Shown: piece by piece, positions 1-64,000 of the stretch
How the letters are laid out: the number at the start of each line of letters is the position of its first letter
Numbering within the stretch: the first letter of the stretch is position 1
DNA from: an uncultured Paracoccaceae bacterium
Lineage (GTDB): Bacteria; Pseudomonadota; Alphaproteobacteria; Rhodobacterales; Rhodobacteraceae
Reading direction: 5' to 3'
Assembly: GCA_947503925.1 (NCBI GenBank)
Contig: CANNFQ010000015.1
Coordinates: 1 to 64,000 of the forward strand
Length of the DNA: 64,000 bases
Position numbers and translations under genes: made by a program
Notes under the pieces: model-generated
Seen by the model: the letters and a program-made list of their open reading frames with translations, nothing else
What the model was told of the DNA's origin: nothing
Databases searched by the model: none

Positions 1-111
1 GTTGAAGGCGGCCTGAAGATCGTCGAATGCGCCGACGGCGTCACCGAAGAGGAGCTGCGCACAGCAACGCAGGCGACGATCATTCAAATACCCAAATACC
101 TGCGGTCTTAA
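1..111 (+). CDS. 3-oxoacid CoA-transferase subunit B, C-terminal end (partial)
   Basis: Frame 1 is open from the window edge to TAA at 109-111 and gives 36 residues. The tail GLKIVECADGVTEEELRTAT matches the C-terminus of ScoB/AtoA-type subunits, which move CoA between succinyl-CoA and 3-oxoacids such as acetoacetate. The last residues (IIQIPKYLRS) run past where the family usually stops. An IS30 remnant begins right after the stop, so the insertion may have replaced the native stop codon (inference). The context fits, since the next genes handle CoA thioesters. The main gene lies outside the window. Confidence 0.6.
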   Translation, partial: VEGGLKIVECADGVTEEELRTATQATIIQIPKYLRS

Positions 112-745
112 GAATGCAAAGGGAAGTTTCAGGAGCGGAAATACGTAAAGTCACCCGGTAGGTTGTCCTCCTTTGCATAACAACAACACGTCACTTGGCC
201 AATCAATGACGGCCCGGCGGTCGGCCAATTGGGGCAGCGACGTCTGGGTACTAGCCCGGGCTGACTGGCATGTGGCGGGGTGCTAACAGATTTTCCATGG
301 TCGCGGCAGCCCGGACACCGGCAATCAACGCTTTGTGTAGATGTCGGGGGGCATCGTTTCCCGGCAGACACGCAGCATGGCGCCTTTGCAGGTCATCCGG
401 TTTCGGATCTGTTCGGACGTCCACCAGTTTTCCGGCCCTTCGACAACACGCTTGCGCAAGCCCGGATATCGGATCAGCTTTCGTTGCTGGGCGCACCGAT
501 CAGCCGCCATGAGATGCCCGGCAGCACCGTAGTAGCCGTCACATTGGCACATGCATGCATCGCTGGAATAGTTCCGCATGATCTCGCGTTGGATTGTCTT
601 CTTTGGGTGCTTCAGCACAGGCGCCATCTGGCGAACGGGAACCATTGTATGTCGGCAGCTTTCGGTTCTGCGGCGTTCCGCTATGCGCAACTGCGTGTAG
701 ACGGCTCCGGTGGCAAATCCCCTCATCAGATTACGCGATGTTTTC
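112..745 (-). pseudogene. IS30-family transposase remnant
   Basis: One minus-strand frame (726 to 325) carries the N-terminal half of an IS30 transposase: a YTQLRIAERRR start, a helix-turn-helix with KKTIQREIMRN, then DGYYGAA, RKLIRYPGLRKRV, and SEQIRNRM followed by RVCRETM. Homology then jumps frame: near 240-160 another frame reads LPQLADRRAVIDWPSDVLLL, resembling the start of the catalytic DDE domain. The rest of the domain is missing. Frameshifts and truncation mean it cannot make a transposase. No clear inverted repeats are visible. The overlapping plus-strand ORF at 280-789 is antisense noise. Confidence 0.75.
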
Positions 746-837
746 GAACATGGATCGTACTTGAAAGGGGCGCGTGCCCATTGGCTTAAGAGTGATCGTC
801 TAAATCAATTCTAATGTTACTTCTAACGCTACGACCC

Positions 838-1713
838 CTATCGTGATGCTATCGGAGTCTGGCCCCGATAGTCGTAAAACCCGCGGCCAGATTTTCGCCC
901 AAGCCAGCCGGCCTCGACGTATTTTACCAGCAATGGGCAGGGTCGGTATTTTGTGTCAGCAAGGCCCGCGTAGAGTGTGTTCATGATCGCAAGGCAAGTG
1001 TCGAGCCCGATAAAGTCGGCCAATTGAAGTGGTCCCATCGGGTGGGCTGCACCAAGTTTCAGAGCGGCATCGATGTCATCGATTGTTCCTACCCCTTCAA
1101 ATAGGGTGAAGACGGCCTCGTTGATCATCGGGATCAAAATACGATTGACCATAAAGCCCGGGTAATCTTCGGAACAGACACCGGTTTTCCCAAGTCTTTG
1201 CACCGTATCGTTGATACTTTCAAATGTAGCACGTGATGTGGCGATGCCTCTGATTAATTCGACCAAGGGCATGGATGGGACCGGATTCATAAAATGAAAT
1301 CCCATGAATTTTTCCGGCCGCTTGGTCTGTGCTGCCAGTCTTGTGATCGAAAGTGACGACGTATTCGTGGTAAGGATCGTATGGGGCGCGATATATTGTT
1401 CAAGCGCGGTCAGAATGCCGGTCTTGATCGCCTCGTTTTCGGTCGCCGCTTCAACGATCAAGTCGCAAGGGCCAACCACCGCAAGATCAGTCGTGACATT
1501 AATCCGCGTCAGTGCCGCCGCCCGCGCTGCGGCACTCATGCTGCCCTTTGCCACCCGCCGTTCTGTCGCGGTTTCGATCTTCGCAACGGATCGTGCCAGT
1601 TGATCTTCGGATACATCGCTCAGCGTGACGGCGAACCCTGAAAGCGCGGCCACCTGCGCGATACCAGTCCCCATTTGGCCTGCGCCTACAATCCCTATCT
1701 TTTCAATGTTCAA
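838..1713 (-). CDS. 3-hydroxybutyryl-CoA dehydrogenase family protein
   Basis: 291 residues, the usual length for Hbd/PaaH enzymes, which oxidise 3-hydroxyacyl-CoA to 3-oxoacyl-CoA with NAD+. The N-terminus has the dinucleotide-binding motif GAGQMGTGIAQ. NTSSLSIT and FHFMNPVPSMPLVELIRG carry the catalytic Ser and His region, and the C-terminal 3HCDH domain ends in LGRKSGRGFYDY. It lies 55 bp downstream of the ABC permease on the same strand, so it may be the last gene of that transport operon. With the thiolase at 4.7-5.9 kb it could supply the final beta-oxidation steps of the anthraniloyl-CoA route (inference). An acetoacetyl-CoA or PHB role is also possible. Confidence 0.9.
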   Translation of the reverse strand: MNIEKIGIVGAGQMGTGIAQVAALSGFAVTLSDVSEDQLARSVAKIETATERRVAKGSMSAAARAAALTRINVTTDLAVVGPCDLIVEAATENEAIKTGILTALEQYIAPHTILTTNTSSLSITRLAAQTKRPEKFMGFHFMNPVPSMPLVELIRGIATSRATFESINDTVQRLGKTGVCSEDYPGFMVNRILIPMINEAVFTLFEGVGTIDDIDAALKLGAAHPMGPLQLADFIGLDTCLAIMNTLYAGLADTKYRPCPLLVKYVEAGWLGRKSGRGFYDYRGQTPIASR

Positions 1714-1768
1714 AGATTGCTCCGGTCCTGTTCGGGATTGACATGCAGATCAACGCAAGACCGGGCGC

Positions 1769-2680
1769 CTACTCCCGGAAGCTTTCTTGCGCAGCACGTG
1801 GGCCCTTAGCCCGCCGCAGTTCAGGGCCGGCCAGCATCAAAAGCACAAACACACCCGTGGCGATCTTAAGGTCACTGGGCGGCAAGCCAGCGGCCAAACA
1901 GAGCGAGATCAATTGGTAATATGCAAAGGCACCCACAAACGGGGCGGCCAGCATCTGCGTGATGGTGCGCTTGCCGACAAGGGCTTCGCCGATCATCAAT
2001 GCGGCCAGTGCATTGATCAATATGCCCAAGCCCATATTGGCGTCCGAGAAACCCTGCGATTGTACCATCAACCCGCCCCCGATTGCCGCAAATGCGCCCG
2101 CCATGCCGACACCGCCAATAGTCGCTTTCCAGACGCTGATGCCCTGTGCCTCTGACATGTCGGGATTTGATCCGACGGCGCGCATGGCGATGCCGCGTTC
2201 GGTGCGGAACCACAGGTTCAGCAGCACAAAGACAAACAATGCAAACAGGCCCGCGATGATGATTTTGGTGTAGTTGACCGACCCAAGGTCGAAGGGGAAG
2301 AAATCATAGATTTTCGCTTCGCCAAAGATTGGCAGGTTGGCTTTGCCCATCACCCGCAAATTCACACTATAAAGCATGGTCGTCACAAGAATGCCTGCCA
2401 GCAGCGTGTGAATGCGAAAGCGCAAGTGGATGACGGCTGTGACAACGCCCGCCAGAAACCCTGCGGCGGCTGCAAGAGCAAGCGCCAGCAGAGGCGGCAC
2501 GCCTGCCAAAAGTGCCACGGCGCAGACACAGCCGCCCAAGGGATAACTGCCTTCAGATGTCAGATCTGGAAAGCTGAGGATGCGAAACGGGATCATGACC
2601 GCAAGAACCACGAAGCTTAGGATCAGGCTTTGCGCAAGGGTCACCGGGACCAACGACAAGAAGAGGTTAAGGACGTCCAT
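1769..2680 (-). CDS. ABC transporter permease (TrpXYZ/ABC_sub_bind type)
   Basis: 303-residue hydrophobic protein with about eight membrane segments, resembling inner-membrane permeases of the branched-chain type that partner ABC_sub_bind (PF04392) binding proteins. Recognisable stretches include FPDLTSEGSYPLGG near the N-terminus and GSNPDMSEAQGIS, a loop typical of the family. The start lies 4 bp beyond the ATPase stop, so the two are co-translated. Family members have been linked to tryptophan or other aromatic solutes. Its place beside kynA/kynU makes tryptophan, kynurenine or anthranilate the likely substrate (inference). Confidence 0.85.
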   Translation of the reverse strand: MDVLNLFLSLVPVTLAQSLILSFVVLAVMIPFRILSFPDLTSEGSYPLGGCVCAVALLAGVPPLLALALAAAAGFLAGVVTAVIHLRFRIHTLLAGILVTTMLYSVNLRVMGKANLPIFGEAKIYDFFPFDLGSVNYTKIIIAGLFALFVFVLLNLWFRTERGIAMRAVGSNPDMSEAQGISVWKATIGGVGMAGAFAAIGGGLMVQSQGFSDANMGLGILINALAALMIGEALVGKRTITQMLAAPFVGAFAYYQLISLCLAAGLPPSDLKIATGVFVLLMLAGPELRRAKGPRAAQESFRE

Positions 2681-2684
2681 CGTG

Positions 2685-3476
2685 TCAAGCTCCTAACAGC
2701 ATGTGGTCTGATTTGTGCGAGAATTGATCGACAAGGCTTTGCACGGTGCATTGCGCCTTGGCCGCGCCAGTGATGTCGGATTTCACCTGCCCTGCATCCA
2801 GCATGATGATCCGCGTTCCATAGTCGATGGCGTGCTGCATGTTGTGGGTCACCATCAACGTGGTCAGCTTCAGCGCTTCGACAGCCCGCATTGTGGCGTC
2901 CAAGACAATCGCCGCAGTGCGCGGGTCCAGCGCTGCGGTGTGTTCATCCAGCAAAAGCAGATCGGGTTCGCCTGACACCGCCATTACAAGCGACAGCGAT
3001 TGTCGTTGCCCGCCTGATAGTAGCGACACCTGCGTTTCCAGCCGATCCTCTAGTCCAAGACGAAGCTGGGCAAGTAGGTCGCGGTATTTATCACGACGCG
3101 CTTTCGTCAGCCCTTTGCGCAGGGTTGCGGGCGACTGGCGCATTTCGGCCAGCAGCATGTTTTCGGCAATTGTCATAGACGCCGCGGTGCCCTTCATCGG
3201 GTCTTGAAATACCCGCGCCACGTGTTTGGCGCGCCGATCAACAGAAGTGCGCGTCACATCCGTTCCGTTGATCAGAACCTGGCCGCTGTCGATGGGCAAC
3301 GCGCCCGAAATGGCGTTCAGCATCGTGCTTTTACCAGCGCCGTTACTACCAATTATGATGCCAAAATCACCCGCATCGAGAGAAAGGTTAAGATCATTGA
3401 GCGCGATTTTTTCGTCGGCTGTTCCCGGAAAAAATGTTTTCCGCGCCGCTTTGACGTCAAGTGCCTGTTGGGTCAT
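2685..3476 (-). CDS. ABC transporter ATP-binding protein
   Basis: 263 residues. Walker A is GSNGAGKST (about residues 44-52), the signature is LLSGGQRQSLSL, and Walker B is LLLLDEHTAALD followed by the switch histidine in VTHNMQHA. It energises the neighbouring permease. The start follows a CAGGAAATG Shine-Dalgarno stretch. It is separated from the upstream binding-protein gene by 64 bp containing a GC-rich stem-loop, which probably keeps ATPase and permease expression below that of the binding protein. Confidence 0.92.
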   Translation of the reverse strand: MTQQALDVKAARKTFFPGTADEKIALNDLNLSLDAGDFGIIIGSNGAGKSTMLNAISGALPIDSGQVLINGTDVTRTSVDRRAKHVARVFQDPMKGTAASMTIAENMLLAEMRQSPATLRKGLTKARRDKYRDLLAQLRLGLEDRLETQVSLLSGGQRQSLSLVMAVSGEPDLLLLDEHTAALDPRTAAIVLDATMRAVEALKLTTLMVTHNMQHAIDYGTRIIMLDAGQVKSDITGAAKAQCTVQSLVDQFSHKSDHMLLGA

Positions 3477-3505
3477 TTCACCATTTCCTGAAACAAAAGG
3501 TCAAA

Positions 3506-3531
3506 GGGCCGCACACAATTGCGCGCGGCCC
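3506..3531 (-). terminator. Intercistronic stem-loop after binding-protein gene
   Basis: GGGCCGC at 3506-3512 pairs with GCGGCCC at 3525-3531. It lies between the binding-protein stop and the ATPase start. On the transcribed minus strand it is followed by TTTGACCTTTTG, so it could be a leaky terminator or an mRNA stabiliser. Similar hairpins follow the other two transporter binding-protein genes in this window. Confidence 0.6.
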
Positions 3532-3540
3532 AACAAGCGC

Positions 3541-4512
3541 CTAGTCAACGATACAGCCACAGCCACTGAGGCTGTCGGGAATAGACAGGCCCAAGGCTGC
3601 CATGGCCGAGGCCGATATGACCGGCTGATGGTCGTCATAGCTGGGGCGTGACGGGGCGATGTCGCTCATTGCCGTGCCATCAAGTGAGTCAAGCGCGACC
3701 TGGGCGGCCAGGCGTCCGATCTTTTCGTAAGACACAGTGAAGCCCGCAGCGATGACGCCTTCGTTGACGAGGCTCGCATCGGAATTGATCACCGGCACAC
3801 CCGCTTCGTTCGCCGCAGATGCCACGGCGGCAATTGCAGGCTGGATCAGGTTGGAGGATGGGCCATAGATGACATCGGCACGCCCGCTGAGTGCTGTAAT
3901 GCGCGCCTGAATTTCGTTAACATTGTCGATGCCGATTTCTACAATTTCGAACCCATGTGCGCCCGCATGTGTCTTGAACAAATCCAAAGTTGCAAGATCG
4001 TTTGCCTCGGCTGGGTTGTAGGGCACGCCAAATGTCTTGGCATCCGGCAGCAGATTGCGCGCAAACTGAAGCGTGGCTGCGATGTCCAACGCGTCGCTGG
4101 CACCGGACATATTTGCATCGCCCATTTCCCATGATGGGACCAATTCGGCCGCGACGGGATCGGTGACCGCAGAAAACACAATCGGCACGCCGCTTTCTGC
4201 CAACAAGTTCTTGGCTACCTGCGACACGGGCGTGGTCACGGTCAACACCACGTCCGGGTTTTGTGCCGAGATCTTCTCCAGCATCTGCGGCAGCAGTGTG
4301 GTGTCAAAATTCACGTGATCCACGGTAAAGGCGACAGTCCGATCCGAGCCTGCGGTGCTTTCTGTCAGTTCAGCCTTAAATCCGTCCACCAGCGCGTTGA
4401 GCTGCGGATGCTCGCCAAAGTTCGCGATTGCAACCTTGAGCGTTTCATCTGCAGCGGCCTGCAATGTGCCTGCGGCGACGACTGCGGCACTTAGTAGTAC
4501 TTTCTTGATCAT
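3541..4512 (-). CDS. ABC transporter substrate-binding protein (ABC_sub_bind family)
   Basis: 323 residues from the chosen ATG at 4512, which follows GGGAGAAAG. The longer upstream frame would bury the signal peptide. The N-terminus MIKKVLLSAAVVAAGTLQAAA is a classic Sec signal, so the mature protein is periplasmic. The body has the two-lobed ABC_sub_bind pattern: VAIANFGEHPQLNALVDGF, VVLTVTTPVSQVAKN, IVFSAVTDPVAAELV, GVPYNPAEAND and VINSDASLV. The C-terminus carries an odd CGC motif. It is the first gene of the importer operon, and a candidate operator lies at 4628-4643. The ligand is inferred from context to be tryptophan or a kynurenine-pathway aromatic. Confidence 0.88.
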   Translation of the reverse strand: MIKKVLLSAAVVAAGTLQAAADETLKVAIANFGEHPQLNALVDGFKAELTESTAGSDRTVAFTVDHVNFDTTLLPQMLEKISAQNPDVVLTVTTPVSQVAKNLLAESGVPIVFSAVTDPVAAELVPSWEMGDANMSGASDALDIAATLQFARNLLPDAKTFGVPYNPAEANDLATLDLFKTHAGAHGFEIVEIGIDNVNEIQARITALSGRADVIYGPSSNLIQPAIAAVASAANEAGVPVINSDASLVNEGVIAAGFTVSYEKIGRLAAQVALDSLDGTAMSDIAPSRPSYDDHQPVISASAMAALGLSIPDSLSGCGCIVD

Positions 4513-4627
4513 AGCTTTCTCCCTGTGTTGGTTCCGACCTGTGCCCGACAAAGCGAGGCTGGTCGCGTAGCGCGTCGAATCCTTGATGCGTTCGACGATG
4601 GATATATCTGTATATTCTGGTTTCAAA

Positions 4628-4643
4628 TATTCAAGTTTAAAAT
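4628..4643. promoter_or_regulatory. Candidate operator upstream of ABC importer
   Basis: TATTCAAGTTTAAAAT matches 12 of 16 positions of the perfect palindrome ATTTCAAGCTTGAAAT found in the abmA/gcdH divergent promoter. It sits about 115 bp upstream of the binding-protein start in the AT-rich gap after the thiolase gene. A common regulator, the MarR protein at 12.3-12.8 kb, is the natural candidate (inference). Confidence 0.45.
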
Positions 4644-4677
4644 ATATATACATAAATTGATACGTTGTCCCTGAGGT

Positions 4678-5880
4678 TTAGGCGCGTTCCAACAGTATTG
4701 CGGTCCCCTGCCCGACACCGACGCACATCGCACAAATGGCGTATCTCGCGCTGTTGCGCCGAAGCTGATGCGCGGCCGATGCCACGATACGCGCGCCAGT
4801 CATGCCCAAGGGGTGGCCAATGGCGATGGCACCGCCAAGCGGATTTACCCGCGGATCATCATCAGCAAGCCCCAGATCGCGCAGACTAGCGAGAGCTTGG
4901 CTGGCGAAAGCTTCATTGATTTCAATGATATCCATGTCGTCCAACGACAGCCCGGTTCGTTCGAGCAATTTCTGGATCGCCGGAACGGGCCCGATCCCCA
5001 TCACGCGCGGTGCCACGCCGGCCGATGCACTGGCCACTACGCGGGCCAAGGGTGTGTGCCCGCCCCTTTTCACCGCGTCGTCGCCTGCCAATAACAAGGC
5101 AGCGCTTCCGTCGTTCACCCCCGACGCATTTCCGGCAGTGACAGTCAGGTCGGGGCCGTTGATCCCTCGCAGCTTGGCCAGGCTCGCCATATCTGTCTGC
5201 GGTCGCGGATGTTCGTCGGTTTCAAAGACAATCGCATCGCCGCGCTTGGCCTTGACCCTGACGCTGATCAACTCATCCGCGAACTGACCACCCTTTTGCG
5301 CCTGCGCCCATTTTTGCTGTGATCGCAGCGCAAATTCATCCTGATCGGGGCGAGAGATGCCCCATTCGTCGGCAACATTATCGGCGGTTTGTGGCATCGC
5401 ATCGGTGCCATGGGCAGAGGCCATGGCAGGGTTCACAAACCGCCAGCCGATTGTTGTGTCAAAAATTTCTGGCGCACGATCAAAGGCGCGGGGGGCTTTA
5501 GGCATCACATAGGGCGCGCGGCTCATGCTCTCGACACCGCCCGCGATCACCATCTGATAATCGCCGACCTGAATGCCGCGCGCAGCCGTCGTCACCGCGT
5601 CCATACCGCTGGCGCATAATCGGTTGACGGTCAGCCCCGCAACGGTTTCCGGCAACCTGGCCAAAAGGGCCGCCATACGTGCAACATTGCGATTATCCTC
5701 GCCCGCCTGATTGGCGCAGCCCAATATGACCTCATCCAGGTCAGCCCAATCAATGGCGGGATGCCGGTCCATCAAGGCCTTGAGCGGCAATGCTGCAAGA
5801 TCATCAGTGCGTATCGTCGAAAGCGCACCGCCATAGCGACCAATCGGTGTGCGTAATCCGTCCAGAATGTAAGCGTTCAT
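4678..5880 (-). CDS. Acetyl-CoA acyltransferase / 3-oxoadipyl-CoA thiolase-like
   Basis: 400 residues from the ATG at 5880, which overlaps the RidA stop codon; a longer upstream frame adds 16 unrelated residues. It is a type II thiolase with acylation Cys89 in NRLCASGMD, the motif AIGHPLGMTGARI carrying the catalytic His, and Cys386 in CVGVGQG. The beginning RTPIGRYGGALS and CANQAGEDNRNVARM match PcaF/PaaJ 3-oxoadipyl-CoA thiolases closely. Thiolytic cleavage of a C6-C7 dicarboxylic or 3-oxoacyl-CoA from the opened aminobenzoyl ring fits its place at the end of the anthraniloyl-CoA operon (inference). Confidence 0.88.
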   Translation of the reverse strand: MNAYILDGLRTPIGRYGGALSTIRTDDLAALPLKALMDRHPAIDWADLDEVILGCANQAGEDNRNVARMAALLARLPETVAGLTVNRLCASGMDAVTTAARGIQVGDYQMVIAGGVESMSRAPYVMPKAPRAFDRAPEIFDTTIGWRFVNPAMASAHGTDAMPQTADNVADEWGISRPDQDEFALRSQQKWAQAQKGGQFADELISVRVKAKRGDAIVFETDEHPRPQTDMASLAKLRGINGPDLTVTAGNASGVNDGSAALLLAGDDAVKRGGHTPLARVVASASAGVAPRVMGIGPVPAIQKLLERTGLSLDDMDIIEINEAFASQALASLRDLGLADDDPRVNPLGGAIAIGHPLGMTGARIVASAAHQLRRNSARYAICAMCVGVGQGTAILLERA

Positions 5881-5884
5881 TTCG

Positions 5885-6292
5885 TCAGCCTTTGGCAGGA
5901 GCGATGTGGGCGGTTGCCTCGATCTCAATCAAAGCCTCATCTTCAACAAGCTCGTTGATGACAAGCATCGACATCGCCGGAAAGTGACGACCAAAAACCC
6001 GCCGATAGGCTTCGCCGACTTGCCCTTGGTGGGCCAGATATTCCTTTTTGCTGGTGACATACCAAGTCAGGCGACCAATATCGGCAACTTCGCCGCCCGC
6101 CGCTTCGACGATGGCGCGAATATTCGATAAGGCTTGCTCCATCTGTGGAATGAACCCGCCGGGGCACATGACCTTGTCCTTGTCCCAGCCGATCTGCCCT
6201 CCGATGTGCAATGTCCCGTCGGCCATCAGCATACCGTTCGCATAGCCCAGTGCAGGGGCCCAGCCTTCTGGATGGATTGTTTTGCTGCTCAT
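5885..6292 (-). CDS. RidA/YjgF family (enamine/imine deaminase) protein
   Basis: 135 residues from ATG 6292; the longer frame only adds residues translated from the neighbouring gene. It has the RidA fold signature: an N-terminal region with GYANGMLMADGTLHIGGQIGWD, QMEQALSNIRAIVEAAGG in the middle and IEIEATAHIA at the end. Family members hydrolyse reactive enamines or imines. The operon needs to release the amino nitrogen from a 2-amino-5-oxocyclohexene-type intermediate, so this protein is a plausible deaminase for that step (inference). The start lies 2 bp past the thioesterase stop and the stop overlaps the thiolase start. Confidence 0.8.
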   Translation of the reverse strand: MSSKTIHPEGWAPALGYANGMLMADGTLHIGGQIGWDKDKVMCPGGFIPQMEQALSNIRAIVEAAGGEVADIGRLTWYVTSKKEYLAHQGQVGEAYRRVFGRHFPAMSMLVINELVEDEALIEIEATAHIAPAKG

Positions 6293-6293
6293 T

Positions 6294-6698
6294 CTATCTC
6301 TCCAAAAATCTTGTGATCTGCTGGCGCACATTTTTGGGCCATGAGGTTGGTTGCCCATTGGAGTTGACACACACGAGTGTTTGATTTGTCTCGAAACGTA
6401 TGTCTTCGCCGACCGCGCAGGATGTCTTTAGCGTTAGGCTTGAGCGCCCCAATCTGGTTGGCTCAACGGATAGTATCAACCTTTCACCAAGGCGACAGGG
6501 CGCATTAAAACGGGTGGAGAGTTCTGCGGTCGGCACGCCCCATGCGGGATGTATTTCATGAAATGGCCAGCCCAATTCATGGTAAAAAAAGCTTTCGACG
6601 GCGTCGTTGACCAGTTCCAGCATCCGCGGGAAAAACATGATCCGCGCTGGGTCGCAATGCCGGAACAGCACGGTTTGTTCATAGCAAAAGGCGGCCAT
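6294..6698 (-). CDS. Hotdog-fold acyl-CoA thioesterase (4-HBA-CoA thioesterase type)
   Basis: 134 residues from ATG 6698. The N-terminus has VLFRHCDPARIMFFPRM, equivalent to the HxDxxGxxFxxxY helix of 4-hydroxybenzoyl-CoA thioesterases, with the catalytic Asp kept and Ala replacing Gly. The rest (AELSTRFNAPCRLGERL, RLGRSSLTL) follows the single-hotdog pattern. It sits between kynureninase and the RidA gene. A likely role is to release CoA from stalled anthraniloyl-CoA or from a later intermediate, protecting the CoA pool (inference). The start lies 11 bp downstream of the kynU stop. Confidence 0.82.
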   Translation of the reverse strand: MAAFCYEQTVLFRHCDPARIMFFPRMLELVNDAVESFFYHELGWPFHEIHPAWGVPTAELSTRFNAPCRLGERLILSVEPTRLGRSSLTLKTSCAVGEDIRFETNQTLVCVNSNGQPTSWPKNVRQQITRFLER

Positions 6699-6709
6699 CT
6701 GATTGCCCC

Positions 6710-7894
6710 TCACGTCACGCGTGATCGTTGCTGATATTTTGCGTCGCGCCAAATGTCATCGTTCACGATATGCGCCACCATCTGGGCGGCCTTGGTCACA
6801 TCGGTAGCGTCCAGATAAAGCGGCGTAAAGCCAAACCGCATGACATTGGGCGCGCGGAAATCGCCGATGACACCGTGGTCAATACAAGCCTGCATGGCCG
6901 CATATCCGTGTTCAAACGCAAATGACACCTGACTGCCGCGCATGTCGCTGTTGCTTGGCGAGATCAGCGCCAACCCCGGACACGCGGCAGAAACCTCTTG
7001 GATGAACTGTTCGGACAAGGCGACCGAGGCTGCGCGCAGCGCCAGCATATCCACGTCGTCCCACGCATCCAGTGCCACATCCAGCGTCGCCAGTTGCAGG
7101 ATCGGCGGCGTGCCAACGCGCATCCGCTCCGTTGACATCGCGGGCCGGTAGGACAGGTCAAAATCGAAAGGCGCGTCATGGCCCAGCCAGCCCGACAGCG
7201 CCGGGCGCGTAGCCGCGACCAGATCAGGGCGGATATAGATGAAGGCAGGCGCACCGGGTCCGCCATTGAGGTATTTATACGTGCAGCCCACGGCAAATTC
7301 CGCCTGACACGCCAAGATCTCGACCGGTACAGCACCAGCGCTATGCGCCAGATCCCAGATCATGATTGCGCCCGCGTCATGGGCCGCTTTGGTGATCTTG
7401 GCCATGTCGTGCATTCGACCTGTGCGGTAATCGACCTGCGTCAACATAACGACGGCGACCTCTTCGGTGATGTGATCCAGCACGTCCTGCGGCGCTGGCG
7501 TGCGCAATTCATGGCCGCCATCAATGGTGCCGATCAGTCCTTCTGCAATATAAAGGTCCGAGGGAAAGTTGCCGCTATCCGACAAAATGACCTTGCGGTC
7601 GGGACGCATTTTCAGCGCTGCGGCCAGGGCCTGAAACACTTTGATTGACAGCGTATCACCCATCGCAACCGAGCCCGTAGGCGCGCCGATCAACCGTGCG
7701 ACGCGGTCGCCAACCTTGCGCGGCAGGTCCATCCACCCGGCGGTGTTCCACGCACGGATAAGTTCGTGCCCCCATTCCGCTTCGATGACCTGCTGGGCAC
7801 GTGCGGCGGCCCCTTTTGGCAACGGGCCCAATGAGTTCCCATCAAGATAAATCACCCCGTCAGGCAGTAAAAAATGATCCTTCTTCGGTAGCAT
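6710..7894 (-). CDS. kynU: Kynureninase
   Basis: 394 residues from ATG 7894, which shares TGATG with the kynA stop and follows a run of G residues as ribosome-binding site. An upstream ATG at 7918 is possible but would break the coupling. It is a PLP enzyme of fold type I: YLDGNSLGPLP near the N-terminus, DSGNFPSDLY, IWDLAHSAGAVPV (the Asp that pairs with the cofactor) and CTYKYLNGGPGAP with the Schiff-base lysine. It cleaves kynurenine to anthranilate and alanine. The neighbouring ligase then activates the anthranilate, tying tryptophan breakdown to the CoA route. Confidence 0.95.
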   Translation of the reverse strand: MLPKKDHFLLPDGVIYLDGNSLGPLPKGAAARAQQVIEAEWGHELIRAWNTAGWMDLPRKVGDRVARLIGAPTGSVAMGDTLSIKVFQALAAALKMRPDRKVILSDSGNFPSDLYIAEGLIGTIDGGHELRTPAPQDVLDHITEEVAVVMLTQVDYRTGRMHDMAKITKAAHDAGAIMIWDLAHSAGAVPVEILACQAEFAVGCTYKYLNGGPGAPAFIYIRPDLVAATRPALSGWLGHDAPFDFDLSYRPAMSTERMRVGTPPILQLATLDVALDAWDDVDMLALRAASVALSEQFIQEVSAACPGLALISPSNSDMRGSQVSFAFEHGYAAMQACIDHGVIGDFRAPNVMRFGFTPLYLDATDVTKAAQMVAHIVNDDIWRDAKYQQRSRVT

Positions 7895-8730
7895 CACAAT
7901 GCCCCCCTTACATTCCAAAGTTCCGGGAACAATTCGACGCTGAGCATGCGGCGCAGATATTGCACCCCAGAGGTGCCGCCGGTGCCGCGTTTGAAGCCGA
8001 TGACACGTTCCACGGTCGTGACGTGGTTAAAACGCCAGCGGCGGAAGTAATCCTCGATATCCATCAACTTTTCGGCAAGCTCATATAGCGCCCAATGGGT
8101 GTCGATATCCTCATAGACGATCTGCCAGCGGTTCTGGATTTCATCGCGTGCTTCATGTGGTGTGGTTAACTGCGGGTCGGGCATCGCGTTCAGATGTCCA
8201 TCGAGTGTTTGGAAAAGATGTGTAACCACTTCGTCATAAAAACTGGGTACCTTCAATTCATCTTCCAGGGTGGCCATCAATTCTGGCAGATGGGCGTGTG
8301 GTTTCAGCATGTTGGTGTTGCGATTGCCAAGCACAAATTCGATCATCCGGTATTGGTAGGACTGAAACCCCGACGATGGCCCCAGCGCATCGCGAAAGGT
8401 GGTGTAGTCTGCCGGTGTCATCGTGCGCAGCACATCCCATTGGTTGTTCAACTGTTCGAAGATGCGGCTGACGCGGGCCAGCATCTTGGACATGCCCGAC
8501 AGGTTTCCCGACTTCAAAGCAGCCCGCGCCGATGACATCTCATGCAAGATCAGCTTCATCCACAGCTCGGACGTCTGGTGTTGGATGATGAACAAGAGCT
8601 CATCATGGGCATCCGATCGCGTGTTCTGGATCGATAGTAACTGATCCGCGCGAAGGTAGTCGCCATAGGACATCGCGTCTTCAAAATCCATCTTGGCGCC
8701 GTCAGATTTGGGATCATATGGACAGGACAT
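7894..8730 (-). CDS. kynA: Tryptophan 2,3-dioxygenase
   Basis: 278 residues, typical for bacterial TDO. It has the substrate-binding start MSYGDYLRADQLLSIQ, then DELLFIIQHQTSELWMKLILHE, FQSYQYRMIEFVLGN, and the heme-ligand region RRWRFNHVTTVERVIGFKRGTGGTSG, where the His of NHVTTVER ligates heme. It is cytoplasmic and opens the indole ring of L-tryptophan with O2 to give N-formylkynurenine. It overlaps both neighbours (CoA ligase stop/start at 8730, kynU at 7894), so expression of the three is tightly coupled. Confidence 0.96.
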   Translation of the reverse strand: MSCPYDPKSDGAKMDFEDAMSYGDYLRADQLLSIQNTRSDAHDELLFIIQHQTSELWMKLILHEMSSARAALKSGNLSGMSKMLARVSRIFEQLNNQWDVLRTMTPADYTTFRDALGPSSGFQSYQYRMIEFVLGNRNTNMLKPHAHLPELMATLEDELKVPSFYDEVVTHLFQTLDGHLNAMPDPQLTTPHEARDEIQNRWQIVYEDIDTHWALYELAEKLMDIEDYFRRWRFNHVTTVERVIGFKRGTGGTSGVQYLRRMLSVELFPELWNVRGAL

Positions 8731-10346
8731 TAAGTTGTCTCCTTCAGGCGGAACCGTTGGATTTTCCCGGTCGCGGTCTTTGGTAATTCTGCGCAGAAAA
8801 CAATGCTGCGCGGGTACTTGTAGGGTGCGATTGTCGCCTTTACGTGATCTTGCAGCGCTTTCGTGGTCTCTTCATTCGCCGCAATCGTCGCCTCAAGGAC
8901 GACATGGGCCTGAACGATCTGACCGCGTTCAGGATCGGGCACGCCGATCACGCCGCATTCAACAACCTTTGGGTGGCTGAGCAATGCGGCCTCCACCTCG
9001 GGCCCTGCGATGTTGTAGCCGGAAGAGATGATCATATCGTCATTACGGGCGGCAAAATGAAAGTAGCCTTCGCCGTCTTTGAAAAAGCTGTCGCCGGTGA
9101 TGTTCCAGCCCTCGGTGACATAAGTGTCCTGTCGGTCGCCCTTGAGATAGCGGCAACCGGTCGGCCCGCGCACGGCCAGACGCCCCACTTCGCCGATAGC
9201 GGCCTCGGTTCCATCTTCGCGCAGGACCTTTGCCTGATAACCGGTCACAGGTTTGCCCGTGCAGGCCGGGCGGTGATCGTCGAAGCGATTGGAAATGAAG
9301 ATGTGCAGCATCTCGGTCGCGCCAATCCCGTCCAGCATCGGTTTGCCTGTCTTTTCGATCCACTCGTGATAGACTGGTTCGGGCAGGGTTTCGCCCGCAG
9401 ACACGGCGGCGCGCAGGCTGGACAGATCAGCGCCCTCATCCATGGCCCGCAACATGACGCGGTAGGCTGTGGGGGCCGTAAAGCAGACGGTCGCTTTATG
9501 CTTTTCAATAATGTCGATCATGTTGGGCGGTGTCGCCTGTTCCAGCAATGTGGCCGTCGCACCAAATCGCAACGGAAACACGGCGAGGCCACCCAGACCA
9601 AAGGTGAAGGCGAGGGGTGGCGAGCCGACAAATACATCGTCCGATGTAACGCCCAAAACCTCTTTCGCATAACCATCTGCGATGATCATGATGTCCCGGT
9701 GGTAGTGCATTGTTGCCTTCGGCGTGCCCGTCGACCCTGAGGTAAAGCCCAGAAGGGCGACATCATCGGCGCGCGTCTTGGGGCCTTCAAACCTGACAGA
9801 CTTTTCCAATGCGATGCGGTCCAGTTCGGCATCGTGATTTGAGGTGCCGTCAAAGCCAACGACTGTTTTCAGGAACTTGCTGTTCTTGGCGCAGGTGACC
9901 AGTTCATCCAGCATGCGCGTGTCGCAAAGCGCGAATTCCACTTCGGCCAGATCGACATATTTTTCCAGTTCCACTGCGCGCAACATTGGCATCGTATTGA
10001 CGACAACCGCGCCGACCTTGGTCGCAGCCAGCCAGCAGGCAAGCATAGCCGGATTGTTTGCCGACCGGATAAGCACACGATTACCGGGCTTTACACCAAG
10101 GTTATCGACAAGCGCATTGGCAAGTTTGTTTGTCCAATCGGTAAGTTCCTTATAGGTGCGCAGGCGCCCGTTTCCGATCAGCGCGGTGTGATCACCAAAC
10201 CCCTTTTCCACCATCGCATCGGTCAGCTCAACGCCTGCATTCAAGTGTTCGGGGTAGTCAAAGCCGTCCAGAAGAAAATCGGGCATCTGATGTTCTGGCG
10301 GCAGATTATCCTGCGCGAAACAATCGGTATGAGCCGTAGCCTGCAT
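8730..10346 (-). CDS. abmG: 2-aminobenzoate-CoA ligase
   Basis: 538 residues of the adenylate-forming (ANL) superfamily. The phosphate loop TSGSTGTPK is at 202-210, the GDSFFKDGEGYFHFAARNDDMI hinge region follows, and the C-terminal catalytic lysine is in TATGKIQ (about 528). The family resemblance is to benzoate/2-aminobenzoate-CoA ligases, and the gene's place between an ACMR-type hydroxylase operon and kynU/kynA points to anthranilate as the substrate. ATP-dependent CoA activation produces anthraniloyl-CoA, the substrate of the abmA product. It shares one base with the downstream kynA start and the upstream acyl-CoA dehydrogenase stop. Confidence 0.88.
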   Translation of the reverse strand: MQATAHTDCFAQDNLPPEHQMPDFLLDGFDYPEHLNAGVELTDAMVEKGFGDHTALIGNGRLRTYKELTDWTNKLANALVDNLGVKPGNRVLIRSANNPAMLACWLAATKVGAVVVNTMPMLRAVELEKYVDLAEVEFALCDTRMLDELVTCAKNSKFLKTVVGFDGTSNHDAELDRIALEKSVRFEGPKTRADDVALLGFTSGSTGTPKATMHYHRDIMIIADGYAKEVLGVTSDDVFVGSPPLAFTFGLGGLAVFPLRFGATATLLEQATPPNMIDIIEKHKATVCFTAPTAYRVMLRAMDEGADLSSLRAAVSAGETLPEPVYHEWIEKTGKPMLDGIGATEMLHIFISNRFDDHRPACTGKPVTGYQAKVLREDGTEAAIGEVGRLAVRGPTGCRYLKGDRQDTYVTEGWNITGDSFFKDGEGYFHFAARNDDMIISSGYNIAGPEVEAALLSHPKVVECGVIGVPDPERGQIVQAHVVLEATIAANEETTKALQDHVKATIAPYKYPRSIVFCAELPKTATGKIQRFRLKETT

Positions 10347-11503
10347 CAGTTCTCTCCTTTTGAACGTTCAAGCGCCTGTCGGGCAATGATGACCTTTTGC
10401 ACGTCCGATGCGCCTTCGTAGATGCGCAATGCCCTGATCTCGCGGTAAAGTTTTTCGACCGCATTGCCCGAGCGCACCCCATCGCCGCCAAACAGCTGCA
10501 CTGCTTTGTCGATGACAATCTGGGCGTGGTCTGTTGCGAAAAGCTTGGCCATCGCCGCCTCGCGCGTCACGCGTGACGCACCGCTGTCTTTGGTCCAAGC
10601 GGCGCGGTAGACCAACAGCGCGCTTGCATCGACGTCCAGCGCCATGTCCGCGATGTGGCCTTGGACCATTTGCAGATCAAAAAGTGGGGCACCCTGAATT
10701 TGCCGGGTTGTCACGCGCTGGGTGGCTTCATCCAATGCCCTGCGCGCAAAGCCAAGTGCAGCCGCCGCGACGGTGGTGCGGAACACATCCAAGACGGACA
10801 TCGCGATTTTGAACCCCTGCCCCCGCGCCCCGATCAGGGCCGATGCGGGCACGCGGCAATCGGAAAATTCCAGTGTGGCCAACGGGTGCGGCGCGATGGT
10901 TTCCAGCCGCTCCTTGACCGAAAAACCGGGTAAATCGGGTGTCACGACAAAAGCCGACAACGCTTTGGCACCCGGCGCGTCCTCGCTTCGGGCAAACAGG
11001 GTGTAGACATCCGCGATTCCACCATTCGAGATCCATGTCTTTTCGCCGTTCAAAACGTAGTGGTCGCCGTCCTTGGTGGCGGTCATTGTGGAATTGGCGA
11101 CGTCAGAACCGGACGCAGGTTCGGTCAATGCAAAGGCAGAGATTGCCCGACCGGCCCGCGTTTGTGGCAACCATTGCGCCTTTTGAGCGTCGGTTCCAAA
11201 CAGCGATATGGCACCCGTGCCAAGCCCCTGCATCGCAAAGGCGAAATCAGCCAATCCGTCATGACGGGCCAAGGTTTCACGTAAAATGCAAAGACTGCGC
11301 ACATCCAGGTTGCCATCGACACTGGCGGAATGTTCCAAAAATCCGGCATCGCCTAACATCGACACCAACTGGCGGCAGGTCTGATCGGTGTCGCGGTGAT
11401 CCAGATCGCCTAGATTGGCGCTGCACCAATCTTCCAGCTTTGCCGACAGCGCACGGTGGCGATCATCAAGGAACGGCCAGTTCAGAAAGCTTCTATCCGC
11501 CAT
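10346..11503 (-). CDS. Acyl-CoA dehydrogenase
   Basis: 385 residues of the FAD-dependent acyl-CoA dehydrogenase family. It shows [16 protein letters not shown] (flavin contact), [35 protein letters not shown] and [10 protein letters not shown] with the catalytic Glu. It would introduce a double bond into a saturated acyl-CoA derived from the dearomatised ring, or oxidise the cyclic CoA ester itself. The exact substrate cannot be read from sequence. Single-base overlaps with its neighbours place it firmly in the anthraniloyl-CoA operon. Confidence 0.92.
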
Positions 11504-12300
11504 CAGTCGCCCTCAAACACAGGTTTTTCTTTGGCCACGAAGGCATGATAAGCGCGGTGAAAGTCCTGACCTTGCATGCAAATCGCTTGCGCTTGCGCCT
11601 CGGCCTCGATGGCTTGTTCAATGGACATGGCCCATTCTTGTGCCAGCATTGTCTTGGTCATCATGTTCGCGAAATTGGGCCCCGCGGCGATCCGCTTGGC
11701 CATTGTGACGGCGGCGTCCATCAGCGCGTCCTCTGCCACGACCTGATTGAAAAAACCCCAAGCGTGACCCTCAGTCGCGGTCATCGACCGCCCCAGATAC
11801 AACAGTTCCGCCGCGCGGCCTTGGCCAATAATCCGGGGCAAAATTGCGCAGGCCCCCATGTCGCAACCGGCCAGCCCCACCCGATTGAACAGGAAGGCGG
11901 TTTTGGCGCGTTCCGTGGCGATCCGCAGATCAGACGCCATCGCGATAATTGCGCCAGCACCGGCGCAAATGCCATCGACGGCGGCGATGATCGGTGTGCC
12001 GCAATTCACCATCGCCTTGACCAGATCACCGGTCATGCGAGTGAACGCCAGCAGCTCTTTCATAGTCATCTTGGTCAGCGGGCCGATGATGTCATGCACA
12101 TCCCCGCCAGAGCTGAAGTTGCCGCCGTTTGGTGCAAATACAACCGCCTTGATCGCGTCGTCGTAGCTGAGGTCCCGGAACCAGTCCCGCAGCTCAGCGT
12201 AGCTGTCAAAGGTGAGGGGGTTTTTGCGATCCGGGCGGTTCAATCGCAGGATCGCAACACCGTCGTCGATCTCGCAAAGAAAGTGGACAGGCGGCTTCAT
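11503..12300 (-). CDS. Enoyl-CoA hydratase/isomerase family protein
   Basis: 265-residue crotonase-fold protein. Oxyanion-hole stretches are [11 protein letters not shown] and [20 protein letters not shown]. In [22 protein letters not shown] the first usual catalytic Glu position is not obvious ([10 protein letters not shown] where hydratases often have EVxLGxxP). It may therefore be a ring hydrolase or another crotonase variant rather than a simple hydratase (inference). Cleaving the alicyclic ring of 2-amino-5-oxocyclohexenecarbonyl-CoA products would need such an enzyme. It lies directly after the MarR gene. Confidence 0.85.
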
Positions 12301-12774
12301 TTAGTGATCCCCAAGCGACGTGGTCAAATGGTCCAAACGCTGAATCATGCCAAGCACATCATCCAAATCCAAACCGCCCAAAATTTCGTCAATCCAGCTT
12401 TCATGCGCCGCCGCGAGCTCTGCAAAGGCGGACTTGCCCCGTTCGGTCAGACAGACCTGATGGGCACGACGATCACCGGGGACGGACACGCGCAGGGCAA
12501 AGCCTTCTTCGGTCAGCTTATCGACGATCCCGGTGATATTGCCGTTTGAGACACGCAGGAGCTTTGAAATCTCGCTCATTTTCAAACCCTCAGGCGCGCG
12601 TGAAAGCGCCGACATAACATCAAAGCGCGGCAAGGTGGATGCATGTCGCGCCCGCAACCTGCGGCGGATTTCTTCCTCGACCAGATTGCTGGCTTTCAAC
12701 AGTTTCAGCCAGAGCCGCAGCCGTTCTTTGGAAAGGGGTTCTTCTGGTTTGGCATTGGCGGGTTTGATACTCAT
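12301..12774 (-). CDS. MarR family transcriptional regulator
   Basis: 157 residues with the MarR winged helix: LPRFDVMSALSRAPEGLKMSEISKLLRVSNGNITGIVDKLTEEGFALRVSVPGDRRAHQVCLTERG, in which the DxRxxxVxLT wing is clear. It lies inside the operon, overlaps the SDR stop by ATGA and abuts the hydratase gene. It probably senses an aryl-CoA such as anthraniloyl-CoA, as several MarR regulators of aromatic-CoA pathways do (known for the family; inferred here). Likely targets are the palindrome at 15855-15870 and its relative at 4628-4643. Confidence 0.9.
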   Translation of the reverse strand: MSIKPANAKPEEPLSKERLRLWLKLLKASNLVEEEIRRRLRARHASTLPRFDVMSALSRAPEGLKMSEISKLLRVSNGNITGIVDKLTEEGFALRVSVPGDRRAHQVCLTERGKSAFAELAAAHESWIDEILGGLDLDDVLGMIQRLDHLTTSLGDH

Positions 12775-13511
12775 ATCTCTCCTCCGGAAATGGAAATGGC
12801 TTGTCCGTTCACTGAACGCGCGGCGTCAGACAATAGCCAGGAAATTGTACCTGCAATTTCGTCAGTTTGGATAAACCGCTTTTGCGGGTTGCCAGCGCAC
12901 AAGGACGCACGGGCCTGGTCCACAGACATTCCAGTTTTCTCTACGATGTTCGCAACAGACCGGTCCAGCATTGGTGTCTCGATAAAGCCGGGGCAAATTG
13001 CGTTCACTGTGATGCCAGTCGAGGCAAGTTCAAGCGCGAGAGCGCGGGTCAGGCCAACAACGCCATGTTTGGCAGCGCAATAGGCAGAAACATAAGGAAA
13101 ACCCTTTAGCCCTGCCGTGGATGCGATGGCGATCATCCGGCCTGCGACCGCGTCCTTCATATCGGGCAAGGCGGCCTGCCAAACGTTGCTGACCCCAACA
13201 AGATTGACCGCCAGCATTGCGTTCAGCACATCGGCGGACATTTTTGCAAAGGGCACGCTTTCAGCGGCACCCGCATTGGCGACAACACCGGCGATTGGGC
13301 CAAAGCTGTCGCGGGCTTTTTGAAACGCCTCTGTCACGCTGTCGGGTTGCGTCACATCGCAAAGGGCATAGGGTAACCCTTGCGCGGCGAGTGTTTCCTT
13401 GGTCCGGCCAAGGATTGTGACGTCATAGCCTTGATCGGCCAAGGTCTGCGCCACCTTCGCGCCAACACCCGTGCCGCCGCCGGTCACGATGATATGTTTG
13501 CCAATCGTCAT
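12771..13511 (-). CDS. SDR family 3-hydroxyacyl-CoA dehydrogenase-like
   Basis: 246 residues from ATG 13511, which overlaps the abmA stop as ATGA; a longer in-frame start lies inside abmA. It is a classical short-chain dehydrogenase with cofactor motif [41 protein letters not shown] (catalytic Ser, Tyr and Lys in YCAAK) and CPGFIETPM. It would oxidise or reduce a hydroxy or oxo group of a pathway CoA ester, for example the 5-oxo group made by the reductase domain of AbmA (inference). Confidence 0.88.
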
Positions 13512-15802
13512 ACCCGTAACGCCTCTGCTTCCCGTTCGGCCAAACGCCAAGCCTGATCGCGACCCGCCTGATAGGGCAGCGGCCAAACGGCTTGCCTGTC
13601 GCCGATCTTGGCACTTTCATGCAGTGTCCAATAAGGATCAGCCAGATGCGGCCTGCCGACGGCCACCAAATCTGCACGCCCTGCCATCAGGATGGAGTTG
13701 GCATGATCGGCTTCATAGATGTTGCCGACTGCCATCGTCTTGATGCCTGCCTCATTGCGAATCCGGTCGCTAAAGGGGGTCTGGAACATCCGCCCATAAA
13801 CGGGTTTTGCATCCGTTGTGGTTTGGCCTGCTGAGACGTCGATAAGATCGGCGCCAGCTGCAGTAAACGCCTTGGCGATCTCAACCGCCTCTCGCGGTGT
13901 GATCCCTTCGTCCCCGACCCAATCATTGGCCGAGATACGCACGGACATCGGTTTTGACGCAGGCCATGCAGCGCGCATCGCCTTGAAAACCTCAAGCGGA
14001 TAGCGCAGTCGGTTTTCCAAGCTGCCGCCGTAGTCATCACTGCGCCGGTTCGACACGGGAGAGATGAACGACGATAGCAGATACCCGTGGGCGGCATGCA
14101 GTTCGATCATGTCAAAACCGGCCGCCTCAGCCATCTTTGCCGATGCCACAAATTCCGCCTTGATCGCCTCCATCTCTGACGGGGTGATTTCACGCGGCGC
14201 TGTGTTCTTGTCCGACCACGGAATGGCGGAGGCCGAGACCAAGTCCCAGTTCTCCGTTTCCAGCGGCATATCCATGCCTTCCCAACCAATCCGAGTCGAT
14301 CCTTTGCGACCTGAATGGCCGATCTGGCAACATATCCTGGCATCCGTTTCGAGATGCACAAAGTCGGTCAAACGTCGCCATGCGGCCTGATGTTCCGGCG
14401 CATAAAGGCCCGGACAGCCCGGCGTGATCCTTCCTGTGTCGCTCACACAGGTCATTTCGGTAAAGACCAGCCCCGCCCCGCCTTTGGCGCGTTCACCATA
14501 GTGGATCAGGTGCCAATCTGTGGGACAGCCATCCTTTGCCTTGTATTGCGCCATGGGTGAGACAACGACGCGATTCTTGAGCTCCATGTCGCGCAAGGCG
14601 AAAGGCGCGAACATCGGGGCGCGCAGCGGCTCGGACGGCGCGACGCCAGATTGATTGAGAAACCACCGCTCTGCGCTTTCAAGCCAGGTCTGGTCACGCA
14701 GACGCAGGTTTTCATGCGAAATCCGCTGGCTGCGAGTCAACATGGAATAGTTCAGCTGAACGGGATCAAGCCCAAGGTAACGTTCCACATCCTCGAACCA
14801 TTCAAGTGAATTTCGCGCCGCTGACTGCAAACGCAAGACTTCCAGACGCCGTTCTTCCTGATAGCGCTTGAACGCGCCCTCGTGGCTCGCCTCGCTATGG
14901 AGAAGTTCGGCGAGCGAGATCGCACTTTCCAAGGCCAGCTTGGTCCCCGACCCAATGGAAAAATGCGCCGAAGCGGACGCATCACCCAACAGCACGACGT
15001 TCTCATGGTGCCATGTCTCGCACAACACGCGCGGGAACCTGATCCACGCGGATCCCCGGATGTGATTGGCGTTCGTGATCAGGTCATGACCACCCAGTTG
15101 ATCCTTGAAAATCTCTTGACAGATTTCGATGCTGTCCTGCTGTGACATCTCGGCAAAACCAAACCTGTCGAAAGTGTTCTGCGCACATTCGACAATGAAT
15201 GTCGCAGTATCATCATCGAACTGATAGGCGTGGGCCCAGACCCAGCCATGTTCGGTTTCTTCAAAGATGAACGTGAACGCATCGGAGAATTTCTGCTTGG
15301 TGCCCAGCCAGACAAATTGGCAAAGCCGTTCGTCAATCTCCGGCTTGAAAGTGTCGGCATAGAGGGTGCGCGTGCGGGAATTCAGACCGTCTGCCGCAAC
15401 GACGATGTCATATTCCCGACGGTAATCTTCGGCGCTTTTTGCCTCTGTTTCAAAGTGGATTTTGACGCCAAGCTCTTGCGCGCGCTCTTGCAGAAGTAAC
15501 AGTAGTTTCTTGCGACCAATGCCGCAGAACCCGTGCCCCGACGACACATGCGTCTCACCGCGGTAATGCAGCGCGATGTCATCCCAATAAGCAAAGTTGT
15601 CGCCGATGGCCTTGGCGCTTTGAGGATCGTTTGCAGCGAGATTCCCCAGTGTCTCATCGGACAGGACAACCCCCCAACCAAAGGTGTCGTCAAAGCGATT
15701 GCGTTCAAAGATAACCACATCAACCGACGGGTCGCGCAACTTCATGGAGATGCCAAAGTACAATCCAGCCGGACCGCCACCCAAACATGCAATACGCATC
15801 AT
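13508..15802 (-). CDS. abmA: 2-aminobenzoyl-CoA monooxygenase/reductase (bifunctional)
   Basis: 764 residues in two flavoprotein halves. Residues 1 to about 385 form an FAD monooxygenase: [13 protein letters not shown] at the start, a DG motif in VAADGLNSR and [20 protein letters not shown]. Residues from about 395 form an Old Yellow Enzyme-type FMN reductase ([72 protein letters not shown]). This architecture is that of 2-aminobenzoyl-CoA monooxygenase/reductase and salicylyl-CoA 5-hydroxylase-type proteins. It hydroxylates anthraniloyl-CoA and then reduces the ring without dioxygenase cleavage. A GGAGAGG site precedes the ATG-ATG start. It is first in the operon. Confidence 0.9.
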
Positions 15803-15922
15803 ACCTCTCCATCTGGATCATCGTTGAGTGGCAACGTAACAGTGAAGTATTTTTATTTCAAGCTTGAAATTTCATGCTTGTAATATTAATGCTGAGCGAA
15901 ATTAGCCACGTTAGGAAAAAAG
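15803..15922. promoter_or_regulatory. Divergent abmA/gcdH promoter region with 16-bp palindrome
   Basis: The 120-bp gap separates the abmA start (leftward) from the gcdH start (rightward). It contains the perfect 16-bp palindrome ATTTCAAGCTTGAAAT at 15855-15870, followed directly by a degenerate second copy, TTTCATGCTTGTAA. The size and symmetry fit a MarR-type operator controlling both operons. No convincing -35/-10 pair could be fixed by eye. Confidence 0.6.
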
Positions 15923-17161
15923 ATGCTTCAGCCAATGATCGACGATGCACATAATGTCTCGCCCGAAACGGCGCGTGCAAAGCCAGCACCGATGACATGG
16001 GATGACCCGTTCTTAATGGACAGCCTTCTGACCGAAGAAGAGCGTATGATTCAAAAGACAGCGCGGTCATATTGCCAAGAGAAACTAGCGCCCCGCGTTC
16101 TGGAAGCCAACCGGCACGAACGGTTTGACCCCGAAATCATGTCCGAGATGGGCGAACTCGGCCTGCTAGGCAGCACATTACCAGAAGAATATGGCTGCGT
16201 TGAATCCTCCTATGTCGCTTACGGCTTGGTTGCCCGCGAGGTCGAGCGTGTCGATAGTGGCTATCGGTCTGCTATGTCTGTGCAGTCTTCCTTGGTGATG
16301 CATCCGATCTTTGCCTATGGCACCGAAGAACAGCGCAAGAAATTCCTGCCCAAGCTGGCGATCGGCGAATGGATCGGCTGTTTCGGTCTGACCGAGCCTG
16401 ACCACGGGTCTGACCCAGGTTCCATGATCACCCGGGCGACGAAAGTTGATGGCGGTTTCAAGCTGAGCGGAGCTAAGAACTGGATCACGAACAGCCCGAT
16501 TGCGGATGTGTTTATCGTCTGGGCCAAGTCCGACGCCCATGACGGTAAAATCAAGGGCTTTATCCTTGAAAAGGGCATGAAGGGGCTGGCCGCGCCTAAG
16601 ATTGACGGCAAGTTCTCGCTCCGGGCGTCGATCACAGGTATGATCCAGATGGATGAGATCTTTGTGCCTGACGACAACCTGTTGCCAAACGTCGCCGGTC
16701 TTGCGGGGCCATTTGGCTGCCTTAACCGCGCGCGTTATGGCATCTCGTGGGGTGCGATGGGCGCGGCTGAGGCCTGCTGGCACGCAGCGCGTCAATACAC
16801 GATGGACCGCAAACAATTCGGCAAGCCCTTGGCCGCGACCCAGCTAATCCAAAAGAAGCTAGCGGACATGCAGACAGAGATTTCCCTTGGCTTGCTGGGG
16901 TCGCTTCAACTGGGCCGCTTGATGGATGCACACAGCAATTCCGCCGAATTGATCAGCCTGATGAAGCGGAACAATTGCGGCAAGGCTTTGGCCATCGCCC
17001 GCGAATCGCGTGACATGCATGGCGGCAACGGTGTCAGTGATGAATACGGCGTCATTCGCCACGTCATGAACCTCGAAGCGGTCAACACATACGAAGGCAC
17101 CCATGATGTCCATGCGCTGATCCTTGGCCGAGCACAAACCGGTCTGCAAGCGTTCCAATAA
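15923..17161 (+). CDS. gcdH: Glutaryl-CoA dehydrogenase
   Basis: 412 residues. It has the GCDH features: [70 protein letters not shown], and [17 protein letters not shown] with the catalytic Glu. The enzyme oxidises and decarboxylates glutaryl-CoA to crotonyl-CoA. It heads the operon divergent from abmA, suggesting that glutaryl-CoA or a close dicarboxylyl-CoA arises from the ring carbons (inference). It may also serve lysine catabolism. The start follows TTAGGAAAAAAG, and the stop shares TAATG with the formamidase start. Confidence 0.93.
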
Positions 17162-17973
17162 TGGCGGACAGTGGGATCAATTGGGAGGACGCCTTTGCCA
17201 ACGCGGCCTATATCGACGGTGGCGCAGGCTATCCTGACACATGGGCGGCCCGGGCCGCGGCGTTTCGGGCGTCGGCAAACGGGCAATGTGATCTGAGCTA
17301 TGGCGCGGATGATCGCGAGACCTTTGATCTGTTCCTGCCCGATAGCCCGCCAAAGGGATTGTCTGTCTTTATCCATGGCGGCTTTTGGTTAGCCTTTGGT
17401 AAATCCGATTGGAGCGATCTGGCCCAAGGCGCGGTCAACCGTGGCTGGGCAATGGCGATCCCGCAATACACGCTGGCACCCGGCGCCCGCATTGGTGAAA
17501 TTACCAATCAGGTTGGGGCAGCGATTTCGCAAGCCGCAACCCTTGTCGCGGGCCCCATACACCTCTCGGGGCATTCGGCTGGCGGCCATCTGGCCAGCCG
17601 GATGATTTGCGAGGACAACCCCCTACCTGCGCTGGTTTCGTCTCGTGTTCGAAACGTTGTTTCCATCAGCGGCGTTCACGATCTGCGTCCGCTACGATTG
17701 CACACGATGAACCAGAGCCTCAGGATTGATGCAGCTGAGGCGCACAGCGAGAGCCCCGTCCTGTTAGACCGCCGCGCGGGACCCAAGTTCACGGCTTGGG
17801 TTGGCGAAAACGAGCGCCCGGAATTCCTGCGGCAATCAGCCCTGCTGGCAGAGGCATGGCGACATGGCGGCCAAACACAGCTTAAACTGGACCCGGGACG
17901 GCATCATTTTGATGTTGTGGATGGCTTAAAGTGCCCAGACCACCCCCTGACCCAATACCTATTGGACATGTGA
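17161..17973 (+). CDS. Alpha/beta-hydrolase arylformamidase (kynurenine formamidase-like)
   Basis: 270 residues. The HGGFW motif at 72-76 and GHSAGGHL at 137-144 (nucleophile Ser139), with a late His in DPGRHHFDVV, match the eukaryote-like (AFMID-type) formamidases of the esterase/lipase group. It is not a member of the metal-dependent KynB cyclase-like family. It would hydrolyse N-formylkynurenine to kynurenine and formate, the step between kynA and kynU that is otherwise missing from the cluster. It is translationally coupled to gcdH (TAATG), and the FadB-like gene follows without a gap. A generic carboxylesterase role cannot be excluded. Confidence 0.8.
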   Translation: MADSGINWEDAFANAAYIDGGAGYPDTWAARAAAFRASANGQCDLSYGADDRETFDLFLPDSPPKGLSVFIHGGFWLAFGKSDWSDLAQGAVNRGWAMAIPQYTLAPGARIGEITNQVGAAISQAATLVAGPIHLSGHSAGGHLASRMICEDNPLPALVSSRVRNVVSISGVHDLRPLRLHTMNQSLRIDAAEAHSESPVLLDRRAGPKFTAWVGENERPEFLRQSALLAEAWRHGGQTQLKLDPGRHHFDVVDGLKCPDHPLTQYLLDM

Positions 17974-19932
17974 ATGACAGTATCGATTCAAACACGCGGC
18001 AACATCGCAATTGTCACGATCGACAATCCCCCAGTGAATGCGGCTTCACACGCCGTACGCCTTGGTCTGCAAAATGCACTGCATCAAACATCGCAGGATG
18101 ATGCGGTGCAGGCGGTGGTTTTGCACTGCGCGGGACGTACGTTTATCGCAGGCGCTGACATCACCGAATTTGGGACGCCATCGCAGGACCCCAGCCTGCC
18201 GGATCTGCTAACCCAAATAGAAACCGCCTCAAAACCTTGGGTTGCCGCCATCCACGGCACAGCCCTTGGCGGTGGTCTGGAAACCGCGCTGGTCTGCCAC
18301 TATCGCATAACCGACCGCGCGACCAAACTTGGCCTGCCAGAGGTCAACCTTGGCCTGATCCCCGGCGCGGGCGGAACCGTGCGCCTGCCGCGATTGATCG
18401 CGCCCGAACATGCGTTAGAGATGATCGCAGGTGGAAAACCGGTCGCAGCAACGCGGGCGCTGGAACTTGGTCTTATCGACCAGATTGCGGAGGGCGATCT
18501 TTTGGAAGATGCCATCGCTTTGGCACAGGCGTCGGGAGCAAGACCGATCCCCCTTCCCCTCATCGAACGCCCTGTTGTCGCGCTGTCATCTCAGGACAAA
18601 TGGGACGGCATGATCCGGAAGGTCAAGGCTAAGGCAAGAGGGCAAAATTCCCCTATTGCGGCGATCAAGGCGCTGGAAAATGCTTTGGAACTGGGTGCCC
18701 CAGCGGCGCTGGTGGCCGAACGCGCCTTGTTCTTAGAACTGCGCGACAGCGACCAATCCAAGGCCCTGCGACATATCTTCTTTGCCGAACGCGCCACGGC
18801 CCAAGTCGGCAGGATCAAAGGTGTCGCGGCGGCCCCGCTTTCGCATATTGGTGTCGTCGGTGGCGGCACGATGGGTGCAGGGATTGCCGCGGCCTGCCTG
18901 CTGGCGGGCTACCGCGTGACACTGATTGAGCGCAACGAAGAGGCCGCTGATACAGGACGCGACCGTGTGCATGTGACCTTGGACCAAAGCCGGAAACGCG
19001 GGGTGATAACACTTGCCGCACACCTGCAAGCAGTTGAAAGCTTCCAAGTCTCGACCAGCTATGCCGCCCTATCCGACGCTGATTTGGTGATCGAGGCGGT
19101 GTTTGAAGACATGCAGGTGAAGATCGACGTCCTGACAGCGCTAGAGGCCGAAATGCGCCCCGAGACAATTCTAGCCACGAACACATCTTACTTGGACATC
19201 AACGAAATGGCGGCGGCGACACAGCGGCCATCGCGTGTGATCGGGCTGCATTTCTTTTCACCCGCACACATCATGAAACTGCTTGAGATAGTGGTGACGG
19301 ACAGTGTCGATGACCAGACCACCGCGACCGCATTCGCATTCGCCAAACGGCTGAAGAAGATCGCTGTGCGTGCGAAGGTCGGTGAAGGTTTCATCGCCAA
19401 TCGGATCATGTCGGCCTACCGGCGCGAGGCGGAATACATGCTCGAAGATGGCGCAATGCCTTGGGATATCGACGCTGCGATGCGCGATTTCGGCTTCCCC
19501 ATGGGCATCTTTGAGATGCAAGATCTTGCAGGGCTCGATATTTCCTGGGCGATGCGCAAACGTCTGAGTGCGACCCGTGATCCCGACCAAAGATACGTCG
19601 ATATTGGCGACAAGCTGTGTGAGAGCGGGCATTTCGGGCGCAAGACCGGGCGGGGATATTATGATTATACCGAAGACGGTAGGGCCCACCACTCTGCGGA
19701 AACAAGCGCGCTGATCAAGGATGAATCTCAGCGTAAGGGCATCACGCGGGCACACATTTCAGATAAAATCATCATGGCGCGCATCCTTGATCGGATTAGG
19801 TCTGAGGCTGCGGCGCTTCTTGATCAAGGCATCGCAAGATGCGCCGACGACATCGATGTGGTGATGGTCAACGCCTTTGGCTTTCCAAGATGGACAGGCG
19901 GGCCAATGTTTTATCAGTCCAGACCGGGTTGA
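17974..19932 (+). CDS. FadB/FadJ-like enoyl-CoA hydratase/3-hydroxyacyl-CoA dehydrogenase
   Basis: 652 residues. An N-terminal crotonase domain (to about 190) has AGADITEFG, HGTALGGGLETALVCHYRI and the catalytic region EVNLGLIPGAGGTVRLPR. The NAD domain begins with GVVGGGTMGAGIAAACLLAGYRV and contains NTSYLDINEMA and GLHFFSPAHIMKLLEIV. Two C-terminal 3HCDH segments follow (ANRIMSAYRREAEYMLEDGA; FGFPRWTGGPMFYQ). The protein stops right after the GGPMFY motif, about 40-60 residues earlier than many FadB/FadJ proteins. It begins one base after the formamidase stop. Role: hydration and oxidation in beta-oxidation of the opened ring (inference). Confidence 0.9.
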   Translation: MTVSIQTRGNIAIVTIDNPPVNAASHAVRLGLQNALHQTSQDDAVQAVVLHCAGRTFIAGADITEFGTPSQDPSLPDLLTQIETASKPWVAAIHGTALGGGLETALVCHYRITDRATKLGLPEVNLGLIPGAGGTVRLPRLIAPEHALEMIAGGKPVAATRALELGLIDQIAEGDLLEDAIALAQASGARPIPLPLIERPVVALSSQDKWDGMIRKVKAKARGQNSPIAAIKALENALELGAPAALVAERALFLELRDSDQSKALRHIFFAERATAQVGRIKGVAAAPLSHIGVVGGGTMGAGIAAACLLAGYRVTLIERNEEAADTGRDRVHVTLDQSRKRGVITLAAHLQAVESFQVSTSYAALSDADLVIEAVFEDMQVKIDVLTALEAEMRPETILATNTSYLDINEMAAATQRPSRVIGLHFFSPAHIMKLLEIVVTDSVDDQTTATAFAFAKRLKKIAVRAKVGEGFIANRIMSAYRREAEYMLEDGAMPWDIDAAMRDFGFPMGIFEMQDLAGLDISWAMRKRLSATRDPDQRYVDIGDKLCESGHFGRKTGRGYYDYTEDGRAHHSAETSALIKDESQRKGITRAHISDKIIMARILDRIRSEAAALLDQGIARCADDIDVVMVNAFGFPRWTGGPMFYQSRPG

Positions 19933-19944
19933 TTGCAGACTGCT

Positions 19945-20649
19945 TCAGCTTGCCGCGCTTGGCCCATCCAATCGGCTGGATGTGTCTTCGCGCAACTGAC
20001 CCGCCGCCATTTTTGCAAATGCGGCGCGCCATCGGTCGGCAAGTTCTGGCATGTCTGCCAGTTGGGCGGCCTCGGCAGGGGCGATGCGCTTGGTCAGGCG
20101 TGCCTGGGTCACCTTTCGGACTGTCCAGTTCGGTTGCGGTCGCTCAATCAGGCTGATCTTGTCACCCACGGCAACGGTGCCTTTTTCTAGCACACGATAG
20201 TACCAGCCTGTGCGCCCGGTCTTCTGAAAAAGATACGGCATCTTGTCTTGGCCCGTATGCCGCGCAAGTTTCCAACACGGCTGCCGTCCCTGCGAAATCT
20301 GCACGGTCGCACTGCCGAGTTGCAATATGTCGCCGATGCACAGATTGTCTTCGGTCAGGCCAATGGTCGAGATATTTTCACCAAAGGCCGCCGCTGTGGT
20401 CGCCTGCGCCAAAAGTCCTTCTGCTTCCCACGCTGCATAGTGATCGAAAGCGTAGTGATGAATGGCCTTGTCCGCCCCGCCATGCACGGCAAGATCCGCT
20501 TGGGCATCCCGCACAAACCCGTGAGGGCCTATGTCCTGCGGTCCGGCAACGATATCCTTTTGAATGGCAGAAGGTGGTTTGCCGGGCCAACGGTCTGCGA
20601 CCTTGCCAACATACAAGCCATCAATCCGCGCGGTCAAATGTGGTGTCAT
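19945..20649 (-). CDS. MOSC domain protein (YiiM-like)
   Basis: 234 residues from ATG 20649, which overlaps the MarR stop as ATGA. It has the MOSC beta-barrel pattern (GPHGFVRDAQADLAVHGGADKAIHHYAFDHY, FGENISTIGLTEDNLCIGD) with the conserved Cys in GRQPCWKLARHTG, and a C-terminal helical extension as in YiiM proteins that detoxify N-hydroxylated bases with a molybdenum cofactor. Co-translation with a cysteine-rich MarR suggests stress-controlled expression. It converges on the FadB-like gene with a 12-bp gap. Confidence 0.85.
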   Translation of the reverse strand: MTPHLTARIDGLYVGKVADRWPGKPPSAIQKDIVAGPQDIGPHGFVRDAQADLAVHGGADKAIHHYAFDHYAAWEAEGLLAQATTAAAFGENISTIGLTEDNLCIGDILQLGSATVQISQGRQPCWKLARHTGQDKMPYLFQKTGRTGWYYRVLEKGTVAVGDKISLIERPQPNWTVRKVTQARLTKRIAPAEAAQLADMPELADRWRAAFAKMAAGQLREDTSSRLDGPSAAS

Positions 20650-21197
20650 GCTGATACTTTTTCCTGATGTTCGACACAGATCTTCATGGTGTCGGCCTGC
20701 GCTAGGGGGAGTGAAAGAAGCTTGCAATATGCAGACGTTCCTTCTGTCTGATGAAACCTGCAGGTTTTGCACTGGCCGAATGATTTCGCATCATTCAACG
20801 ACAACGCCTGCCGCAAAGTCTGGCCCAACCCGTTTTCCAGCGCACACACTTCGGTGTCCGTAAGTTTCGTCAGAGCAACCGCAACGACGCCGTCGTCTTC
20901 CAGCATAACGGTTCCCGCTTTTGTCAGCGCATAGGAGATCGAGCGTTTATCGCTGTCAGAGCGCACCTCTTCAACGTAGCCCTTGCGCAAAAGCGCCTTG
21001 AGAGTTTGCGACATGGTTCCGCGCGTTGTCCCAAGAAATTCTGCAACATGTGACGGCGACCGTGAAAACCGGTTGGCATCGCGCAGATATTCAAGCGCCG
21101 ATCTTTGTACTGGATTCAGATCGCCGGCCCAACTGCTGGCGCTGTCCAGTCTTGCCAATCTGTTCATCAGGGCGCGGATGTTTAGGTTTGACGTCAT
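20646..21197 (-). CDS. MarR family regulator with C-terminal cysteine cluster
   Basis: 183 residues. The winged helix (LNPVQRSALEYLRDANRFSRSPSHVAEFLGTTRGTMSQTLKALLRKGYVEE, then SDKRSISYALTKAG) is followed by an unusual tail with CKTC, a later Cys (AYCKLL) and a final Cys (KICVEH), separated by about 10-20 residues. Such spacing could bind an Fe-S cluster or zinc, or act as a redox switch (inference). It shares ATGA with the MOSC gene and is divergent from the exported protein gene at 21288. Confidence 0.88.
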   Translation of the reverse strand: MTSNLNIRALMNRLARLDSASSWAGDLNPVQRSALEYLRDANRFSRSPSHVAEFLGTTRGTMSQTLKALLRKGYVEEVRSDSDKRSISYALTKAGTVMLEDDGVVAVALTKLTDTEVCALENGLGQTLRQALSLNDAKSFGQCKTCRFHQTEGTSAYCKLLSLPLAQADTMKICVEHQEKVSA

Positions 21198-21287
21198 GAC
21201 ATTAAGGTATCGAGTCGAAATTACTATTGCAATCCCAATTTCACATATGATAGCGAGTCACTATTATATTCATTAAGGAGACACACA

Positions 21288-22040
21288 ATGCCCAACAAGA
21301 CAGCTTTCACATCAGTCGCTTTCGCGCTTGCCGCTGGTACAACCTTTGCAGGCGGCAACCACGCAGCCGACTTGCAGGACGCAATCCAGTCGCCCGCCGA
21401 TACCGGCAAAGTCGCGGCCTTTGATGTTCTGGCTGCCCATGCACATCGGACCGGCACTACAGTGACCTTTCACATGACCACGAATGGAACCGCCGGGTCA
21501 CAGACCCCTGCCGCCACCGGCGCGGTTGGTGGGTCCGACGTGTGGTCCTATGTCTGGCCCACATCGCTGGATCCCTCCACCGTTGGTTTCGAGGGCGGCA
21601 CGGGTATTCTGGCGATGGCTGCCACCAGCCACCCCGACTTTGACGACACGCCTTTGTTTGATGAAAACCGCGACGGCGACCCGACTAATGACGGCGTGGA
21701 ATGGCACAGCCATTGGGTTGTCCTGACCCCGACGGAGGCGTGCGGCCCCGGTGCTTTGGCCGTGCGCGACATCCCCGAAGGCAGCACCCCAAAGCTGCCC
21801 GCGACCTGGCCCGGCTTTCCCATTTTTCTGGACAGCCCCGGCTTTACGCCCCTGTTTGATGGCCCCGAAATCAGCGTCACCGCAGGATTTGCCAGCGATG
21901 TGGAGCTGTCAGGCGTCGCCTATGACGGCGTGACAGCGGCCCTGCGAGTGAACGCCAATATTCACGCGCCGCTCTTGTGCGTGACAGATGTCTTTGACGT
22001 GGCCTCCGGCGATCTAAGCCTGCCCGGCGTTTTGGAGTGA
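21288..22040 (+). CDS. Exported protein of unknown function
   Basis: 250 residues with a Sec signal peptide (MPNKTAFTSVAFALAAGTTFAGG, cleavage around 21-23). The mature part contains HMTTNGTAG, an acidic metal-binding-like stretch DENRDGDPTNDGVEWHSHW, and repeated beta-strand-type segments. I do not recognise the family. A good ribosome-binding site (AAGGAG) precedes the ATG. It is divergent from the cysteine-rich MarR gene and 57 bp upstream of a CPGC redoxin, so MarR control and a periplasmic stress role are possible (inference). Confidence 0.75.
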   Translation: MPNKTAFTSVAFALAAGTTFAGGNHAADLQDAIQSPADTGKVAAFDVLAAHAHRTGTTVTFHMTTNGTAGSQTPAATGAVGGSDVWSYVWPTSLDPSTVGFEGGTGILAMAATSHPDFDDTPLFDENRDGDPTNDGVEWHSHWVVLTPTEACGPGALAVRDIPEGSTPKLPATWPGFPIFLDSPGFTPLFDGPEISVTAGFASDVELSGVAYDGVTAALRVNANIHAPLLCVTDVFDVASGDLSLPGVLE

Positions 22041-22097
22041 TATCAAAGGGAGGGCGGTGCTACCGCGCCGCCGTCCCGCCGCAGCGAAGGAGATCAA

Positions 22098-22571
22098 ATG
22101 CAAGCCCCTGAACTTTCCATTTCAAAATGGTTCAACACCGATAAAGACATCGCACTGGCAGATTTACGCGGCAGGGTAGTGGTTATTGAAGCGTTTCAAA
22201 TGCTCTGTCCGGGGTGCGTTATTCATGGAATCCCCCTCGCCCAGACAATTCGTATGACTTTTCCAGAAGACAAAGTTGTCGTTATCGGTCTGCACACGGT
22301 TTTTGAGCACCACGAGGCGATGACGCCTGTGGCCCTGAAGGCCTTCTTACACGAATATCGCATCACCTTTCCGGTCGGGGTCGATAATCAGGGGTCCAGT
22401 CCTTTGCCTGACACCATGACAGCGTACGGCATGCGCGGCACGCCAAGCCTGATTGTCGTGGATCAGCGGTGCCAGATTGCCGCGCATCACTTCGGTCAGG
22501 TTTCTGAAATGCAGATCGGAGCGCAGATTGCGACGCTTTTGGCAACTGGCCAGTCAAAGGCTGGTACGTGA
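22098..22571 (+). CDS. Redoxin/thioredoxin-like protein with CPGC motif
   Basis: 157 residues of the AhpC/TSA-redoxin fold: LADLRGRVVVIEAFQMLCPGCVIHG carries the CPGC active site, and GMRGTPSLIVVDQ contains the cis-Pro region. There is no signal peptide, so it is cytoplasmic. It lies between an exported unknown and the PadR-controlled thiol-rich operon and may supply thiol-disulfide exchange for it (inference). It could alternatively be a peroxidase of the redoxin family. Confidence 0.82.
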   Translation: MQAPELSISKWFNTDKDIALADLRGRVVVIEAFQMLCPGCVIHGIPLAQTIRMTFPEDKVVVIGLHTVFEHHEAMTPVALKAFLHEYRITFPVGVDNQGSSPLPDTMTAYGMRGTPSLIVVDQRCQIAAHHFGQVSEMQIGAQIATLLATGQSKAGT

Positions 22572-22648
22572 TCCGACGGCAATCAGGCTTGGCGTGCCGA
22601 AAATTTAGAGTAATTTGACTTGACGCATCGACCATCGAGGTATATGTG

Positions 22649-23026
22649 ATGCGCATGAACAAGATTGCCAACACCCCCAACCTGCTCGACCCCGATTACT
22701 GGGGGAATACGATCAAGATGAGCCTGTCAAAGTTTTTTATCCTTTGCGTCTTGCAGGATGAGGAATTGCATGGCTACGACATCGCCAAATCGGTTGAACG
22801 GCGTACAGATGGATGCTGCACCCCGCGCGAAGGGACGATCTATCCGGTGCTCAAACAATTTACCGAAGGCGGCTATGTCACCTTCAAATCCGAAACCGTC
22901 TCGGGGCGGGAACGCAAGATCTATGCGGTGACAGATAAGGGGCGCGAAGCGTTCAAGATCGCTTTGGCCGAATGGACGAAAATCACCCGCTGCCTTCAGG
23001 AATGTTCCTGCGCCACCTGCCCGTAA
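22649..23026 (+). CDS. PadR-like regulator rich in cysteine
   Basis: 125 residues from ATG 22649 (GAGG lies 9 bp upstream; GTG 22646 and ATG 22655 are alternatives). PadR winged helix: FFILCVLQDEELHGYDIAKSVERR, then REGTIYPVLKQFTEGGYVTF and GRERKIYAVTDKG. Unusually, a Cys-Cys pair (DGCCTPREG) lies at the start of the recognition region, and the C-terminus is CLQECSCATCP. These cysteines could bind a thiophilic metal or metalloid, or form disulfides, making it a thiol sensor (inference). It precedes the GST/C-S lyase operon and a strong palindrome at 23051-23066. Confidence 0.85.
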   Translation: MRMNKIANTPNLLDPDYWGNTIKMSLSKFFILCVLQDEELHGYDIAKSVERRTDGCCTPREGTIYPVLKQFTEGGYVTFKSETVSGRERKIYAVTDKGREAFKIALAEWTKITRCLQECSCATCP

Positions 23027-23050
23027 AAAAATTTGCCCTCATACTTTGAT

Positions 23051-23066
23051 GATCGATGCATCGATC
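23051..23066. promoter_or_regulatory. Perfect palindrome upstream of GST gene (candidate PadR operator)
   Basis: GATCGATGCATCGATC is a perfect 16-bp inverted repeat in the 62-bp gap between padR-like and the GST gene. The flanks TTGAT and ATCAA extend it with a one-base bulge. A related sequence, GACGCATCGACC, occurs just upstream of the PadR gene itself (about 22622-22633), consistent with autoregulation. Confidence 0.5.
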
Positions 23067-23088
23067 TATCAAGAAGGAACCCTCAAAC

Positions 23089-23790
23089 ATGAAAATCGTC
23101 AGCTTCAAAATCTGCCCATTCGTCCAGCGTGTCACGGCCCTGCTGGAAGCCAAGGGCATCGACTATGATCTGGAATTCATCAGCCTTAGCGACAAACCCC
23201 AGTGGTTTTTGGACATCTCGCCCAATGCGCAGGTGCCGCTTCTGATCACGGACGAAGGCGAGGCGCTGTTTGAAAGCGATGCTATCGTTGAATTCATCGA
23301 AGAAGCCTATCCGCCGCTGCGCCCCAACCTGACGCCGGTTGAAAAGGCCCGCGAACGCGCGTGGAGCTATCTAGCAACCAAACATTACCTGCCCCAATGT
23401 GGCGCGCAGCGCAGCGCCGATCAGGACATCCTGGCCGAGCGCAGCCAGAAGCTGAACAAGGCCTTCGACACGATCGAGGCACAGCTGGGCGACACCAAGT
23501 TCTTTGCTGGTGATGACATTGGCATGGTCGACGTGGCTTGGCTGGTGCTGCTGCACCGCGCCTGCATAATCGAACAGAAAAGCGGTTATGACTTCCTTGG
23601 TAACCGACCCAAGCTGAAGGCCTGGCAGAATAATATCATGCAATCTGGTTTGCCCGCCAAATCGGTCGCTGCTGATTTCGTCGCCGATTTCTCGGACTTC
23701 TATTTGTCCGACCAGACGTTGTTAGGTCGGGGTGCCGCCGCCAAGAGCCACGAATTCAGCGACAGCACACCGCTGGCGATGTGCTGCTGA
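23089..23790 (+). CDS. Glutathione S-transferase-like protein with C-terminal Cys-Cys
   Basis: 233 residues from ATG 23089 (AAGGAA upstream). The thioredoxin-like N-domain has the Cys-type active site ICPFVQRV, as in Omega-class and lignin-degrading GSTs, then NAQVPLLITDEGEALFESDAIVEFIEEAYP. A helical C-domain follows (DDIGMVDVAWLVLLHR). The protein ends in MCC, which is not typical of GSTs. Omega-type GSTs can reduce pentavalent methylarsenicals and deglutathionylate substrates (family knowledge). The neighbouring gene product also ends in CC. Confidence 0.85.
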   Translation: MKIVSFKICPFVQRVTALLEAKGIDYDLEFISLSDKPQWFLDISPNAQVPLLITDEGEALFESDAIVEFIEEAYPPLRPNLTPVEKARERAWSYLATKHYLPQCGAQRSADQDILAERSQKLNKAFDTIEAQLGDTKFFAGDDIGMVDVAWLVLLHRACIIEQKSGYDFLGNRPKLKAWQNNIMQSGLPAKSVAADFVADFSDFYLSDQTLLGRGAAAKSHEFSDSTPLAMCC

Positions 23791-23810
23791 GCGCAGGAAG
23801 GGACCAAGAC

Positions 23811-25031
23811 ATGAGCATGTTTGACACCGCTCCCGCCAAGACCGGCGATACCTTTGTGCGGCACAATCCGAACTATCTGAAAATGTTCTATGGCACCGAT
23901 CAGGTCACCCCGTTCTGGGTGGCCGATATGGATTTGCCCATTGCTGACCCAATTAAGGACGCGTTGCGATATGTCGCAGAGCGCGGCCAATTTGCCTATG
24001 AGTTCAACTCAGATGGCATCTTTGCTGCGATCTCAGGCTGGTTTGCCCGCCGCCATGATCTGACCCTCAAACCTGAGAACTTCGTGCCCTTCCCCGGAGT
24101 TCTGACCGCGATATCTCTGTTGATCCGCGAGTTATCAAACGAGGGCGACGGCGTGCTGATGCAAGTCCCCGCCTACCACCAGTTCGGCAAGATCATTACT
24201 TCTGCCGGGCGCGAGGCGGTCAAATCTTCACTGATCAACGAGGGCGGCCACTATAGCATGGATTTCACTGATCTTGAGGCAAGAATGGCCCCGGATAACA
24301 TCAAGCTGATGCTGCTGTGCAACCCGCACAACCCTGTGGGACGCGTTTGGACAGCCGAGGAATTGGCCCGCGTCGTTGAGATCGCCGAGCGACACAACGT
24401 CACCATCATCAGCGACGAAATCCACGCCGATATCATCTATGGTGATCGCCGCTTTACTAGCCTGTCGTCGCTGGACAACCAGCGGCATGTTTCCGTGCTG
24501 GGATCACCTGCCAAGACCTTTGGCATGCAAAGCATCTCGAACGGATACATCTACACCGAAAATGAGGACATTCTGAAACGGATGAAGCACGTCGAGGATT
24601 CCATGTACCTGGGCCACGGCAATGCCTTCACAACCTTTGCCACCATCGCGGCCTATGAAAAGGGCGACGCTTGGGTCGATGAATTATTGGCTTATCTGCA
24701 AGGGACGGTTGACTGGATCGGCGCGTATCTGGCGGATGAATTGCCCAGCGTGAAAATGTCCCCGGTTGAGGGCACTTATCAGGTATGGTTGGACTGCTCC
24801 GGCACTGGCCTGGCAGGCGACGCGCTTAAGGCGAAACTGGGCGAAGCAGGTTTTGGCGCAACACCGGGCACCTGGTTCGATGAAACGGCGACGCAGTTCA
24901 TCCGCATCAATATCGCCGCCCCGCGTCGTGATATCCAAGAGGCGGTCAAACGTTTCAGAGCGACGCTGGATCAAGTCACCGCGCAGGACTCGGCACCTTG
25001 TACCGACACCTCAACGAACGCCTGCTGTTAG
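23811..25031 (+). CDS. PatB/MalY-like cystathionine beta-lyase (C-S lyase) with C-terminal Cys-Cys
   Basis: 406 residues from ATG 23811, preceded by GGAAGGG. It is a fold-type I PLP enzyme of the MalY/PatB group: PFWVADMDLPIADPI at the start, NPHNPVGRVWTAEEL, ISDEIHADIIYGDRRFTS, and SPAKTFGMQSISNGYIY with the Schiff-base lysine. Members cleave C-S bonds of cysteine conjugates or cystathionine. The last residues, STNACC, form a vicinal cysteine tail like that of the upstream GST. A GST followed by a C-S lyase suggests a conjugate-processing pathway (inference). Confidence 0.88.
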   Translation: MSMFDTAPAKTGDTFVRHNPNYLKMFYGTDQVTPFWVADMDLPIADPIKDALRYVAERGQFAYEFNSDGIFAAISGWFARRHDLTLKPENFVPFPGVLTAISLLIRELSNEGDGVLMQVPAYHQFGKIITSAGREAVKSSLINEGGHYSMDFTDLEARMAPDNIKLMLLCNPHNPVGRVWTAEELARVVEIAERHNVTIISDEIHADIIYGDRRFTSLSSLDNQRHVSVLGSPAKTFGMQSISNGYIYTENEDILKRMKHVEDSMYLGHGNAFTTFATIAAYEKGDAWVDELLAYLQGTVDWIGAYLADELPSVKMSPVEGTYQVWLDCSGTGLAGDALKAKLGEAGFGATPGTWFDETATQFIRINIAAPRRDIQEAVKRFRATLDQVTAQDSAPCTDTSTNACC

Positions 25032-25061
25032 GCGGCAATCAGCACGGCCGTCCCGGCTGGG

Positions 25062-25832
25062 ATGGCCACATCCGCAAGGGAAAGCACCATCCTTGAAGGC
25101 AAGACAGCGCTGGTGACCGGCGGTTCCAGTGGCATCGGGTTTGAAACAGCCAAGGTTCTGCGAGACAACGGCGCACGTATTGCAGTTACCGGACGAGACG
25201 CCGCTAAACTTGAAGCAGCACGTAAAGCTTTGGGTGGTGATGCCATCGCCATTCGGGCGGACATCCGCAAGATGGATGATCTGGATCGGATGCAATCTGA
25301 GATAGGCACATCTTTTGGAACATTGGATATTCTGTTTGCAAATGCAGGCGTTGCTTTCAACACGCCGCTGGGGAAAACCGATGAAGCGATGTATCATCGC
25401 CTGATGGATGTAAATGTTAAGGGCACGTTTTTTACCGCCCAGTCGGTTCTTCCGCTGATGACCCAAGGCGCATCAATCATTCTCAACACATCCTGGCTGA
25501 ACCAGATCGGCACCCCAAAAAAAGCACTTCTCTCAGCCTCAAAGGCGGCCGTGCGTTCCTTCGCCCGCGTGATGTCGGCGGAACTTCTGGATCGTGCGAT
25601 CCGTGTAAATTGCGTCAGCCCGGGCACGATCGAGACGCCGATCCACCGGGGGCCAGATGAAACGGATGCGCATTTCCAGGCCTATGTAGCGCGTATCGGA
25701 GAACAAGTGCCCGCAGGCCGCATTGGCAAACCTGCGGACATCGCGGCGGCAGTTCTTTTTCTGGCAAGTGACGCGTCTCGCTACATGTTGGGTGCCGAGA
25801 TGGTCATTGATGGGGGGCGTGCAGAGCTTTGA
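25062..25832 (+). CDS. SDR family protein lacking the catalytic Tyr
   Basis: 256 residues. It has cofactor motif TGGSSGIGFETA, NAG, VNVKGTFFTAQS and VSPGTIETPIH, plus a C-terminal SRYMLGAEMVIDGG. At the YxxxK active site the sequence reads ALLSASKAAVRS, so Leu replaces the catalytic Tyr while Lys is kept; a Ser is present upstream in NTSWLN. It may have lost classical dehydrogenase activity or use another acid (inference). The ribosome-binding site is weak. It is fourth in the PadR-linked cluster, 30 bp after the C-S lyase. Confidence 0.85.
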   Translation: MATSARESTILEGKTALVTGGSSGIGFETAKVLRDNGARIAVTGRDAAKLEAARKALGGDAIAIRADIRKMDDLDRMQSEIGTSFGTLDILFANAGVAFNTPLGKTDEAMYHRLMDVNVKGTFFTAQSVLPLMTQGASIILNTSWLNQIGTPKKALLSASKAAVRSFARVMSAELLDRAIRVNCVSPGTIETPIHRGPDETDAHFQAYVARIGEQVPAGRIGKPADIAAAVLFLASDASRYMLGAEMVIDGGRAEL

Positions 25833-25875
25833 CACGCCAAGCAATCAACGCCCGAATGATACTGGACATCCAAGC

Positions 25876-26940
25876 ATGACGACCATGAGCTATGACATCG
25901 TCATCATCGGTGGCGGGCAGGCTGGATTGTCTGCCGCCTATTTCCTCCGCAGGACCGGTTTGCGTTTTGTGATCCTTGACGACAGCGACGCGCCGGGCGG
26001 TTCATGGCCTGGGACCTGGGACTCCTTACGGCTGTTTTCGCCGGTGGATTACAGTTCCATCGCCGGCTGGCAGATGCCGCAGGGCGCAGATGAATATCCG
26101 CAAAAAGATGAGTTCATCGCCTATCTGGCTGCCTATGAAGCTCGCTATAATCTCCCAATCGAACGACCTGTGCGCGTGACCAATGTCAGCCGGGCTGAAG
26201 ACCGGTTCATCGTTCAAACCAACAAAGGTGCCTTTACCACCCGCGTGGTCATCAGCGCGACCGGCACCGCTCAGAACCCGTTTGTCCCCGAATATGACGG
26301 GCGGGGCAGCTTTGAAGGCGTTCAAATGCACTCCGCCGACTATCGCAATCCTGCGCCCTTCGCCGGACGACGCGTGGCCATCATCGGCGCGGGTAATTCA
26401 GCGGCACAGATCCTTGCCGAAGTCTCGCTGGACGCCGATACGCTGTGGATCACGCCGGAAGAGCCACGTTTCAATCCTGATGACGTCGACGGGCGGCATA
26501 TCTTTGGCGTGGCCACACAAAGATTTACGCAAACGCAATCGGAGAACAAGGCGACGGTGAACACCTCGCGCTTTTCGCTGGGCAGCATCGTGATGGTCGA
26601 AAGCGTTCGTGAGGCGCGCGCACGCGGCGATGTGTTGCACGCCCTGCGACCCTTCACCCGCCTGACGTCTTCAGGTGGCATATGGCCGGACGGCACCAAA
26701 CAAGATTTCGACGCCATCATCTGGTGCACCGGCTTTCGCGCAAACCTCGCGCATTTGCAGCCCATGCTGCCTGTGGAGGACGGTAAGGCGCGCACAGACG
26801 GCGGACCTCGCGCGCTGGACGTTCCGGGGCTGTGGTTGGTTGGCTATGGCGGCTGGACCGGCTATGCCTCGGCCACAACCTACGGCGTCACCAAGACAGC
26901 GCGGCAGGCAGTCAAGGAAATTGCAGCCTATCTACCCTAA
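25876..26940 (+). CDS. ArsO-like NAD(P)H-dependent flavin monooxygenase
   Basis: 354 residues from ATG 25876; the longer upstream frame overlaps the SDR out of phase. FAD motif GGGQAGLSAAYFLRR and NADPH motif GAGNSAAQILAE flank FSPVDYSSIAGWQMP and ATGTAQNPFVPEYDG, and the C-terminus has WCTGFRANLAHLQPM and LWLVGYGGWTGYASATTYGV. These match the flavoproteins called ArsO in arsenic-resistance operons, whose exact reaction is not firmly established. Its presence with a Cys-type GST and Cys-Cys tails points to metalloid or thiol chemistry (inference). Confidence 0.82.
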   Translation: MTTMSYDIVIIGGGQAGLSAAYFLRRTGLRFVILDDSDAPGGSWPGTWDSLRLFSPVDYSSIAGWQMPQGADEYPQKDEFIAYLAAYEARYNLPIERPVRVTNVSRAEDRFIVQTNKGAFTTRVVISATGTAQNPFVPEYDGRGSFEGVQMHSADYRNPAPFAGRRVAIIGAGNSAAQILAEVSLDADTLWITPEEPRFNPDDVDGRHIFGVATQRFTQTQSENKATVNTSRFSLGSIVMVESVREARARGDVLHALRPFTRLTSSGGIWPDGTKQDFDAIIWCTGFRANLAHLQPMLPVEDGKARTDGGPRALDVPGLWLVGYGGWTGYASATTYGVTKTARQAVKEIAAYLP

Positions 26941-26980
26941 AGGCGGCTCCCGCCAGCAACACACACGAACAGGAACCATA

Positions 26981-27334
26981 ATGGCCAGCACAATCCTCTA
27001 TCTCCTGAAATCCAAATTTCCGGATCCCCAGCATGGCGATCAGCTGTTCTTTTGCCCGCAATGCGCTGCGATAGAAGGGTTACTGGCAATGTTTCCAGAC
27101 GTGCGCCAAAATCTGGATGTCCGTTATGTTAATTTCTCGCGACCCCGTGGGGACATGCCTGAATACGTAGAAGACAATCAATCTTGCCCACAGATTGTCC
27201 TACCTGGTGGTGACGACGCCCACTCTGCTGGGCTCAGCGAACCCGGACAAAGTGCGACCCGGCGTATTGAAGACCATGCGGACGTGCAGCGCTACTTGAT
27301 TGACAAATTTGGTCTTTCACATCCGCACCCATAG
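26981..27334 (+). CDS. DUF3088-like thioredoxin-fold protein
   Basis: 117 residues from ATG 26981, preceded by AGGAACC; the longer frame reads through arsO-like sequence out of phase. The N-terminus SKFPDPQHGDQLFFCPQCAAIEG has a CxxC motif after the first strand, then a later conserved NQSCPQIVLPGG and HADVQRYLIDKFGL. This is the pattern of DUF3088 proteins, which are predicted to have a thioredoxin-like fold. It ends the thiol-rich operon and could be a dedicated reductase or metallochaperone for it (inference). Confidence 0.75.
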   Translation: MASTILYLLKSKFPDPQHGDQLFFCPQCAAIEGLLAMFPDVRQNLDVRYVNFSRPRGDMPEYVEDNQSCPQIVLPGGDDAHSAGLSEPGQSATRRIEDHADVQRYLIDKFGLSHPHP

Positions 27335-27657
27335 GCCGATTGGCGCCGCCGATGATCTCATCTCAATTAAGTTGTGGCGGTCAGACATCCTAGAGATGCA
27401 GCGATTCAGACGGTGGATTCCGCCTGTACACGCGGTATGATGCCTAGGGTCAGGACCCTTGCTAACGCAGTTGGGGTTCCGCGCAGGTCAGACTTTGTAT
27501 TTGGATTGGCTCTGATTTCTCTTGGGCCCCGGCAATCCTTTTCGGACGAGCAGCGCCACTTCCTTCATACCCCCTTCATTCAAACGAGTTTTTTAGATTA
27601 GATACATTTGTTGACACAAATTATAAATGTTACTACATTTGATTCGAGGAGATACTT
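27335..27657. promoter_or_regulatory. Intergenic region with tandem GntR-type operators
   Basis: 323 bp without a convincing gene; a 75-codon frame at 27374 has no recognisable features. Just before the GntR start are two 16-bp inverted repeats: ATTTGT-TGAC-ACAAAT (27606-27621) and AAATGT-TACT-ACATTT (27625-27640), with centres 19 bp apart. A possible promoter, TTGACA (27611-27616) with TACATT (27634-27639) 17 bp away, overlaps both, so binding would block transcription (inference). Confidence 0.6.
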
Positions 27658-28407
27658 ATGGCCAAACCCGACTTCATCAATGAACCCAAAGGCACTCAAC
27701 CTTTGCATGCCAAGGTCAGAGCGGCGCTAAAGCAACGGGCTGTTGTCGGGGACCTTGTGGACGAGACAGGCCGGCTGAAGACCGAGTCAGAGTTGACAGA
27801 AATTTTCGATGTCAGCCGTGTCACCATTCGCAATGCGATTGCCCCGTTGGTCGAAGAAGGTGTGTTTGTACGTCGTCGCGGCGCTGGCACATTTTTGCGC
27901 ACAAACGTTACAGAGAGTTGGGTTGGCAGCCTTTTGGGCCTGCAGGAAATCGCCGAAATCGAAGGGTATAAAGTCGGGGCAAAAATCCTATCGCAGGGCA
28001 TGACAGCAGATCATCCCGCAAGAATTGCGCAGGCCTTGCAAGAGCGGGCTGTCTGGCATCTCACGAGACTGCGAACCGCCGATGACGTCCCGATTGCAAT
28101 TGAAAGAGCGCACTACCCGCCTGAGATCGGATTGTCGCTTGAGAAGCACAATTTGAACGACATCAAGGTCTATAAAGTTATGGAGCAAGAGCTGGGAATT
28201 GACGTCGTCAAGGCCCGCCAAGACATTCGTGCAAAACTGGCGGACGAACAAGACGCCAACCTTTTGGATGTGCCTGTGGGCACCCCGCTTTTGACATCAA
28301 TCCGGCAAACACTGACCGCAAGGGACCGAGTTGTCGAATACCTCGAAACGACCCACCATCAAGATCGGTTCCAAATGTCGATCGAACTCGTGCGTCGGCG
28401 CATTTGA
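27658..28407 (+). CDS. GntR family (HutC/UTRA type) regulator
   Basis: 249 residues after a GAGGAGA ribosome-binding site. N-terminal wHTH: PLHAKVRAALKQR, LKTESELTEIFDVSRVTIRNAIAPLVEEGVFVRRRGAGTFL. The UTRA ligand domain follows (HLTRLRTADDVPIAIERAHYPPEIG, TPLLTSIRQTLTARDRVVEYLETTHHQDRFQMSIEL). It likely represses the sulfatase/TRAP operon until an organosulfate or its product binds, and also itself through the tandem operators at 27606-27640 (inference). Confidence 0.92.
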   Translation: MAKPDFINEPKGTQPLHAKVRAALKQRAVVGDLVDETGRLKTESELTEIFDVSRVTIRNAIAPLVEEGVFVRRRGAGTFLRTNVTESWVGSLLGLQEIAEIEGYKVGAKILSQGMTADHPARIAQALQERAVWHLTRLRTADDVPIAIERAHYPPEIGLSLEKHNLNDIKVYKVMEQELGIDVVKARQDIRAKLADEQDANLLDVPVGTPLLTSIRQTLTARDRVVEYLETTHHQDRFQMSIELVRRRI

Positions 28408-28468
28408 CGCCTTGGCTTCTGCCTAATCCAGCAAACAACCACAATCGAATCTAGGAACGGGGTGCAGC

Positions 28469-30094
28469 ATGACTGGCCAACAGAGACCCAATGTCATCGT
28501 CATACTGAATGATGATATGGGGTATTCAGATATCGGATGCTACGGCGGAGAGGTCGAGACACCAAACCTCGATACGCTCGCGCTCAATGGTTTGCGTTAT
28601 TCGCAGTTCTATAACACCGCGCGCTGTTCGCCCTCTCGCGCATCTTTGTTGACAGGGCTGCACCCCCACCAAACCGGCATCGGCGTTCTCACCTACGATA
28701 TGGGCCCCGAAGGCTACGTCGGGAACCTTAGCAGGAATTCGGTGACGATCCCCGAGGTGCTAAAAGGTTCTGGTTACCGCACCTACATGAGCGGCAAGTG
28801 GCATATCGCGGCTAGCCTCTATGAACCAAGTGATGCTTGGCCAACGCGCCGTGGGTTTGACGAATTTTATGGCACCATCATTGGGGCGGGCAGCTTCTTT
28901 CACCCCAACACTTTGACGCGCGGCGAAGAGAATGTCGAACACGAGGCGGAAGAAGATCCAGAGTTTTTCTATACGGATACGATCAGCGATCAGGCCGCCG
29001 ACTATATTCGCACCCATAATGCTGAACACTCCAATGCGCCGTTTTTCCTATATACGGCCTACACAGCCCCGCATTGGCCATTGCACGCACACCCGGAAGA
29101 TATCGCCAAATACAAGGGCCGCTTTGACGCTGGATGGGACACCCTGCGTCAGGAACGGCTGGACCGGTTGGTCCGGGCAGGCATCCTTGATGCTTCTTGG
29201 AAGCTAAGCGATCGTGATCCATCGCAACCGCCATTTGAGGACGCGACGGACAAAGAATGGTTGACCCGCTGCATGGAGGTCTACGCGGCCCAAATTGATC
29301 GGATGGATCAAGGCATCGGTCGTATTCTGGATGCTCTCGAAGAGACCAGTCAGTTGGATAATACACTGATTGTCTTCCTCTCGGACAATGGTGGATGCGC
29401 CGAAGACATTCCTGAAGATGTCCCACCCGAGCAACTTGTCGAGGCATTAGACATTGCGCGCTACAAGACCCGCGATGGCCGCCCGGTGCGCATTGGCAAT
29501 GACCGATCAGTCATGCCGGGGCCCGAGGACACCTACCAAAGTTACGAGACCGCCTGGGCCAATCTATCCAACGCGCCTTTCCGGCTGTACAAGCACTGGA
29601 TCCACGAAGGCGGAATTTCCACGCCGCTGATCATGCATTGGCCCGCAGGAATCGAGAGAACCGGCGATATCAATCATTGCCCCGGCCAATTGACCGACAT
29701 CATGGCCACAATTGTTGACGTCACTGGCGCCACCTACCCAGAACATTTTGCCGATCACGCCATCCCGCCCTGCGAAGGCGAAAGCATGGCCCCAGATTTC
29801 GTAGCGCCGCGTGACGGCCGCGCGCCCCTGTTCTGGGAACACGAAGGCAATGCCGGCGTCCGTGACGGGAATTGGAAGCTGGTGCGCAAATATCCCGGCG
29901 ATTGGGAACTTTATGACATGGTCAAAGATCGCACCGAACTGACAGACCTCGCCCCGCAGCACCCCGACCGGGTGCGCGACATGATTGCCATGTATGACGC
30001 ATGGGCGGCGCGCTGTGGAGTAATCGCTCGTGAGAAAATTCTGAAAATCATGGCTGACAAGAACGAAAACGCGTTTTGGGAAAAAGAAGGCTGA
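28469..30094 (+). CDS. Cytoplasmic Cys-type sulfatase (arylsulfatase family)
   Basis: 541 residues. Formylglycine motif CSPSR at 53-57 (modified Cys53) in TARCSPSRASLLTGLHPHQTG. Calcium ligands lie in NDDMGYSD near the N-terminus and LSDNGGCAED later. SGKWHIA and HWPAGIE are further family blocks. There is no signal peptide, so it acts in the cytosol, unlike many arylsulfatases. It hydrolyses a sulfate ester. A formylglycine-generating enzyme in the same operon (33071-34018) would activate it, and the TRAP genes would import the substrate. The exact organosulfate is unknown. Confidence 0.92.
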   Translation: MTGQQRPNVIVILNDDMGYSDIGCYGGEVETPNLDTLALNGLRYSQFYNTARCSPSRASLLTGLHPHQTGIGVLTYDMGPEGYVGNLSRNSVTIPEVLKGSGYRTYMSGKWHIAASLYEPSDAWPTRRGFDEFYGTIIGAGSFFHPNTLTRGEENVEHEAEEDPEFFYTDTISDQAADYIRTHNAEHSNAPFFLYTAYTAPHWPLHAHPEDIAKYKGRFDAGWDTLRQERLDRLVRAGILDASWKLSDRDPSQPPFEDATDKEWLTRCMEVYAAQIDRMDQGIGRILDALEETSQLDNTLIVFLSDNGGCAEDIPEDVPPEQLVEALDIARYKTRDGRPVRIGNDRSVMPGPEDTYQSYETAWANLSNAPFRLYKHWIHEGGISTPLIMHWPAGIERTGDINHCPGQLTDIMATIVDVTGATYPEHFADHAIPPCEGESMAPDFVAPRDGRAPLFWEHEGNAGVRDGNWKLVRKYPGDWELYDMVKDRTELTDLAPQHPDRVRDMIAMYDAWAARCGVIAREKILKIMADKNENAFWEKEG

Positions 30095-30134
30095 ATCGCA
30101 CAAATTTCATCACTGCTAGGAGGAGAAACCAGCG

Positions 30135-31199
30135 ATGACGACGATAACAAGAAAGACCCTTTTGAAAGGGATAGCCGCAGTCTCGGCACTTGCCCTGAGC
30201 GCGACATCCGTAGTCGCCGAAGCAGAATACACGTTTCGCGTATCCAACGTTCTATCCGAACAAGACGTCACTGCCTTTGGATTGAACAAATTTGCTGAGA
30301 TTGTTGATCAAAAATCCGATGGCCGCATTGAGATTGAAGTGTTCCATGGCGGGCAACTGGGATCGGGCGTCGAAACATTCGAAGCAGTCAAGAACGGCTA
30401 TCTTGATTTTGCCGGCGACAGCTTTGCCAATCTGGCGACTATTACACCTGCCTTCGAAATCTTCCACTTCCCCTTCCTGTTCGAATCCCGCGCCCAAATG
30501 CTCAGCGCATTGAACAGTAATTTGGTGCAGGCGCAGGTAAATTCAGAGCTGGCGGATGTTGGTCTGGTTTGGTTTTCAACCTATGAAATCGGTGGGCCCC
30601 GTAACGTTGGCACGTCGAACACACGGATCGAAACCGCCGCTGATCTGGAAGGCATGAAGTTCCGCGCCTCGCGCTCGCCCCTTGAAATTGGCAGCCACGA
30701 GGCCTGGGGCGCAGCTGGCGTCACAGTCGACTGGCCCGGCACTCCCGAGGCTGTGCGCCTTGGCATGGTCGACGGGCTGACGGTGCCTTATGCCAGCTTC
30801 TACTCGGCCAAATTTCACGAAGGTGATTTGATCAACTATATTCTGGATCTGAATTTCCAGAACTACGCCCTCGTCATCGCGGCCAATGCCGACAAGATGG
30901 CCGGCCTGCCCGATGATGTCCGGCAGATTCTGGAAGATTCGGCAACCGAAGCACAGGCCTGGCATGTGGAATTCGTAAGCGACTACATCACCCAGAATAT
31001 TCAGGAAATGAAGGCCGCTGGCGTCGAAATCTATTCCTTGCCAGATGCCGAATATGCAAAAGTGCGCGACATGACGGTTGACGCGGTCTGGCCGCGCTTC
31101 ATCGGTCAGGAAGGCATGAGTCAGGAAAAGCTCGACCTGATCCGCACTGAATCCGGTGAAATTGGCACTGATGGCTGGGGCTATTCATTGGGCAACTGA
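30135..31199 (+). CDS. TRAP transporter substrate-binding protein (DctP family)
   Basis: 354 residues with a signal peptide (KTLLKGIAAVSALALSATSVVAEA), preceded by AGGAGGAG. DctP-type body: VEVFHGG-like IEVFHGGQLGSGVETFEAVKNG, FHFPFLFESRAQM, and LEGMKFRASRSPLE, where the Arg normally binds a substrate carboxylate, then WPGTPEAVRLGMVDGLTVP. The periplasmic receptor hands the ligand to the DctQM permease. Its position after a sulfatase suggests a sulfated organic acid (inference). A 10-bp stem-loop follows the stop. Confidence 0.9.
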   Translation: MTTITRKTLLKGIAAVSALALSATSVVAEAEYTFRVSNVLSEQDVTAFGLNKFAEIVDQKSDGRIEIEVFHGGQLGSGVETFEAVKNGYLDFAGDSFANLATITPAFEIFHFPFLFESRAQMLSALNSNLVQAQVNSELADVGLVWFSTYEIGGPRNVGTSNTRIETAADLEGMKFRASRSPLEIGSHEAWGAAGVTVDWPGTPEAVRLGMVDGLTVPYASFYSAKFHEGDLINYILDLNFQNYALVIAANADKMAGLPDDVRQILEDSATEAQAWHVEFVSDYITQNIQEMKAAGVEIYSLPDAEYAKVRDMTVDAVWPRFIGQEGMSQEKLDLIRTESGEIGTDGWGYSLGN

Positions 31200-31207
31200 G
31201 CCAACCC

Positions 31208-31235
31208 GGATCGGGCGTGTCCGCGCGCCCGATCC
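31208..31235 (+). terminator. Stem-loop between dctP- and dctQ-like genes
   Basis: GGATCGGGCG (31208-31217) pairs perfectly with CGCCCGATCC (31226-31235) around an 8-nt loop. There is no following T run, so it is more likely an mRNA-stabilising or processing hairpin favouring high binding-protein expression than a full terminator. Confidence 0.65.
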
Positions 31236-31259
31236 ACAGTCAAATTCAGGGGGAAGACG

Positions 31260-31781
31260 ATGCGTCCAAGCATTGAGAGCGTTGAACGCTTTGACCAAGC
31301 AACCGCCAAGGTGGTCGAAGTGATCTGCGTCGCGCTTCTGATCACAATTGTCCTGACGATCTGCGCATCTGTCTTTGCGCGCTTTGTGATCTTCTACCCT
31401 CTCAACTTTGCCGATGCGCTCGCAAAATACCTGATGCAATGGATGGCGTTTTTGGCTGTCGGACTGGCGATCAGGTCAGGCGAACATGTGTTGGTCGATG
31501 CACTGACCAGCAAATTGCGCAACCGTCTGCGTCTGAACCTTTTTGTCTTTGCAAACATCCTGATGCTGGGACTGTTTGCTGCAATGGTCTGGCATGGCGT
31601 GACCTATGCCATGTCCGGCTGGTCTTCACGCGATGTCTTTGTCTTTGGGGTCAGCATGGCAGTGCCCTATTTTTCTGTGCCGGTCGGCGCGGCCTACGCC
31701 TTTGTCGCCACGGCATGTGTGACCTGGATTGCGATTGCTCGCACGCGGATGCCGCAGGCCTCTGCGGATATGGGAGTATAA
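31260..31781 (+). CDS. TRAP transporter small permease (DctQ family)
   Basis: 173 residues with four membrane segments: ICVALLITIVLTICASVFARFV, the LAKYLMQWMAFLAVGLAIRSGEHVLVD block typical of DctQ, LFVFANILMLGLFAAMVWHG, and YFSVPVGAAYAFVATACVTW. It bridges the binding protein and the large permease. The stop is one base before the DctM start, and GGGGGAAGACG precedes its ATG. Confidence 0.9.
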   Translation: MRPSIESVERFDQATAKVVEVICVALLITIVLTICASVFARFVIFYPLNFADALAKYLMQWMAFLAVGLAIRSGEHVLVDALTSKLRNRLRLNLFVFANILMLGLFAAMVWHGVTYAMSGWSSRDVFVFGVSMAVPYFSVPVGAAYAFVATACVTWIAIARTRMPQASADMGV

Positions 31782-31782
31782 A

Positions 31783-33069
31783 ATGAACGCCCTTGCGCTC
31801 TATTTTGTTGGCTTTGTGTTGTTTGTGTTGATCGGCGTACCCATTGCCTTTGCACTTGGCCTTTCAACACTTGGCATCTTCTGGCTGACCGACCAGCCGC
31901 TGCCGCTTTATATGCAAAGACTTTGGACCGGGCTTGATAAATTCACCCTTGTTGCGATCCCGTTCTTTATCCTTGCGGGCGAGCTGATGGGAGGGTCAGG
32001 CATCCTATCCCGGCTCTTGGATTTCGCAAAACTTGTAGTTGGCCGTGTCAAAGGCGGGTTGCTGCATATCAACATTCTAGTCAGCATGTTTTTCGGCGGG
32101 ATCAATGGCTCTGCTATTGCCGATACCAGCGCGGTGGGATCAATGATGATCAAAGCGACCGAGGCCGAATACAAGGACCCCGAATTGGCCGCCGCCGTCA
32201 CTGCCGTCAGCTCTGTTGTGGGGCCGATCATTCCACCCAGCCTGCCAATGCTGATCTACGCATTTGCGGCCGGAAATGTGTCAATCGCGGCGCTGTTCAT
32301 CGCGGGGATTATTCCCGGCATCCTGATCGGGCTGAGCCTGATTATCGTTACGATCTTTGTTGTGCGCGGCAAAGACTATCCAATCGACAAAACCCGCTAT
32401 GGCGTCTGGGATGTCATCCGTATCCTACGCCGCTTCGTCGTTGCCGCCATTTTGCCATTCATCATGGTGGGCGGCATTGTCGGAGGCGTGGTCACCCCGA
32501 CCGAGGCCGGTTGCGTCGCAATTGTTTATGCGCTGTTCATCGGTTTTGTTGTGACCCGCGAATTGACCTTGGCCCATGTCTACGCTGCCTTGGTGCGCAC
32601 GGTCATTGTGACGGCTGTGGTGATGATTATCATTTCCTTTGGCAATGTTTCGACTTGGTGGCTGACGATAGAAGGCGTGCCGCGCGCGATCAGCAATAGC
32701 TTTCAAGACTGGACAAGCAGCCCTGTTGTGTTCCTCGCGTTGATGTTGGTGCTTTATCTGGTGATTGGACTGTTCATTGAACAGGCCGCCGCCATGGTCA
32801 TGCTGGTGCCGATCTTTGCGCCGCTTGCCGAAAAGTACGGCATTGATCCGGTTCATTTCGGCCTGTTCACCTGCCTGACACTTGCACTTGGGTTGATTAC
32901 CCCGCCGGTCGGACTTTGTCTGTTTGTGTCCAGCAGTATTGCGGGCGTCCCGGTTCAACGGGTCTTCAGGGCTGCGATCCCCTATTTCATTGCCATGATG
33001 ATGGTGCTTGCACTGGTCACGTTTGTCCCGCAGATTTTCCTGTGGTTACCAAAGGCGATGGGGTTCTAG
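31783..33069 (+). CDS. TRAP transporter large permease (DctM family)
   Basis: 428 residues from ATG 31783, one base after the dctQ stop. It has about 12 membrane helices. DctM blocks: VAIPFFILAGELMGGSGI, MFFGGINGSAIADTSAVGSMMI, VVGPIIPPSLPMLIYAFAAGNVSIAALFIAGIIPG, GGIVGGVVTPTEAGCVAIVYAL, and LGLITPPVGLCLFV near the end. It is the sodium-coupled transport channel of the organosulfate importer (inference from context). Confidence 0.93.
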   Translation: MNALALYFVGFVLFVLIGVPIAFALGLSTLGIFWLTDQPLPLYMQRLWTGLDKFTLVAIPFFILAGELMGGSGILSRLLDFAKLVVGRVKGGLLHINILVSMFFGGINGSAIADTSAVGSMMIKATEAEYKDPELAAAVTAVSSVVGPIIPPSLPMLIYAFAAGNVSIAALFIAGIIPGILIGLSLIIVTIFVVRGKDYPIDKTRYGVWDVIRILRRFVVAAILPFIMVGGIVGGVVTPTEAGCVAIVYALFIGFVVTRELTLAHVYAALVRTVIVTAVVMIIISFGNVSTWWLTIEGVPRAISNSFQDWTSSPVVFLALMLVLYLVIGLFIEQAAAMVMLVPIFAPLAEKYGIDPVHFGLFTCLTLALGLITPPVGLCLFVSSSIAGVPVQRVFRAAIPYFIAMMMVLALVTFVPQIFLWLPKAMGF

Positions 33070-33070
33070 G

Positions 33071-34018
33071 ATGGCGCGGCAGTGCTGCGCGCCCAGTGGG
33101 ACGGATCTTTCACAATCGCAGCCACCCGTCCCCCCTAAATCTGACGAATACAGAAGGCACACAGGCAAACTTTCGAACATGATCCTGCTTCAAGGCGGTG
33201 ATTTCCTGATGGGTGCGGAAGATCCTGAAGGCATTCCGGAAGATGGCGAAGGCCCCAAGCGGCAGGTGCGCCTCAGGCCCTTCTCGATCGGCGCTTTCGC
33301 AGTGACCAACGCTCAATTCGAGGGCTTTGTCGCCGATACCGAGTACAAGACCACCGCCGAGCGCATCGGTTGGAGTCATGTGTTCCACATGCTTTTGCAC
33401 CCCGCCAAGCGCAAGGCCATCACCGATGTGCCTGCTGAAACGCCCTGGTGGTATCCCGTTGAAGATGCTTGTTGGAAGCGACCGGAGGGAGTCGGCAGCA
33501 CACTGGATGGTCGGGGCAATCATCCGGTTGTGCATGTCTCGTGGTGGGATGCCTCGGCCTATTGCGAATGGTCGGGCACGACCCTTCCAACAGAGGCCCA
33601 ATGGGAATTCGCAGCCCGGGGCGGTCATACGAGCAAATTTCCATGGGGTGATACACTGACGCCCGACGGCGTACATCGCTGTAACGTCTGGCAGGGCAGG
33701 TTTCCCGGCCAAAACACAGCAGAGGATGGATTCGTCGGAACAGCCCCTGTCGATGCCTTTGCACCCAATGACTTTGGCCTGTTCAATGTGGTCGGAAATG
33801 TCTGGGAATGGTGTAAGGATCAATTTTCCTGTGACTACCATACGATCACGTCGAACCGGGATCCGGTGTATGTTGGCAATCACGAAACCAAGTCCGCCCG
33901 CGGCGGGTCATTTCTATGCCATCATTCCTATTGCAGCCGCTATAGGTTGGGCGCCCGTGTTGGAAACGCGGCGGGCACGACCTGTTCCAACCTCGGCTTC
34001 CGGGTCGCTTTGAGTTAG
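33071..34018 (+). CDS. Formylglycine-generating enzyme (sulfatase-modifying factor)
   Basis: 315 residues from ATG 33071, one base after the dctM-like stop. The in-frame ATG at 33179 begins the conserved domain directly and is an alternative. Domain blocks: LLQGGDFLMGAEDPEGIPEDGEGPKRQV, AVTNAQFEGFV, HVSWWDASAYCEWSGTTLPTEAQWEFAARGG, VVGNVWEWCKDQF, and the active site GGSFLCHHSYCSRYRLGAR with Cys283 and Cys288, the copper-binding pair of true FGEs. It oxidises the sulfatase cysteine in CxPxR to formylglycine. It is cytoplasmic, like the sulfatase at 28469-30094. Confidence 0.92.
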   Translation: MARQCCAPSGTDLSQSQPPVPPKSDEYRRHTGKLSNMILLQGGDFLMGAEDPEGIPEDGEGPKRQVRLRPFSIGAFAVTNAQFEGFVADTEYKTTAERIGWSHVFHMLLHPAKRKAITDVPAETPWWYPVEDACWKRPEGVGSTLDGRGNHPVVHVSWWDASAYCEWSGTTLPTEAQWEFAARGGHTSKFPWGDTLTPDGVHRCNVWQGRFPGQNTAEDGFVGTAPVDAFAPNDFGLFNVVGNVWEWCKDQFSCDYHTITSNRDPVYVGNHETKSARGGSFLCHHSYCSRYRLGARVGNAAGTTCSNLGFRVALS

Positions 34019-34148
34019 GCTACTGCCTCAAGACCACCTTGTCCGTTTCGTCCCCGATCCAGACGCGTCCTCTTGTGGTGCGTTCAGAGGGGCGGTATCC
34101 GTCACGATGGTACATGCCAACCAGGCCAGACCCGCCCCCATCGACAAA

Positions 34149-34442
34149 TCACTTCAATGCGAGGTCAACGTCAATATTGTCTCTGACGGCTGCGGAATAA
34201 GGGCAAATCTTATGGGCGCCGTTGACAATCTTCTGACCGGTTTCCTTTTCAATCCCAGGCAGGTCAATTTCAAGCCGGACGCCCAATTTAAATGCTGCCC
34301 CGTTTGACCCCGGCTTGAGGGCGACGCTGGACGCAACAGAGGCTTTCGACGCATCAACACCTATGCTGAGCGCCGTGTACCGAAGCGCAGAGATAAAGCA
34401 GCCAGCATATCCGGCTGCGAACAGCATTTCGGGGTCAACCCG
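34149..34442 (-). pseudogene. Ohr/OsmC-family remnant (C-terminal two-thirds)
   Basis: The frame reads VDPEMLFAAGYAGCFISALRY, then LPGIEKETGQKIVNGAHKICPYSAAVRDNIDVDLALK, clearly an organic hydroperoxide resistance protein with both redox cysteines (GYAGCF, KICPYS). The usual 45 N-terminal residues are missing: homology stops at about 34442, and the upstream open frame (to 34688) is unrelated. The opposite-strand hypothetical gene starts there, suggesting a recombination junction. It is probably non-functional. Between it and the FGE gene, a minus-strand frame (about 34140-34018) reads MYHRDGYRPSERTTRGRVWI..., which I could not identify. Confidence 0.7.
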
Positions 34443-34484
34443 AGGGCGCTCTCTCGTGCGGGCCTTCCTGCAATCGCAGCGGCG

Positions 34485-35198
34485 GTGCATGAACTTGAGG
34501 ACCTGTTTCCGATCGTCAAATCGGATCAAGCCGCCAGACAATTCTGTGGTGCGGTCGTAGGGGAAGTCATGAGGGATGCAGGCCATGAGATCCTGAGACC
34601 CAGAGGACGTGTCTCTGGAAATCTCTTTACATACGGGACAGTGTGGACACCCTTTCCGGTCGAAAAAGATACTGACCAGATCGTCCAAAGTATGTCTGGT
34701 GTACCGAGAAAACTATCCGCAATGCTGGAGGGAATTCCTGATCGGTTCCTGCAGATCGATCCACAACAAGAAAGCATGCCGATTGCAAATCGCATTGTTG
34801 AGATGATTTGCAACGATGCCGAGTTGCACAACAGGGTAGAAGGCATGTCGCAGGCCGCGTCGCGTGACACCTCGATTGACGCACTGCTCCTGAGTCTTCG
34901 TTCTCAAGATGGTGTACTCAAAGCGGATGCGTTCAACGCACAGTTCGAGAGCGGTCGTGAAACACTGTGCAATAGTCTCTTGCAGCACCTAAAGGGAGCG
35001 GCAATTTCCAAAAAATCTGTAAATTTGATTCCTGAAGTTCTACGAGCCGCAATACGTCAGGCACATTATGCAGATCAGGTTCTGCTCAGCGATCTTCAAG
35101 AGTTTGTCTTGGAACTGTCCTTTGGATCATGGAGAATGTTCATGCTACCAACGGCAAAGGGCCGCCAATCGGGGACGCCGCTCCCTTCCCTTGCCTAG
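34485..35198 (+). CDS. Hypothetical protein
   Basis: 237 residues from a GTG start (VHELEDLFPIVKSDQAARQF). It has balanced composition, a stretch RPRGRVSGNLFTYGTVWTPFPVE and a long helical C-terminal half (SIDALLLSLRSQDGVLKADAFNAQFESGRETLCNSLLQHLKG). No family is recognised and no clear ribosome-binding site is visible. It starts where the opposite-strand Ohr homology breaks off and seems less GC-rich than its neighbours, so it may be foreign DNA (inference). A spurious frame is possible but less likely given its length and composition. Confidence 0.45.
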   Translation: MHELEDLFPIVKSDQAARQFCGAVVGEVMRDAGHEILRPRGRVSGNLFTYGTVWTPFPVEKDTDQIVQSMSGVPRKLSAMLEGIPDRFLQIDPQQESMPIANRIVEMICNDAELHNRVEGMSQAASRDTSIDALLLSLRSQDGVLKADAFNAQFESGRETLCNSLLQHLKGAAISKKSVNLIPEVLRAAIRQAHYADQVLLSDLQEFVLELSFGSWRMFMLPTAKGRQSGTPLPSLA

Positions 35199-35409
35199 GA
35201 TTTTGGTCAATTGAGAAAGGTATTCTAGCATTTCAGAATAACATCCAGGAAAAGAAATTTGCTTGGGTGGTGGGCGTTCTGATGGCCTGCCAAAGCCAAA
35301 ATAGAAGCCGGGCAGTAAAGGCACCCGACAGTGACTGATTTCGACCTATTCCCCTTTGGCTCCGCTATTTTGGCTTAGGGTCAAATTTGTGCATTCGCCA
35401 TTGCTCACC

Positions 35410-36459
35410 TCAATCCTTCTGTTTGCTTTTCTGGTGCGCAGAGGGAGAGCTTCCAAAGCGTTCTTTGTAATGACGCGCAAACACACCGATGGAATTGAAC
35501 CCGCACGCCGTGGCGATTTCCGCCACGGTCATCTCGGTTTCAACAACAAGTGCACGCGCACGATCCAGCCGAATATTGCGATAAGCAGCCATCGGGCTCT
35601 CCCCCAAAAACTGCTTGAAATGGCGCTCCATCTGCCGACGAGACATGCCAGTGATCTGGCTGAGATCATGGAAGGAAACAGGCTCTTCGATATTGTGGTA
35701 CATCGCCTGCACGACCTGAACCAATTTGGCGTTACGTGTGCTCAGCGCGCGGGCAAGTGATGATCGCTGCCCGGCGCCCGGCGCCAGTTCACCGTAGTTG
35801 AGACACATGTCAGAGACGACAATCGCGAAGTCACGGCCATAGTCGCGCTGGATGATCGACAACATCATCTCGGTTGCGGCAGCGCCGCCGCCACATGTCC
35901 ATAGATCACCATCAATTTCAAAACGCTTCTGGGAAGGTATCAAGTCAGGATAGCTTTCCAGAAACGCTGGCTGGTTTTCCCAGTGCATGGTGAAGTTGCG
36001 ATCTAGCAGCAGACCGGCGCGCGCAAGGGTGGCAGCGCCCGTACAAATTCCCCCGACCTTCCCGCCAAAGCGGGCGTGTTTGCGGATTTGCGCGACGGTT
36101 GCGTCAGCCGCGGCCCCCAAGCCTTGATTTCCTGAGCAAACCAGCAACCGCAAGTCTTTTGGTAAGGCGTCCAAGCCGCCGTGGACGCTGACATCCATCC
36201 CAGAGGAGGATCGGACTGCTTGACCATTCTCAGAAAGAACGGTCCATCGATATAGTGGCTTCTGAGAAAGTTGATTGGCAATGCGCAACGGATCAACGGC
36301 TGCACTGAAGGCCAGCAGCGTGAAACGAGGCAACAACAAGAACCCTAGTTCAACAGGTGCTATGAAGTTTTCCACCGGGAAGTAGAACGCACCTTCCGGC
36401 ACCACTTCGGGTCCTGGGCGGAGATCAGGGTCTTTGCTGGCCATACCTTCACGACTCAT
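35410..36459 (-). CDS. GlxA-type AraC family regulator (DJ-1/PfpI plus HTH)
   Basis: 349 residues. The N-terminal DJ-1/PfpI-like domain (about 35-220) has FLLLPRFTLLAFSAAVDPLRIAN, LVCSGNQGLG and GGICTGAATLARAGLLLDR. The C-terminal AraC double HTH has PVSFHDLSQITGMSRRQMERHFKQFLGESPMAAYRNIRLDRARALV, then TVAEIATACGFNSIGVFARHYKERFG. The layout matches regulators of carnitine, glycine betaine or choline catabolism (GbdR/CdhR group). Nearby targets may be the deaminase gene just upstream and the GcvT-type dehydrogenase operon (inference). It is in the same direction as the deaminase, 10 bp apart. Confidence 0.9.
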   Translation of the reverse strand: MSREGMASKDPDLRPGPEVVPEGAFYFPVENFIAPVELGFLLLPRFTLLAFSAAVDPLRIANQLSQKPLYRWTVLSENGQAVRSSSGMDVSVHGGLDALPKDLRLLVCSGNQGLGAAADATVAQIRKHARFGGKVGGICTGAATLARAGLLLDRNFTMHWENQPAFLESYPDLIPSQKRFEIDGDLWTCGGGAAATEMMLSIIQRDYGRDFAIVVSDMCLNYGELAPGAGQRSSLARALSTRNAKLVQVVQAMYHNIEEPVSFHDLSQITGMSRRQMERHFKQFLGESPMAAYRNIRLDRARALVVETEMTVAEIATACGFNSIGVFARHYKERFGSSPSAHQKSKQKD

Positions 36460-36469
36460 AAGAATGGCC

Positions 36470-36922
36470 CTATTCTGCGATGTCTTCCGCCCAAAGTTCG
36501 GGCTTTTCTTCGATGAAGCGCCGCATCAAAGCGATGCAGTCAGGATCATCGGCAACGATGACCTCGACCCCCTTGGAGCGTAAAAACTCTTCGTTGCCGC
36601 CAAAGTTCCTGTTTTCGCCAATCACAACGCGCGGAATACAAAACTGGATGATCGTACCGGTACACATCATGCAAGGGCTGAGCGAGGTATAGAGCGTTGT
36701 GTCGCGGTAAGTCTTTTGCCGCCCCGCCTTGCGCAGCGCATCCATCTCGCCATGTGCAATCGGATCGCCGTTCTGCACACGCTGATTGCGCCCTTGAGCC
36801 ACGACGGAGCCGCTGCGGGCCAGCACGGACCCGATGGGGCAGCCACCTTCGTCAAAACCGGCTTTTGCCTCGTCATAGGCAATACGTAAAAAGCGTGCGT
36901 CATCGGCGTTCATGTCTGTCAT
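36470..36922 (-). CDS. Cytosine deaminase-like nucleoside/base deaminase (yeast Fcy1 type)
   Basis: 150 residues. Zinc-deaminase motifs HGEMDAL (His ligand and catalytic Glu) and SPCMMCTGTI (two Cys ligands). The C-terminal part, IPRVVIGENRNFGGNEEFLRSKGVEVIV with RRFIEEKPELWAEDIAE, resembles yeast cytosine deaminase more than bacterial TadA or CodA. It would convert cytosine, or a related base, to uracil plus ammonia. A second start at 36913 is possible. It follows a broken polysaccharide-deacetylase gene whose stop overlaps this start, and precedes the GlxA-type regulator. Confidence 0.82.
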   Translation of the reverse strand: MTDMNADDARFLRIAYDEAKAGFDEGGCPIGSVLARSGSVVAQGRNQRVQNGDPIAHGEMDALRKAGRQKTYRDTTLYTSLSPCMMCTGTIIQFCIPRVVIGENRNFGGNEEFLRSKGVEVIVADDPDCIALMRRFIEEKPELWAEDIAE

Positions 36923-37203
36923 TCCTTCCGGCTCAGGATCGGGCTGTCGTAGTAGGGCAATGTCTCGAAGCTCGGGCGCCAGATGCCGTCCTTTTGCAAC
37001 TGGTCCATATGATCGGCGATTTCGTCAAGCGTGGCAAACCAGACATTCTTGGTTTCGCGAGTTTTGGTGATCTAGGCTTCAACTTGTTTCCAAAGTACCA
37101 AACGTCCGGTGAGAAACGGGTGGGTGATCAACATAAAAAAAACGCCCGCGTCATACAGCGCCTCGAACTCTTCCTGTCCGTCGTTAAGGTGTTTGGAACC
37201 GAG
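36919..37203 (-). pseudogene. Polysaccharide deacetylase-family remnant with in-frame stop
   Basis: The minus frame reads EALYDAGVFFMLITHPFLTGR, LVLWKQVEA, stop (37072-37074), ITKTRETKNVWFATLDEIADHMDQL, then LPYYDSPILSRKE and a TGA that overlaps the deaminase start. This is the C-terminal part of a NodB-fold protein of the PuuE/allantoinase-like group (THPFLTGR and VWFAT blocks). The N-terminal two-thirds are gone, cut off at the IS remnant, and one internal stop is present. It hints that the deaminase once belonged to a larger nucleobase or ureide catabolic operon (inference). Confidence 0.7.
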
Positions 37204-37248
37204 AACGACCTAGCCTAAGCGAGAGTTTGGTTGATCTTGTTGGTTTCA

Positions 37249-37607
37249 TTATGTGGCGTGCTCGCGGTGATGCAGGCGTCGCGCTTCGCGTGTCTTTTTT
37301 GATCCTTTCGCTTCGCTTTAGAATGGCTTTGTCATGCCCGAAGTAGGTGTCTGAGGACCTGTCGCGGTTTGATGCCGCTCCTTTGATAGCATTTACTGCA
37401 GTAAAGGAGACGAACGATGGGACTGAACACGACAGGTCCATCTGCTGGTGTGACGTTGTTGATGCTCTCGTGGTAGCGCTGGTGATTATGGTGCTCTACG
37501 AAGGCTTCGATCTGAACTTCGAGGTCACCCGGCAGGAAGTAGTTTTCCAACAAGATGCGGTTCTTCAAGGTTTGGTGCGGGCGCTCGATCTTGCCCTGTG
37601 TTTGCGG
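37249..37607 (-). pseudogene. Integrase-core (IS3/IS481-like) transposase C-terminal remnant
   Basis: The minus strand reads PQTQGKIERPHQTLKNRIL, LENYFLPGDLEVQIEAFVEHHNHQRYHESINNVTPAD, then an 85-bp insertion, then SDTYFGHDKAILKRSERIKK and, after a frameshift, RRLHHREHAT and a stop at 37249-37251. These are the last blocks of the rve domain (the catalytic Glu in QGKIER) and the tail of a transposase common in Rhizobiales and Rhodobacterales. The N-terminal part and the DD residues are missing. It is inactive and marks the break point next to the truncated deacetylase. Confidence 0.78.
37355..37439. repeat. 85-bp MITE-like element inside transposase remnant
   Basis: GGACCTGTCG (37355-37364) and CGACAGGTCC (37430-37439) are perfect 10-bp terminal inverted repeats. 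The inside holds the palindrome TTTACTGCAGTAAA (37392-37405) within a larger CTCCTTT...AAAGGAG stem. TCTG occurs on both sides (37350-37353 and 37441-37444), each one base from the element end, compatible with a short target duplication. Removing the element restores the family reading PADTYFG across the junction. Confidence 0.7.
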
Positions 37608-37874
37608 CTACTTACGCGATCTGTAGAATATGGACCTTTGGGCGTACTCTGTTGAAAAACTCTCCTGGATCGGAGAGGGAACGAGTGGTGTTTGAAGCCG
37701 CTGACCTTGATCGTACCCGATGGGTTATGATCAAACCCAAGCCCCCGGCCGCCGTCATTTCAGGTAGTACCGAAGTCAGCCCATAGCAGACGCGTTTTGG
37801 GGGCGCTTGGTGTTATTGCGGTCAACTGGGCGATCGCTCACCCCAAATCGGCGAACACCTTAACAAGCCCTGTG
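37608..37874. other. Gene-free stretch between IS remnant and GcvT-type dehydrogenase
   Basis: 267 bp with stops in all long frames. Short fragments look like degraded mobile-element sequence but none could be assigned. It carries the downstream end of the minus-strand dehydrogenase operon; no clear terminator hairpin was found. Confidence 0.4.
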
Positions 37875-40307
37875 TCATGAGTTTGATAGTTGGGGTTTTG
37901 AGAAAGGGCGCAGGCTGACCGTCGCCGGAATGGCCTGACCTTCTACCATGACGGCAAATGCTCCGTCCGAAATCGTAGCCCGGTCATCCGTGTTGATAAA
38001 GCAGGTCCCGATCGCCGCACCTTGCGCATAGGCATAGGCACCACTCGCGACGTAGCCTGCGACTCTTCCGTCTTTCAGGACTGGTTCGTTGTGGTGCAAC
38101 AGGCGGCCTGAATCTTGCAGTTTGACATGACACAGGAACGGGCCCTTTCCATCTGTTTTGCGGCTGACGAAGGCGTCCCGTCCGATGAAGGGGATCGCCT
38201 TGCCCGGCTTGCATACAAAACCCAACCCGACCTGATGTGGCGCTTCGGTATATGACATGTCGTGCCCCCAATGCAGGAAGCCTTTCTCGATCCGCAGCGC
38301 ATTCAGGGCTTCACCGCCTACCAGTCGCAGGCCAAGGGGTTTGCCTGCTGCCCAGAGCACCTCGAACACATGTTCTGCAAAATCGGGCGTGATGAAAATC
38401 TCCCATCCCACTTCGCCCGTGTAGGACAGACGCTGGGCAAAAACGGGCGCGTGCCCAATGTGGAAATGCTGTAGACTGTTGAAGGGGAACGCCTCGTTTG
38501 ACAGATCAACATCGCCGACCTTGGCCAGCAGGTTTCGCACCTTGGGTCCGGCAACTGACAACACGGCATATGCGGATGTGGCATCGCGCAGGCACACGTC
38601 TTCGCCTCGCGCGATGTGCCGCCGCAGGTGATCGCGGTCGCGGCGGGTGTGCGAGATCGAGGACATGACCATGAAACTTTCCGCCCCGTGGCGGGCCACG
38701 GTGACGTCGCTTTCAATGCCTCCGCGTTTGTTCAGCATCAGCGTATAGACCACGCGACCGACGGGCATGTCGATATCATTGGTGCAGTTGCGTTGCAGGA
38801 AGCTCAGCGCATCCGGCCCTTCGACCATCAGTTTGCCCAGCATAGAGTAATCGATCATCGCCACCCCTGTCCGGGCGGCCTTTTGTTCCGCCTGGGCGTG
38901 GTCGAACCAGTTGGGCCGGTAAAAGGAATAATCGTAGTCCGGTGTGACGCCTTGGAGCGCAAACCAGCCCGGGCGTTCCCAGCCCTGTGCCTCGGCATAA
39001 ACGGCTCCCTTGGCCTTCATCGCGTGGTAGAACGGCGTGCGGCGCAGTCCACGGGCACTGGTCCGTTGGCGCCCCGGCCAGTGCATCGCATAAGTCAGTA
39101 CCAGCGTTTCCGGGCAGCGTTCCTGTAGATAGGGGTCGCGAGCCTGCCAGTCTTCGATGCGGGCCGGGTCCATCTCGGCCAGATCCATTGGTGGATGACC
39201 TGCCATGATCCAGTCAGCCAGCGCTTTGCCCGCACCGGGGCCAGATTGAATACCGGTCGAATTCACCCCAGCCAGTACGTAGTAGCCCTTGAGTTCTGGG
39301 GCCTCACCCAAGGTAAAGCGGCCGTCGTGGGAGTAACTTTCCGGACCGTTGAAAAACGTACGTATGCCGGTTTCCTGCAGAATGGGGACACGATTCATGC
39401 TGAGTTCCAGCACTTCCATCACGTCGTCTTCGACAAAGGGCAGGCTGTCGAACTCAAAGCTTTGGGGGATGCCGTCCTTGGCCCAAGCCTTTGCGTGGAA
39501 ATGCGCGAACCCGAACAGCAGCTTGCCTGCGTCTTCTTTCCAGTAGGTGCCGTCACAATAGGAGCGCAGAACCGGCAGGTCGCCGGGCAGATCGGGGATT
39601 GGTTCGGTCACAAGGTAGTAGTGTTCGCAGGCATGAAGTGGCACGCCGACACCGTTTTTCTGGCCCAGCTCGCGCGCCCACATGCCACCGCAGTTGACGA
39701 CGACATCTGCCGTGATCGTCTTTTCGTTAGTCCGAACGCCGGTGACTTTGCTGCCCTCGGTCAGAACCTTTTCGACCTTGACGCGTTCTCGGATCGTCGC
39801 CCCGTGCATCCGTGCGCCTTTTGCCAGCGCTTGTGTGAGATCAATTGGGTTGGCGGACCCGTCAGAGGGCATGTGGATGCCACCCAACACACCCTCTGCA
39901 TTCATCAGCGGCCAGCGTTCTGCAATTTCGGCGGTGGTCAGGGAATGCACCTCAATCCCGAAAAGGGACGCGAAATCGGCCTTGCGTTTCAGTTCCGCCA
40001 GCCGTTCTTCATTCACGGCGATGGAGATGGAACCGGATTGCCGAAAGCCCGGATTCTGGCCTGTTTCGGCTTCGATTTCCTGCATCAGCTCCACGCCGTA
40101 GCTGGCAAAGGCTGTGGTGGCATGGCTGCCCTGCAATTGCCCGACAAGCCCCGCGGCGTGCCAGGTGGTACCGCTGGTCAGCGCCTTGCGTTCCAGCAGG
40201 ATGACGTCTGTCCAGCCTGCTTTTGCCAGGTGATAGGCCACCGAACAGCCGTGAATGCCGCCGCCGATGATCACCACCTGTGCGTGGCTGGGGAGGGGTT
40301 TGTTCAT
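37875..40307 (-). CDS. FAD-dependent dehydrogenase with GcvT domain (dimethylglycine/sarcosine dehydrogenase-like)
   Basis: 810 residues. The N-terminal DAO-type FAD domain has VVIIGGGIHGCSVAYHLAKAGW and LTSGTTWHAAGLVGQL (the His that often carries covalent FAD). A mid FAO_M domain follows (RTPFYHAMKAKGAVYAE, WERPGWF), then the tetrahydrofolate-binding GcvT domain (MIDYSMLGKLMVEGPDAL, LNKRGGIESDVTV, YTGEVGWEIF) and its C-terminal barrel (GRDAFVSRK). Such proteins oxidatively demethylate secondary or tertiary amines and pass the one-carbon unit to folate. An AGGAAAT site precedes the start. It is the last gene of an operon with the racemase-like and PhyH genes. Confidence 0.9.
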   Translation of the reverse strand: MNKPLPSHAQVVIIGGGIHGCSVAYHLAKAGWTDVILLERKALTSGTTWHAAGLVGQLQGSHATTAFASYGVELMQEIEAETGQNPGFRQSGSISIAVNEERLAELKRKADFASLFGIEVHSLTTAEIAERWPLMNAEGVLGGIHMPSDGSANPIDLTQALAKGARMHGATIRERVKVEKVLTEGSKVTGVRTNEKTITADVVVNCGGMWARELGQKNGVGVPLHACEHYYLVTEPIPDLPGDLPVLRSYCDGTYWKEDAGKLLFGFAHFHAKAWAKDGIPQSFEFDSLPFVEDDVMEVLELSMNRVPILQETGIRTFFNGPESYSHDGRFTLGEAPELKGYYVLAGVNSTGIQSGPGAGKALADWIMAGHPPMDLAEMDPARIEDWQARDPYLQERCPETLVLTYAMHWPGRQRTSARGLRRTPFYHAMKAKGAVYAEAQGWERPGWFALQGVTPDYDYSFYRPNWFDHAQAEQKAARTGVAMIDYSMLGKLMVEGPDALSFLQRNCTNDIDMPVGRVVYTLMLNKRGGIESDVTVARHGAESFMVMSSISHTRRDRDHLRRHIARGEDVCLRDATSAYAVLSVAGPKVRNLLAKVGDVDLSNEAFPFNSLQHFHIGHAPVFAQRLSYTGEVGWEIFITPDFAEHVFEVLWAAGKPLGLRLVGGEALNALRIEKGFLHWGHDMSYTEAPHQVGLGFVCKPGKAIPFIGRDAFVSRKTDGKGPFLCHVKLQDSGRLLHHNEPVLKDGRVAGYVASGAYAYAQGAAIGTCFINTDDRATISDGAFAVMVEGQAIPATVSLRPFSKPQLSNS

Positions 40308-40319
40308 AAGATTTCCTGT

Positions 40320-41090
40320 CTAGGTCAGTTGTGCAGCAAAGAGGCGGCCAGCATTTGCTGGGCCATCGCCAATTCCGGCGAGGCGCATCATGTGCCAGGC
40401 CAGCGCCTGATTGCTTGAGATGACGGGTTTGCCAAGGGCTGCTTCGGCTTGCGGAATGATCTGCAAAGCGCGCAGGCTGGTGCAGGACACAAAGACGGCG
40501 TCGCAATTGTCCCGCGCCCCAATCTGTGTGACCGCTTGTAGGATACTGTCGGCACTGATGCGGGCAACGGTGAAATCGTCGGATTGACCGAAGGTCGCGA
40601 CCGACGTGACCTCATATCCCGCCGTCTGCAGGTTCGTCTGCATCTCCACCGTGACATCAACAGGATAGGGCGTGACCAGTGCGATGTGTTTCAGCCCAAG
40701 CGCCGCCATTGCTGCTTTGGTGGCGCTGATCGGATTGGTCGTTTTCGCCTGAGGATGAACCTCACGGATTAGGTTGTCGACCCGGTCTTCGCCGATCATG
40801 GTCGCACCTGATGTGCAGGCATAGCCCACCGCGTCAAATCCGAATTGTGCGGGCAGAAGTGCTGCGGTGTTCGGAAGATCAATCGCCATTTGGCGCAGCG
40901 TTTCGGGGGACACCTCCATCGAGTTCGGAATGCGCGCGGCGTAGAGTGCCACGTCCTTCTCCGGCCCCAGCATCTGAGCGAATTCGTGCTCGATGGTTTG
41001 GTCCGTTTGCAGGACAATCAGCCCAAGACGTGCCCTTGCGCCCAGACCTTGATCGGTGTCAAATTCCAGAGCCTCGACCACCTTTGTCAT
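40320..41090 (-). CDS. Asp/Glu racemase superfamily, maleate isomerase/EutA-like
   Basis: 256 residues from ATG 41090, which overlaps the PhyH stop (TGATG); the longer frame reads into phyH out of phase. Two conserved cysteines, Cys92 in YACTSGATMIG and Cys203 in VFVSCTSLRALQ, are the catalytic pair of the maleate cis-trans isomerase/arylmalonate decarboxylase group. LGLIVLQTDQTIEHEF and SNQALAWHMMRLAG are further matches. The substrate could be a maleyl- or aspartate-type acid. A second member (47928-48716) lies in the next operon. Confidence 0.85.
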   Translation of the reverse strand: MTKVVEALEFDTDQGLGARARLGLIVLQTDQTIEHEFAQMLGPEKDVALYAARIPNSMEVSPETLRQMAIDLPNTAALLPAQFGFDAVGYACTSGATMIGEDRVDNLIREVHPQAKTTNPISATKAAMAALGLKHIALVTPYPVDVTVEMQTNLQTAGYEVTSVATFGQSDDFTVARISADSILQAVTQIGARDNCDAVFVSCTSLRALQIIPQAEAALGKPVISSNQALAWHMMRLAGIGDGPANAGRLFAAQLT

Positions 41091-41956
41091 CACGCATCCG
41101 TTCCTTCCTGCTGCGCAAAGAAGGACGTGCCTTTGGGTACTGCGGGCAAAGCCATCTCGTATGGCGTACACCGCACGCGCCCGCTTGCCTCGCCGCGGAC
41201 CAATTCGTGTGTCAACGTGCTGGGCAAATGGTTCGGGCTGAGTTCAATCGCGTCCTCGGCATAGTAGGTCGTGATGTAAAGTGTGCGTGGGTAATCCGAC
41301 ACGTTCGGCGCGGAGCCGTGTAGCAATCTGGCATGCATAAGGCAGACAGAACCAGCCTGGCCGGTGCATTTGACGATTCTGTCCCGCTGAGCGTCAATGA
41401 TCGAACCGTCCACGGCACCGGCAAACACGCCGTTATGCCAATGGGAATAGATCGGTCCAGTGTGGGTGCCGGGCAGGACCTCCAGCGGGCCGTTTTCCAA
41501 CGTGACATCATCGATGAAAAGCAATGCTGTGATCATGTCGTCATTTGTCATTGGCTCAAACGGAAAGTCCTGATGCCACTTCACCTGCGTCGCCGTACCC
41601 GGCAGTTTTGAGTTGACCTTGCCGTGGTGAAACCGGATCGCCGGACCGATGAGTTCGGCGCAGAAATCGACAGTTGCGGCATTGCGCATGATGTTTGCAA
41701 AAACGGCTGAAACCTCTTCGGGCGATTGCACCCGGCGCAGACCGGGCGTGGCGGCGCAATGTCCGGGCTGCAGATCGAAACGGGGGCGACCATCAAGGGT
41801 CTCGCCGTAGTCGTTGCCATAAACGCGACTTTCATCGACCCAACGTGCAAATTCGGAGCGCAAAGCGGCCAGTTCGTCTGCGCTGACGGCGTTCTCCAAA
41901 ACAATCACACCATCGCGCCAGAAAGTGTCTTTCTGTTCTTGCGTCAAAAAACTCAT
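41090..41956 (-). CDS. Phytanoyl-CoA dioxygenase (PhyH) family protein
   Basis: 288 residues. Fe(II)/2-oxoglutarate-dependent oxygenase: metal ligands in KWHQDFPFEP (HxD) and the distal His in RLLHGSAPN, with the 2-oxoglutarate-binding Arg in YPRTLYITTYY. The N-terminal FWRDGVIVLENAVSADELAALR is typical of PhyH proteins. It would hydroxylate or N-demethylate a small imported metabolite. It lacks the motifs I associate with ectoine hydroxylase EctD. As first gene of the PhyH/isomerase/dehydrogenase operon it is divergent from a GntR gene, with two TGGTATA-type operators between. Confidence 0.88.
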   Translation of the reverse strand: MSFLTQEQKDTFWRDGVIVLENAVSADELAALRSEFARWVDESRVYGNDYGETLDGRPRFDLQPGHCAATPGLRRVQSPEEVSAVFANIMRNAATVDFCAELIGPAIRFHHGKVNSKLPGTATQVKWHQDFPFEPMTNDDMITALLFIDDVTLENGPLEVLPGTHTGPIYSHWHNGVFAGAVDGSIIDAQRDRIVKCTGQAGSVCLMHARLLHGSAPNVSDYPRTLYITTYYAEDAIELSPNHLPSTLTHELVRGEASGRVRCTPYEMALPAVPKGTSFFAQQEGTDA

Positions 41957-41977
41957 TTCGAAGCTCTCTCACATCAA

Positions 41978-41991
41978 CTGGTATATACCAG
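41978..41991. promoter_or_regulatory. GntR-type operator O1 (perfect palindrome)
   Basis: CTGGTATATACCAG is a perfect 14-bp palindrome, 22 bp upstream of the phyH-like start. It resembles HutC/FadR-type GntR sites (TGGTNNNNACCA). Confidence 0.65.
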
Positions 41992-42058
41992 ATTTACCTG
42001 ATGCAATTAACAGGGAAGGTCAGAGACCTGTCAACACAAAACAAAACGCTTGAACGCA

Positions 42059-42072
42059 CTGGTATACACCAA
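42059..42072. promoter_or_regulatory. GntR-type operator O2
   Basis: CTGGTATACACCAA matches O1 at 12 of 14 positions. Its centre is 81 bp from that of O1. It lies upstream of the preferred TTG start of the GntR gene (42112), which argues against translation starting at 42001. Confidence 0.6.
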
Positions 42073-42111
42073 ATAACGTTTCTCGAACGTGCGATTCGAG
42101 GGAGCGCTGAT

Positions 42112-42885
42112 TTGTTGGACAAGCACAGAGGCAAAGACAGCCGGAGCGATCCGTCGTCCCGTCCCCGCTTTGTTCAGATTGCCGACGAAATCCGGAGCCA
42201 GATCGCAACGGGCGCATTGAAGGAACACGATATCCTCCCCTCTGAACGCAGCCTGTCAGAACAATATGATGTCAGCCGGATGACTGGTCGCCGGGCGCTT
42301 GAAGCGCTGGAAACCGAAGGGTTGGTTTACAGTGCAGACCGTCGCGGACGCTTTGTGTCGCCACAGCGGCTGAAATACAACGTCAGCAACATGGTCAGCT
42401 TTGTTCGCACAGCGCAGGCCGATGATGTTGACTTGAGAATTGAAGTGGTTGAGACAACCGAGACTGTCGCCGACAGCAGATTGGCCGCACTTTTTGAACG
42501 GCCCGTGGGCAGCGCGATCATCGCATACACGCGCCTTTTTCATTCAGGCGGCCATCCGATCTTTATCGAGACCGAGTATCTGGTTGCCGACCGGTTTCCA
42601 GATTTCCTGCAAAACGATCTGCGGCAGTCAACCACGCAGATCCTTGAGAACAGCTTTGCCACCACCGCCAGCACAGGCGATATCGTCATCCGAATGCGCG
42701 GCGTGCAACCAGATGAGGCGCAGCTTTTGAGCATATCCACCAGTCACACCGTGATTGAGCTGGAACAGGTTATCCGTGACGAAGCAGGCGTGCCGTTCTG
42801 CTTTGGAAATCAAGTCTGGCGGGGAGAAATGGCCGAGTTTTCGGCCCATACGATTGTTGCCCGGCGAAGCGCCGACAAGGATTGA
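42112..42885 (+). CDS. GntR family (UTRA) regulator
   Basis: 257 residues if translation starts at TTG 42112, which follows GAGGGAG with 7-bp spacing. An ATG at 42001 would add 37 residues but would place operator O2 inside the coding region. N-terminal wHTH: RFVQIADEIRSQIATGALKEHDILPSERSLSEQYDVSRMTGRRALEALETEGLVY. The UTRA domain follows (AIIAYTRLFHSGGHPIFIETEYLV, HTVIELEQVIRDEAGVPFCFGNQVWRG). It probably controls the divergent phyH operon and its own operon with the M24 gene. Confidence 0.85.
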   Translation: MLDKHRGKDSRSDPSSRPRFVQIADEIRSQIATGALKEHDILPSERSLSEQYDVSRMTGRRALEALETEGLVYSADRRGRFVSPQRLKYNVSNMVSFVRTAQADDVDLRIEVVETTETVADSRLAALFERPVGSAIIAYTRLFHSGGHPIFIETEYLVADRFPDFLQNDLRQSTTQILENSFATTASTGDIVIRMRGVQPDEAQLLSISTSHTVIELEQVIRDEAGVPFCFGNQVWRGEMAEFSAHTIVARRSADKD

Positions 42886-42898
42886 AGGACAAAACGAA

Positions 42899-44077
42899 AT
42901 GAACATGAACGCAACGCCCCCTGAGCGGGGATTTAACCACGCTGAATTCAGCGCCCGCACAGTCAAGGCGCAATCGGCGATGGCGGCTTCTGGCCTCGCA
43001 GGCATGTTGCTGATGAGCGAACAAGACGTGCGCTACTTCACCGGGTTTCACACGCTCTTCTGGCAAAGCCCAACCCGTCCTTGGTTCGTCTTTGTGCCCG
43101 CCGATGGCAAGCCTGTTGCTGTGATCCCTGAAATCGGTGCTGAACTGATGCGCCGCAGCTGGATCGAAGATATTCGGACATGGAGCGCCCCCGCGCCGCA
43201 GGACGATGGGATCAGCCTGCTCACAGACCTTCTGGGGCCATTTTCCAAAGCTGCCGCCAAGATCGGCGTGATGAAGGGCCACGAGACCAAACTGCAGATG
43301 CCGCTCGGGGATTGGGAACGTCTGATGGCCGGGCTGCCAGGGCTTGAGATTGCCGATGTGACATGTCTCATCCAAGGGCTCCGCATGGTCAAATCCGCCG
43401 CCGAGATTGAAAAGCTTGCGCATATCTGCGCCATCGGATCAGCGGCTTTTGCCAAAGTGCCTGAGGTCGTTCACGAAGGGATGCCATTGGAAGAGGTATT
43501 CCGCCAATTCCGCCTGACCGCGATTGAGAATGGTGCAGACGATGTGCCCTATCTTGTCGGGGCCGCCGATCAGGGCGGCTATGCTGACGTGATCTCGCCC
43601 CCGTCACGGAGGCCGATGCAGAACGGCGACGTGCTAATGTTGGACACAGGCTGCACCTGGGACGGATATTTCTGCGACTTTGATCGCAACTGGGCCATTG
43701 GCCACGCTAGCGATGACGCCAAGCGGGCCTATGACGTGCTGTGGCGCGCCACACAAGCTGGGATTGAGGCCGCGAAACCCGGCAATACCTGCCGTGATCT
43801 GTTCATGGCGATGTCTGCGGTCATTGCTGAAATGGACAGTTCTGGTGGCGATATCGGCCGGCTGGGGCATGGGCTGGGCATGCAGCTGACCGAGCAGCCT
43901 TCGCACGCCGCTTTCGATCATACTGAGTTGAAAGAAAACATGGTGCTGACCATCGAACCCTCCCTGAGCTATGGCAACGGTCTGATGATGGTGCACGAGG
44001 AAAACATTGTCGTGAGCCAAGGCGATGCAAAGCTGCTTTCAACGCGTGCGGCACCGGAACTCATGCTCGTGAACTAG
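42899..44077 (+). CDS. M24 metallopeptidase family (Xaa-Pro peptidase-like) hydrolase
   Basis: 392 residues from ATG 42899. N-terminal creatinase-like domain (SGLAGMLLMSEQDVRYFTGFHTL) and C-terminal pita-bread domain with all five metal ligands: two Asp in MLDTGCTWDGYFCDFDRNW, His in RLGHGLGMQL, Glu in TIEPSL and Glu in MVHEENIV. The fold covers prolidases, creatinase, ectoine hydrolase DoeA and DMSP lyase DddP; the sequence does not fit the last three as I know them. The probable role is hydrolysis of a C-N bond in the island's substrate (inference). It starts 14 bp after the GntR stop. Confidence 0.85.
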   Translation: MNMNATPPERGFNHAEFSARTVKAQSAMAASGLAGMLLMSEQDVRYFTGFHTLFWQSPTRPWFVFVPADGKPVAVIPEIGAELMRRSWIEDIRTWSAPAPQDDGISLLTDLLGPFSKAAAKIGVMKGHETKLQMPLGDWERLMAGLPGLEIADVTCLIQGLRMVKSAAEIEKLAHICAIGSAAFAKVPEVVHEGMPLEEVFRQFRLTAIENGADDVPYLVGAADQGGYADVISPPSRRPMQNGDVLMLDTGCTWDGYFCDFDRNWAIGHASDDAKRAYDVLWRATQAGIEAAKPGNTCRDLFMAMSAVIAEMDSSGGDIGRLGHGLGMQLTEQPSHAAFDHTELKENMVLTIEPSLSYGNGLMMVHEENIVVSQGDAKLLSTRAAPELMLVN

Positions 44078-44085
44078 ACACGATC

Positions 44086-44535
44086 CTATATGATGTCCAG
44101 TGACACCTTTACGCGATCCATGACGATCGAAGATGTGAATTTGCTGACGTTCGACTCGTCAAAAAAGTACTCTTGGGTAAACTCCTCGTACTCGGCAATG
44201 TCTTGCACAATTACGACCAGGATGAAATCGGCCTCTCCAGTTGCATAGTAGCACTGCTGGACGGCCGAGGCGGTTCGCATCCGACGCTTGAAATCATCCA
44301 AATGTCTGCGGCTTTCGCGTTCGAGCATGACCTGGACAATGACCGTCATTCCTCGCCCTAACTTGGACGAAGAAAGAACTGCGATCTCCCGCTCTATCAC
44401 GCCGGTTTCACGTAGCTTTTTAAGGCGTTTCTGAACTGCCGGCGGCGATAATCCGATCTCAAAACCGATGGCCTCGGCTGTTAAGCGGGCGTCACTTTGA
44501 ACAAGTTTCAGTATTTCGTGGTCTTTATCATCCAT
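44086..44535 (-). CDS. Lrp/AsnC family regulator
   Basis: 149 residues from ATG 44535; the longer frame lacks similarity. HTH: MDDKDHEILKLVQSDARLTAEAIGFEIGLSPPAVQKRLKKLRETGVIEREIAVL. The RAM effector domain follows (GMTVIVQVMLERE, VQQCYYATGEADFILVVIVQDIAEYEEFTQEYF). It is convergent with the M24 gene and divergent from the Ehu-like importer, which it probably controls in response to an amino acid or diamino acid. DoeX in ectoine-degrading bacteria is a related regulator type. Confidence 0.9.
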   Translation of the reverse strand: MDDKDHEILKLVQSDARLTAEAIGFEIGLSPPAVQKRLKKLRETGVIEREIAVLSSSKLGRGMTVIVQVMLERESRRHLDDFKRRMRTASAVQQCYYATGEADFILVVIVQDIAEYEEFTQEYFFDESNVSKFTSSIVMDRVKVSLDII

Positions 44536-44787
44536 GTGCCGATTTACGTCGACATACAGGCGCCACGCAACACATTTAGTCGCCATCCCGTGTTTTTTGA
44601 CGAATTTTATCACTCATGGCTTCTAAAGTGAATCTTATTAGTCGGGGGAAAATCTAAACATATTTGTAGCGCCGGAGCATGCGACTGAAGGGAAACACCC
44701 TACTGTATGGTGCGCGCATACACCCATAAACAGACGCCACCGTCTTGGTGTACGTCAAACCCAACATGGCACGGAGGGAAAAAGCCC

Positions 44788-45624
44788 ATGAAAATCCAGA
44801 AAACCCTAATCGCAGGCGGTATCGCTGTCATCGCGACAGCAACGGCAGCCTTTGCAGGCCCTTTGCAGGACCGCATCGACGCCGGCGAAACAATCCGCAT
44901 TGGTTTCGCCAACATCCCACTTTGGGGATACCCGGATGAAGAAGGCAATGCCGATGGCTTTACAAATGACATCGCCATCCAGACGCTTGCCAGCATGGGT
45001 CTGACCAATATCGAGCCTGTTGTCACCGACTGGGGTGGTCTGATCCCTGGCCTGAAAGCAGAACGTTTCGACCTTATTACAGGCGGGATGTACATCCTCA
45101 ACTCCCGTTGTGAGAACGTGGCCTTCTCTGAGCCGGTTGCCGCCTCTGGCGATGGTATTTTGGTTGCCGCGGGCAACCCTGAGGGCATCAATAATTACAC
45201 AGACATCCTAAACGGCAGCCACACGATGGTGACTGGTGCGGGATACAACACGGTTGAAGCGGCCCAGAACCTTGGGATCGCGGATGACAACATCATGCAG
45301 GTTCCCGGCCCAACAGAAATGGTCGCGGCGATGAAGGCAGGTCGCGCGGACGCGGCGGTTTTGACTGACTTTGAAGCGCAGCATCTTGCAGCGGATCACG
45401 CAGAAATCGAACTGGCTGATTCATCGCAGATGGAAGAGTGGAGCAAAAACTTTGCTGCTATCGGTTTCCGGCATGAAGACCAGGACTTTCTTGTTGCATT
45501 CAACGAGGCGCTGGGTGCCTATATCGGCACGGACGAAATGATGGCGACAGTCGGTGAGCATGAGTATACAGATGTTCACCTGCCTGGTGACGTGACTGCG
45601 GAGTGGGCCTGCGCCAACCGCTAA
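44788..45624 (+). CDS. EhuB-like ABC transporter substrate-binding protein
   Basis: 278 residues from ATG 44788, with GGAGGG upstream and a signal peptide (KTLIAGGIAVIATATAAFA). SBP_bac_3 fold: IRIGFANIPLWGYPDEEGNADGFTNDIA, VTDWGGLIPGLKAERFDLITGGMYILNSRC, GAGYNTVEAAQNLGI and GRADAAVLTDFEA. The IPGLKAERFD-x-x-GGM-x-x-x-x-RC block is close to EhuB of ectoine/hydroxyectoine importers. The ligand may be ectoine or a related cyclic or diamino compound. A 9-bp stem-loop follows the gene. Confidence 0.82.
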   Translation: MKIQKTLIAGGIAVIATATAAFAGPLQDRIDAGETIRIGFANIPLWGYPDEEGNADGFTNDIAIQTLASMGLTNIEPVVTDWGGLIPGLKAERFDLITGGMYILNSRCENVAFSEPVAASGDGILVAAGNPEGINNYTDILNGSHTMVTGAGYNTVEAAQNLGIADDNIMQVPGPTEMVAAMKAGRADAAVLTDFEAQHLAADHAEIELADSSQMEEWSKNFAAIGFRHEDQDFLVAFNEALGAYIGTDEMMATVGEHEYTDVHLPGDVTAEWACANR

Positions 45625-45646
45625 TCTCTATCCCTAATAAGACGAC

Positions 45647-45674
45647 GTGGCAGGCTCCAACATGGGCCTGCCAC
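45647..45674 (+). terminator. Stem-loop between ehuB- and ehuC-like genes
   Basis: GTGGCAGGC (45647-45655) pairs perfectly with GCCTGCCAC (45666-45674). There is no T run, so an mRNA-protecting hairpin or weak attenuator setting the binding-protein to permease ratio is likely. Confidence 0.65.
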
Positions 45675-45707
45675 ATCGCGTAACACCATGATATCTGGGC
45701 ATTCTTC

Positions 45708-46373
45708 ATGAGCTTCTTTGAATTTATGAGCCTTTACTGGCCGCGCCTGATGTCAGGCACGGGTGTGACTGCCGCTCAATTCCTGCTTGGCGCGGTTCTG
45801 ACCGTTGGTCTGGCACTTGTCTTCGGCTTGATGAAAATGTCATCGAACAGGGCCATCAAAGGATTCGCCGTCGTCTACATCGAGATTTTTCGCGGCACCT
45901 CGTTGCTGGTGCAGCTTTACTGGATTTTCTTCGTCCTGCCGCTATTCGGCATAACACTTGAGAAATTTACCGCCGGTTGGGTGGCCATCGGCCTAAATGC
46001 TGGGGCATATGGCGCGGAACTTGTCCGTGGTGGCATCATGTCCGTGCCCAAAGGCCAATGGGAAGCGGCAACCGCCATCAACATGAGTGCAGCCCGCCGC
46101 ATGCGGCGCATCATCCTGCCACAGGCATTGGTGAACATGCTCCCAGCATGGGGCAACCTGATGGTTGAAATCCTTAAGGGGACAGCCTTGGTTTCATTGA
46201 TTTCCGTCACCGACCTGATGTTCGAGGCCAAACAGATCAATGCCAGCACATATCTGTCGGCGCAGATTTTTGGAACGGCACTGGTCATCTACTACATTTT
46301 GGCGCGTTTTCTGCTGACCCCGTTCATGCGCTGGCTTGAGGGCTTCATGGCACGAAAATTGGGGAGGGCTTGA
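45708..46373 (+). CDS. EhuC-like ABC amino-acid/ectoine permease
   Basis: 221-residue polar amino-acid-type permease with about five membrane helices. The EAA loop GQWEAATAINMSAARRMRRIILPQAL contacts the ATPase. IEIFRGTSLLVQLYWIFFVLPLFGI and GGIMSVPKGQWEAA follow the HisM/EhuC pattern. It ends 3 bp before the EhuD-like start and forms a heterodimeric channel with it. Confidence 0.85.
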   Translation: MSFFEFMSLYWPRLMSGTGVTAAQFLLGAVLTVGLALVFGLMKMSSNRAIKGFAVVYIEIFRGTSLLVQLYWIFFVLPLFGITLEKFTAGWVAIGLNAGAYGAELVRGGIMSVPKGQWEAATAINMSAARRMRRIILPQALVNMLPAWGNLMVEILKGTALVSLISVTDLMFEAKQINASTYLSAQIFGTALVIYYILARFLLTPFMRWLEGFMARKLGRA

Positions 46374-46376
46374 TCC

Positions 46377-47078
46377 ATGTTTGACTGGTTATTCATGGAC
46401 GAATGGTTCCCAAAGTTTGACTGGCGTTGGGATTACACATGGGAAATCCTGCCGCGCCTAATCGAGGCTACAGGTAACACTCTGATCGCGGCCGCTGCGG
46501 GCTATCTTATCGCCCTCGTGCTCGGTCTGGTCTTTGCCCTTGCCCAGAGGAGCCAGAGCCGCGTTCTTACCTTTGTCGTGCGCGAGTTCGTCGAATTTGT
46601 CCGCTCCACCCCGCTTCTGCTGCAAATCTTCTTTATCTTCTACGTGGGTCCACAGTTCGGCATCACGCTGAGCCCATGGGTGTCGGGTATGATCGCCATC
46701 GGTCTGCACTATTCGTGCTATCTGTCCGAGGTGTACCGCGGTGGGTTGGACTCTGTACCAAAAGGTCAATGGGAAGCGGCGATCGCTTTGAACATGACCA
46801 CAGCGCAAACATACAAGCGGTTGATCATCCCGCAGGCGATCCCGCCAGCCATTCCAGGCCTGGGCAACTACCTTATCGGGATCTTCAAGGACACGCCTAT
46901 GTTGTCGGTCATCGGCGTTGCCGAACTGATCCATACGGCAAACGCAATCGGCTCGGAAACATGGCGCTATCTGGAGGCATACACCATGGTTGGTGTGATC
47001 TTTCTGGCGCTCTCACTGCCTGCCGCAGGCCTTATTCGCGCATTCGAAGGTTTCGTGCGCCGCAGACTAGGAATGTAA
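46377..47078 (+). CDS. EhuD-like ABC amino-acid/ectoine permease
   Basis: 233 residues, second permease of the pair. An aromatic N-terminus (MFDWLFMDEWFPKFDWRWDY) is followed by FVEFVRSTPLLLQIFFIFYVGPQFG, the EAA loop GQWEAAIALNMTTAQTYKRLIIPQAIPPAIPGLGN and IFKDTPMLSVIGVAEL. The length and blocks match EhuD. It sits 3 bp after the EhuC-like stop and 3 bp before the ATPase start. Confidence 0.85.
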   Translation: MFDWLFMDEWFPKFDWRWDYTWEILPRLIEATGNTLIAAAAGYLIALVLGLVFALAQRSQSRVLTFVVREFVEFVRSTPLLLQIFFIFYVGPQFGITLSPWVSGMIAIGLHYSCYLSEVYRGGLDSVPKGQWEAAIALNMTTAQTYKRLIIPQAIPPAIPGLGNYLIGIFKDTPMLSVIGVAELIHTANAIGSETWRYLEAYTMVGVIFLALSLPAAGLIRAFEGFVRRRLGM

Positions 47079-47081
47079 GAA

Positions 47082-47897
47082 ATGGAAGATTTGTCAGGTT
47101 TCCCACTCGAGATCGTTGGTGAAAATAGTCCGATGGTCAGCTTCAAGAAGGTGCGCAAGTCCTATGGATCCCTCGTAGTTTTGGATGACCTTGATCTGGA
47201 TGTTGCTGCCGGTGAAATGGTATCGGTTATTGGGCCTTCAGGATCGGGCAAAACGACCGTTTTGCGCATGTTGATGACGCTGGAAAAGATCAACGGTGGG
47301 GTCATCTATGTCGATGGCAAGCCGCTGACCCACATGGACAAAGGCGGCAAGCTGCTGCTGGCAAACGATAAGCATTTGCGGACCCGGCGCAGCGACATCG
47401 GCATGTGTTTCCAGCACTTCAATCTGTTCCCGCACATGACTGCGATCCAGAATTGCATGGAAGGGCCGGTTCAGGTTCTTGGTCTCTCCAAAGCCGAAGC
47501 GCGCGACCGGGGTGAGGAACTGCTGGAACTCGTCGGCATGATCGACAAAAAGGACCAACACCCTTCACGGCTTTCTGGCGGTCAGCAGCAACGTGTCGCC
47601 ATTGCGCGGGCATTGGCGATGCGCCCGAAGGTGATGCTGTTTGACGAGGTGACTTCGGCGCTTGACCCTGAGGTGATCGGCGAGGTGACGAATGTCATTC
47701 GCAAACTGGTATCAGAACATAATCTGACCATGTTGATGGTGACACACCAGATGGGTTTCGCCCGCGACATCTCTGATCGTGTTTGTTTCTTCTATGGTGG
47801 CAAGATCGAAGAGCAAGGGCCGCCCGCCGAATTGTTCGGAAACCCAAAACGCGAGCGCACGCAACAATTCCTGAGCGCGGTCAAAGAGGCCGTCTAA
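47082..47897 (+). CDS. EhuA-like ABC transporter ATP-binding protein
   Basis: 271 residues. Walker A GPSGSGKTT, Q-loop FQHFNLFPHM, signature RLSGGQQQRVAIARALAM, Walker B VMLFDEVTSALDPE and switch His in VTHQMGFA. The insert LTHMDKGGKLLLANDKHLRTRRSDIGM between Walker A and the Q-loop is characteristic of EhuA-type ATPases. The internal Met at residue 18 is an alternative start. Confidence 0.88.
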   Translation: MEDLSGFPLEIVGENSPMVSFKKVRKSYGSLVVLDDLDLDVAAGEMVSVIGPSGSGKTTVLRMLMTLEKINGGVIYVDGKPLTHMDKGGKLLLANDKHLRTRRSDIGMCFQHFNLFPHMTAIQNCMEGPVQVLGLSKAEARDRGEELLELVGMIDKKDQHPSRLSGGQQQRVAIARALAMRPKVMLFDEVTSALDPEVIGEVTNVIRKLVSEHNLTMLMVTHQMGFARDISDRVCFFYGGKIEEQGPPAELFGNPKRERTQQFLSAVKEAV

Positions 47898-47927
47898 TCT
47901 GTGGCACCAATTTCGGAAGGCAATCCA

Positions 47928-48716
47928 ATGTTTAAGCCCGGTGATCAGGTCACGTCCAAGGCATGGCAGCCCGTTCTTGATAACGGGCGCCATGATCGTG
48001 CGCAGTTGGGGTTTATCCTGATGTCGACCGATCTGGCCAGTGAACAGGATTTCTTCGATATGGCGCCGCCAGGGGTTGGCATTCACATCACGCGGCTCAA
48101 GACTGAAGACTACACTACCCGTGAAACGCTAGCGCGGCATATTGAACACATGGCCGACGCCGCGTCACGTCTGCAGCCGGACATGAAACCCGAGGTTATC
48201 AGCTATGGCTGCACAAGCGGATCCATCGTCAACGGCGAACAGGCCGTGTTTGATCAGATTGTAAAAGGTGCCCCATGGGCGCGGCCGATGTGCATTGTGA
48301 CAGGTGTTGTTGATGCTTTGAAAGCGCTGGGCACCCAAAAGTTGGTTGTTGGAACGCCCTATCTGGACGAGATCAATACAGTCGAGGCCGAATTCCTGGT
48401 TCAGAAGGGTTTCAACATTCTTGATATTCAGGGACTCAATCTTGAAACGGGAATTGAGTTTGGGCAGGTCACACCTGCCTATTGGAAAGAGTTCGCAGTT
48501 CAGATCGATCAACCAGAGGCCGACGCGGTCTTTTTGTCCTGCGGTGGCATCCGCGCACTGGAAGTGGCCCAAGAGATTGAGCAGATCATCGGCAAACCTG
48601 TGATCACATCCAATCAGGCACAGTTTTGGAGCTGTCTGCGGCGGGCGGGAATATCCGACGCGCTCACGGGTTTTGGTCAGCTGTTTGATTGCCCCGGCAC
48701 AGAGCTTCTGCCCTAG
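47928..48716 (+). CDS. EutA-like maleate isomerase/Asp-Glu racemase family protein
   Basis: 262 residues from ATG 47928, which has GGAAGG upstream; GTG 47901 is an alternative. The catalytic cysteine pair is Cys95 in YGCTSGSIV and Cys205 in FLSCGGIRALE, with LGFILMSTDLASEQDF and SNQAQFWSCLRRAG as family blocks. EutA proteins of ectoine-utilisation operons belong here, and the gene directly follows the Ehu-like importer, as eutA follows ehuABCD in rhizobia. Its final bases form CTAG, shared with the stop of the convergent cupin gene. Confidence 0.85.
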   Translation: MFKPGDQVTSKAWQPVLDNGRHDRAQLGFILMSTDLASEQDFFDMAPPGVGIHITRLKTEDYTTRETLARHIEHMADAASRLQPDMKPEVISYGCTSGSIVNGEQAVFDQIVKGAPWARPMCIVTGVVDALKALGTQKLVVGTPYLDEINTVEAEFLVQKGFNILDIQGLNLETGIEFGQVTPAYWKEFAVQIDQPEADAVFLSCGGIRALEVAQEIEQIIGKPVITSNQAQFWSCLRRAGISDALTGFGQLFDCPGTELLP

Positions 48717-49117
48717 TACCCTTCAGCCTTGTGACCAAAAAACACTTTGGTGATGTCTTCGCTGACGTCCCAGGTCACCCTTTGGCCGTCACGAACGAAC
48801 AAGCTATCACCCGGCTCAAGATCAACGGCTTTGCCTGTGTCATGCTGGATGAGCCGGCACCGGCCAGACAGGACGATAAACAGCTCGTCGCCCTGTTCGG
48901 TGCATTTTAACGCGCCCTTTGTGCATTGCCAAATGCCATAGCGGGTGGTGTGCCCCGGACCACCCCCATCGATGCGGCCATAGGTCCTAGGCGCGCCTTT
49001 GGCGATCACATAATCACTTTCTGGTGCGTCATATGGCCAAAACTCAAGTGGCCCGACATCGTCACCAGGTTTGTATTTTGGCATCTGAAACTCCGCTACT
49101 TTGGGCAGGTCCGCCAT
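48713..49117 (-). CDS. Cupin domain protein (ureidoglycine aminohydrolase-like, DUF861 type)
   Basis: 134 residues, single cupin barrel. EQGDELFIVLSGRCRLIQHDTGKAVDLEPGDSLFVRDGQRVTWDV has the pattern of the (S)-ureidoglycine aminohydrolase cupin (PF05899) group, where a WxCTxG-like block (IWQCTKGALKC) precedes it. The function is unknown; small cupins in this group bind organic acids or amines. The gene overlaps the EutA-like stop (CTAG) and lies 8 bp downstream of the ammonia-lyase stop, so it is the last gene of the M20/ammonia-lyase operon. Confidence 0.8.
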   Translation of the reverse strand: MADLPKVAEFQMPKYKPGDDVGPLEFWPYDAPESDYVIAKGAPRTYGRIDGGGPGHTTRYGIWQCTKGALKCTEQGDELFIVLSGRCRLIQHDTGKAVDLEPGDSLFVRDGQRVTWDVSEDITKVFFGHKAEGY

Positions 49118-49124
49118 CGCGCGA

Positions 49125-50321
49125 TCAGGCGGCCTTATGTCCCTGCATGATCATGTCGAAGATTGCCTGATCCGTCACACCTTCCGATCCGATCAACAAG
49201 ACACGTGACGCTGATGTCAGACCAAGCTTGCTGGCAAGGGACGGATCCGCCATCGCTGCGATCAAGACCGCCAGCCCCGCAACAGCGCTTTCACCCGCCT
49301 CGATTGGCGTATCGTTGCCAAGTGGTTTGGCCAACAATCGGACTGCCGGAGCAACCAATTCCTCGGGGATCGTCAGGTAATCGGTTGCTTCCTCTGCAAG
49401 GATTTGCCATGCAAGGCCCGATGGCTCGCCGCAGGACAAGCCGGCCATCAGGGTTTCCTCGGCAATGTCGACTTTTGTCGCCGCACCGGTCTTGGCGCTT
49501 TCAAAGAGGCAGGCAGCAAGTTCAGGCTCAACAATGATTGGCCTGGGCGAGGCTTCGCCCCAATACTGCCGCAGCGCTGCGATCACACCGGCCGCCAATC
49601 CGCCGACACCGCCTTGCAAAAAAACATGGGTCGGTGCCTGATCAAGCACATCGCAAATTTCCTGAACCATGACACCATAGCCGCTCATCACATCCCGCGG
49701 CGGCAGGGAATACCCCGGCCAAGAGGTGTCTGAGACAACGAACCATCCGTTTTCCTCGGCTTCGGTCTTGGCCAGCACGACGGATTCGTCATAATCCCCA
49801 TCGATCCGCACAACCTCGGCACCCAGATCGCACATCGCAGTGGCGCGGCCTTCGCTGACTTCGGCGTGAATATAGATGCGGCACGGCACGCCAAAACGCT
49901 TGCAGCCCCATGCGAGCGATCGTCCGTGATTGCCATCGGTTGCCGACACAAGCGTAATTGCGGCGCAAGCGTCGGCATATGCCCCGTTTCTTATGTCGGC
50001 AAGCGTCACATCCTTGCCCAATCGCCTAGAAATCTCGCGCTGAAGGACCCGAAGGGCTGCATAAGACCCGCCCAACGCTTTAAAGCTACCAAGTCCAAAG
50101 CGTGGGCCTTCGTCTTTGTAAAGGAGCTCGCCGACGCCAATCTGACCGGCAATTGCAGAAAGTGAAACCAGCGGCGTTGGCGCATAGCCTGCCCACGCTG
50201 TGATTTCCCGATGTGCCGTCGCAAAACTCTCGGCTGTCAGGACGCGATGCGCGGCATCACCTTTGGTCTGCTTTGCGGCGATATGACGGATCTGCGCTTT
50301 GGGGAGGAGAGTGTTCATCAT
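49125..50321 (-). CDS. dpaL: Diaminopropionate ammonia-lyase
   Basis: 398 residues from ATG 50321, which overlaps the M20 stop (ATGA); a longer frame adds residues from within that gene. Fold-type II PLP enzyme: YAPTPLVSLSAIA, YKDEGPRFGLGSFKALGGSYA with the Schiff-base Lys, SATDGNHGRSLAWGCKRFG, SDTSWPGY, GGVGGLAAGV and LAKPLGNDTPIEAGESAVAG match DpaL/YgeX proteins. It eliminates ammonia from 2,3-diaminopropionate to give pyruvate and ammonia. Pairing with an M20 hydrolase resembles ygeX-ygeY of E. coli. Confidence 0.88.
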   Translation of the reverse strand: MMNTLLPKAQIRHIAAKQTKGDAAHRVLTAESFATAHREITAWAGYAPTPLVSLSAIAGQIGVGELLYKDEGPRFGLGSFKALGGSYAALRVLQREISRRLGKDVTLADIRNGAYADACAAITLVSATDGNHGRSLAWGCKRFGVPCRIYIHAEVSEGRATAMCDLGAEVVRIDGDYDESVVLAKTEAEENGWFVVSDTSWPGYSLPPRDVMSGYGVMVQEICDVLDQAPTHVFLQGGVGGLAAGVIAALRQYWGEASPRPIIVEPELAACLFESAKTGAATKVDIAEETLMAGLSCGEPSGLAWQILAEEATDYLTIPEELVAPAVRLLAKPLGNDTPIEAGESAVAGLAVLIAAMADPSLASKLGLTSASRVLLIGSEGVTDQAIFDMIMQGHKAA

Positions 50322-51466
50322 GTATTCTTTCGTTTTGGAAGGCGGTCTTTCACAAGCTGCGCCCAAAAGGCGGCACCAATGGGAAGGAGCGCATCGTTGA
50401 AATCATAATCCGCGGCATGCAGGGGTTGGCAGAAAGGTGGCTCTGTGCCATTTCCCAGAAGCAGAAAACATCCGGGAACCGCCGCGCAAAAATGGGCGAA
50501 GTCCTCGGAAAAGCTCATCGGGGGGCGATCACCAATCGCAGTGAGGCCCGCATTTGCTGCGGCCTGAACAACGGCGTCGGTCGGGCCGGAGGCATTCAGG
50601 GTTTCGATGAACTCTGTCTTGAATGACATCGTCGCCTGCACACCGTGGGCGGTCGCAATGCCATCGACGATTTGACGCATGAAGCGTTCAACATCCGCCC
50701 TGTCCTGTGGCAGCCGGGCTCTTACGTCGCCTTTGAGCACAGCGGTGCCGGGCAAAACATTGCGTTGCCCGTCTGTCTGGAACTCCGTCACCGAAACGAC
50801 AGCACCTGCACCCGGCGCCAGTTTCCGCGATACGATGGTTTGCAACGCCAGTACCATTTCGGCGCCAACCGTGATCGCATCGACACCAACTTGCGGCATA
50901 GAAGCATGCCCCCCCTGACCCATGATCTCGATCTCGAACAGGCTCTCGCTTGCGCAGATTTGCCCTGCGCGGGTCGACACCTCGCCCAAGGGCGCGCCGG
51001 GCAGGTTGTGGATGGCATAGACTTCATCCATTGGAAACTGCTCTAGCAAACCCTCGTTGATCATGGCCTGTGCACCCAGCCCATGTTCTTCGTTGGGCTG
51101 GAATATAAAGACGATCTTACCGTCAAAGTCTGGATCCTTGGCTAGAAGTTCCGCCGCCCCCAAGAGCATAGTCATATGACCGTCGTGACCACAGGCATGC
51201 ATCACTCCGGCGTTCTGTGAGACATAGTCATGGCTGCTGATCTCCTGTATCGGCAGCGCATCCATGTCGGCGCGCAGGCCGATGGTGCGATTGCCGCCAC
51301 CGGACTGCAAAACGCCAACAACGCCGATGCCCTCATGCACCTCAATATCAATCCCGCGCAGGCGATGCGCCACCTTGGCTTTGGTGCGCAGTTCGTCAAA
51401 GCCAATTTCCGGATCGCGATGAAAGGATCGGCGCAGGTCAATCAAACCGTTCTGAAAGGCATCCAT
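50318..51466 (-). CDS. M20 family amidohydrolase (hippurate/IAA-amino acid hydrolase-like)
   Basis: 382 residues. Metal site blocks: LRADMDALP, MHACGHDGHMTMLLGAAELL, QPNEEHGLGAQAM and a late HxxDYDF (LHAADYDFND). The lid domain has GQGGHASMPQVGVDAI and VTEFQTDGQRNVLPG. Enzymes of this branch remove N-acyl groups from amino acids or amines. In front of dpaL, an N-acyl-diaminopropionate or similar acylated diamino acid is a reasonable substrate (inference). It is the first gene of its operon. Confidence 0.88.
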   Translation of the reverse strand: MDAFQNGLIDLRRSFHRDPEIGFDELRTKAKVAHRLRGIDIEVHEGIGVVGVLQSGGGNRTIGLRADMDALPIQEISSHDYVSQNAGVMHACGHDGHMTMLLGAAELLAKDPDFDGKIVFIFQPNEEHGLGAQAMINEGLLEQFPMDEVYAIHNLPGAPLGEVSTRAGQICASESLFEIEIMGQGGHASMPQVGVDAITVGAEMVLALQTIVSRKLAPGAGAVVSVTEFQTDGQRNVLPGTAVLKGDVRARLPQDRADVERFMRQIVDGIATAHGVQATMSFKTEFIETLNASGPTDAVVQAAANAGLTAIGDRPPMSFSEDFAHFCAAVPGCFLLLGNGTEPPFCQPLHAADYDFNDALLPIGAAFWAQLVKDRLPKRKNT

Positions 51467-51832
51467 CTTCGTCTCTCGTGTGATTTCAGCGTGACACTAA
51501 GCCGTTTGAGCAGAAATTATCATCAAAAGATCGCTGATCGGCGATGAAATCCTTCGCATATTTTCATGTTCACGACGCTTTCCAGAGGCTGACAAGCAGC
51601 TCCACGCGATTCTGGTCCCCGCGTTTGATTGCGGAAATCGAGATGGGGTTCCAAGGGGCAACTGGTCAAGAGACGCCGTGGGATTGAATCGCGAAATCAT
51701 GCGAAGCGCGAAAGCCTCAAGTTCCACACAACCGCAATCAATTTCGTCACACCCGCGTAGAAAATTGCGCTTTTTCTTCTTGAATCGCAGCTAACCTGAC
51801 GAGAGCTGTTCCAACAAGAAAAAGGAAACGAG
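51467..51832. other. Divergent intergenic region
   Basis: 366 bp between the M20 amidohydrolase start (leftward) and the PLP enzyme start (rightward). It must hold both promoters. A 76-codon minus frame at 51497-51727 has no recognisable similarity and is not called. GATCGCTGATCGGCGATG (51532-51549) contains closely spaced GATCG/CGATC half-sites that could be an operator, but evidence is weak. A GAAAAAGGAAACGAG leader precedes the PLP gene start. Confidence 0.4.
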
Positions 51833-53305
51833 ATGACTCCAGGGCTGGAAACCACGATCACTTGCCAAGAAAGTTATGATCGCAATGTTGAAAGCTTACA
51901 CAGCCTAGGCGTTGTGCTACCGCGCATTTCTGATCTGGCTGATCCTGCTGAAAAACTTGCTGGAAAAATGGCAGAGATCGCAGATGCAGCACCAGATGCA
52001 CCAGATGCCCGAAATCTGTTCCGCGTACATTGGCATAATGGAGCAGACCGCCGCAGCCTAGTTTCGGTGCCAGAGCATATCGTGCTCCCTGAAGCTCTGA
52101 CAGGTGTGAAAGCAAAGATCGTGGTTGCTTTGGGCAATCGGTTTCCGATGATTAACACGCATAAAGTTCTCGCAGCCTATGGCTGTCTGATCCCGCGGTT
52201 GATGTCGGGTGCTTTCGACGCCACCCGACACCGGGCTGTCTGGCCGTCGACTGGCAACTACTGTCGCGGTGGTGTAGCCATCGCGACCTTGCTGGGCTGC
52301 CGGTCGGTCGCCGTTCTGCCCGAAGGGATGAGCAAGGAGCGGTTTGATTGGCTGAACCGTTGGTTGACAGATCCAAATGACATTTACCGCACGCCCGGCA
52401 CGGAAAGTAACGTCAAAGAAATATACGATGCCTGTCACGAGTTGGAAAAAGACCCCGAGAACCTGATCCTCAACCAGTTCGGCGAGTATGGCAACTACGT
52501 CATTCACCGCGCGGTTACGGGACCGGCGCTGCAGCGCATATTCGATCACGTAAATGCAGATGGTAGCAAGACAGCGCGCGCATTTGTCTCTGCAACTGGT
52601 TCTGCTGGAACCCTTGCGGCAGGGGATCATCTGAAGCAGGCCCTTGGAACGCAAACCGGCGTGATCGAGGCGCTGGAATGCCCCACATTGCTGTATAACG
52701 GATATGGAGAGCACAACATCCAAGGCATCGGCGACAAGCATGTCCCTCTGATCCATAACGTGATGGGGTCGGATTTTGTCATCGGGGTGTCTGATGCCAG
52801 TTGCGATGGGCTGAACCTTGTCTTCAACACATCAGCAGGCCGCGCCTATCTATCACAGCATCGGCGTCTGACCCAGGAGCAGATTGCGCAATTGAGCGAT
52901 CTTGGCCTGTCGTCCATTGCAAACATCATCGGGGCGATCAAGTATGCCAAGTTCAATGAACTTGGCGCAGAAGATGTGGTGATGACGGTCGCCACAGATG
53001 GCGCGGATATGTATCATACAGAGATGGCAATAGCCCAAGACCGGAAGTTAGACGGTCGTTTTGATGAGGTTCAAGCTGCCGAGGCATTTGGTCAACACAT
53101 GCTGGGCACCGGAATTGACCACACGCAGGAACTGGGCCGGTTTGACCGGGAACGCATCTTTAACCTTGCCTACTACACGTGGGTCGAACAGCAGGGCACG
53201 TCGCTGGAAGCTTTCGATCGCCGTCGCGACCAATCATTCTGGGACGGCTTGATGGATCTTGTGCCGGTTTGGGACAGAATGATCGATCGATTCAATGCCA
53301 CCTAA
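51833..53305 (+). CDS. Fold-type II PLP-dependent enzyme of unknown specificity
   Basis: 490 residues, longer than most cysteine-synthase-like enzymes (about 320-420). Fold-type II features: NRFPMINTHKVLAAYGCLIPRL with the likely Schiff-base lysine, WPSTGNYCRGGVAIATLLGCRSVAVLPEGMSKERFDWL (the Asn/Gly cofactor loop) and SATGSAGTLAAGDHLKQALG (phosphate cup). The C-terminal region (YTWVEQQGTSLEAFDRRRDQSFW) is distinctive. I cannot name the reaction; a lyase, dehydratase or beta-replacement activity is likely. Its last 11 bases overlap the molybdoenzyme start, so the two act together. Confidence 0.75.
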   Translation: MTPGLETTITCQESYDRNVESLHSLGVVLPRISDLADPAEKLAGKMAEIADAAPDAPDARNLFRVHWHNGADRRSLVSVPEHIVLPEALTGVKAKIVVALGNRFPMINTHKVLAAYGCLIPRLMSGAFDATRHRAVWPSTGNYCRGGVAIATLLGCRSVAVLPEGMSKERFDWLNRWLTDPNDIYRTPGTESNVKEIYDACHELEKDPENLILNQFGEYGNYVIHRAVTGPALQRIFDHVNADGSKTARAFVSATGSAGTLAAGDHLKQALGTQTGVIEALECPTLLYNGYGEHNIQGIGDKHVPLIHNVMGSDFVIGVSDASCDGLNLVFNTSAGRAYLSQHRRLTQEQIAQLSDLGLSSIANIIGAIKYAKFNELGAEDVVMTVATDGADMYHTEMAIAQDRKLDGRFDEVQAAEAFGQHMLGTGIDHTQELGRFDRERIFNLAYYTWVEQQGTSLEAFDRRRDQSFWDGLMDLVPVWDRMIDRFNAT

Positions 53306-55631
53306 AACGCCCATCAAAGATATGCCCCTGACGGCCGCGCATTGGGGCGTCTACCGGGCTGAGGTGAAGGAAGGCAAGCTTTGCGCTCTCCACCCGTTTG
53401 AGCATGATCCCAATCCGTCTCCGATCGCCAATGGTTATCTTGGCGTGTTGGATGATCCCTTGCGCATTGATGCACCCATGGTGCGCAAAAGCTGGCTTGA
53501 AAACGGGCCGGGCAGCGCGACCCACAAGCGGGGCCAAGAAGCGTTTGTTCAGGTCACCTGGGATGAGGCCGAGACGCTCGTCGCCGATGAGTTAAGCCGC
53601 GTCAAATCATTGCATGGAAATGAAGCGATCTATGGCGGCTCGTACGGTTGGTCCGGTGCGGGGCGGTTTCATCATGCGCAAAGCCAGCTGCACAGATTTC
53701 TCAATTGCATTGGTGGGTACACGAAGTCGGTGAACACATATTCCCTCGCGGCCGGCGAGGTGATTCTGTCGCACATTCTGGGCGATCCATCGACGTTCAT
53801 TCACAATCCACCTAGTTGGAAATCAATCATTGAAAGCGGTGAATTGTTAGTGGCCTTCGGAGGAATGCCGCTGCGCAATAGTCAAATCAGTTCCGGTGGA
53901 ACCGGCGCACATCGTGCTCAAACAGCACTTTCAGAGGCCAAGAACAACGGCGTCTCTTTCGTCAATATCTCGCCCATCCGCAGTGATGTGGCCGCCGATC
54001 TGAACGCGCAATGGATCGCCGCGCGGCCGGGCAGCGATGTCGCGATCATGTTGGCCATTGCTCATGAACTGCTGTTGAACCGTTGGCATGATCGGGCCTT
54101 TCTGGACCGATATACTACGGGATTTGATACCTTTGCCCGATACGTGACGGGTCAATCGGACGGGGTCGTGAAATCTGTTGCTTGGGCGGCTGAGATCGCG
54201 CAAGTCCCGGCGCAAGTGATCAAAGACTTGGCCGGACGTATGGCGCGGTCGCGCACGCTGATATCCGTGAGCTGGTCATTGACCCGCCAGGAGAATGGTG
54301 AACAACCGTTCTGGATGGCGACAACGCTGGCCGCGATGTTGGGTCAGATCGGGTTGCCCGGCGCGGGCATCGCCTTTGGCTATTGCGCTGCCAATTCCAT
54401 CGGCATGGAACGCAGGTCCGTGAAATTCGCCTCGCTTCCTCAGGGCAGCAACCCAGTCAGGACATTCATTCCCGTTGCCCGGATTAGTGATATGTTGCTA
54501 AATCCCGGCGGCACATTCCGTTTCAACGGTCAGACGCACAAATATCCCGACATCAAACTCGTCTACTGGGCAGGTGGAAATCCGTTTCATCATCATCAGG
54601 ATCTGACGAAGCTGGAACGGGCCTGGCAGAAGCCCGATACAATCATTGCCCACGAATGGTGCTGGAACGCACTGGCCAAACGGGCTGATATTGTCCTGCC
54701 ATGCACGACGCAGCTTGAACGTCGCGACCTTATGATGACTCCACGGGATCCCTATATCATCGCGATGGAGGCCGTCGTTCCGCCCCATGCGCAGGCGCGG
54801 GACGACTATAATATCTTGTCTCGCATCGCCCGCCGCTTCGGTGTTGAACAGGCCTTTACAGAAGGTCGAAGCGGCGATGACTGGCTGCGTTGGCTCTATG
54901 ATGAAAGCCGAGCGAAGGCTGCGACATTTGACATCACGCTGCCCGACTATGCGGAATTTACCACCAAGGGATGGCACTATATCGACCCGATCCAAACAGG
55001 CAGCGGTGCCTTGGCCGAATATCGCAAAGCGCCTAAGGCAGCACCGCTCAATACGCCATCCCGGCGGATCGAGATTTGCAGCAAGACAATCATGGGACTG
55101 GGCTGCAGGGATGTTCTGCAGCATCCCGCGTGGCACCCACCGACCGAGTGGCTTGGGAATACGGCTGGTCGGCATGTCTTTCACTTGATTTCAGGGCAAC
55201 CGGCGGACAAGCTGCATTCTCAATTGGATCATGGACCCGAAAGCAGGGCAACCAAGGCCGGGGGGCGGACCCCGGTTGATCTCAATCCGTCGGACGCAAA
55301 GGTGCGCGGGATTGCCGATGGTGATCTGCTTCGGGTGTTTAATGATCGCGGCGCGTGTTTGGCACTTGCACGCCTTGACGATTCCGTAGCGCGAGGCTGT
55401 GTGGTAATGAGCACCGGGGCATGGCTTGACGCCGAACGGCAGGCAGATGGAACCCTGATGTGCCGCAACGGCAACCCCAATACATTGACCCGCGACCAAG
55501 GCACTTCAGAACTGGCGCAGGGGCCCACCGCGCACAGCTGCCTGGTTGGTATCGAGAGTTTCTTCGACCGAACAGGACCATCTAAAGCCTACACACCGCC
55601 TGAAATTGAACGGGGTGCGGGAGCCAACTAG
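53295..55631 (+). CDS. BisC/TorZ-type molybdopterin oxidoreductase
   Basis: 778 residues with no twin-arginine signal and no N-terminal Fe-S cysteines, as in cytoplasmic biotin sulfoxide reductase-type enzymes of the DMSO reductase family. AIYGGSYGWSGAGRFHHAQSQLHRFL contains the molybdenum-ligand Ser116. Cofactor blocks: WAGGNPFHHHQDLTKLERAW, HEWCWNALAKRADIVLPCTTQLER and GNPNTLTRDQGTSELAQGP. Family members reduce S-oxides or N-oxides. The paired PLP gene suggests the product feeds an elimination reaction (inference). ATG 53322 is an alternative start. Confidence 0.88.
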   Translation: MPPKTPIKDMPLTAAHWGVYRAEVKEGKLCALHPFEHDPNPSPIANGYLGVLDDPLRIDAPMVRKSWLENGPGSATHKRGQEAFVQVTWDEAETLVADELSRVKSLHGNEAIYGGSYGWSGAGRFHHAQSQLHRFLNCIGGYTKSVNTYSLAAGEVILSHILGDPSTFIHNPPSWKSIIESGELLVAFGGMPLRNSQISSGGTGAHRAQTALSEAKNNGVSFVNISPIRSDVAADLNAQWIAARPGSDVAIMLAIAHELLLNRWHDRAFLDRYTTGFDTFARYVTGQSDGVVKSVAWAAEIAQVPAQVIKDLAGRMARSRTLISVSWSLTRQENGEQPFWMATTLAAMLGQIGLPGAGIAFGYCAANSIGMERRSVKFASLPQGSNPVRTFIPVARISDMLLNPGGTFRFNGQTHKYPDIKLVYWAGGNPFHHHQDLTKLERAWQKPDTIIAHEWCWNALAKRADIVLPCTTQLERRDLMMTPRDPYIIAMEAVVPPHAQARDDYNILSRIARRFGVEQAFTEGRSGDDWLRWLYDESRAKAATFDITLPDYAEFTTKGWHYIDPIQTGSGALAEYRKAPKAAPLNTPSRRIEICSKTIMGLGCRDVLQHPAWHPPTEWLGNTAGRHVFHLISGQPADKLHSQLDHGPESRATKAGGRTPVDLNPSDAKVRGIADGDLLRVFNDRGACLALARLDDSVARGCVVMSTGAWLDAERQADGTLMCRNGNPNTLTRDQGTSELAQGPTAHSCLVGIESFFDRTGPSKAYTPPEIERGAGAN

Positions 55632-55693
55632 TCTGATACGCCGAACCGGACATGCGCGGCGTTACCGAGAAACCGAAAACGGGCTCTTTGTGG

Positions 55694-56317
55694 TCACTGA
55701 CCCCTCGCCAGTCCCTCGCATTGCTGGATGAAGCGTGTGATGTCTTCGCATCCTTCCCCGTGCCGTAGGGCTGCGAATGTGTAGGGGCGTCCTGCGCGCA
55801 TGCGGTCGCAATCTCTCTGCATCACCTCCAGCGATGCCCCGACATGGGGAGCGAGGTCGGTTTTGTTGATCACCAGCAGGTCTGACCGTGTGATCGCGGG
55901 GCCACCTTTGCGTGGGATTTCCTCGCCTGCTGCCACGTCGATCACATAGATTGTCAGGTCCGCCAGTTCGGGGCTGAAGGTCGCCGACAGGTTGTCCCCC
56001 CCGCTTTCGATCAGCACCAGATCAAGGTCCGCGTGCCGCGCCTGCATTTCGGCCACTGCGGCCAGATTGATCGATGCGTCCTCCCGAATGGCCGTATGCG
56101 GGCAGCCCCCGGTTTCGACCCCGATGATCCGGTCCTGCGGCAGGATCTGCATCCGCATCAGCGCCTCTGCATCCTCTTGCGTATAGATGTCATTGGTGAT
56201 CACCCCCATGGAACAGACCGGGTGCAGCGCCCGCGCCAATGCTGCTGTCAGCGTTGTCTTGCCCGCCCCGACAGGCCCGCCAATGCCGACCCGCAAAGGT
56301 CCGTTCAGTTGCGTCAT
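55694..56317 (-). CDS. ureG: Urease accessory GTPase UreG
   Basis: 207 residues. P-loop [54 protein letters not shown] with the Cys-Pro-His nickel motif, [19 protein letters not shown] and [16 protein letters not shown] (GTP specificity). It drives GTP-dependent nickel insertion into urease with UreD, UreE and UreF. Its ATG overlaps the ureF stop (ATGA). It is the last gene of the urease operon, convergent with the molybdoenzyme gene. Confidence 0.97.
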
Positions 56318-56961
56318 GATTGGAAAATCCTTGGTTGCTGTGTTTCGTGATGCATGGCCGCAATGTCGGATAGGAAGGCGGTGCTGTGCAGATCATTCAG
56401 TGTGCTGCCTTGCGTTTGCGTGGCCACGTCGGTGCAAAGCGGTGTCAGGCTGGTCAGGATCCCCTGCCCTTCGGTCTGGCCCAGCGCCATCAGCCGTTGC
56501 GCCGCCGCAATCAGGTTGCTGATCATTGCCTGCAGATAGATGGCCGCTGTCAGATCAACATCGATCTTAAGCCGCGCTGCGGCAGCACCGACGGCGACCG
56601 GATAGATGCAGGCACTGTCCTTTCCACCCCAGATCGCGGCGGTGGTTTTGCTAAAGGCCCTCCCCTGCGCCGCAGCCTCAAGCCGCCGTTCGACGCAGGC
56701 GGCGATGGCAAACCCGGTGTCGTTGATCGTCAGCAGGGTTGCGGCATCCCGACTGGCATGGGCTGCCCGCAACAGGATGCAATCGTTGCGCCCGCTGCCA
56801 TGTTGCAGGATGTCGTGCAGCCATTCCTGCAATGCATCGCCGGTTGCGATGTGGCCGCGTTGAATGGCGGCCTCCAGCCCATGCGAGTACGCGAAAGCCC
56901 CCACCGGATAGGCCGGTGACAGCCATTGCGTGAGCGTCAGGATCGCCTGACTAGTGACCAT
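56314..56961 (-). CDS. ureF: Urease accessory protein UreF
   Basis: 215 residues from ATG 56961; an upstream frame would overlap ureE out of phase. All-helical UreF pattern: [57 protein letters not shown] and a C-terminal [17 protein letters not shown] tail, which in known complexes docks on UreH/UreD. It acts as a gate for UreG. It sits 11 bp into the ureE coding end by overlap (ureE stops at 56951). Confidence 0.93.
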
Positions 56962-57418
56962 GCGCCGTCGCCACATGTTCGTGCGCGTGGGTGCGTCCAT
57001 GCCCATATGCCCCGCCTTCGGGGGTGAAGGGGGCCATAACGGGCCGGATCGTCGCGCCCAGATGCTCCAGCATATGCCCGATGACCTTGTCGCGCTGGAT
57101 GAGCAGCCGCGCCTCTTCGATCTGGCAGGGCGTGTGGCGGTTGCCGATATGCCAGGCCAGGCGGGTCAGGTCGCCGGTGATTTCGTATAGTTCTTCGTCA
57201 GCCGCGATGATTTCGATCAGCCGCCCGTCCGTCAGCAGGAAAGCGTCGCGGTTATTGAGCGAGGTCGTCTGTGCCAGATCGACCAACAGGCTGTCATTAT
57301 GGACCGTCTGGATCACCTTGCGCCGCAAAAACCGGTCGTCATAGGTCATCACACACAGTTCGAAACTGCCTGACCAATCGCCTGCCCGGCGGATATCCTG
57401 TGCGATGTAATCGGGCAT
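56951..57418 (-). CDS. ureE: Urease accessory nickel chaperone UreE
   Basis: 155 residues. N-terminal peptide-binding domain (LCVMTYDDRFLRRKVIQTVHNDSLLVDLAQTTSL, DGRLIEIIAADEELYEI) and metal-binding C-domain (LTRLAWHIGNRHTPCQIEEARLLI, MLEHLGATIRPVMAPFTPEGGAYGHGRTHAH). The His-rich tail ([17 protein letters not shown]) binds nickel. The start shares TGATG with the ureC stop. Confidence 0.95.
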   Translation of the reverse strand: MPDYIAQDIRRAGDWSGSFELCVMTYDDRFLRRKVIQTVHNDSLLVDLAQTTSLNNRDAFLLTDGRLIEIIAADEELYEITGDLTRLAWHIGNRHTPCQIEEARLLIQRDKVIGHMLEHLGATIRPVMAPFTPEGGAYGHGRTHAHEHVATAHGH

Positions 57419-59127
57419 CAGAACATGAAATAGCGTTGGGCCATCGGCAGCACCTCTGCCGGGGTGCAGGTGAGCAGTTCGCCATCCGCCCGCACCTCAT
57501 AGGTTTCGGGGTGGACTTCGATTTGCGGCGTCTGGTCGTTCAGGATCATGTTGGCCTTGCTGATATTGCGGGTGTTTTCGACGGCCACGGTTTGCTTGGC
57601 CAGCCCCAGCGCATCCCGCAGCCCCGTCGCTTGTGCCGCGCCGGAGATGAAGCTGACCGATGACGCGGTCAGCGAACCGCCCAGCGCGCCGAACATGGGC
57701 CTTGTATAGACCGGCTGCGGCGTTGGGATGGATGCGTTCGGGTCGCCCATCTGGGCCACGGCAATGCTACCGCCCATCAGGATCATGTCCGGTTTGACCC
57801 CGAAGAAAGCGGGCGACCATAGCACCAGATCGGCCCGTTTGCCGGGGGTGATATCGCCCAGCACATGGGAAACCCCCTGCGCAATGGCCGGGTTGATCGT
57901 GTATTTGGCGATGTAGCGGCGCACCCGCACGTTATCATTGTCGCCGGTTTCGTCGGCCAGCCGCCCGCGCTGTTTCTTCATCTTGTCGGCGGTCTGCCAT
58001 GTGCGGATCAGCACCTCGCCCACCCGGCCCATGGCCTGACTGTCAGAGGCGATGATCGAAAACGCGCCCATGTCATGCAGGATGTCCTCTGCCGCGATGG
58101 TTTCGCGCCTGATCCGGCTTTCGGCAAAGGCGATGTCTTCGGGGATGGATTTGTCGAGGTGATGACAGACCATCAGCATATCGAGATGTTCTTCCAGCGT
58201 GTTCACCGTGAAGGGCCGCGTCGGGTTGGTCGAGGAGGGCAGCACATTGGCGTCGCCGCAGATCTTGATGATATCGGGGGCGTGCCCGCCCCCTGCCCCT
58301 TCGGTATGGAAGGCGTGGATCGTCCGGCCCTTCATCGCCGCAACCGTATGTTCCACAAACCCGCTTTCATTCAGCGTATCGGTATGGATCATCACCTGCA
58401 CATCCATGTCGTCGGCCACCGACAGGCAGCAATCGATCGCAGCAGGGGTTGTTCCCCAGTCTTCATGCAGTTTCAGTGCGCAGGCGCCACCATTGACCAT
58501 TTCGACCAAGGCGGCGGGCTGGCTGGCATTGCCCTTGCCCGAGAGGCCGATATTCATTGGAATGCCGTCAAAGGATTGCAGCATCCGCCCGATATGCCAC
58601 GGCCCCGGTGTGCAGGTGGTCGCCAGCGTCCCATGCGCAGGCCCGGTTCCGCCGCCAAAGCAGGTCGTGACGCCGGAATGCAGGCTGTTTTCCATCTGTT
58701 GCGGGCAGATGAAGTGGATATGGCTGTCCATGCCGCCAGCGGTCAGGATGCGGCCCTCGCCTGCGATTACTTCGGTTCCCGGTCCGATGATAATATCGAC
58801 GCCCGGCTGGGTGTCAGGGTTGCCCGCCTTGCCGATGGCGTGGATCAGCCCGTCTTTCAATGCGACATCGGCCTTGTAGATGCCGGAATGATCGACGATC
58901 AGCGCGTTTGTGATGACCGTATCTACGGCGCCATCGGCGCGGGTGACCTGAGACTGGCCCATCCCGTCGCGGATCACCTTGCCGCCACCGAATTTGACCT
59001 CTTCGCCATAGGTGGTCAGGTCGCGCTCCACCTCGATGATCAGGTCGGTATCGGCGAGCCGTAGTTTATCGCCCGTGGTGGGGCCGTACATGGCGGCGTA
59101 GTTTTGGCGCGAGATTTCGACAGCCAT
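57418..59127 (-). CDS. ureC: Urease alpha subunit UreC
   Basis: 569 residues, full length. Nickel ligands: HxH in [11 protein letters not shown], carbamylated Lys in [12 protein letters not shown], His residues in [12 protein letters not shown] and [15 protein letters not shown], Asp in [16 protein letters not shown]. The mobile flap MVCHHLDK carries the flap Cys and catalytic His. It hydrolyses urea to ammonia and CO2 in the cytoplasm. It abuts ureB without a gap, in the order D-A-B-C-E-F-G. Confidence 0.98.
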
Positions 59128-59433
59128 TCAAAGTGTCCCCATGATCTGTTGGTTAAAGCCATAGACTCGGCGACGGCCCCCGATGGGGATGAGTTGGACA
59201 TCCCGGCGTTGGCCGGGCTCGAACCGCACGGCTGTACCAGCGGCGATGTCCAGCCGCATGCCGCGTGCGGCGTCGCGGTCGAAATCCAGCGCTGGGTTGG
59301 TTTCGGCAAAGTGATAATGGCTGCCCACTTGCACGGGTCGGTCGCCGGTATTGGCGACCATCAGCGTGATCGCGTCACGGTCGGCATTCAGGGTGATATC
59401 GCCTGCGGCGGGCGTGATCTCTCCGGGGATCAT
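59128..59433 (-). CDS. ureB: Urease beta subunit UreB
   Basis: 101 residues, the normal size for a separate bacterial beta subunit. [20 protein letters not shown] at the start, [28 protein letters not shown], and [25 protein letters not shown] are the family core. It forms the structural UreABC trimer with UreA and UreC. It starts 7 bp after the ureA stop. Confidence 0.97.
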
Positions 59434-59440
59434 ATAGCAC

Positions 59441-59743
59441 CTACCTTATCGGGTTGTGGACGGTGACGAGTTTGGTCCCGTCGGGGAATGTCGCCTCGAC
59501 CTGGACCTCGTGGATCATCTCGGCGATGCCATCCATGCATTGGTCGCGGGTGATGACCTGCCCGCCTGCCTGCATCATATCGGCGACGGATCGCCCGTCG
59601 CGTGCGCCTTCAACAACCGCGTCGGTGATCAGCGCTATTACCTCCGGATGGTTGAGCTTCACGCCACGATCCAGTCGTTTGCGCGCCACCTCTGCCGCCA
59701 TGGCGATCAGCAATTTGTCTTTTTCGCGGGGTGTCAGTTGCAT
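59441..59743 (-). CDS. ureA: Urease gamma subunit UreA
   Basis: 100 residues: [41 protein letters not shown], then [12 protein letters not shown] and [20 protein letters not shown], which match gamma subunits end to end. It starts 3 bp after the ureD stop and is structural, not catalytic. Confidence 0.97.
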
Positions 59744-59746
59744 GGT

Positions 59747-60613
59747 TCATAACCTCCATGACGTGGGAAGGGCGTTATCGGTGAGCCGGTCGAGGATCGG
59801 CAGAAGCGCGCGACGCAATTCATAGCCATCCGCCGCCAATTGCCGCATCACCAGCGTATCGTCAGCGATCAGGCTCGCCCCGGCAGTGTCGGGCAAAGCC
59901 GCCCGGATTGGCGCAAGCTGGGCGGCGGCATCGGGACGAACGAGGACAAGGCTGGCCATGGCCCCCGCCCCGTTTGCAATGGCATTGCGCGCCAGATGGG
60001 CCGTTGCATCGCCGCGCAGATGGACAGCATCGATATAGAGCGGTTTGCCCGCGCGGGTGATCGTGATCCTGTCTTGAAAATTGATATGGCGCAGTGCCTC
60101 ACCCATCGCCACCCGTCCAAAAATCACAGGTTCCACCATCAAAAGCCGGGCCTCTGCGGCGAGGTTGATCGCCAGTCTGCGGCGCAGGGCGCTGCGTTCG
60201 AACAGGATCAGCTCTTGCGGCAACCAATGCAGCTGAGCGTCCGACTGCACGTCAATATCCGTTTGAACACGTCCTGCCGTGCCCGGCTGGGCCTGATAGG
60301 CCCGTTCGGCAGCTTGTGTGGTGACCGTCAGCGTTGCACCGCGCTGCACATCAAAATCTGCCGCGAAGTAATCACCCCCGGTGATGCCCCCCGCCGTGTT
60401 CACTAAAACGGTTTCGATATCGGCGCGAAAGGTCCGGGGGAAGACCAGTTTCAACGACCCCGATTGCCGCAGATCGCCGATCCGCGTTTGCCCCGCCTTG
60501 CCCGGACGGACGGACAGCACCGCCGTCCCGATGGCGCGCGGCTGGATGGCGCAGGCCTCTTGCGCGGTTATGGTGGTGGTCAGGTTGATTGCGGACTCCG
60601 CTGCGATGTTCAT
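59747..60613 (-). CDS. ureD: Urease accessory protein UreD
   Basis: 288 residues. UreD/UreH blocks: LVFPRTFRADIETVLVNTAGGITGGDYF, VTTQAAERAYQAQPG, LHWLPQELILFERSALRRRLAINLAAEARLLMVEPVIFGRVAMGE. It scaffolds UreF and UreG on apo-urease. It is the first gene of the operon, divergent from the XRE-cupin regulator with 181 bp between the starts. Confidence 0.94.
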   Translation of the reverse strand: MNIAAESAINLTTTITAQEACAIQPRAIGTAVLSVRPGKAGQTRIGDLRQSGSLKLVFPRTFRADIETVLVNTAGGITGGDYFAADFDVQRGATLTVTTQAAERAYQAQPGTAGRVQTDIDVQSDAQLHWLPQELILFERSALRRRLAINLAAEARLLMVEPVIFGRVAMGEALRHINFQDRITITRAGKPLYIDAVHLRGDATAHLARNAIANGAGAMASLVLVRPDAAAQLAPIRAALPDTAGASLIADDTLVMRQLAADGYELRRALLPILDRLTDNALPTSWRL

Positions 60614-60657
60614 CTGCCCTCTTTTCGACCACAGCGCGTGGGAAAGTGGCAGTATTC

Positions 60658-60677
60658 GGACTGGTCATTTCCAGTCC
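60658..60677. promoter_or_regulatory. Inverted repeat in ureD/XRE divergent region
   Basis: GGACTGG (60658-60664) pairs with CCAGTCC (60671-60677) around TCATTT. It lies about 45 bp upstream of ureD. The 9-mer ATTTCCAGT inside it recurs inverted (ACTGGAAAT, 61392-61400) upstream of kbl, so it may be a regulator site for the XRE-cupin protein (inference). Confidence 0.4.
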
Positions 60678-60794
60678 GGTCGTTGTTCTGCCCGGTTTTT
60701 GTGCGCTCGCTGGCTGGCCCGCCCAAAATTAGGGCGATCTTGCAGGGATCCGGTTTCTGCTTGTATTCAGAGCAGAGGCGCCTAGTTTTCCGCT

Positions 60795-61373
60795 ATGATG
60801 GAAAATGCCGATGATGTGTTGAATGTACTGCCCGCCCGCCTGCGTGACGCCCGCAAGGCGCAGGGCCTGTCGCTGGAGGCTGTGGCCAATCTGAGCGGTG
60901 TCTCCCGCTCCATGGTGAGTCAGATCGAACGTGGCGAAAGCAGCCCAACCATCGCCACCCTATGGAACCTGACCCGTGCCTTGCGCGTCGATTTCGCGGG
61001 GCTGCTGGAACAGCGCACAGATGGCGACCGCATTGATGTCTTGTCCGCATCCGACGTGCCCAGCATCGACAACATGGGAAAAGGCTGCCGCATCCTGATC
61101 CTGTCCCCCCCGGAAGAGGCTGGCGGGCACGAGGTTTATGATATCCGCATTGCGGCTGGTGGCGCGCTGGACAGCCAGCCCCATGCCAGAGGTGCGCTGG
61201 AACAGTTGACCGTGCTGGAAGGTCGGGTGCAGGTGCAGTCGGGCAATGCCACAACGGAAATCGCGACCGGCGATACCGCCCGCTATGCCGCCGATGTGCC
61301 GCATGCGATTACAGCTCTGGACGGTCCCGCCCGCGTTTTCCTGATCGTCAAGGCGAGTGCCAATGCGTCTTAA
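60795..61373 (+). CDS. XRE family regulator with C-terminal cupin
   Basis: 192 residues (ATG at 60795 or 60798). N-terminal HTH: ARLRDARKAQGLSLEAVANLSGVSRSMVSQIERGESSPTIATLWNLTRALRVDF. The C-terminal cupin sensor has HARGALEQLTVLEGRVQVQSGNATTEIATGDTARYAADVPHAI. Such proteins often regulate amino-acid or amine catabolism by binding a small ligand in the cupin. It lies between ureD (divergent) and kbl-tdh (same strand) and could control either. Confidence 0.9.
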   Translation: MMENADDVLNVLPARLRDARKAQGLSLEAVANLSGVSRSMVSQIERGESSPTIATLWNLTRALRVDFAGLLEQRTDGDRIDVLSASDVPSIDNMGKGCRILILSPPEEAGGHEVYDIRIAAGGALDSQPHARGALEQLTVLEGRVQVQSGNATTEIATGDTARYAADVPHAITALDGPARVFLIVKASANAS

Positions 61374-61459
61374 CGGACATTTGTACGATTTACTGGAAAT
61401 CCTGTATTGAGGAAATTCCTCCGCTATGGCAGATATTAGGGCATTGAAGGAGATGCCCC

Positions 61460-62644
61460 ATGCAAAACGCCTTTCTGTCCGATATCGCCGATACCCTGAC
61501 CCAGATCGAAGCTGACGGTCTTTACAAGCGCGAGCGTCTGATTGCGTCGCCGCAAGCCGGCGAAGTCTCTGTCGCAGGTCGTGACGTCATCAATCTATGT
61601 GCGAATAACTATCTGGGTCTGGCCAATCATCCCGCTCTGATCGCTGCCGCACAACGTGCCATGGATGCGCATGGGTTCGGCATGGCCAGCGTCCGCTTTA
61701 TCTGTGGCACGCAGGATATTCACCGCGATCTGGAACAGCGGCTGGCGGCGTTTCTGCGCAAGGATGATGCAATCCTTTTTGCGGCCTGTTTCGATGCCAA
61801 TGGCGGTTTGTTCGAACCGCTTTTGGGCCCCGAAGATGCGATTATCTCGGATCGTTTGAACCATGCTTCTATCATCGACGGCATCCGCCTGTGCAAGGCC
61901 AAGCGGTATCGTTATGCCAATAATGACATGGGTGATCTTGAGGCGAAGCTGAAGGAGGCCCGTGCCGCTGGTGCCCGTCATGTGATGATTGCCACCGATG
62001 GCGTATTTTCCATGGATGGTTATCTGGCCAATTTGCCCGGCATTCGCGCCCTGGCTGATCAATATGATGCCGTTGTCATGGTCGATGACTGCCACGCAAC
62101 CGGATTCATGGGCGCGCGTGGCGCAGGCACGCCGGATCATTTTGGCGTCGATGTCGATATCGTCACTGGCACATTGGGCAAGGCGCTGGGCGGTGCCATC
62201 GGCGGCTATATCGCCGGGCCGCAGCCGGTGATTGATCTGCTGCGCCAACGCGCGCGCCCATACCTATTTTCCAACTCCCTGCCTCCTGCCATCGTGGCTG
62301 CCGGGATCGCGGCGATCGATCTGGTGGAAAACGGCGCGGATCAGCGCGCCTGCCTCTTTGAAAATGCCGTCTATTGGCGGGCCGGTCTGGCCGATCTTGG
62401 CTTTGATCTGCTGCCGGGCGAACACCCGATCATCCCCGTCATGCTGGGAGACGCGCCGCTAGCACAAGACATGGCCGCGCGCCTGTTTGACGAAGGGGTT
62501 TATGTGTCCGGTTTCTTCTTTCCGGTTGTCCCTCATGGGCAGGCCCGTATCCGCACGCAGATGAATGCCGCCCTGACCAAGGCAGAACTGGACCGTGCCC
62601 TTGCCGCTTTTGACAAGGTTGGCCGTGCGTTGGGGGTGATCTGA
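61460..62644 (+). CDS. kbl: Glycine C-acetyltransferase (2-amino-3-ketobutyrate CoA ligase)
   Basis: 394 residues after GAAGGAG. Alpha-oxoamine synthase features: [82 protein letters not shown] and [15 protein letters not shown] with the PLP lysine. It cleaves 2-amino-3-ketobutyrate with CoA to glycine and acetyl-CoA, the second step of threonine degradation. It is translationally coupled to tdh (TGATG). Confidence 0.96.
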
Positions 62645-63690
62645 TGACCGCCAATATGATGACCGCACTGGAAAAATCCAAGCCCGCCGAAGGTTTGTGG
62701 ATGGTTGATGCTCCAGTTCCGGAGATTGGCCCTGACGACGTGCTGATCCGCATCAATAAGACCGGCATTTGCGGCACCGACATCCATATCTGGAACTGGG
62801 ATGAATGGGCGGCGACCACCGTGCCCGTCCCTATGATCACGGGTCATGAGTTCGCCGGTGAGATTATCGAGATCGGGCGCAATGTGACAGGCTTGAAATT
62901 AGGACAACGCTGTTCCGGCGAGGGCCATCTGATCGGCACGGAAAGTCGCCAGTCGCGGGCGGGCAAGTTCCACCTTGATCCAGGCACCCGTGGTATCGGT
63001 GTGAATGAACAGGGCGCTTTTGCCCAATATCTGCGCCTGCCCGCCTTTAATGTTGTCCCCCTGCCCAATGACATCCCTGATGACATCGGTGCCATTCTAG
63101 ACCCGCTAGGCAATGCCGTACACACGGCGCTGAGTTTTGAGCTTCTGGGCGAGGATGTTCTGATCACCGGGGCTGGCCCGATTGGCATCATGGCCGCCGC
63201 CGTAGCCCGCCATGCCGGTGCGCGCAATGTCGTGATCACGGATATCAATGCCCACCGTCTTGCGTTGGCCACTCATGTCGTCCCATCTGTCAGAACAGTC
63301 AATGTGACTGAGGAAGAGTTGGCCGATGTGGCGCAAGAGCTAGGACTGCGCGAAGGTTTTGACGTTGGATTAGAAATGTCAGGCAGTCAGGCCGCGCTGG
63401 ACCAGATGGTTGAGGCACTGGTGATGGGGGGCAAGATCGCGCTGCTGGGTATTCCGCCGGGTGCATCGCCGGTGAATTGGAGCCGTATCGTGTTCAAGGC
63501 CATCACCATCAAGGGCGTCTATGGCCGCGAGATGTTTGAGACCTGGTACAAGATGATTGCAATGCTGCAGAACGGACTGGACGTCAGCCGGGTGATCACT
63601 CATCGTTTTGCCGCGCAGGATTTTGCCAAAGGGTTTGCCGCGATGAAATCCGGGCAATCCGGCAAGGTCGTGCTGGATTGGGCGGGATAG
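62644..63690 (+). CDS. tdh: L-threonine 3-dehydrogenase lacking structural-zinc cysteines
   Basis: 348 residues of the zinc alcohol dehydrogenase-type TDH. Catalytic-zinc motifs GICGTDIH and [12 protein letters not shown] motif [20 protein letters not shown], and [12 protein letters not shown]. In E. coli Tdh the loop after GEGH holds four cysteines for structural zinc; here it reads [21 protein letters not shown] with no Cys. The enzyme oxidises threonine to 2-amino-3-ketobutyrate, which Kbl then cleaves. Loss of structural zinc suggests a modified tetramer or loop but intact catalysis. Confidence 0.93.
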
Positions 63691-63791
63691 GGTCACCTGA
63701 TAGAAAGGTTTACCGACTATCCCCAGAAGGACTCGGGGCATTTGCTGACGGGTTAAGGAATTGTTAATCTTTGGCCGATGAGTGTAGGAAC

Positions 63792-64000
63792 ATGGCGGAG
63801 ACCGAAAATCATGCGCCTGCACTGCCCGAACAAGAGCCGACCACCCTTGTAACCGGACGAATTGATCAGATGATAAACCGCGCCTGGCAGTTGCGGTGGC
63901 GTGCGCCGTTGCGCAGCCGCAGATCCGCCCAGCAGGCCCACCAGATCGCCTCCCTGTCTGGTCAGGCAGAGGCTGCTTTTCTGCAGGGGCGTGCCGCCCG
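63792..64000 (+). CDS. Unidentified protein, N-terminal part (runs off window)
   Basis: An open frame from ATG 63792 to the window end gives 69 residues starting MAETENHAPALPEQEPTTLV, then a basic helical stretch INRAWQLRWRAPLRSRRSAQQ and HQIASLSGQAEAAFLQGRAA. I do not recognise it. The beginning looks like an N-terminal linker before a larger domain. It lies 101 bp after tdh, probably with its own promoter; no clear terminator is seen between them. Confidence 0.5.
   Translation, partial: MAETENHAPALPEQEPTTLVTGRIDQMINRAWQLRWRAPLRSRRSAQQAHQIASLSGQAEAAFLQGRAA

Follow-up and report, generated by a model that had tools for sequence, protein, structure and literature searches.

The stretch of DNA analyzed here (the window, 64,000 nucleotides from an uncultured marine Paracoccaceae bacterium) carries a six-gene cluster that looks like an arsenic resistance variant with an unusual type of switch. 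Specifically, we read it, with a probability of about two in three and on the basis of sequence comparison, as an arsenic-type detoxification operon that is controlled by a PadR repressor rather than ArsR, that would be released by a trivalent, probably organic, arsenical, and that codes for a thiol-based cassette. ArsR is the repressor of most arsenic resistance operons described so far. If, in alpha- and gammaproteobacteria, known arsenic genes are also controlled by another repressor family through an operator of its own, this would constitute a new sensor class that could also be of use in biosensors, and this reading would give a testable function to a CC-tailed GST, a CC-tailed C-S lyase, a Tyr-less SDR and DUF3088.

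Gene content of the operon

The genes padR, gst, patB, sdr, arsO and duf3088 follow each other in this order, all on the + strand (positions 22655-27334), with intergenic gaps of 20-62 bp. For padR (22655), gst (23089) and patB (23811) these starts were preferred over the mechanical ones by the position of the ribosome site and of the operator. The features are as follows.

22098..22571, + strand: CPGC redoxin, a conserved neighbour, with no operator detected
22620..22646, + strand: padR operator/promoter, TTGACGCATCGACCATCGAGGTATATG; palindrome core at 22625-22641, flanked by a -35 TTGAC and a -10 TATA
22655..23026, + strand: PadR-family regulator; GCC precedes the recognition helix, tail CxxxCxCxxC (mechanical start, 22646 GTG)
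23040..23066, + strand: second operator copy, 5' of gst; core at 23043-23059, one mismatch relative to the pattern
23089..23790, + strand: Omega-like GST with a CPFVQR site and an MCC end
23811..25031, + strand: PatB-like PLP C-S lyase with an NACC end; SPAKTFG lysine retained
25062..25832, + strand: SDR with Leu replacing the catalytic Tyr (6/6 aligned copies)
25876..26940, + strand: ArsO-family flavin monooxygenase, above the NCBIfam cut-off
26981..27334, + strand: DUF3088 protein with CPxC and a second Cys-Pro; thioredoxin-like model, weak

The first-pass annotation had described a PadR-like regulator with a Cys-Cys pair and a CxxxCxCxxC-type tail, and these cysteines are present as GCC (57-58 of the 126-aa form) and CLQECSCATC in a protein that belongs to the PadR family (PF03551, 75.4 bits relative to a gathering cut-off of 27). 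The GST, which matches PF13409/13417, likewise contains both the Omega-like CPFVQR site and the C-terminal MCC ascribed to it. Its best PDB matches are human GSTO1 entries in which the Cys-Pro-Phe site aligns, which places it with the Omega class, although the window protein is bacterial, has 233 aa and has an added CC tail. Note that GSTO1 reduces methylated arsenicals. The predicted NACC end of the C-S lyase is also found. This protein has PatB/MalY C-S lyases as its best PDB matches and shares their catalytic lysine (kept in 9/9 aligned copies) while adding the CC tail, and its TIGR04350 score of 334.2 bits is just below the cut-off of 340 for that subfamily. The SDR matches PF13561 and is indeed Tyr-less, with Leu at the catalytic position of the YxxxK motif in all six aligned copies, the window among them, so that it is not a classical SDR. 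The ArsO-like flavoprotein scores 480.6 bits against the curated NF040505 cut-off of 425 and is thus a member of the ArsO family. Finally, the CxxC DUF3088 protein matches PF11287 (101.9 bits, cut-off 26.4) and contains CPQC. We call it only weakly thioredoxin-like because its model is of low confidence (pLDDT 61, best Foldseek E 0.009, with thioredoxins and GSTs among the matches).

By profile matches the six-gene operon contains no ArsR-type regulator, its place being occupied by PadR, and no exporter, ArsC, ArsH or ArsM, which leaves ArsO as the sole named arsenic gene. The CPGC redoxin reported just upstream is an AhpC/TSA family member. It is encoded nearby in 4/80 PadR loci, and since no operator is seen 5' of its gene it is probably outside the PadR regulon. 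A search of the rest of the genome for ACR3, ArsM, ArsH and ArsP_1-like genes gave no match to ACR3 and no ArsM above the cut-off, but did reveal ArsH, as well as an ArsP_1-like permease preceded by an ArsR-like gene that ends in ...SQCCEG.... PatB was considered as a marker for the system and set aside, as it is present in 3/119 relatives at E 1e-130 and in 2/318 genomes of the class at E 1e-120, with the window genome counted in both.

Neighbours and operator of the PadR relatives

What this PadR precedes elsewhere points to arsenic. We compared 80 loci encoding it, found among 122 relatives. Just downstream of padR we count an ArsV-like flavoprotein in 38 of these loci, an ArsK-related MFS transporter in 44 and ArsH in 25, followed by PatB (9), GST (8), ArsK (6), ArsO (4), an ArsP_1 permease (2) and ArsM (1). 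The search for conserved synteny proposed in the first-pass annotation thus returned neighbours that are mostly arsenic-linked, with at least one of these families in 77/80 loci, a tally for which the queries were drawn from those same loci and in which many related Halomonadaceae are included. The three loci L041, L061 and L078 are free of a flavoprotein, ArsH or transporter. Counting only same-strand genes no more than 5 kb downstream, ArsH, ArsK, ArsM, the ArsK-related MFS or the ArsP_1 permease is present in 58/80 loci, and ArsH, ArsK or ArsM alone in 31/80. Single-linkage clustering at 75% identity gives 10 clusters, seven of which have an arsenic transporter, ArsH or ArsM, but only three under the strict ArsH/ArsK/ArsM count. 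Curated NCBIfam cut-offs are exceeded by ArsH in L012 and L054 and by ArsK in L045, and the L016 permease is PF03773 ArsP_1. A search for phage copies gave one weak match.

The relatives also share a regulatory design. The two positions of the PadR Cys-Cys pair are conserved in 80 and 81 of 81 sequences, and the pair lies in a loop preceding the predicted recognition helix (residues 62-74, model pLDDT 89.8). The palindrome, located between the -35 and -10 of padR with a second copy before the next gene, is found in one or both copies in 72/81 loci, relative to 1-3 expected per region; the remaining 9/81 have no operator of this form. In the window the padR ATG is 8 bases past the -10, making the transcript nearly leaderless. 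A large PadR regulon in this genome was set aside, given seven operator-pattern sites relative to three in a reversed control; among the other six sites, both of the two inspected lie inside ORFs.

Taken at the level of its broad function, metalloid detoxification by the PadR-linked cassette is well supported by these comparisons. The first-pass annotation had left the choice between metalloids and electrophiles open, and the metalloid half is favoured by the neighbours, the common operator and the occurrence of the flavoprotein-MFS pair behind ArsR, while no such support was found for electrophiles. An electrophile or quinone system would have the PadR Cys pair sense a reactive organic compound, which would then pass through a bacterial mercapturate-type pathway: conjugation by the GST, cleavage of the cysteine conjugate by the C-S lyase, and final steps by the SDR and flavoprotein. 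This enzyme set fits on paper, and PadR proteins commonly respond to small organic molecules. We nevertheless regard it as unlikely, as ArsH, ArsK or ArsV-like genes follow the same PadR family and operator in most of the 80 relatives, Leu replaces the catalytic Tyr in all six SDR copies, and the CC tails suggest soft-metal binding over conjugation.

A response to thiophilic or toxic metals in general (Hg, Cd, Sb, Te, Se, Cr) draws on the fact that Cys pairs bind many soft metals. It also agrees with a Cupriavidus PadR copy followed by a permease and with a Roseomonas copy that has chrA four genes on, on the opposite strand. In addition, ArsK is credited with antimonite resistance as well (title of Shi 2018, cited in PMC9144182), and a PadR-type regulator, ChrI, accompanies chromate in Bacillus cereus (PMC2936356). 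Against this, three families named for arsenic (ArsH, ArsM, ArsO) are found behind this PadR, in loci screened for arsenic-type genes but not for mer, cad or ter, and we hold a general metal response to be quite improbable.

A sulfur-metabolism operon, with sulfur compounds processed by the C-S lyase together with the redox proteins and sulfane sulfur carried on the Cys tails, has in its favour that PatB-type lyases release thiols or sulfide and that in L011 and L013 a CC-tailed PatB is the only gene recognised behind PadR, but it is very improbable, as it does not account for the ArsH, ArsK, ArsM and ArsP_1 genes that follow this PadR and operator elsewhere.

Vicinal cysteines at the C-termini

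Loci L001-L083 (L001 is the window and L003 repeats L008) yielded 855 closed ORFs with a length of 150 aa or more, a set in which greedy ORF choice kept only 45 padR genes. CC is present in the last four residues of 28 of the 855, every one a PadR, GST, PatB or flavoprotein. Chance was dismissed as an explanation given this confinement to four families. In the window, CC falls within the last six residues of 4/169 mechanical ORFs (minimum length 100 aa), namely GST, PatB and two others that we take for chance ORFs.

The first-pass annotation depended on the Cys tails being present in orthologues, and this is true in part: they recur in GST, PatB, PadR and flavoprotein, but are missing from several PatB and some GST copies, as is the last PadR Cys. 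Specifically, an early stop removes the CC tail of PatB in L008, L009 and L010, with L008 and L010 retaining tail remnants beyond it, and the L006 PatB is shortened internally. The MCC end is present in 5/8 GSTs of PadR loci (L004, L005, L006, L008 and L009), the others being truncated (L007), stopped early (L010) or devoid of CC (L015). The last Cys of the PadR CxxxCxCxxC tail is absent in L006-L010 and hence not conserved. With PatB tailless or shortened in four relatives and CC absent from 3/8 GSTs, either the tails are non-essential there or the cassette is decaying. The TGA before the L008 PatB remnant was considered as a selenocysteine codon, an idea that was dropped as L009 (= G799) has TAA there and the tail is lost otherwise elsewhere. 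GST orthologues outside of the operon have the CC end in 14/16 readable cases, and as read by eye are mostly without recognisable arsenic-gene neighbours.

Mercuric reductase also has vicinal cysteines at its C-terminus, with an unrelated fold. By analogy, the CC tails might deliver the metalloid as those of mercuric reductase do. Should the arsenic reading be true, CC tails on unrelated enzymes would be a simple sign of trivalent-arsenic handling.

Proposed mechanism and known systems

Gene order, conservation of operator and Cys pair, family associations and recurrence of the CC tails were computed, and we infer how repression, inducer, metal binding, enzyme substrates, tail role and export in trans may fit together. 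With inducer absent, a PadR dimer would occupy the palindrome within the padR promoter, between -35 and -10, as well as the second copy before gst. A trivalent arsenical, with an organic one favoured (for example methylarsenite, which needs two thiols), would bridge the Cys-Cys pair and release the repressor; for arsenite or antimonite, Cys116 perhaps adds a third ligand. Thiol adducts may then be reduced or exchanged by the Omega-like GST and the DUF3088 protein (thioredoxin-like), the C-S lyase may act on cysteine adducts or supply sulfide, and ArsO would oxidize trivalent to pentavalent arsenic, with the CC tails capturing arsenic close to the active sites. Export would occur via the separate ArsP_1-type permease behind the ArsR-like gene elsewhere in the genome.

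A bolder form of the arsenic reading is doubtful. It would combine a type of arsenic-sensing repressor not described before (a PadR fold with vicinal Cys preceding the recognition helix and a 21-23 bp palindrome of its own) with a mercapturate-like pathway in Rhodobacteraceae. There, an organic arsenical would be joined to thiols by the GST, the CC-tailed C-S lyase would cleave the cysteine adduct but leave sulfur on arsenic, producing thioarsenicals enzymatically, and ArsO would oxidize the product. If true, the CC tails of PadR, GST, PatB and flavoprotein, four unrelated folds, would be a convergent device for handing over arsenic.

The claim that no described system has this gene set stands insofar as no description of the set was found in the literature searched; yet the set is one local form of a wider arsenic-linked family under PadR control. 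No link of these GST, PatB or SDR families to arsenic was found in print, and no description of an arsenic-responsive PadR was encountered among the open-access papers listed under PadR and arsenic terms. In Exiguobacterium an arsenic-resistance protein is predicted to be linked in a network to a PadR-like protein (PMC6016940). ChrI is similar in being a PadR-family regulator of a metal-oxyanion resistance operon, that of the chromate-induced chrA1 of B. cereus. As described in PMC2936356, it differs in that basic residues rather than a Cys pair are indicated for chromate, and in that it controls chromate efflux, not arsenic genes.

Among the closest known systems are the ArsR-controlled arsV-arsK/arsW operons (ArsV/ArsW, Chen 2021; ArsK, Shi 2018; as cited in PMC10080717, PMC9144182 and PMC11719878). 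Like them, many PadR relatives have a flavoprotein-MFS pair with a CC-rich tail; the flavoprotein is called ArsV-like as it fits published ArsV by context, not by sequence comparison. In both cases the repressor cysteines are by the DNA-binding part, the R773 ArsR site being within the DNA-binding domain (PMC11868830). In contrast to those operons, the regulator here is PadR with its own operator, and the window operon is without an exporter and an ArsV-like protein. The flavoprotein-MFS pair is directly behind ArsR on Ensifer (where the MFS is named ArsK), Shinella and Bosea plasmids, adjoining ACR3 and ArsC on the latter two, and a Roseomonas plasmid has the pair following PadR. Similarly, in a Streptomyces plasmid, one other annotated case, ArsO adjoins ACR3, whereas here it is under PadR.

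Anatomy of the operon and its proposed role

The operon consists of six genes, all reading in the same direction on the plus strand at 22655-27334 of the window and separated by gaps of 20-62 bp.

Operon products in 5' to 3' order, with strand and matching model
padR product, plus strand: PF03551
gst product, plus strand: GST_N/GST_C
patB product, plus strand: aminotransferase class I/II; TIGR04350 at 334.2, slightly below its cut-off of 340
sdr product, plus strand: PF13561
arsO product, plus strand: NF040505 (ArsO) at 480.6, passing its cut-off of 425
duf3088 product, plus strand: PF11287

The cysteine features that the first-pass annotation had listed are present in the window proteins, and its description of the SDR as Tyr-less was also borne out, with Leu at the catalytic Tyr position (set by reference 4bmn, which has Tyr there) in the window protein and in five aligned orthologues. 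We interpret the operon as a detoxification cassette that PadR represses and that acts on a trivalent arsenical, probably an organic one. Its anatomy, operator, cysteines and gene associations are established by computation. We propose that PadR would repress the operon until released by an arsenical inducer, that the enzymes would act on the arsenical by thiol chemistry, that the Cys-Cys tails may have a role in arsenical handling and that arsenic export would occur in trans. We read the operon as a variant form of arsenic resistance with an unusual type of regulator.

A separate block, conserved in 6 of 80 PadR loci, lies upstream.

Genes of the upstream block
19945-20772: MOSC-like protein (label from sequence reading)
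20646-21197, minus strand: MarR-family regulator with a C-terminal Cys cluster, CKTC...C...C
21288-22040: hypothetical protein

PadR cysteines and operator

A search of 84,980 species genomes with the PadR query gave 122 relatives, of which the best 80 loci were kept and aligned with the window protein (81 proteins). At the two positions of the Cys pair, residues 54/55 of the 123-aa form and 57/58 of the 126-aa form, 80/81 and 81/81 of these proteins have Cys; the peptides used in the scan excluded this pair. The last-helix Cys (113/116) occurs in 59/81. In the tail, 37/81 have Cys-Cys within the last 12 residues and 53/81 have two or more Cys among the final 20. In the structure model (pLDDT 89.8, 76 sequences) the pair sits in the loop that connects helix 43-53 to helix 62-74; the second of these is the probable recognition helix because it stands before the wing. 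According to PMC11868830, the arsenite site of ArsR from plasmid R773 is likewise in the DNA-binding domain, and two ligands suffice for methylarsenite.

The palindrome T[CTA]GA-N3-TC[AGT]A is present in the 200 bp upstream of padR in 64/81 cases, downstream of padR in 55/81 and in either place in 72/81. Shuffles gave expectations of 1.3 and 1.1, and randomly chosen regions of these loci gave 2.6. The excess is very large, although the motif was derived from these same data and the statistics are therefore post hoc. The window's upstream copy occupies the TTGAC-TATA spacer, and the majority of the listed upstream sites are placed in this way, a layout that fits PadR acting as a repressor. In 42/80 loci the earliest in-frame start is 11-12 bases past TAT (under the stricter pattern used for this count, 24/80 were without a site and in 14/80 the spacing differed), a sign that the padR mRNA may be nearly leaderless.

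Arsenic genes associated with PadR

The wider PadR family is associated with arsenic genes. Counting same-strand neighbors up to 5 kb downstream of padR in the best 80 of the 122 relatives, we found MFS proteins related to ArsK in 44 loci, ArsK in 6 and an ArsP_1 permease in 2; among enzymes, an ArsV-like flavoprotein in 38, ArsH in 25, PatB in 9, GST in 8, ArsO in 4 and ArsM in 1. At least one of these families is present in 77/80 loci, the exceptions being L041 (with just 1.2 kb of downstream DNA), L061 and L078. ArsH, ArsK, ArsM, MFS and permease pooled account for 58/80 loci, and ArsH, ArsK and ArsM alone for 31/80; the queries came from these same loci, so that self-matches are included. 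The loci span up to 8 kb either side of padR, contig permitting, and the few matches elsewhere in them (ArsH 2/28, flavoprotein 1/42, permease 2/4) serve as an internal control against chance. Kinship inflates the tally; single linkage at 75% identity leaves 10 clusters, 7 with an arsenic transporter, ArsH or ArsM, 3 with ArsH, ArsK or ArsM strictly, and 8 with the flavoprotein. Family names were compared with curated cut-offs in a few cases only. ArsH of L012 and L054 and ArsK of L045 passed; the L075 methyltransferase (arsenite methyltransferase model best, 153.5 versus 263) and the L010 MFS protein (ArsK model best, 168.6 versus 400) fell below. The L054 MFS protein matched at MFS_1 level only. 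The L016 permease passed ArsP_1, but scored below cut-off with SO_0444 and SaoE, the NCBIfam models that matched it best.

PadR occupies the place of ArsR ahead of the flavoprotein-MFS pair. The flavoprotein was found in 123 plasmid records; we examined four among 40 listed and, in addition, a Roseomonas record that the search with PadR had given. The order is ArsR-flavoprotein-MFS on the Ensifer (MFS annotated ArsK), Shinella and Bosea plasmids, the latter two also carrying ACR3 and ArsC, and Bosea ArsH as well; on the Streptomyces plasmid the pair is close to ArsO, ArsR and ACR3, and on the Roseomonas plasmid the order is PadR-flavoprotein-MFS. The PadR-linked flavoprotein is likely an ArsV; according to PMC10080717, ArsV oxidizes methylarsenite, and methylarsenical efflux proteins include ArsW and ArsK. 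No PadR regulator for arsenic was found described in the open-access literature searched, many subscription papers lying outside it. A PadR-type regulator in metal resistance has precedent in ChrI of Bacillus cereus, which accompanies chrA1 and is chromate-induced (PMC2936356).

The window's own genome has a single PadR of this type, and ArsH is present elsewhere in it. It gave no match for ACR3, no ArsM above cut-off (seven weaker methyltransferase matches) and no relative of the L010 MFS protein at E 1e-20. An ArsP_1-like permease, 73% identical to the PadR-linked permease of L016, lies directly behind an ArsR-like gene (ArsR-like by sequence reading) whose product carries two adjacent Cys close to the C-terminus. 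This gene set could be an outfit for exposure to organic rather than inorganic trivalent arsenic.

Cys-Cys tails and spread of the gene row

Cys tails like those noted in the first-pass annotation recur in GST, PatB, flavoprotein and PadR orthologues but are absent from several PatB and GST copies. L001-L083 gave 855 closed ORFs with a length of 150 aa or more (L001 is the window and L003 is a duplicate of L008; 45 padR genes were captured by the greedy ORF choice). Of these ORFs, 28 have Cys-Cys in the last four residues, and 28/28 are PadR, GST, PatB or flavoprotein. The flavoprotein, present in 39 loci and readable in 33, has the tail in 31/33, as does GST in 5 of the 8 PadR loci having one. 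GST orthologues outside the operon came from 11/385 class and 11/398 phylum genomes (own genome and congener in both), plus 1/5 plasmid records; 14/16 readable ones end in Cys-Cys (L100 and L102 do not, and L106 and L127 were not readable). Of the 8 aligned operon copies of PatB, 6 have the tail, L008 and L010 being without it, as are L009 and L006 outside the alignment and a Vibrio homologue (47%). These losses and recurrences indicate that the tail is a recurrent addition that can be lost.

Seven of the Cys-Cys-tailed GST orthologues (L101, L120, L122-L125, L128) adjoin a gene for an ECF sigma factor. The one in L128 is annotated SigZ, and the other six were assigned by sequence reading; the product ends CxxC in 6/7 loci (not L120). 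An ArsR-like regulator with the C-terminus CCADE(R/K)C is present as well in L122 and L123, and in L099 the Cys-Cys-tailed GST is divergent from an ArsR-type HTH protein ending RGRDCC.

Conserved synteny, raised by the same annotation, holds for the full six-gene row in L004, L005 and L008 (the last with PatB ending before the tail), but the rows of other relatives are partial or different. In L010, PadR, the ArsV-like flavoprotein and an MFS protein are followed by GST-PatB-SDR-DUF3088. PadR-PatB is the arrangement in L011, L013 and L014, with SDR and DUF3088 close by on the opposite strand in L014, and L006, L007 and L009 have shortened versions. Distribution is patchy, since PadR was found at E 1e-15 in only 2/394 searched genomes of the window's family, own genome counted.

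One genome (G294) carries two copies of the PadR region (L007, L008), in one of which the match to GST breaks off after some 50 residues. In Photorhabdus namnaonensis (L075) the same PadR precedes an ArsM-like methyltransferase ending CGC, below the curated cut-off. Candidatus Nesciobacter abundans (L034) has kept PadR and a Cys-Cys-tailed flavoprotein in a very small genome, a 616 kb chromosome.
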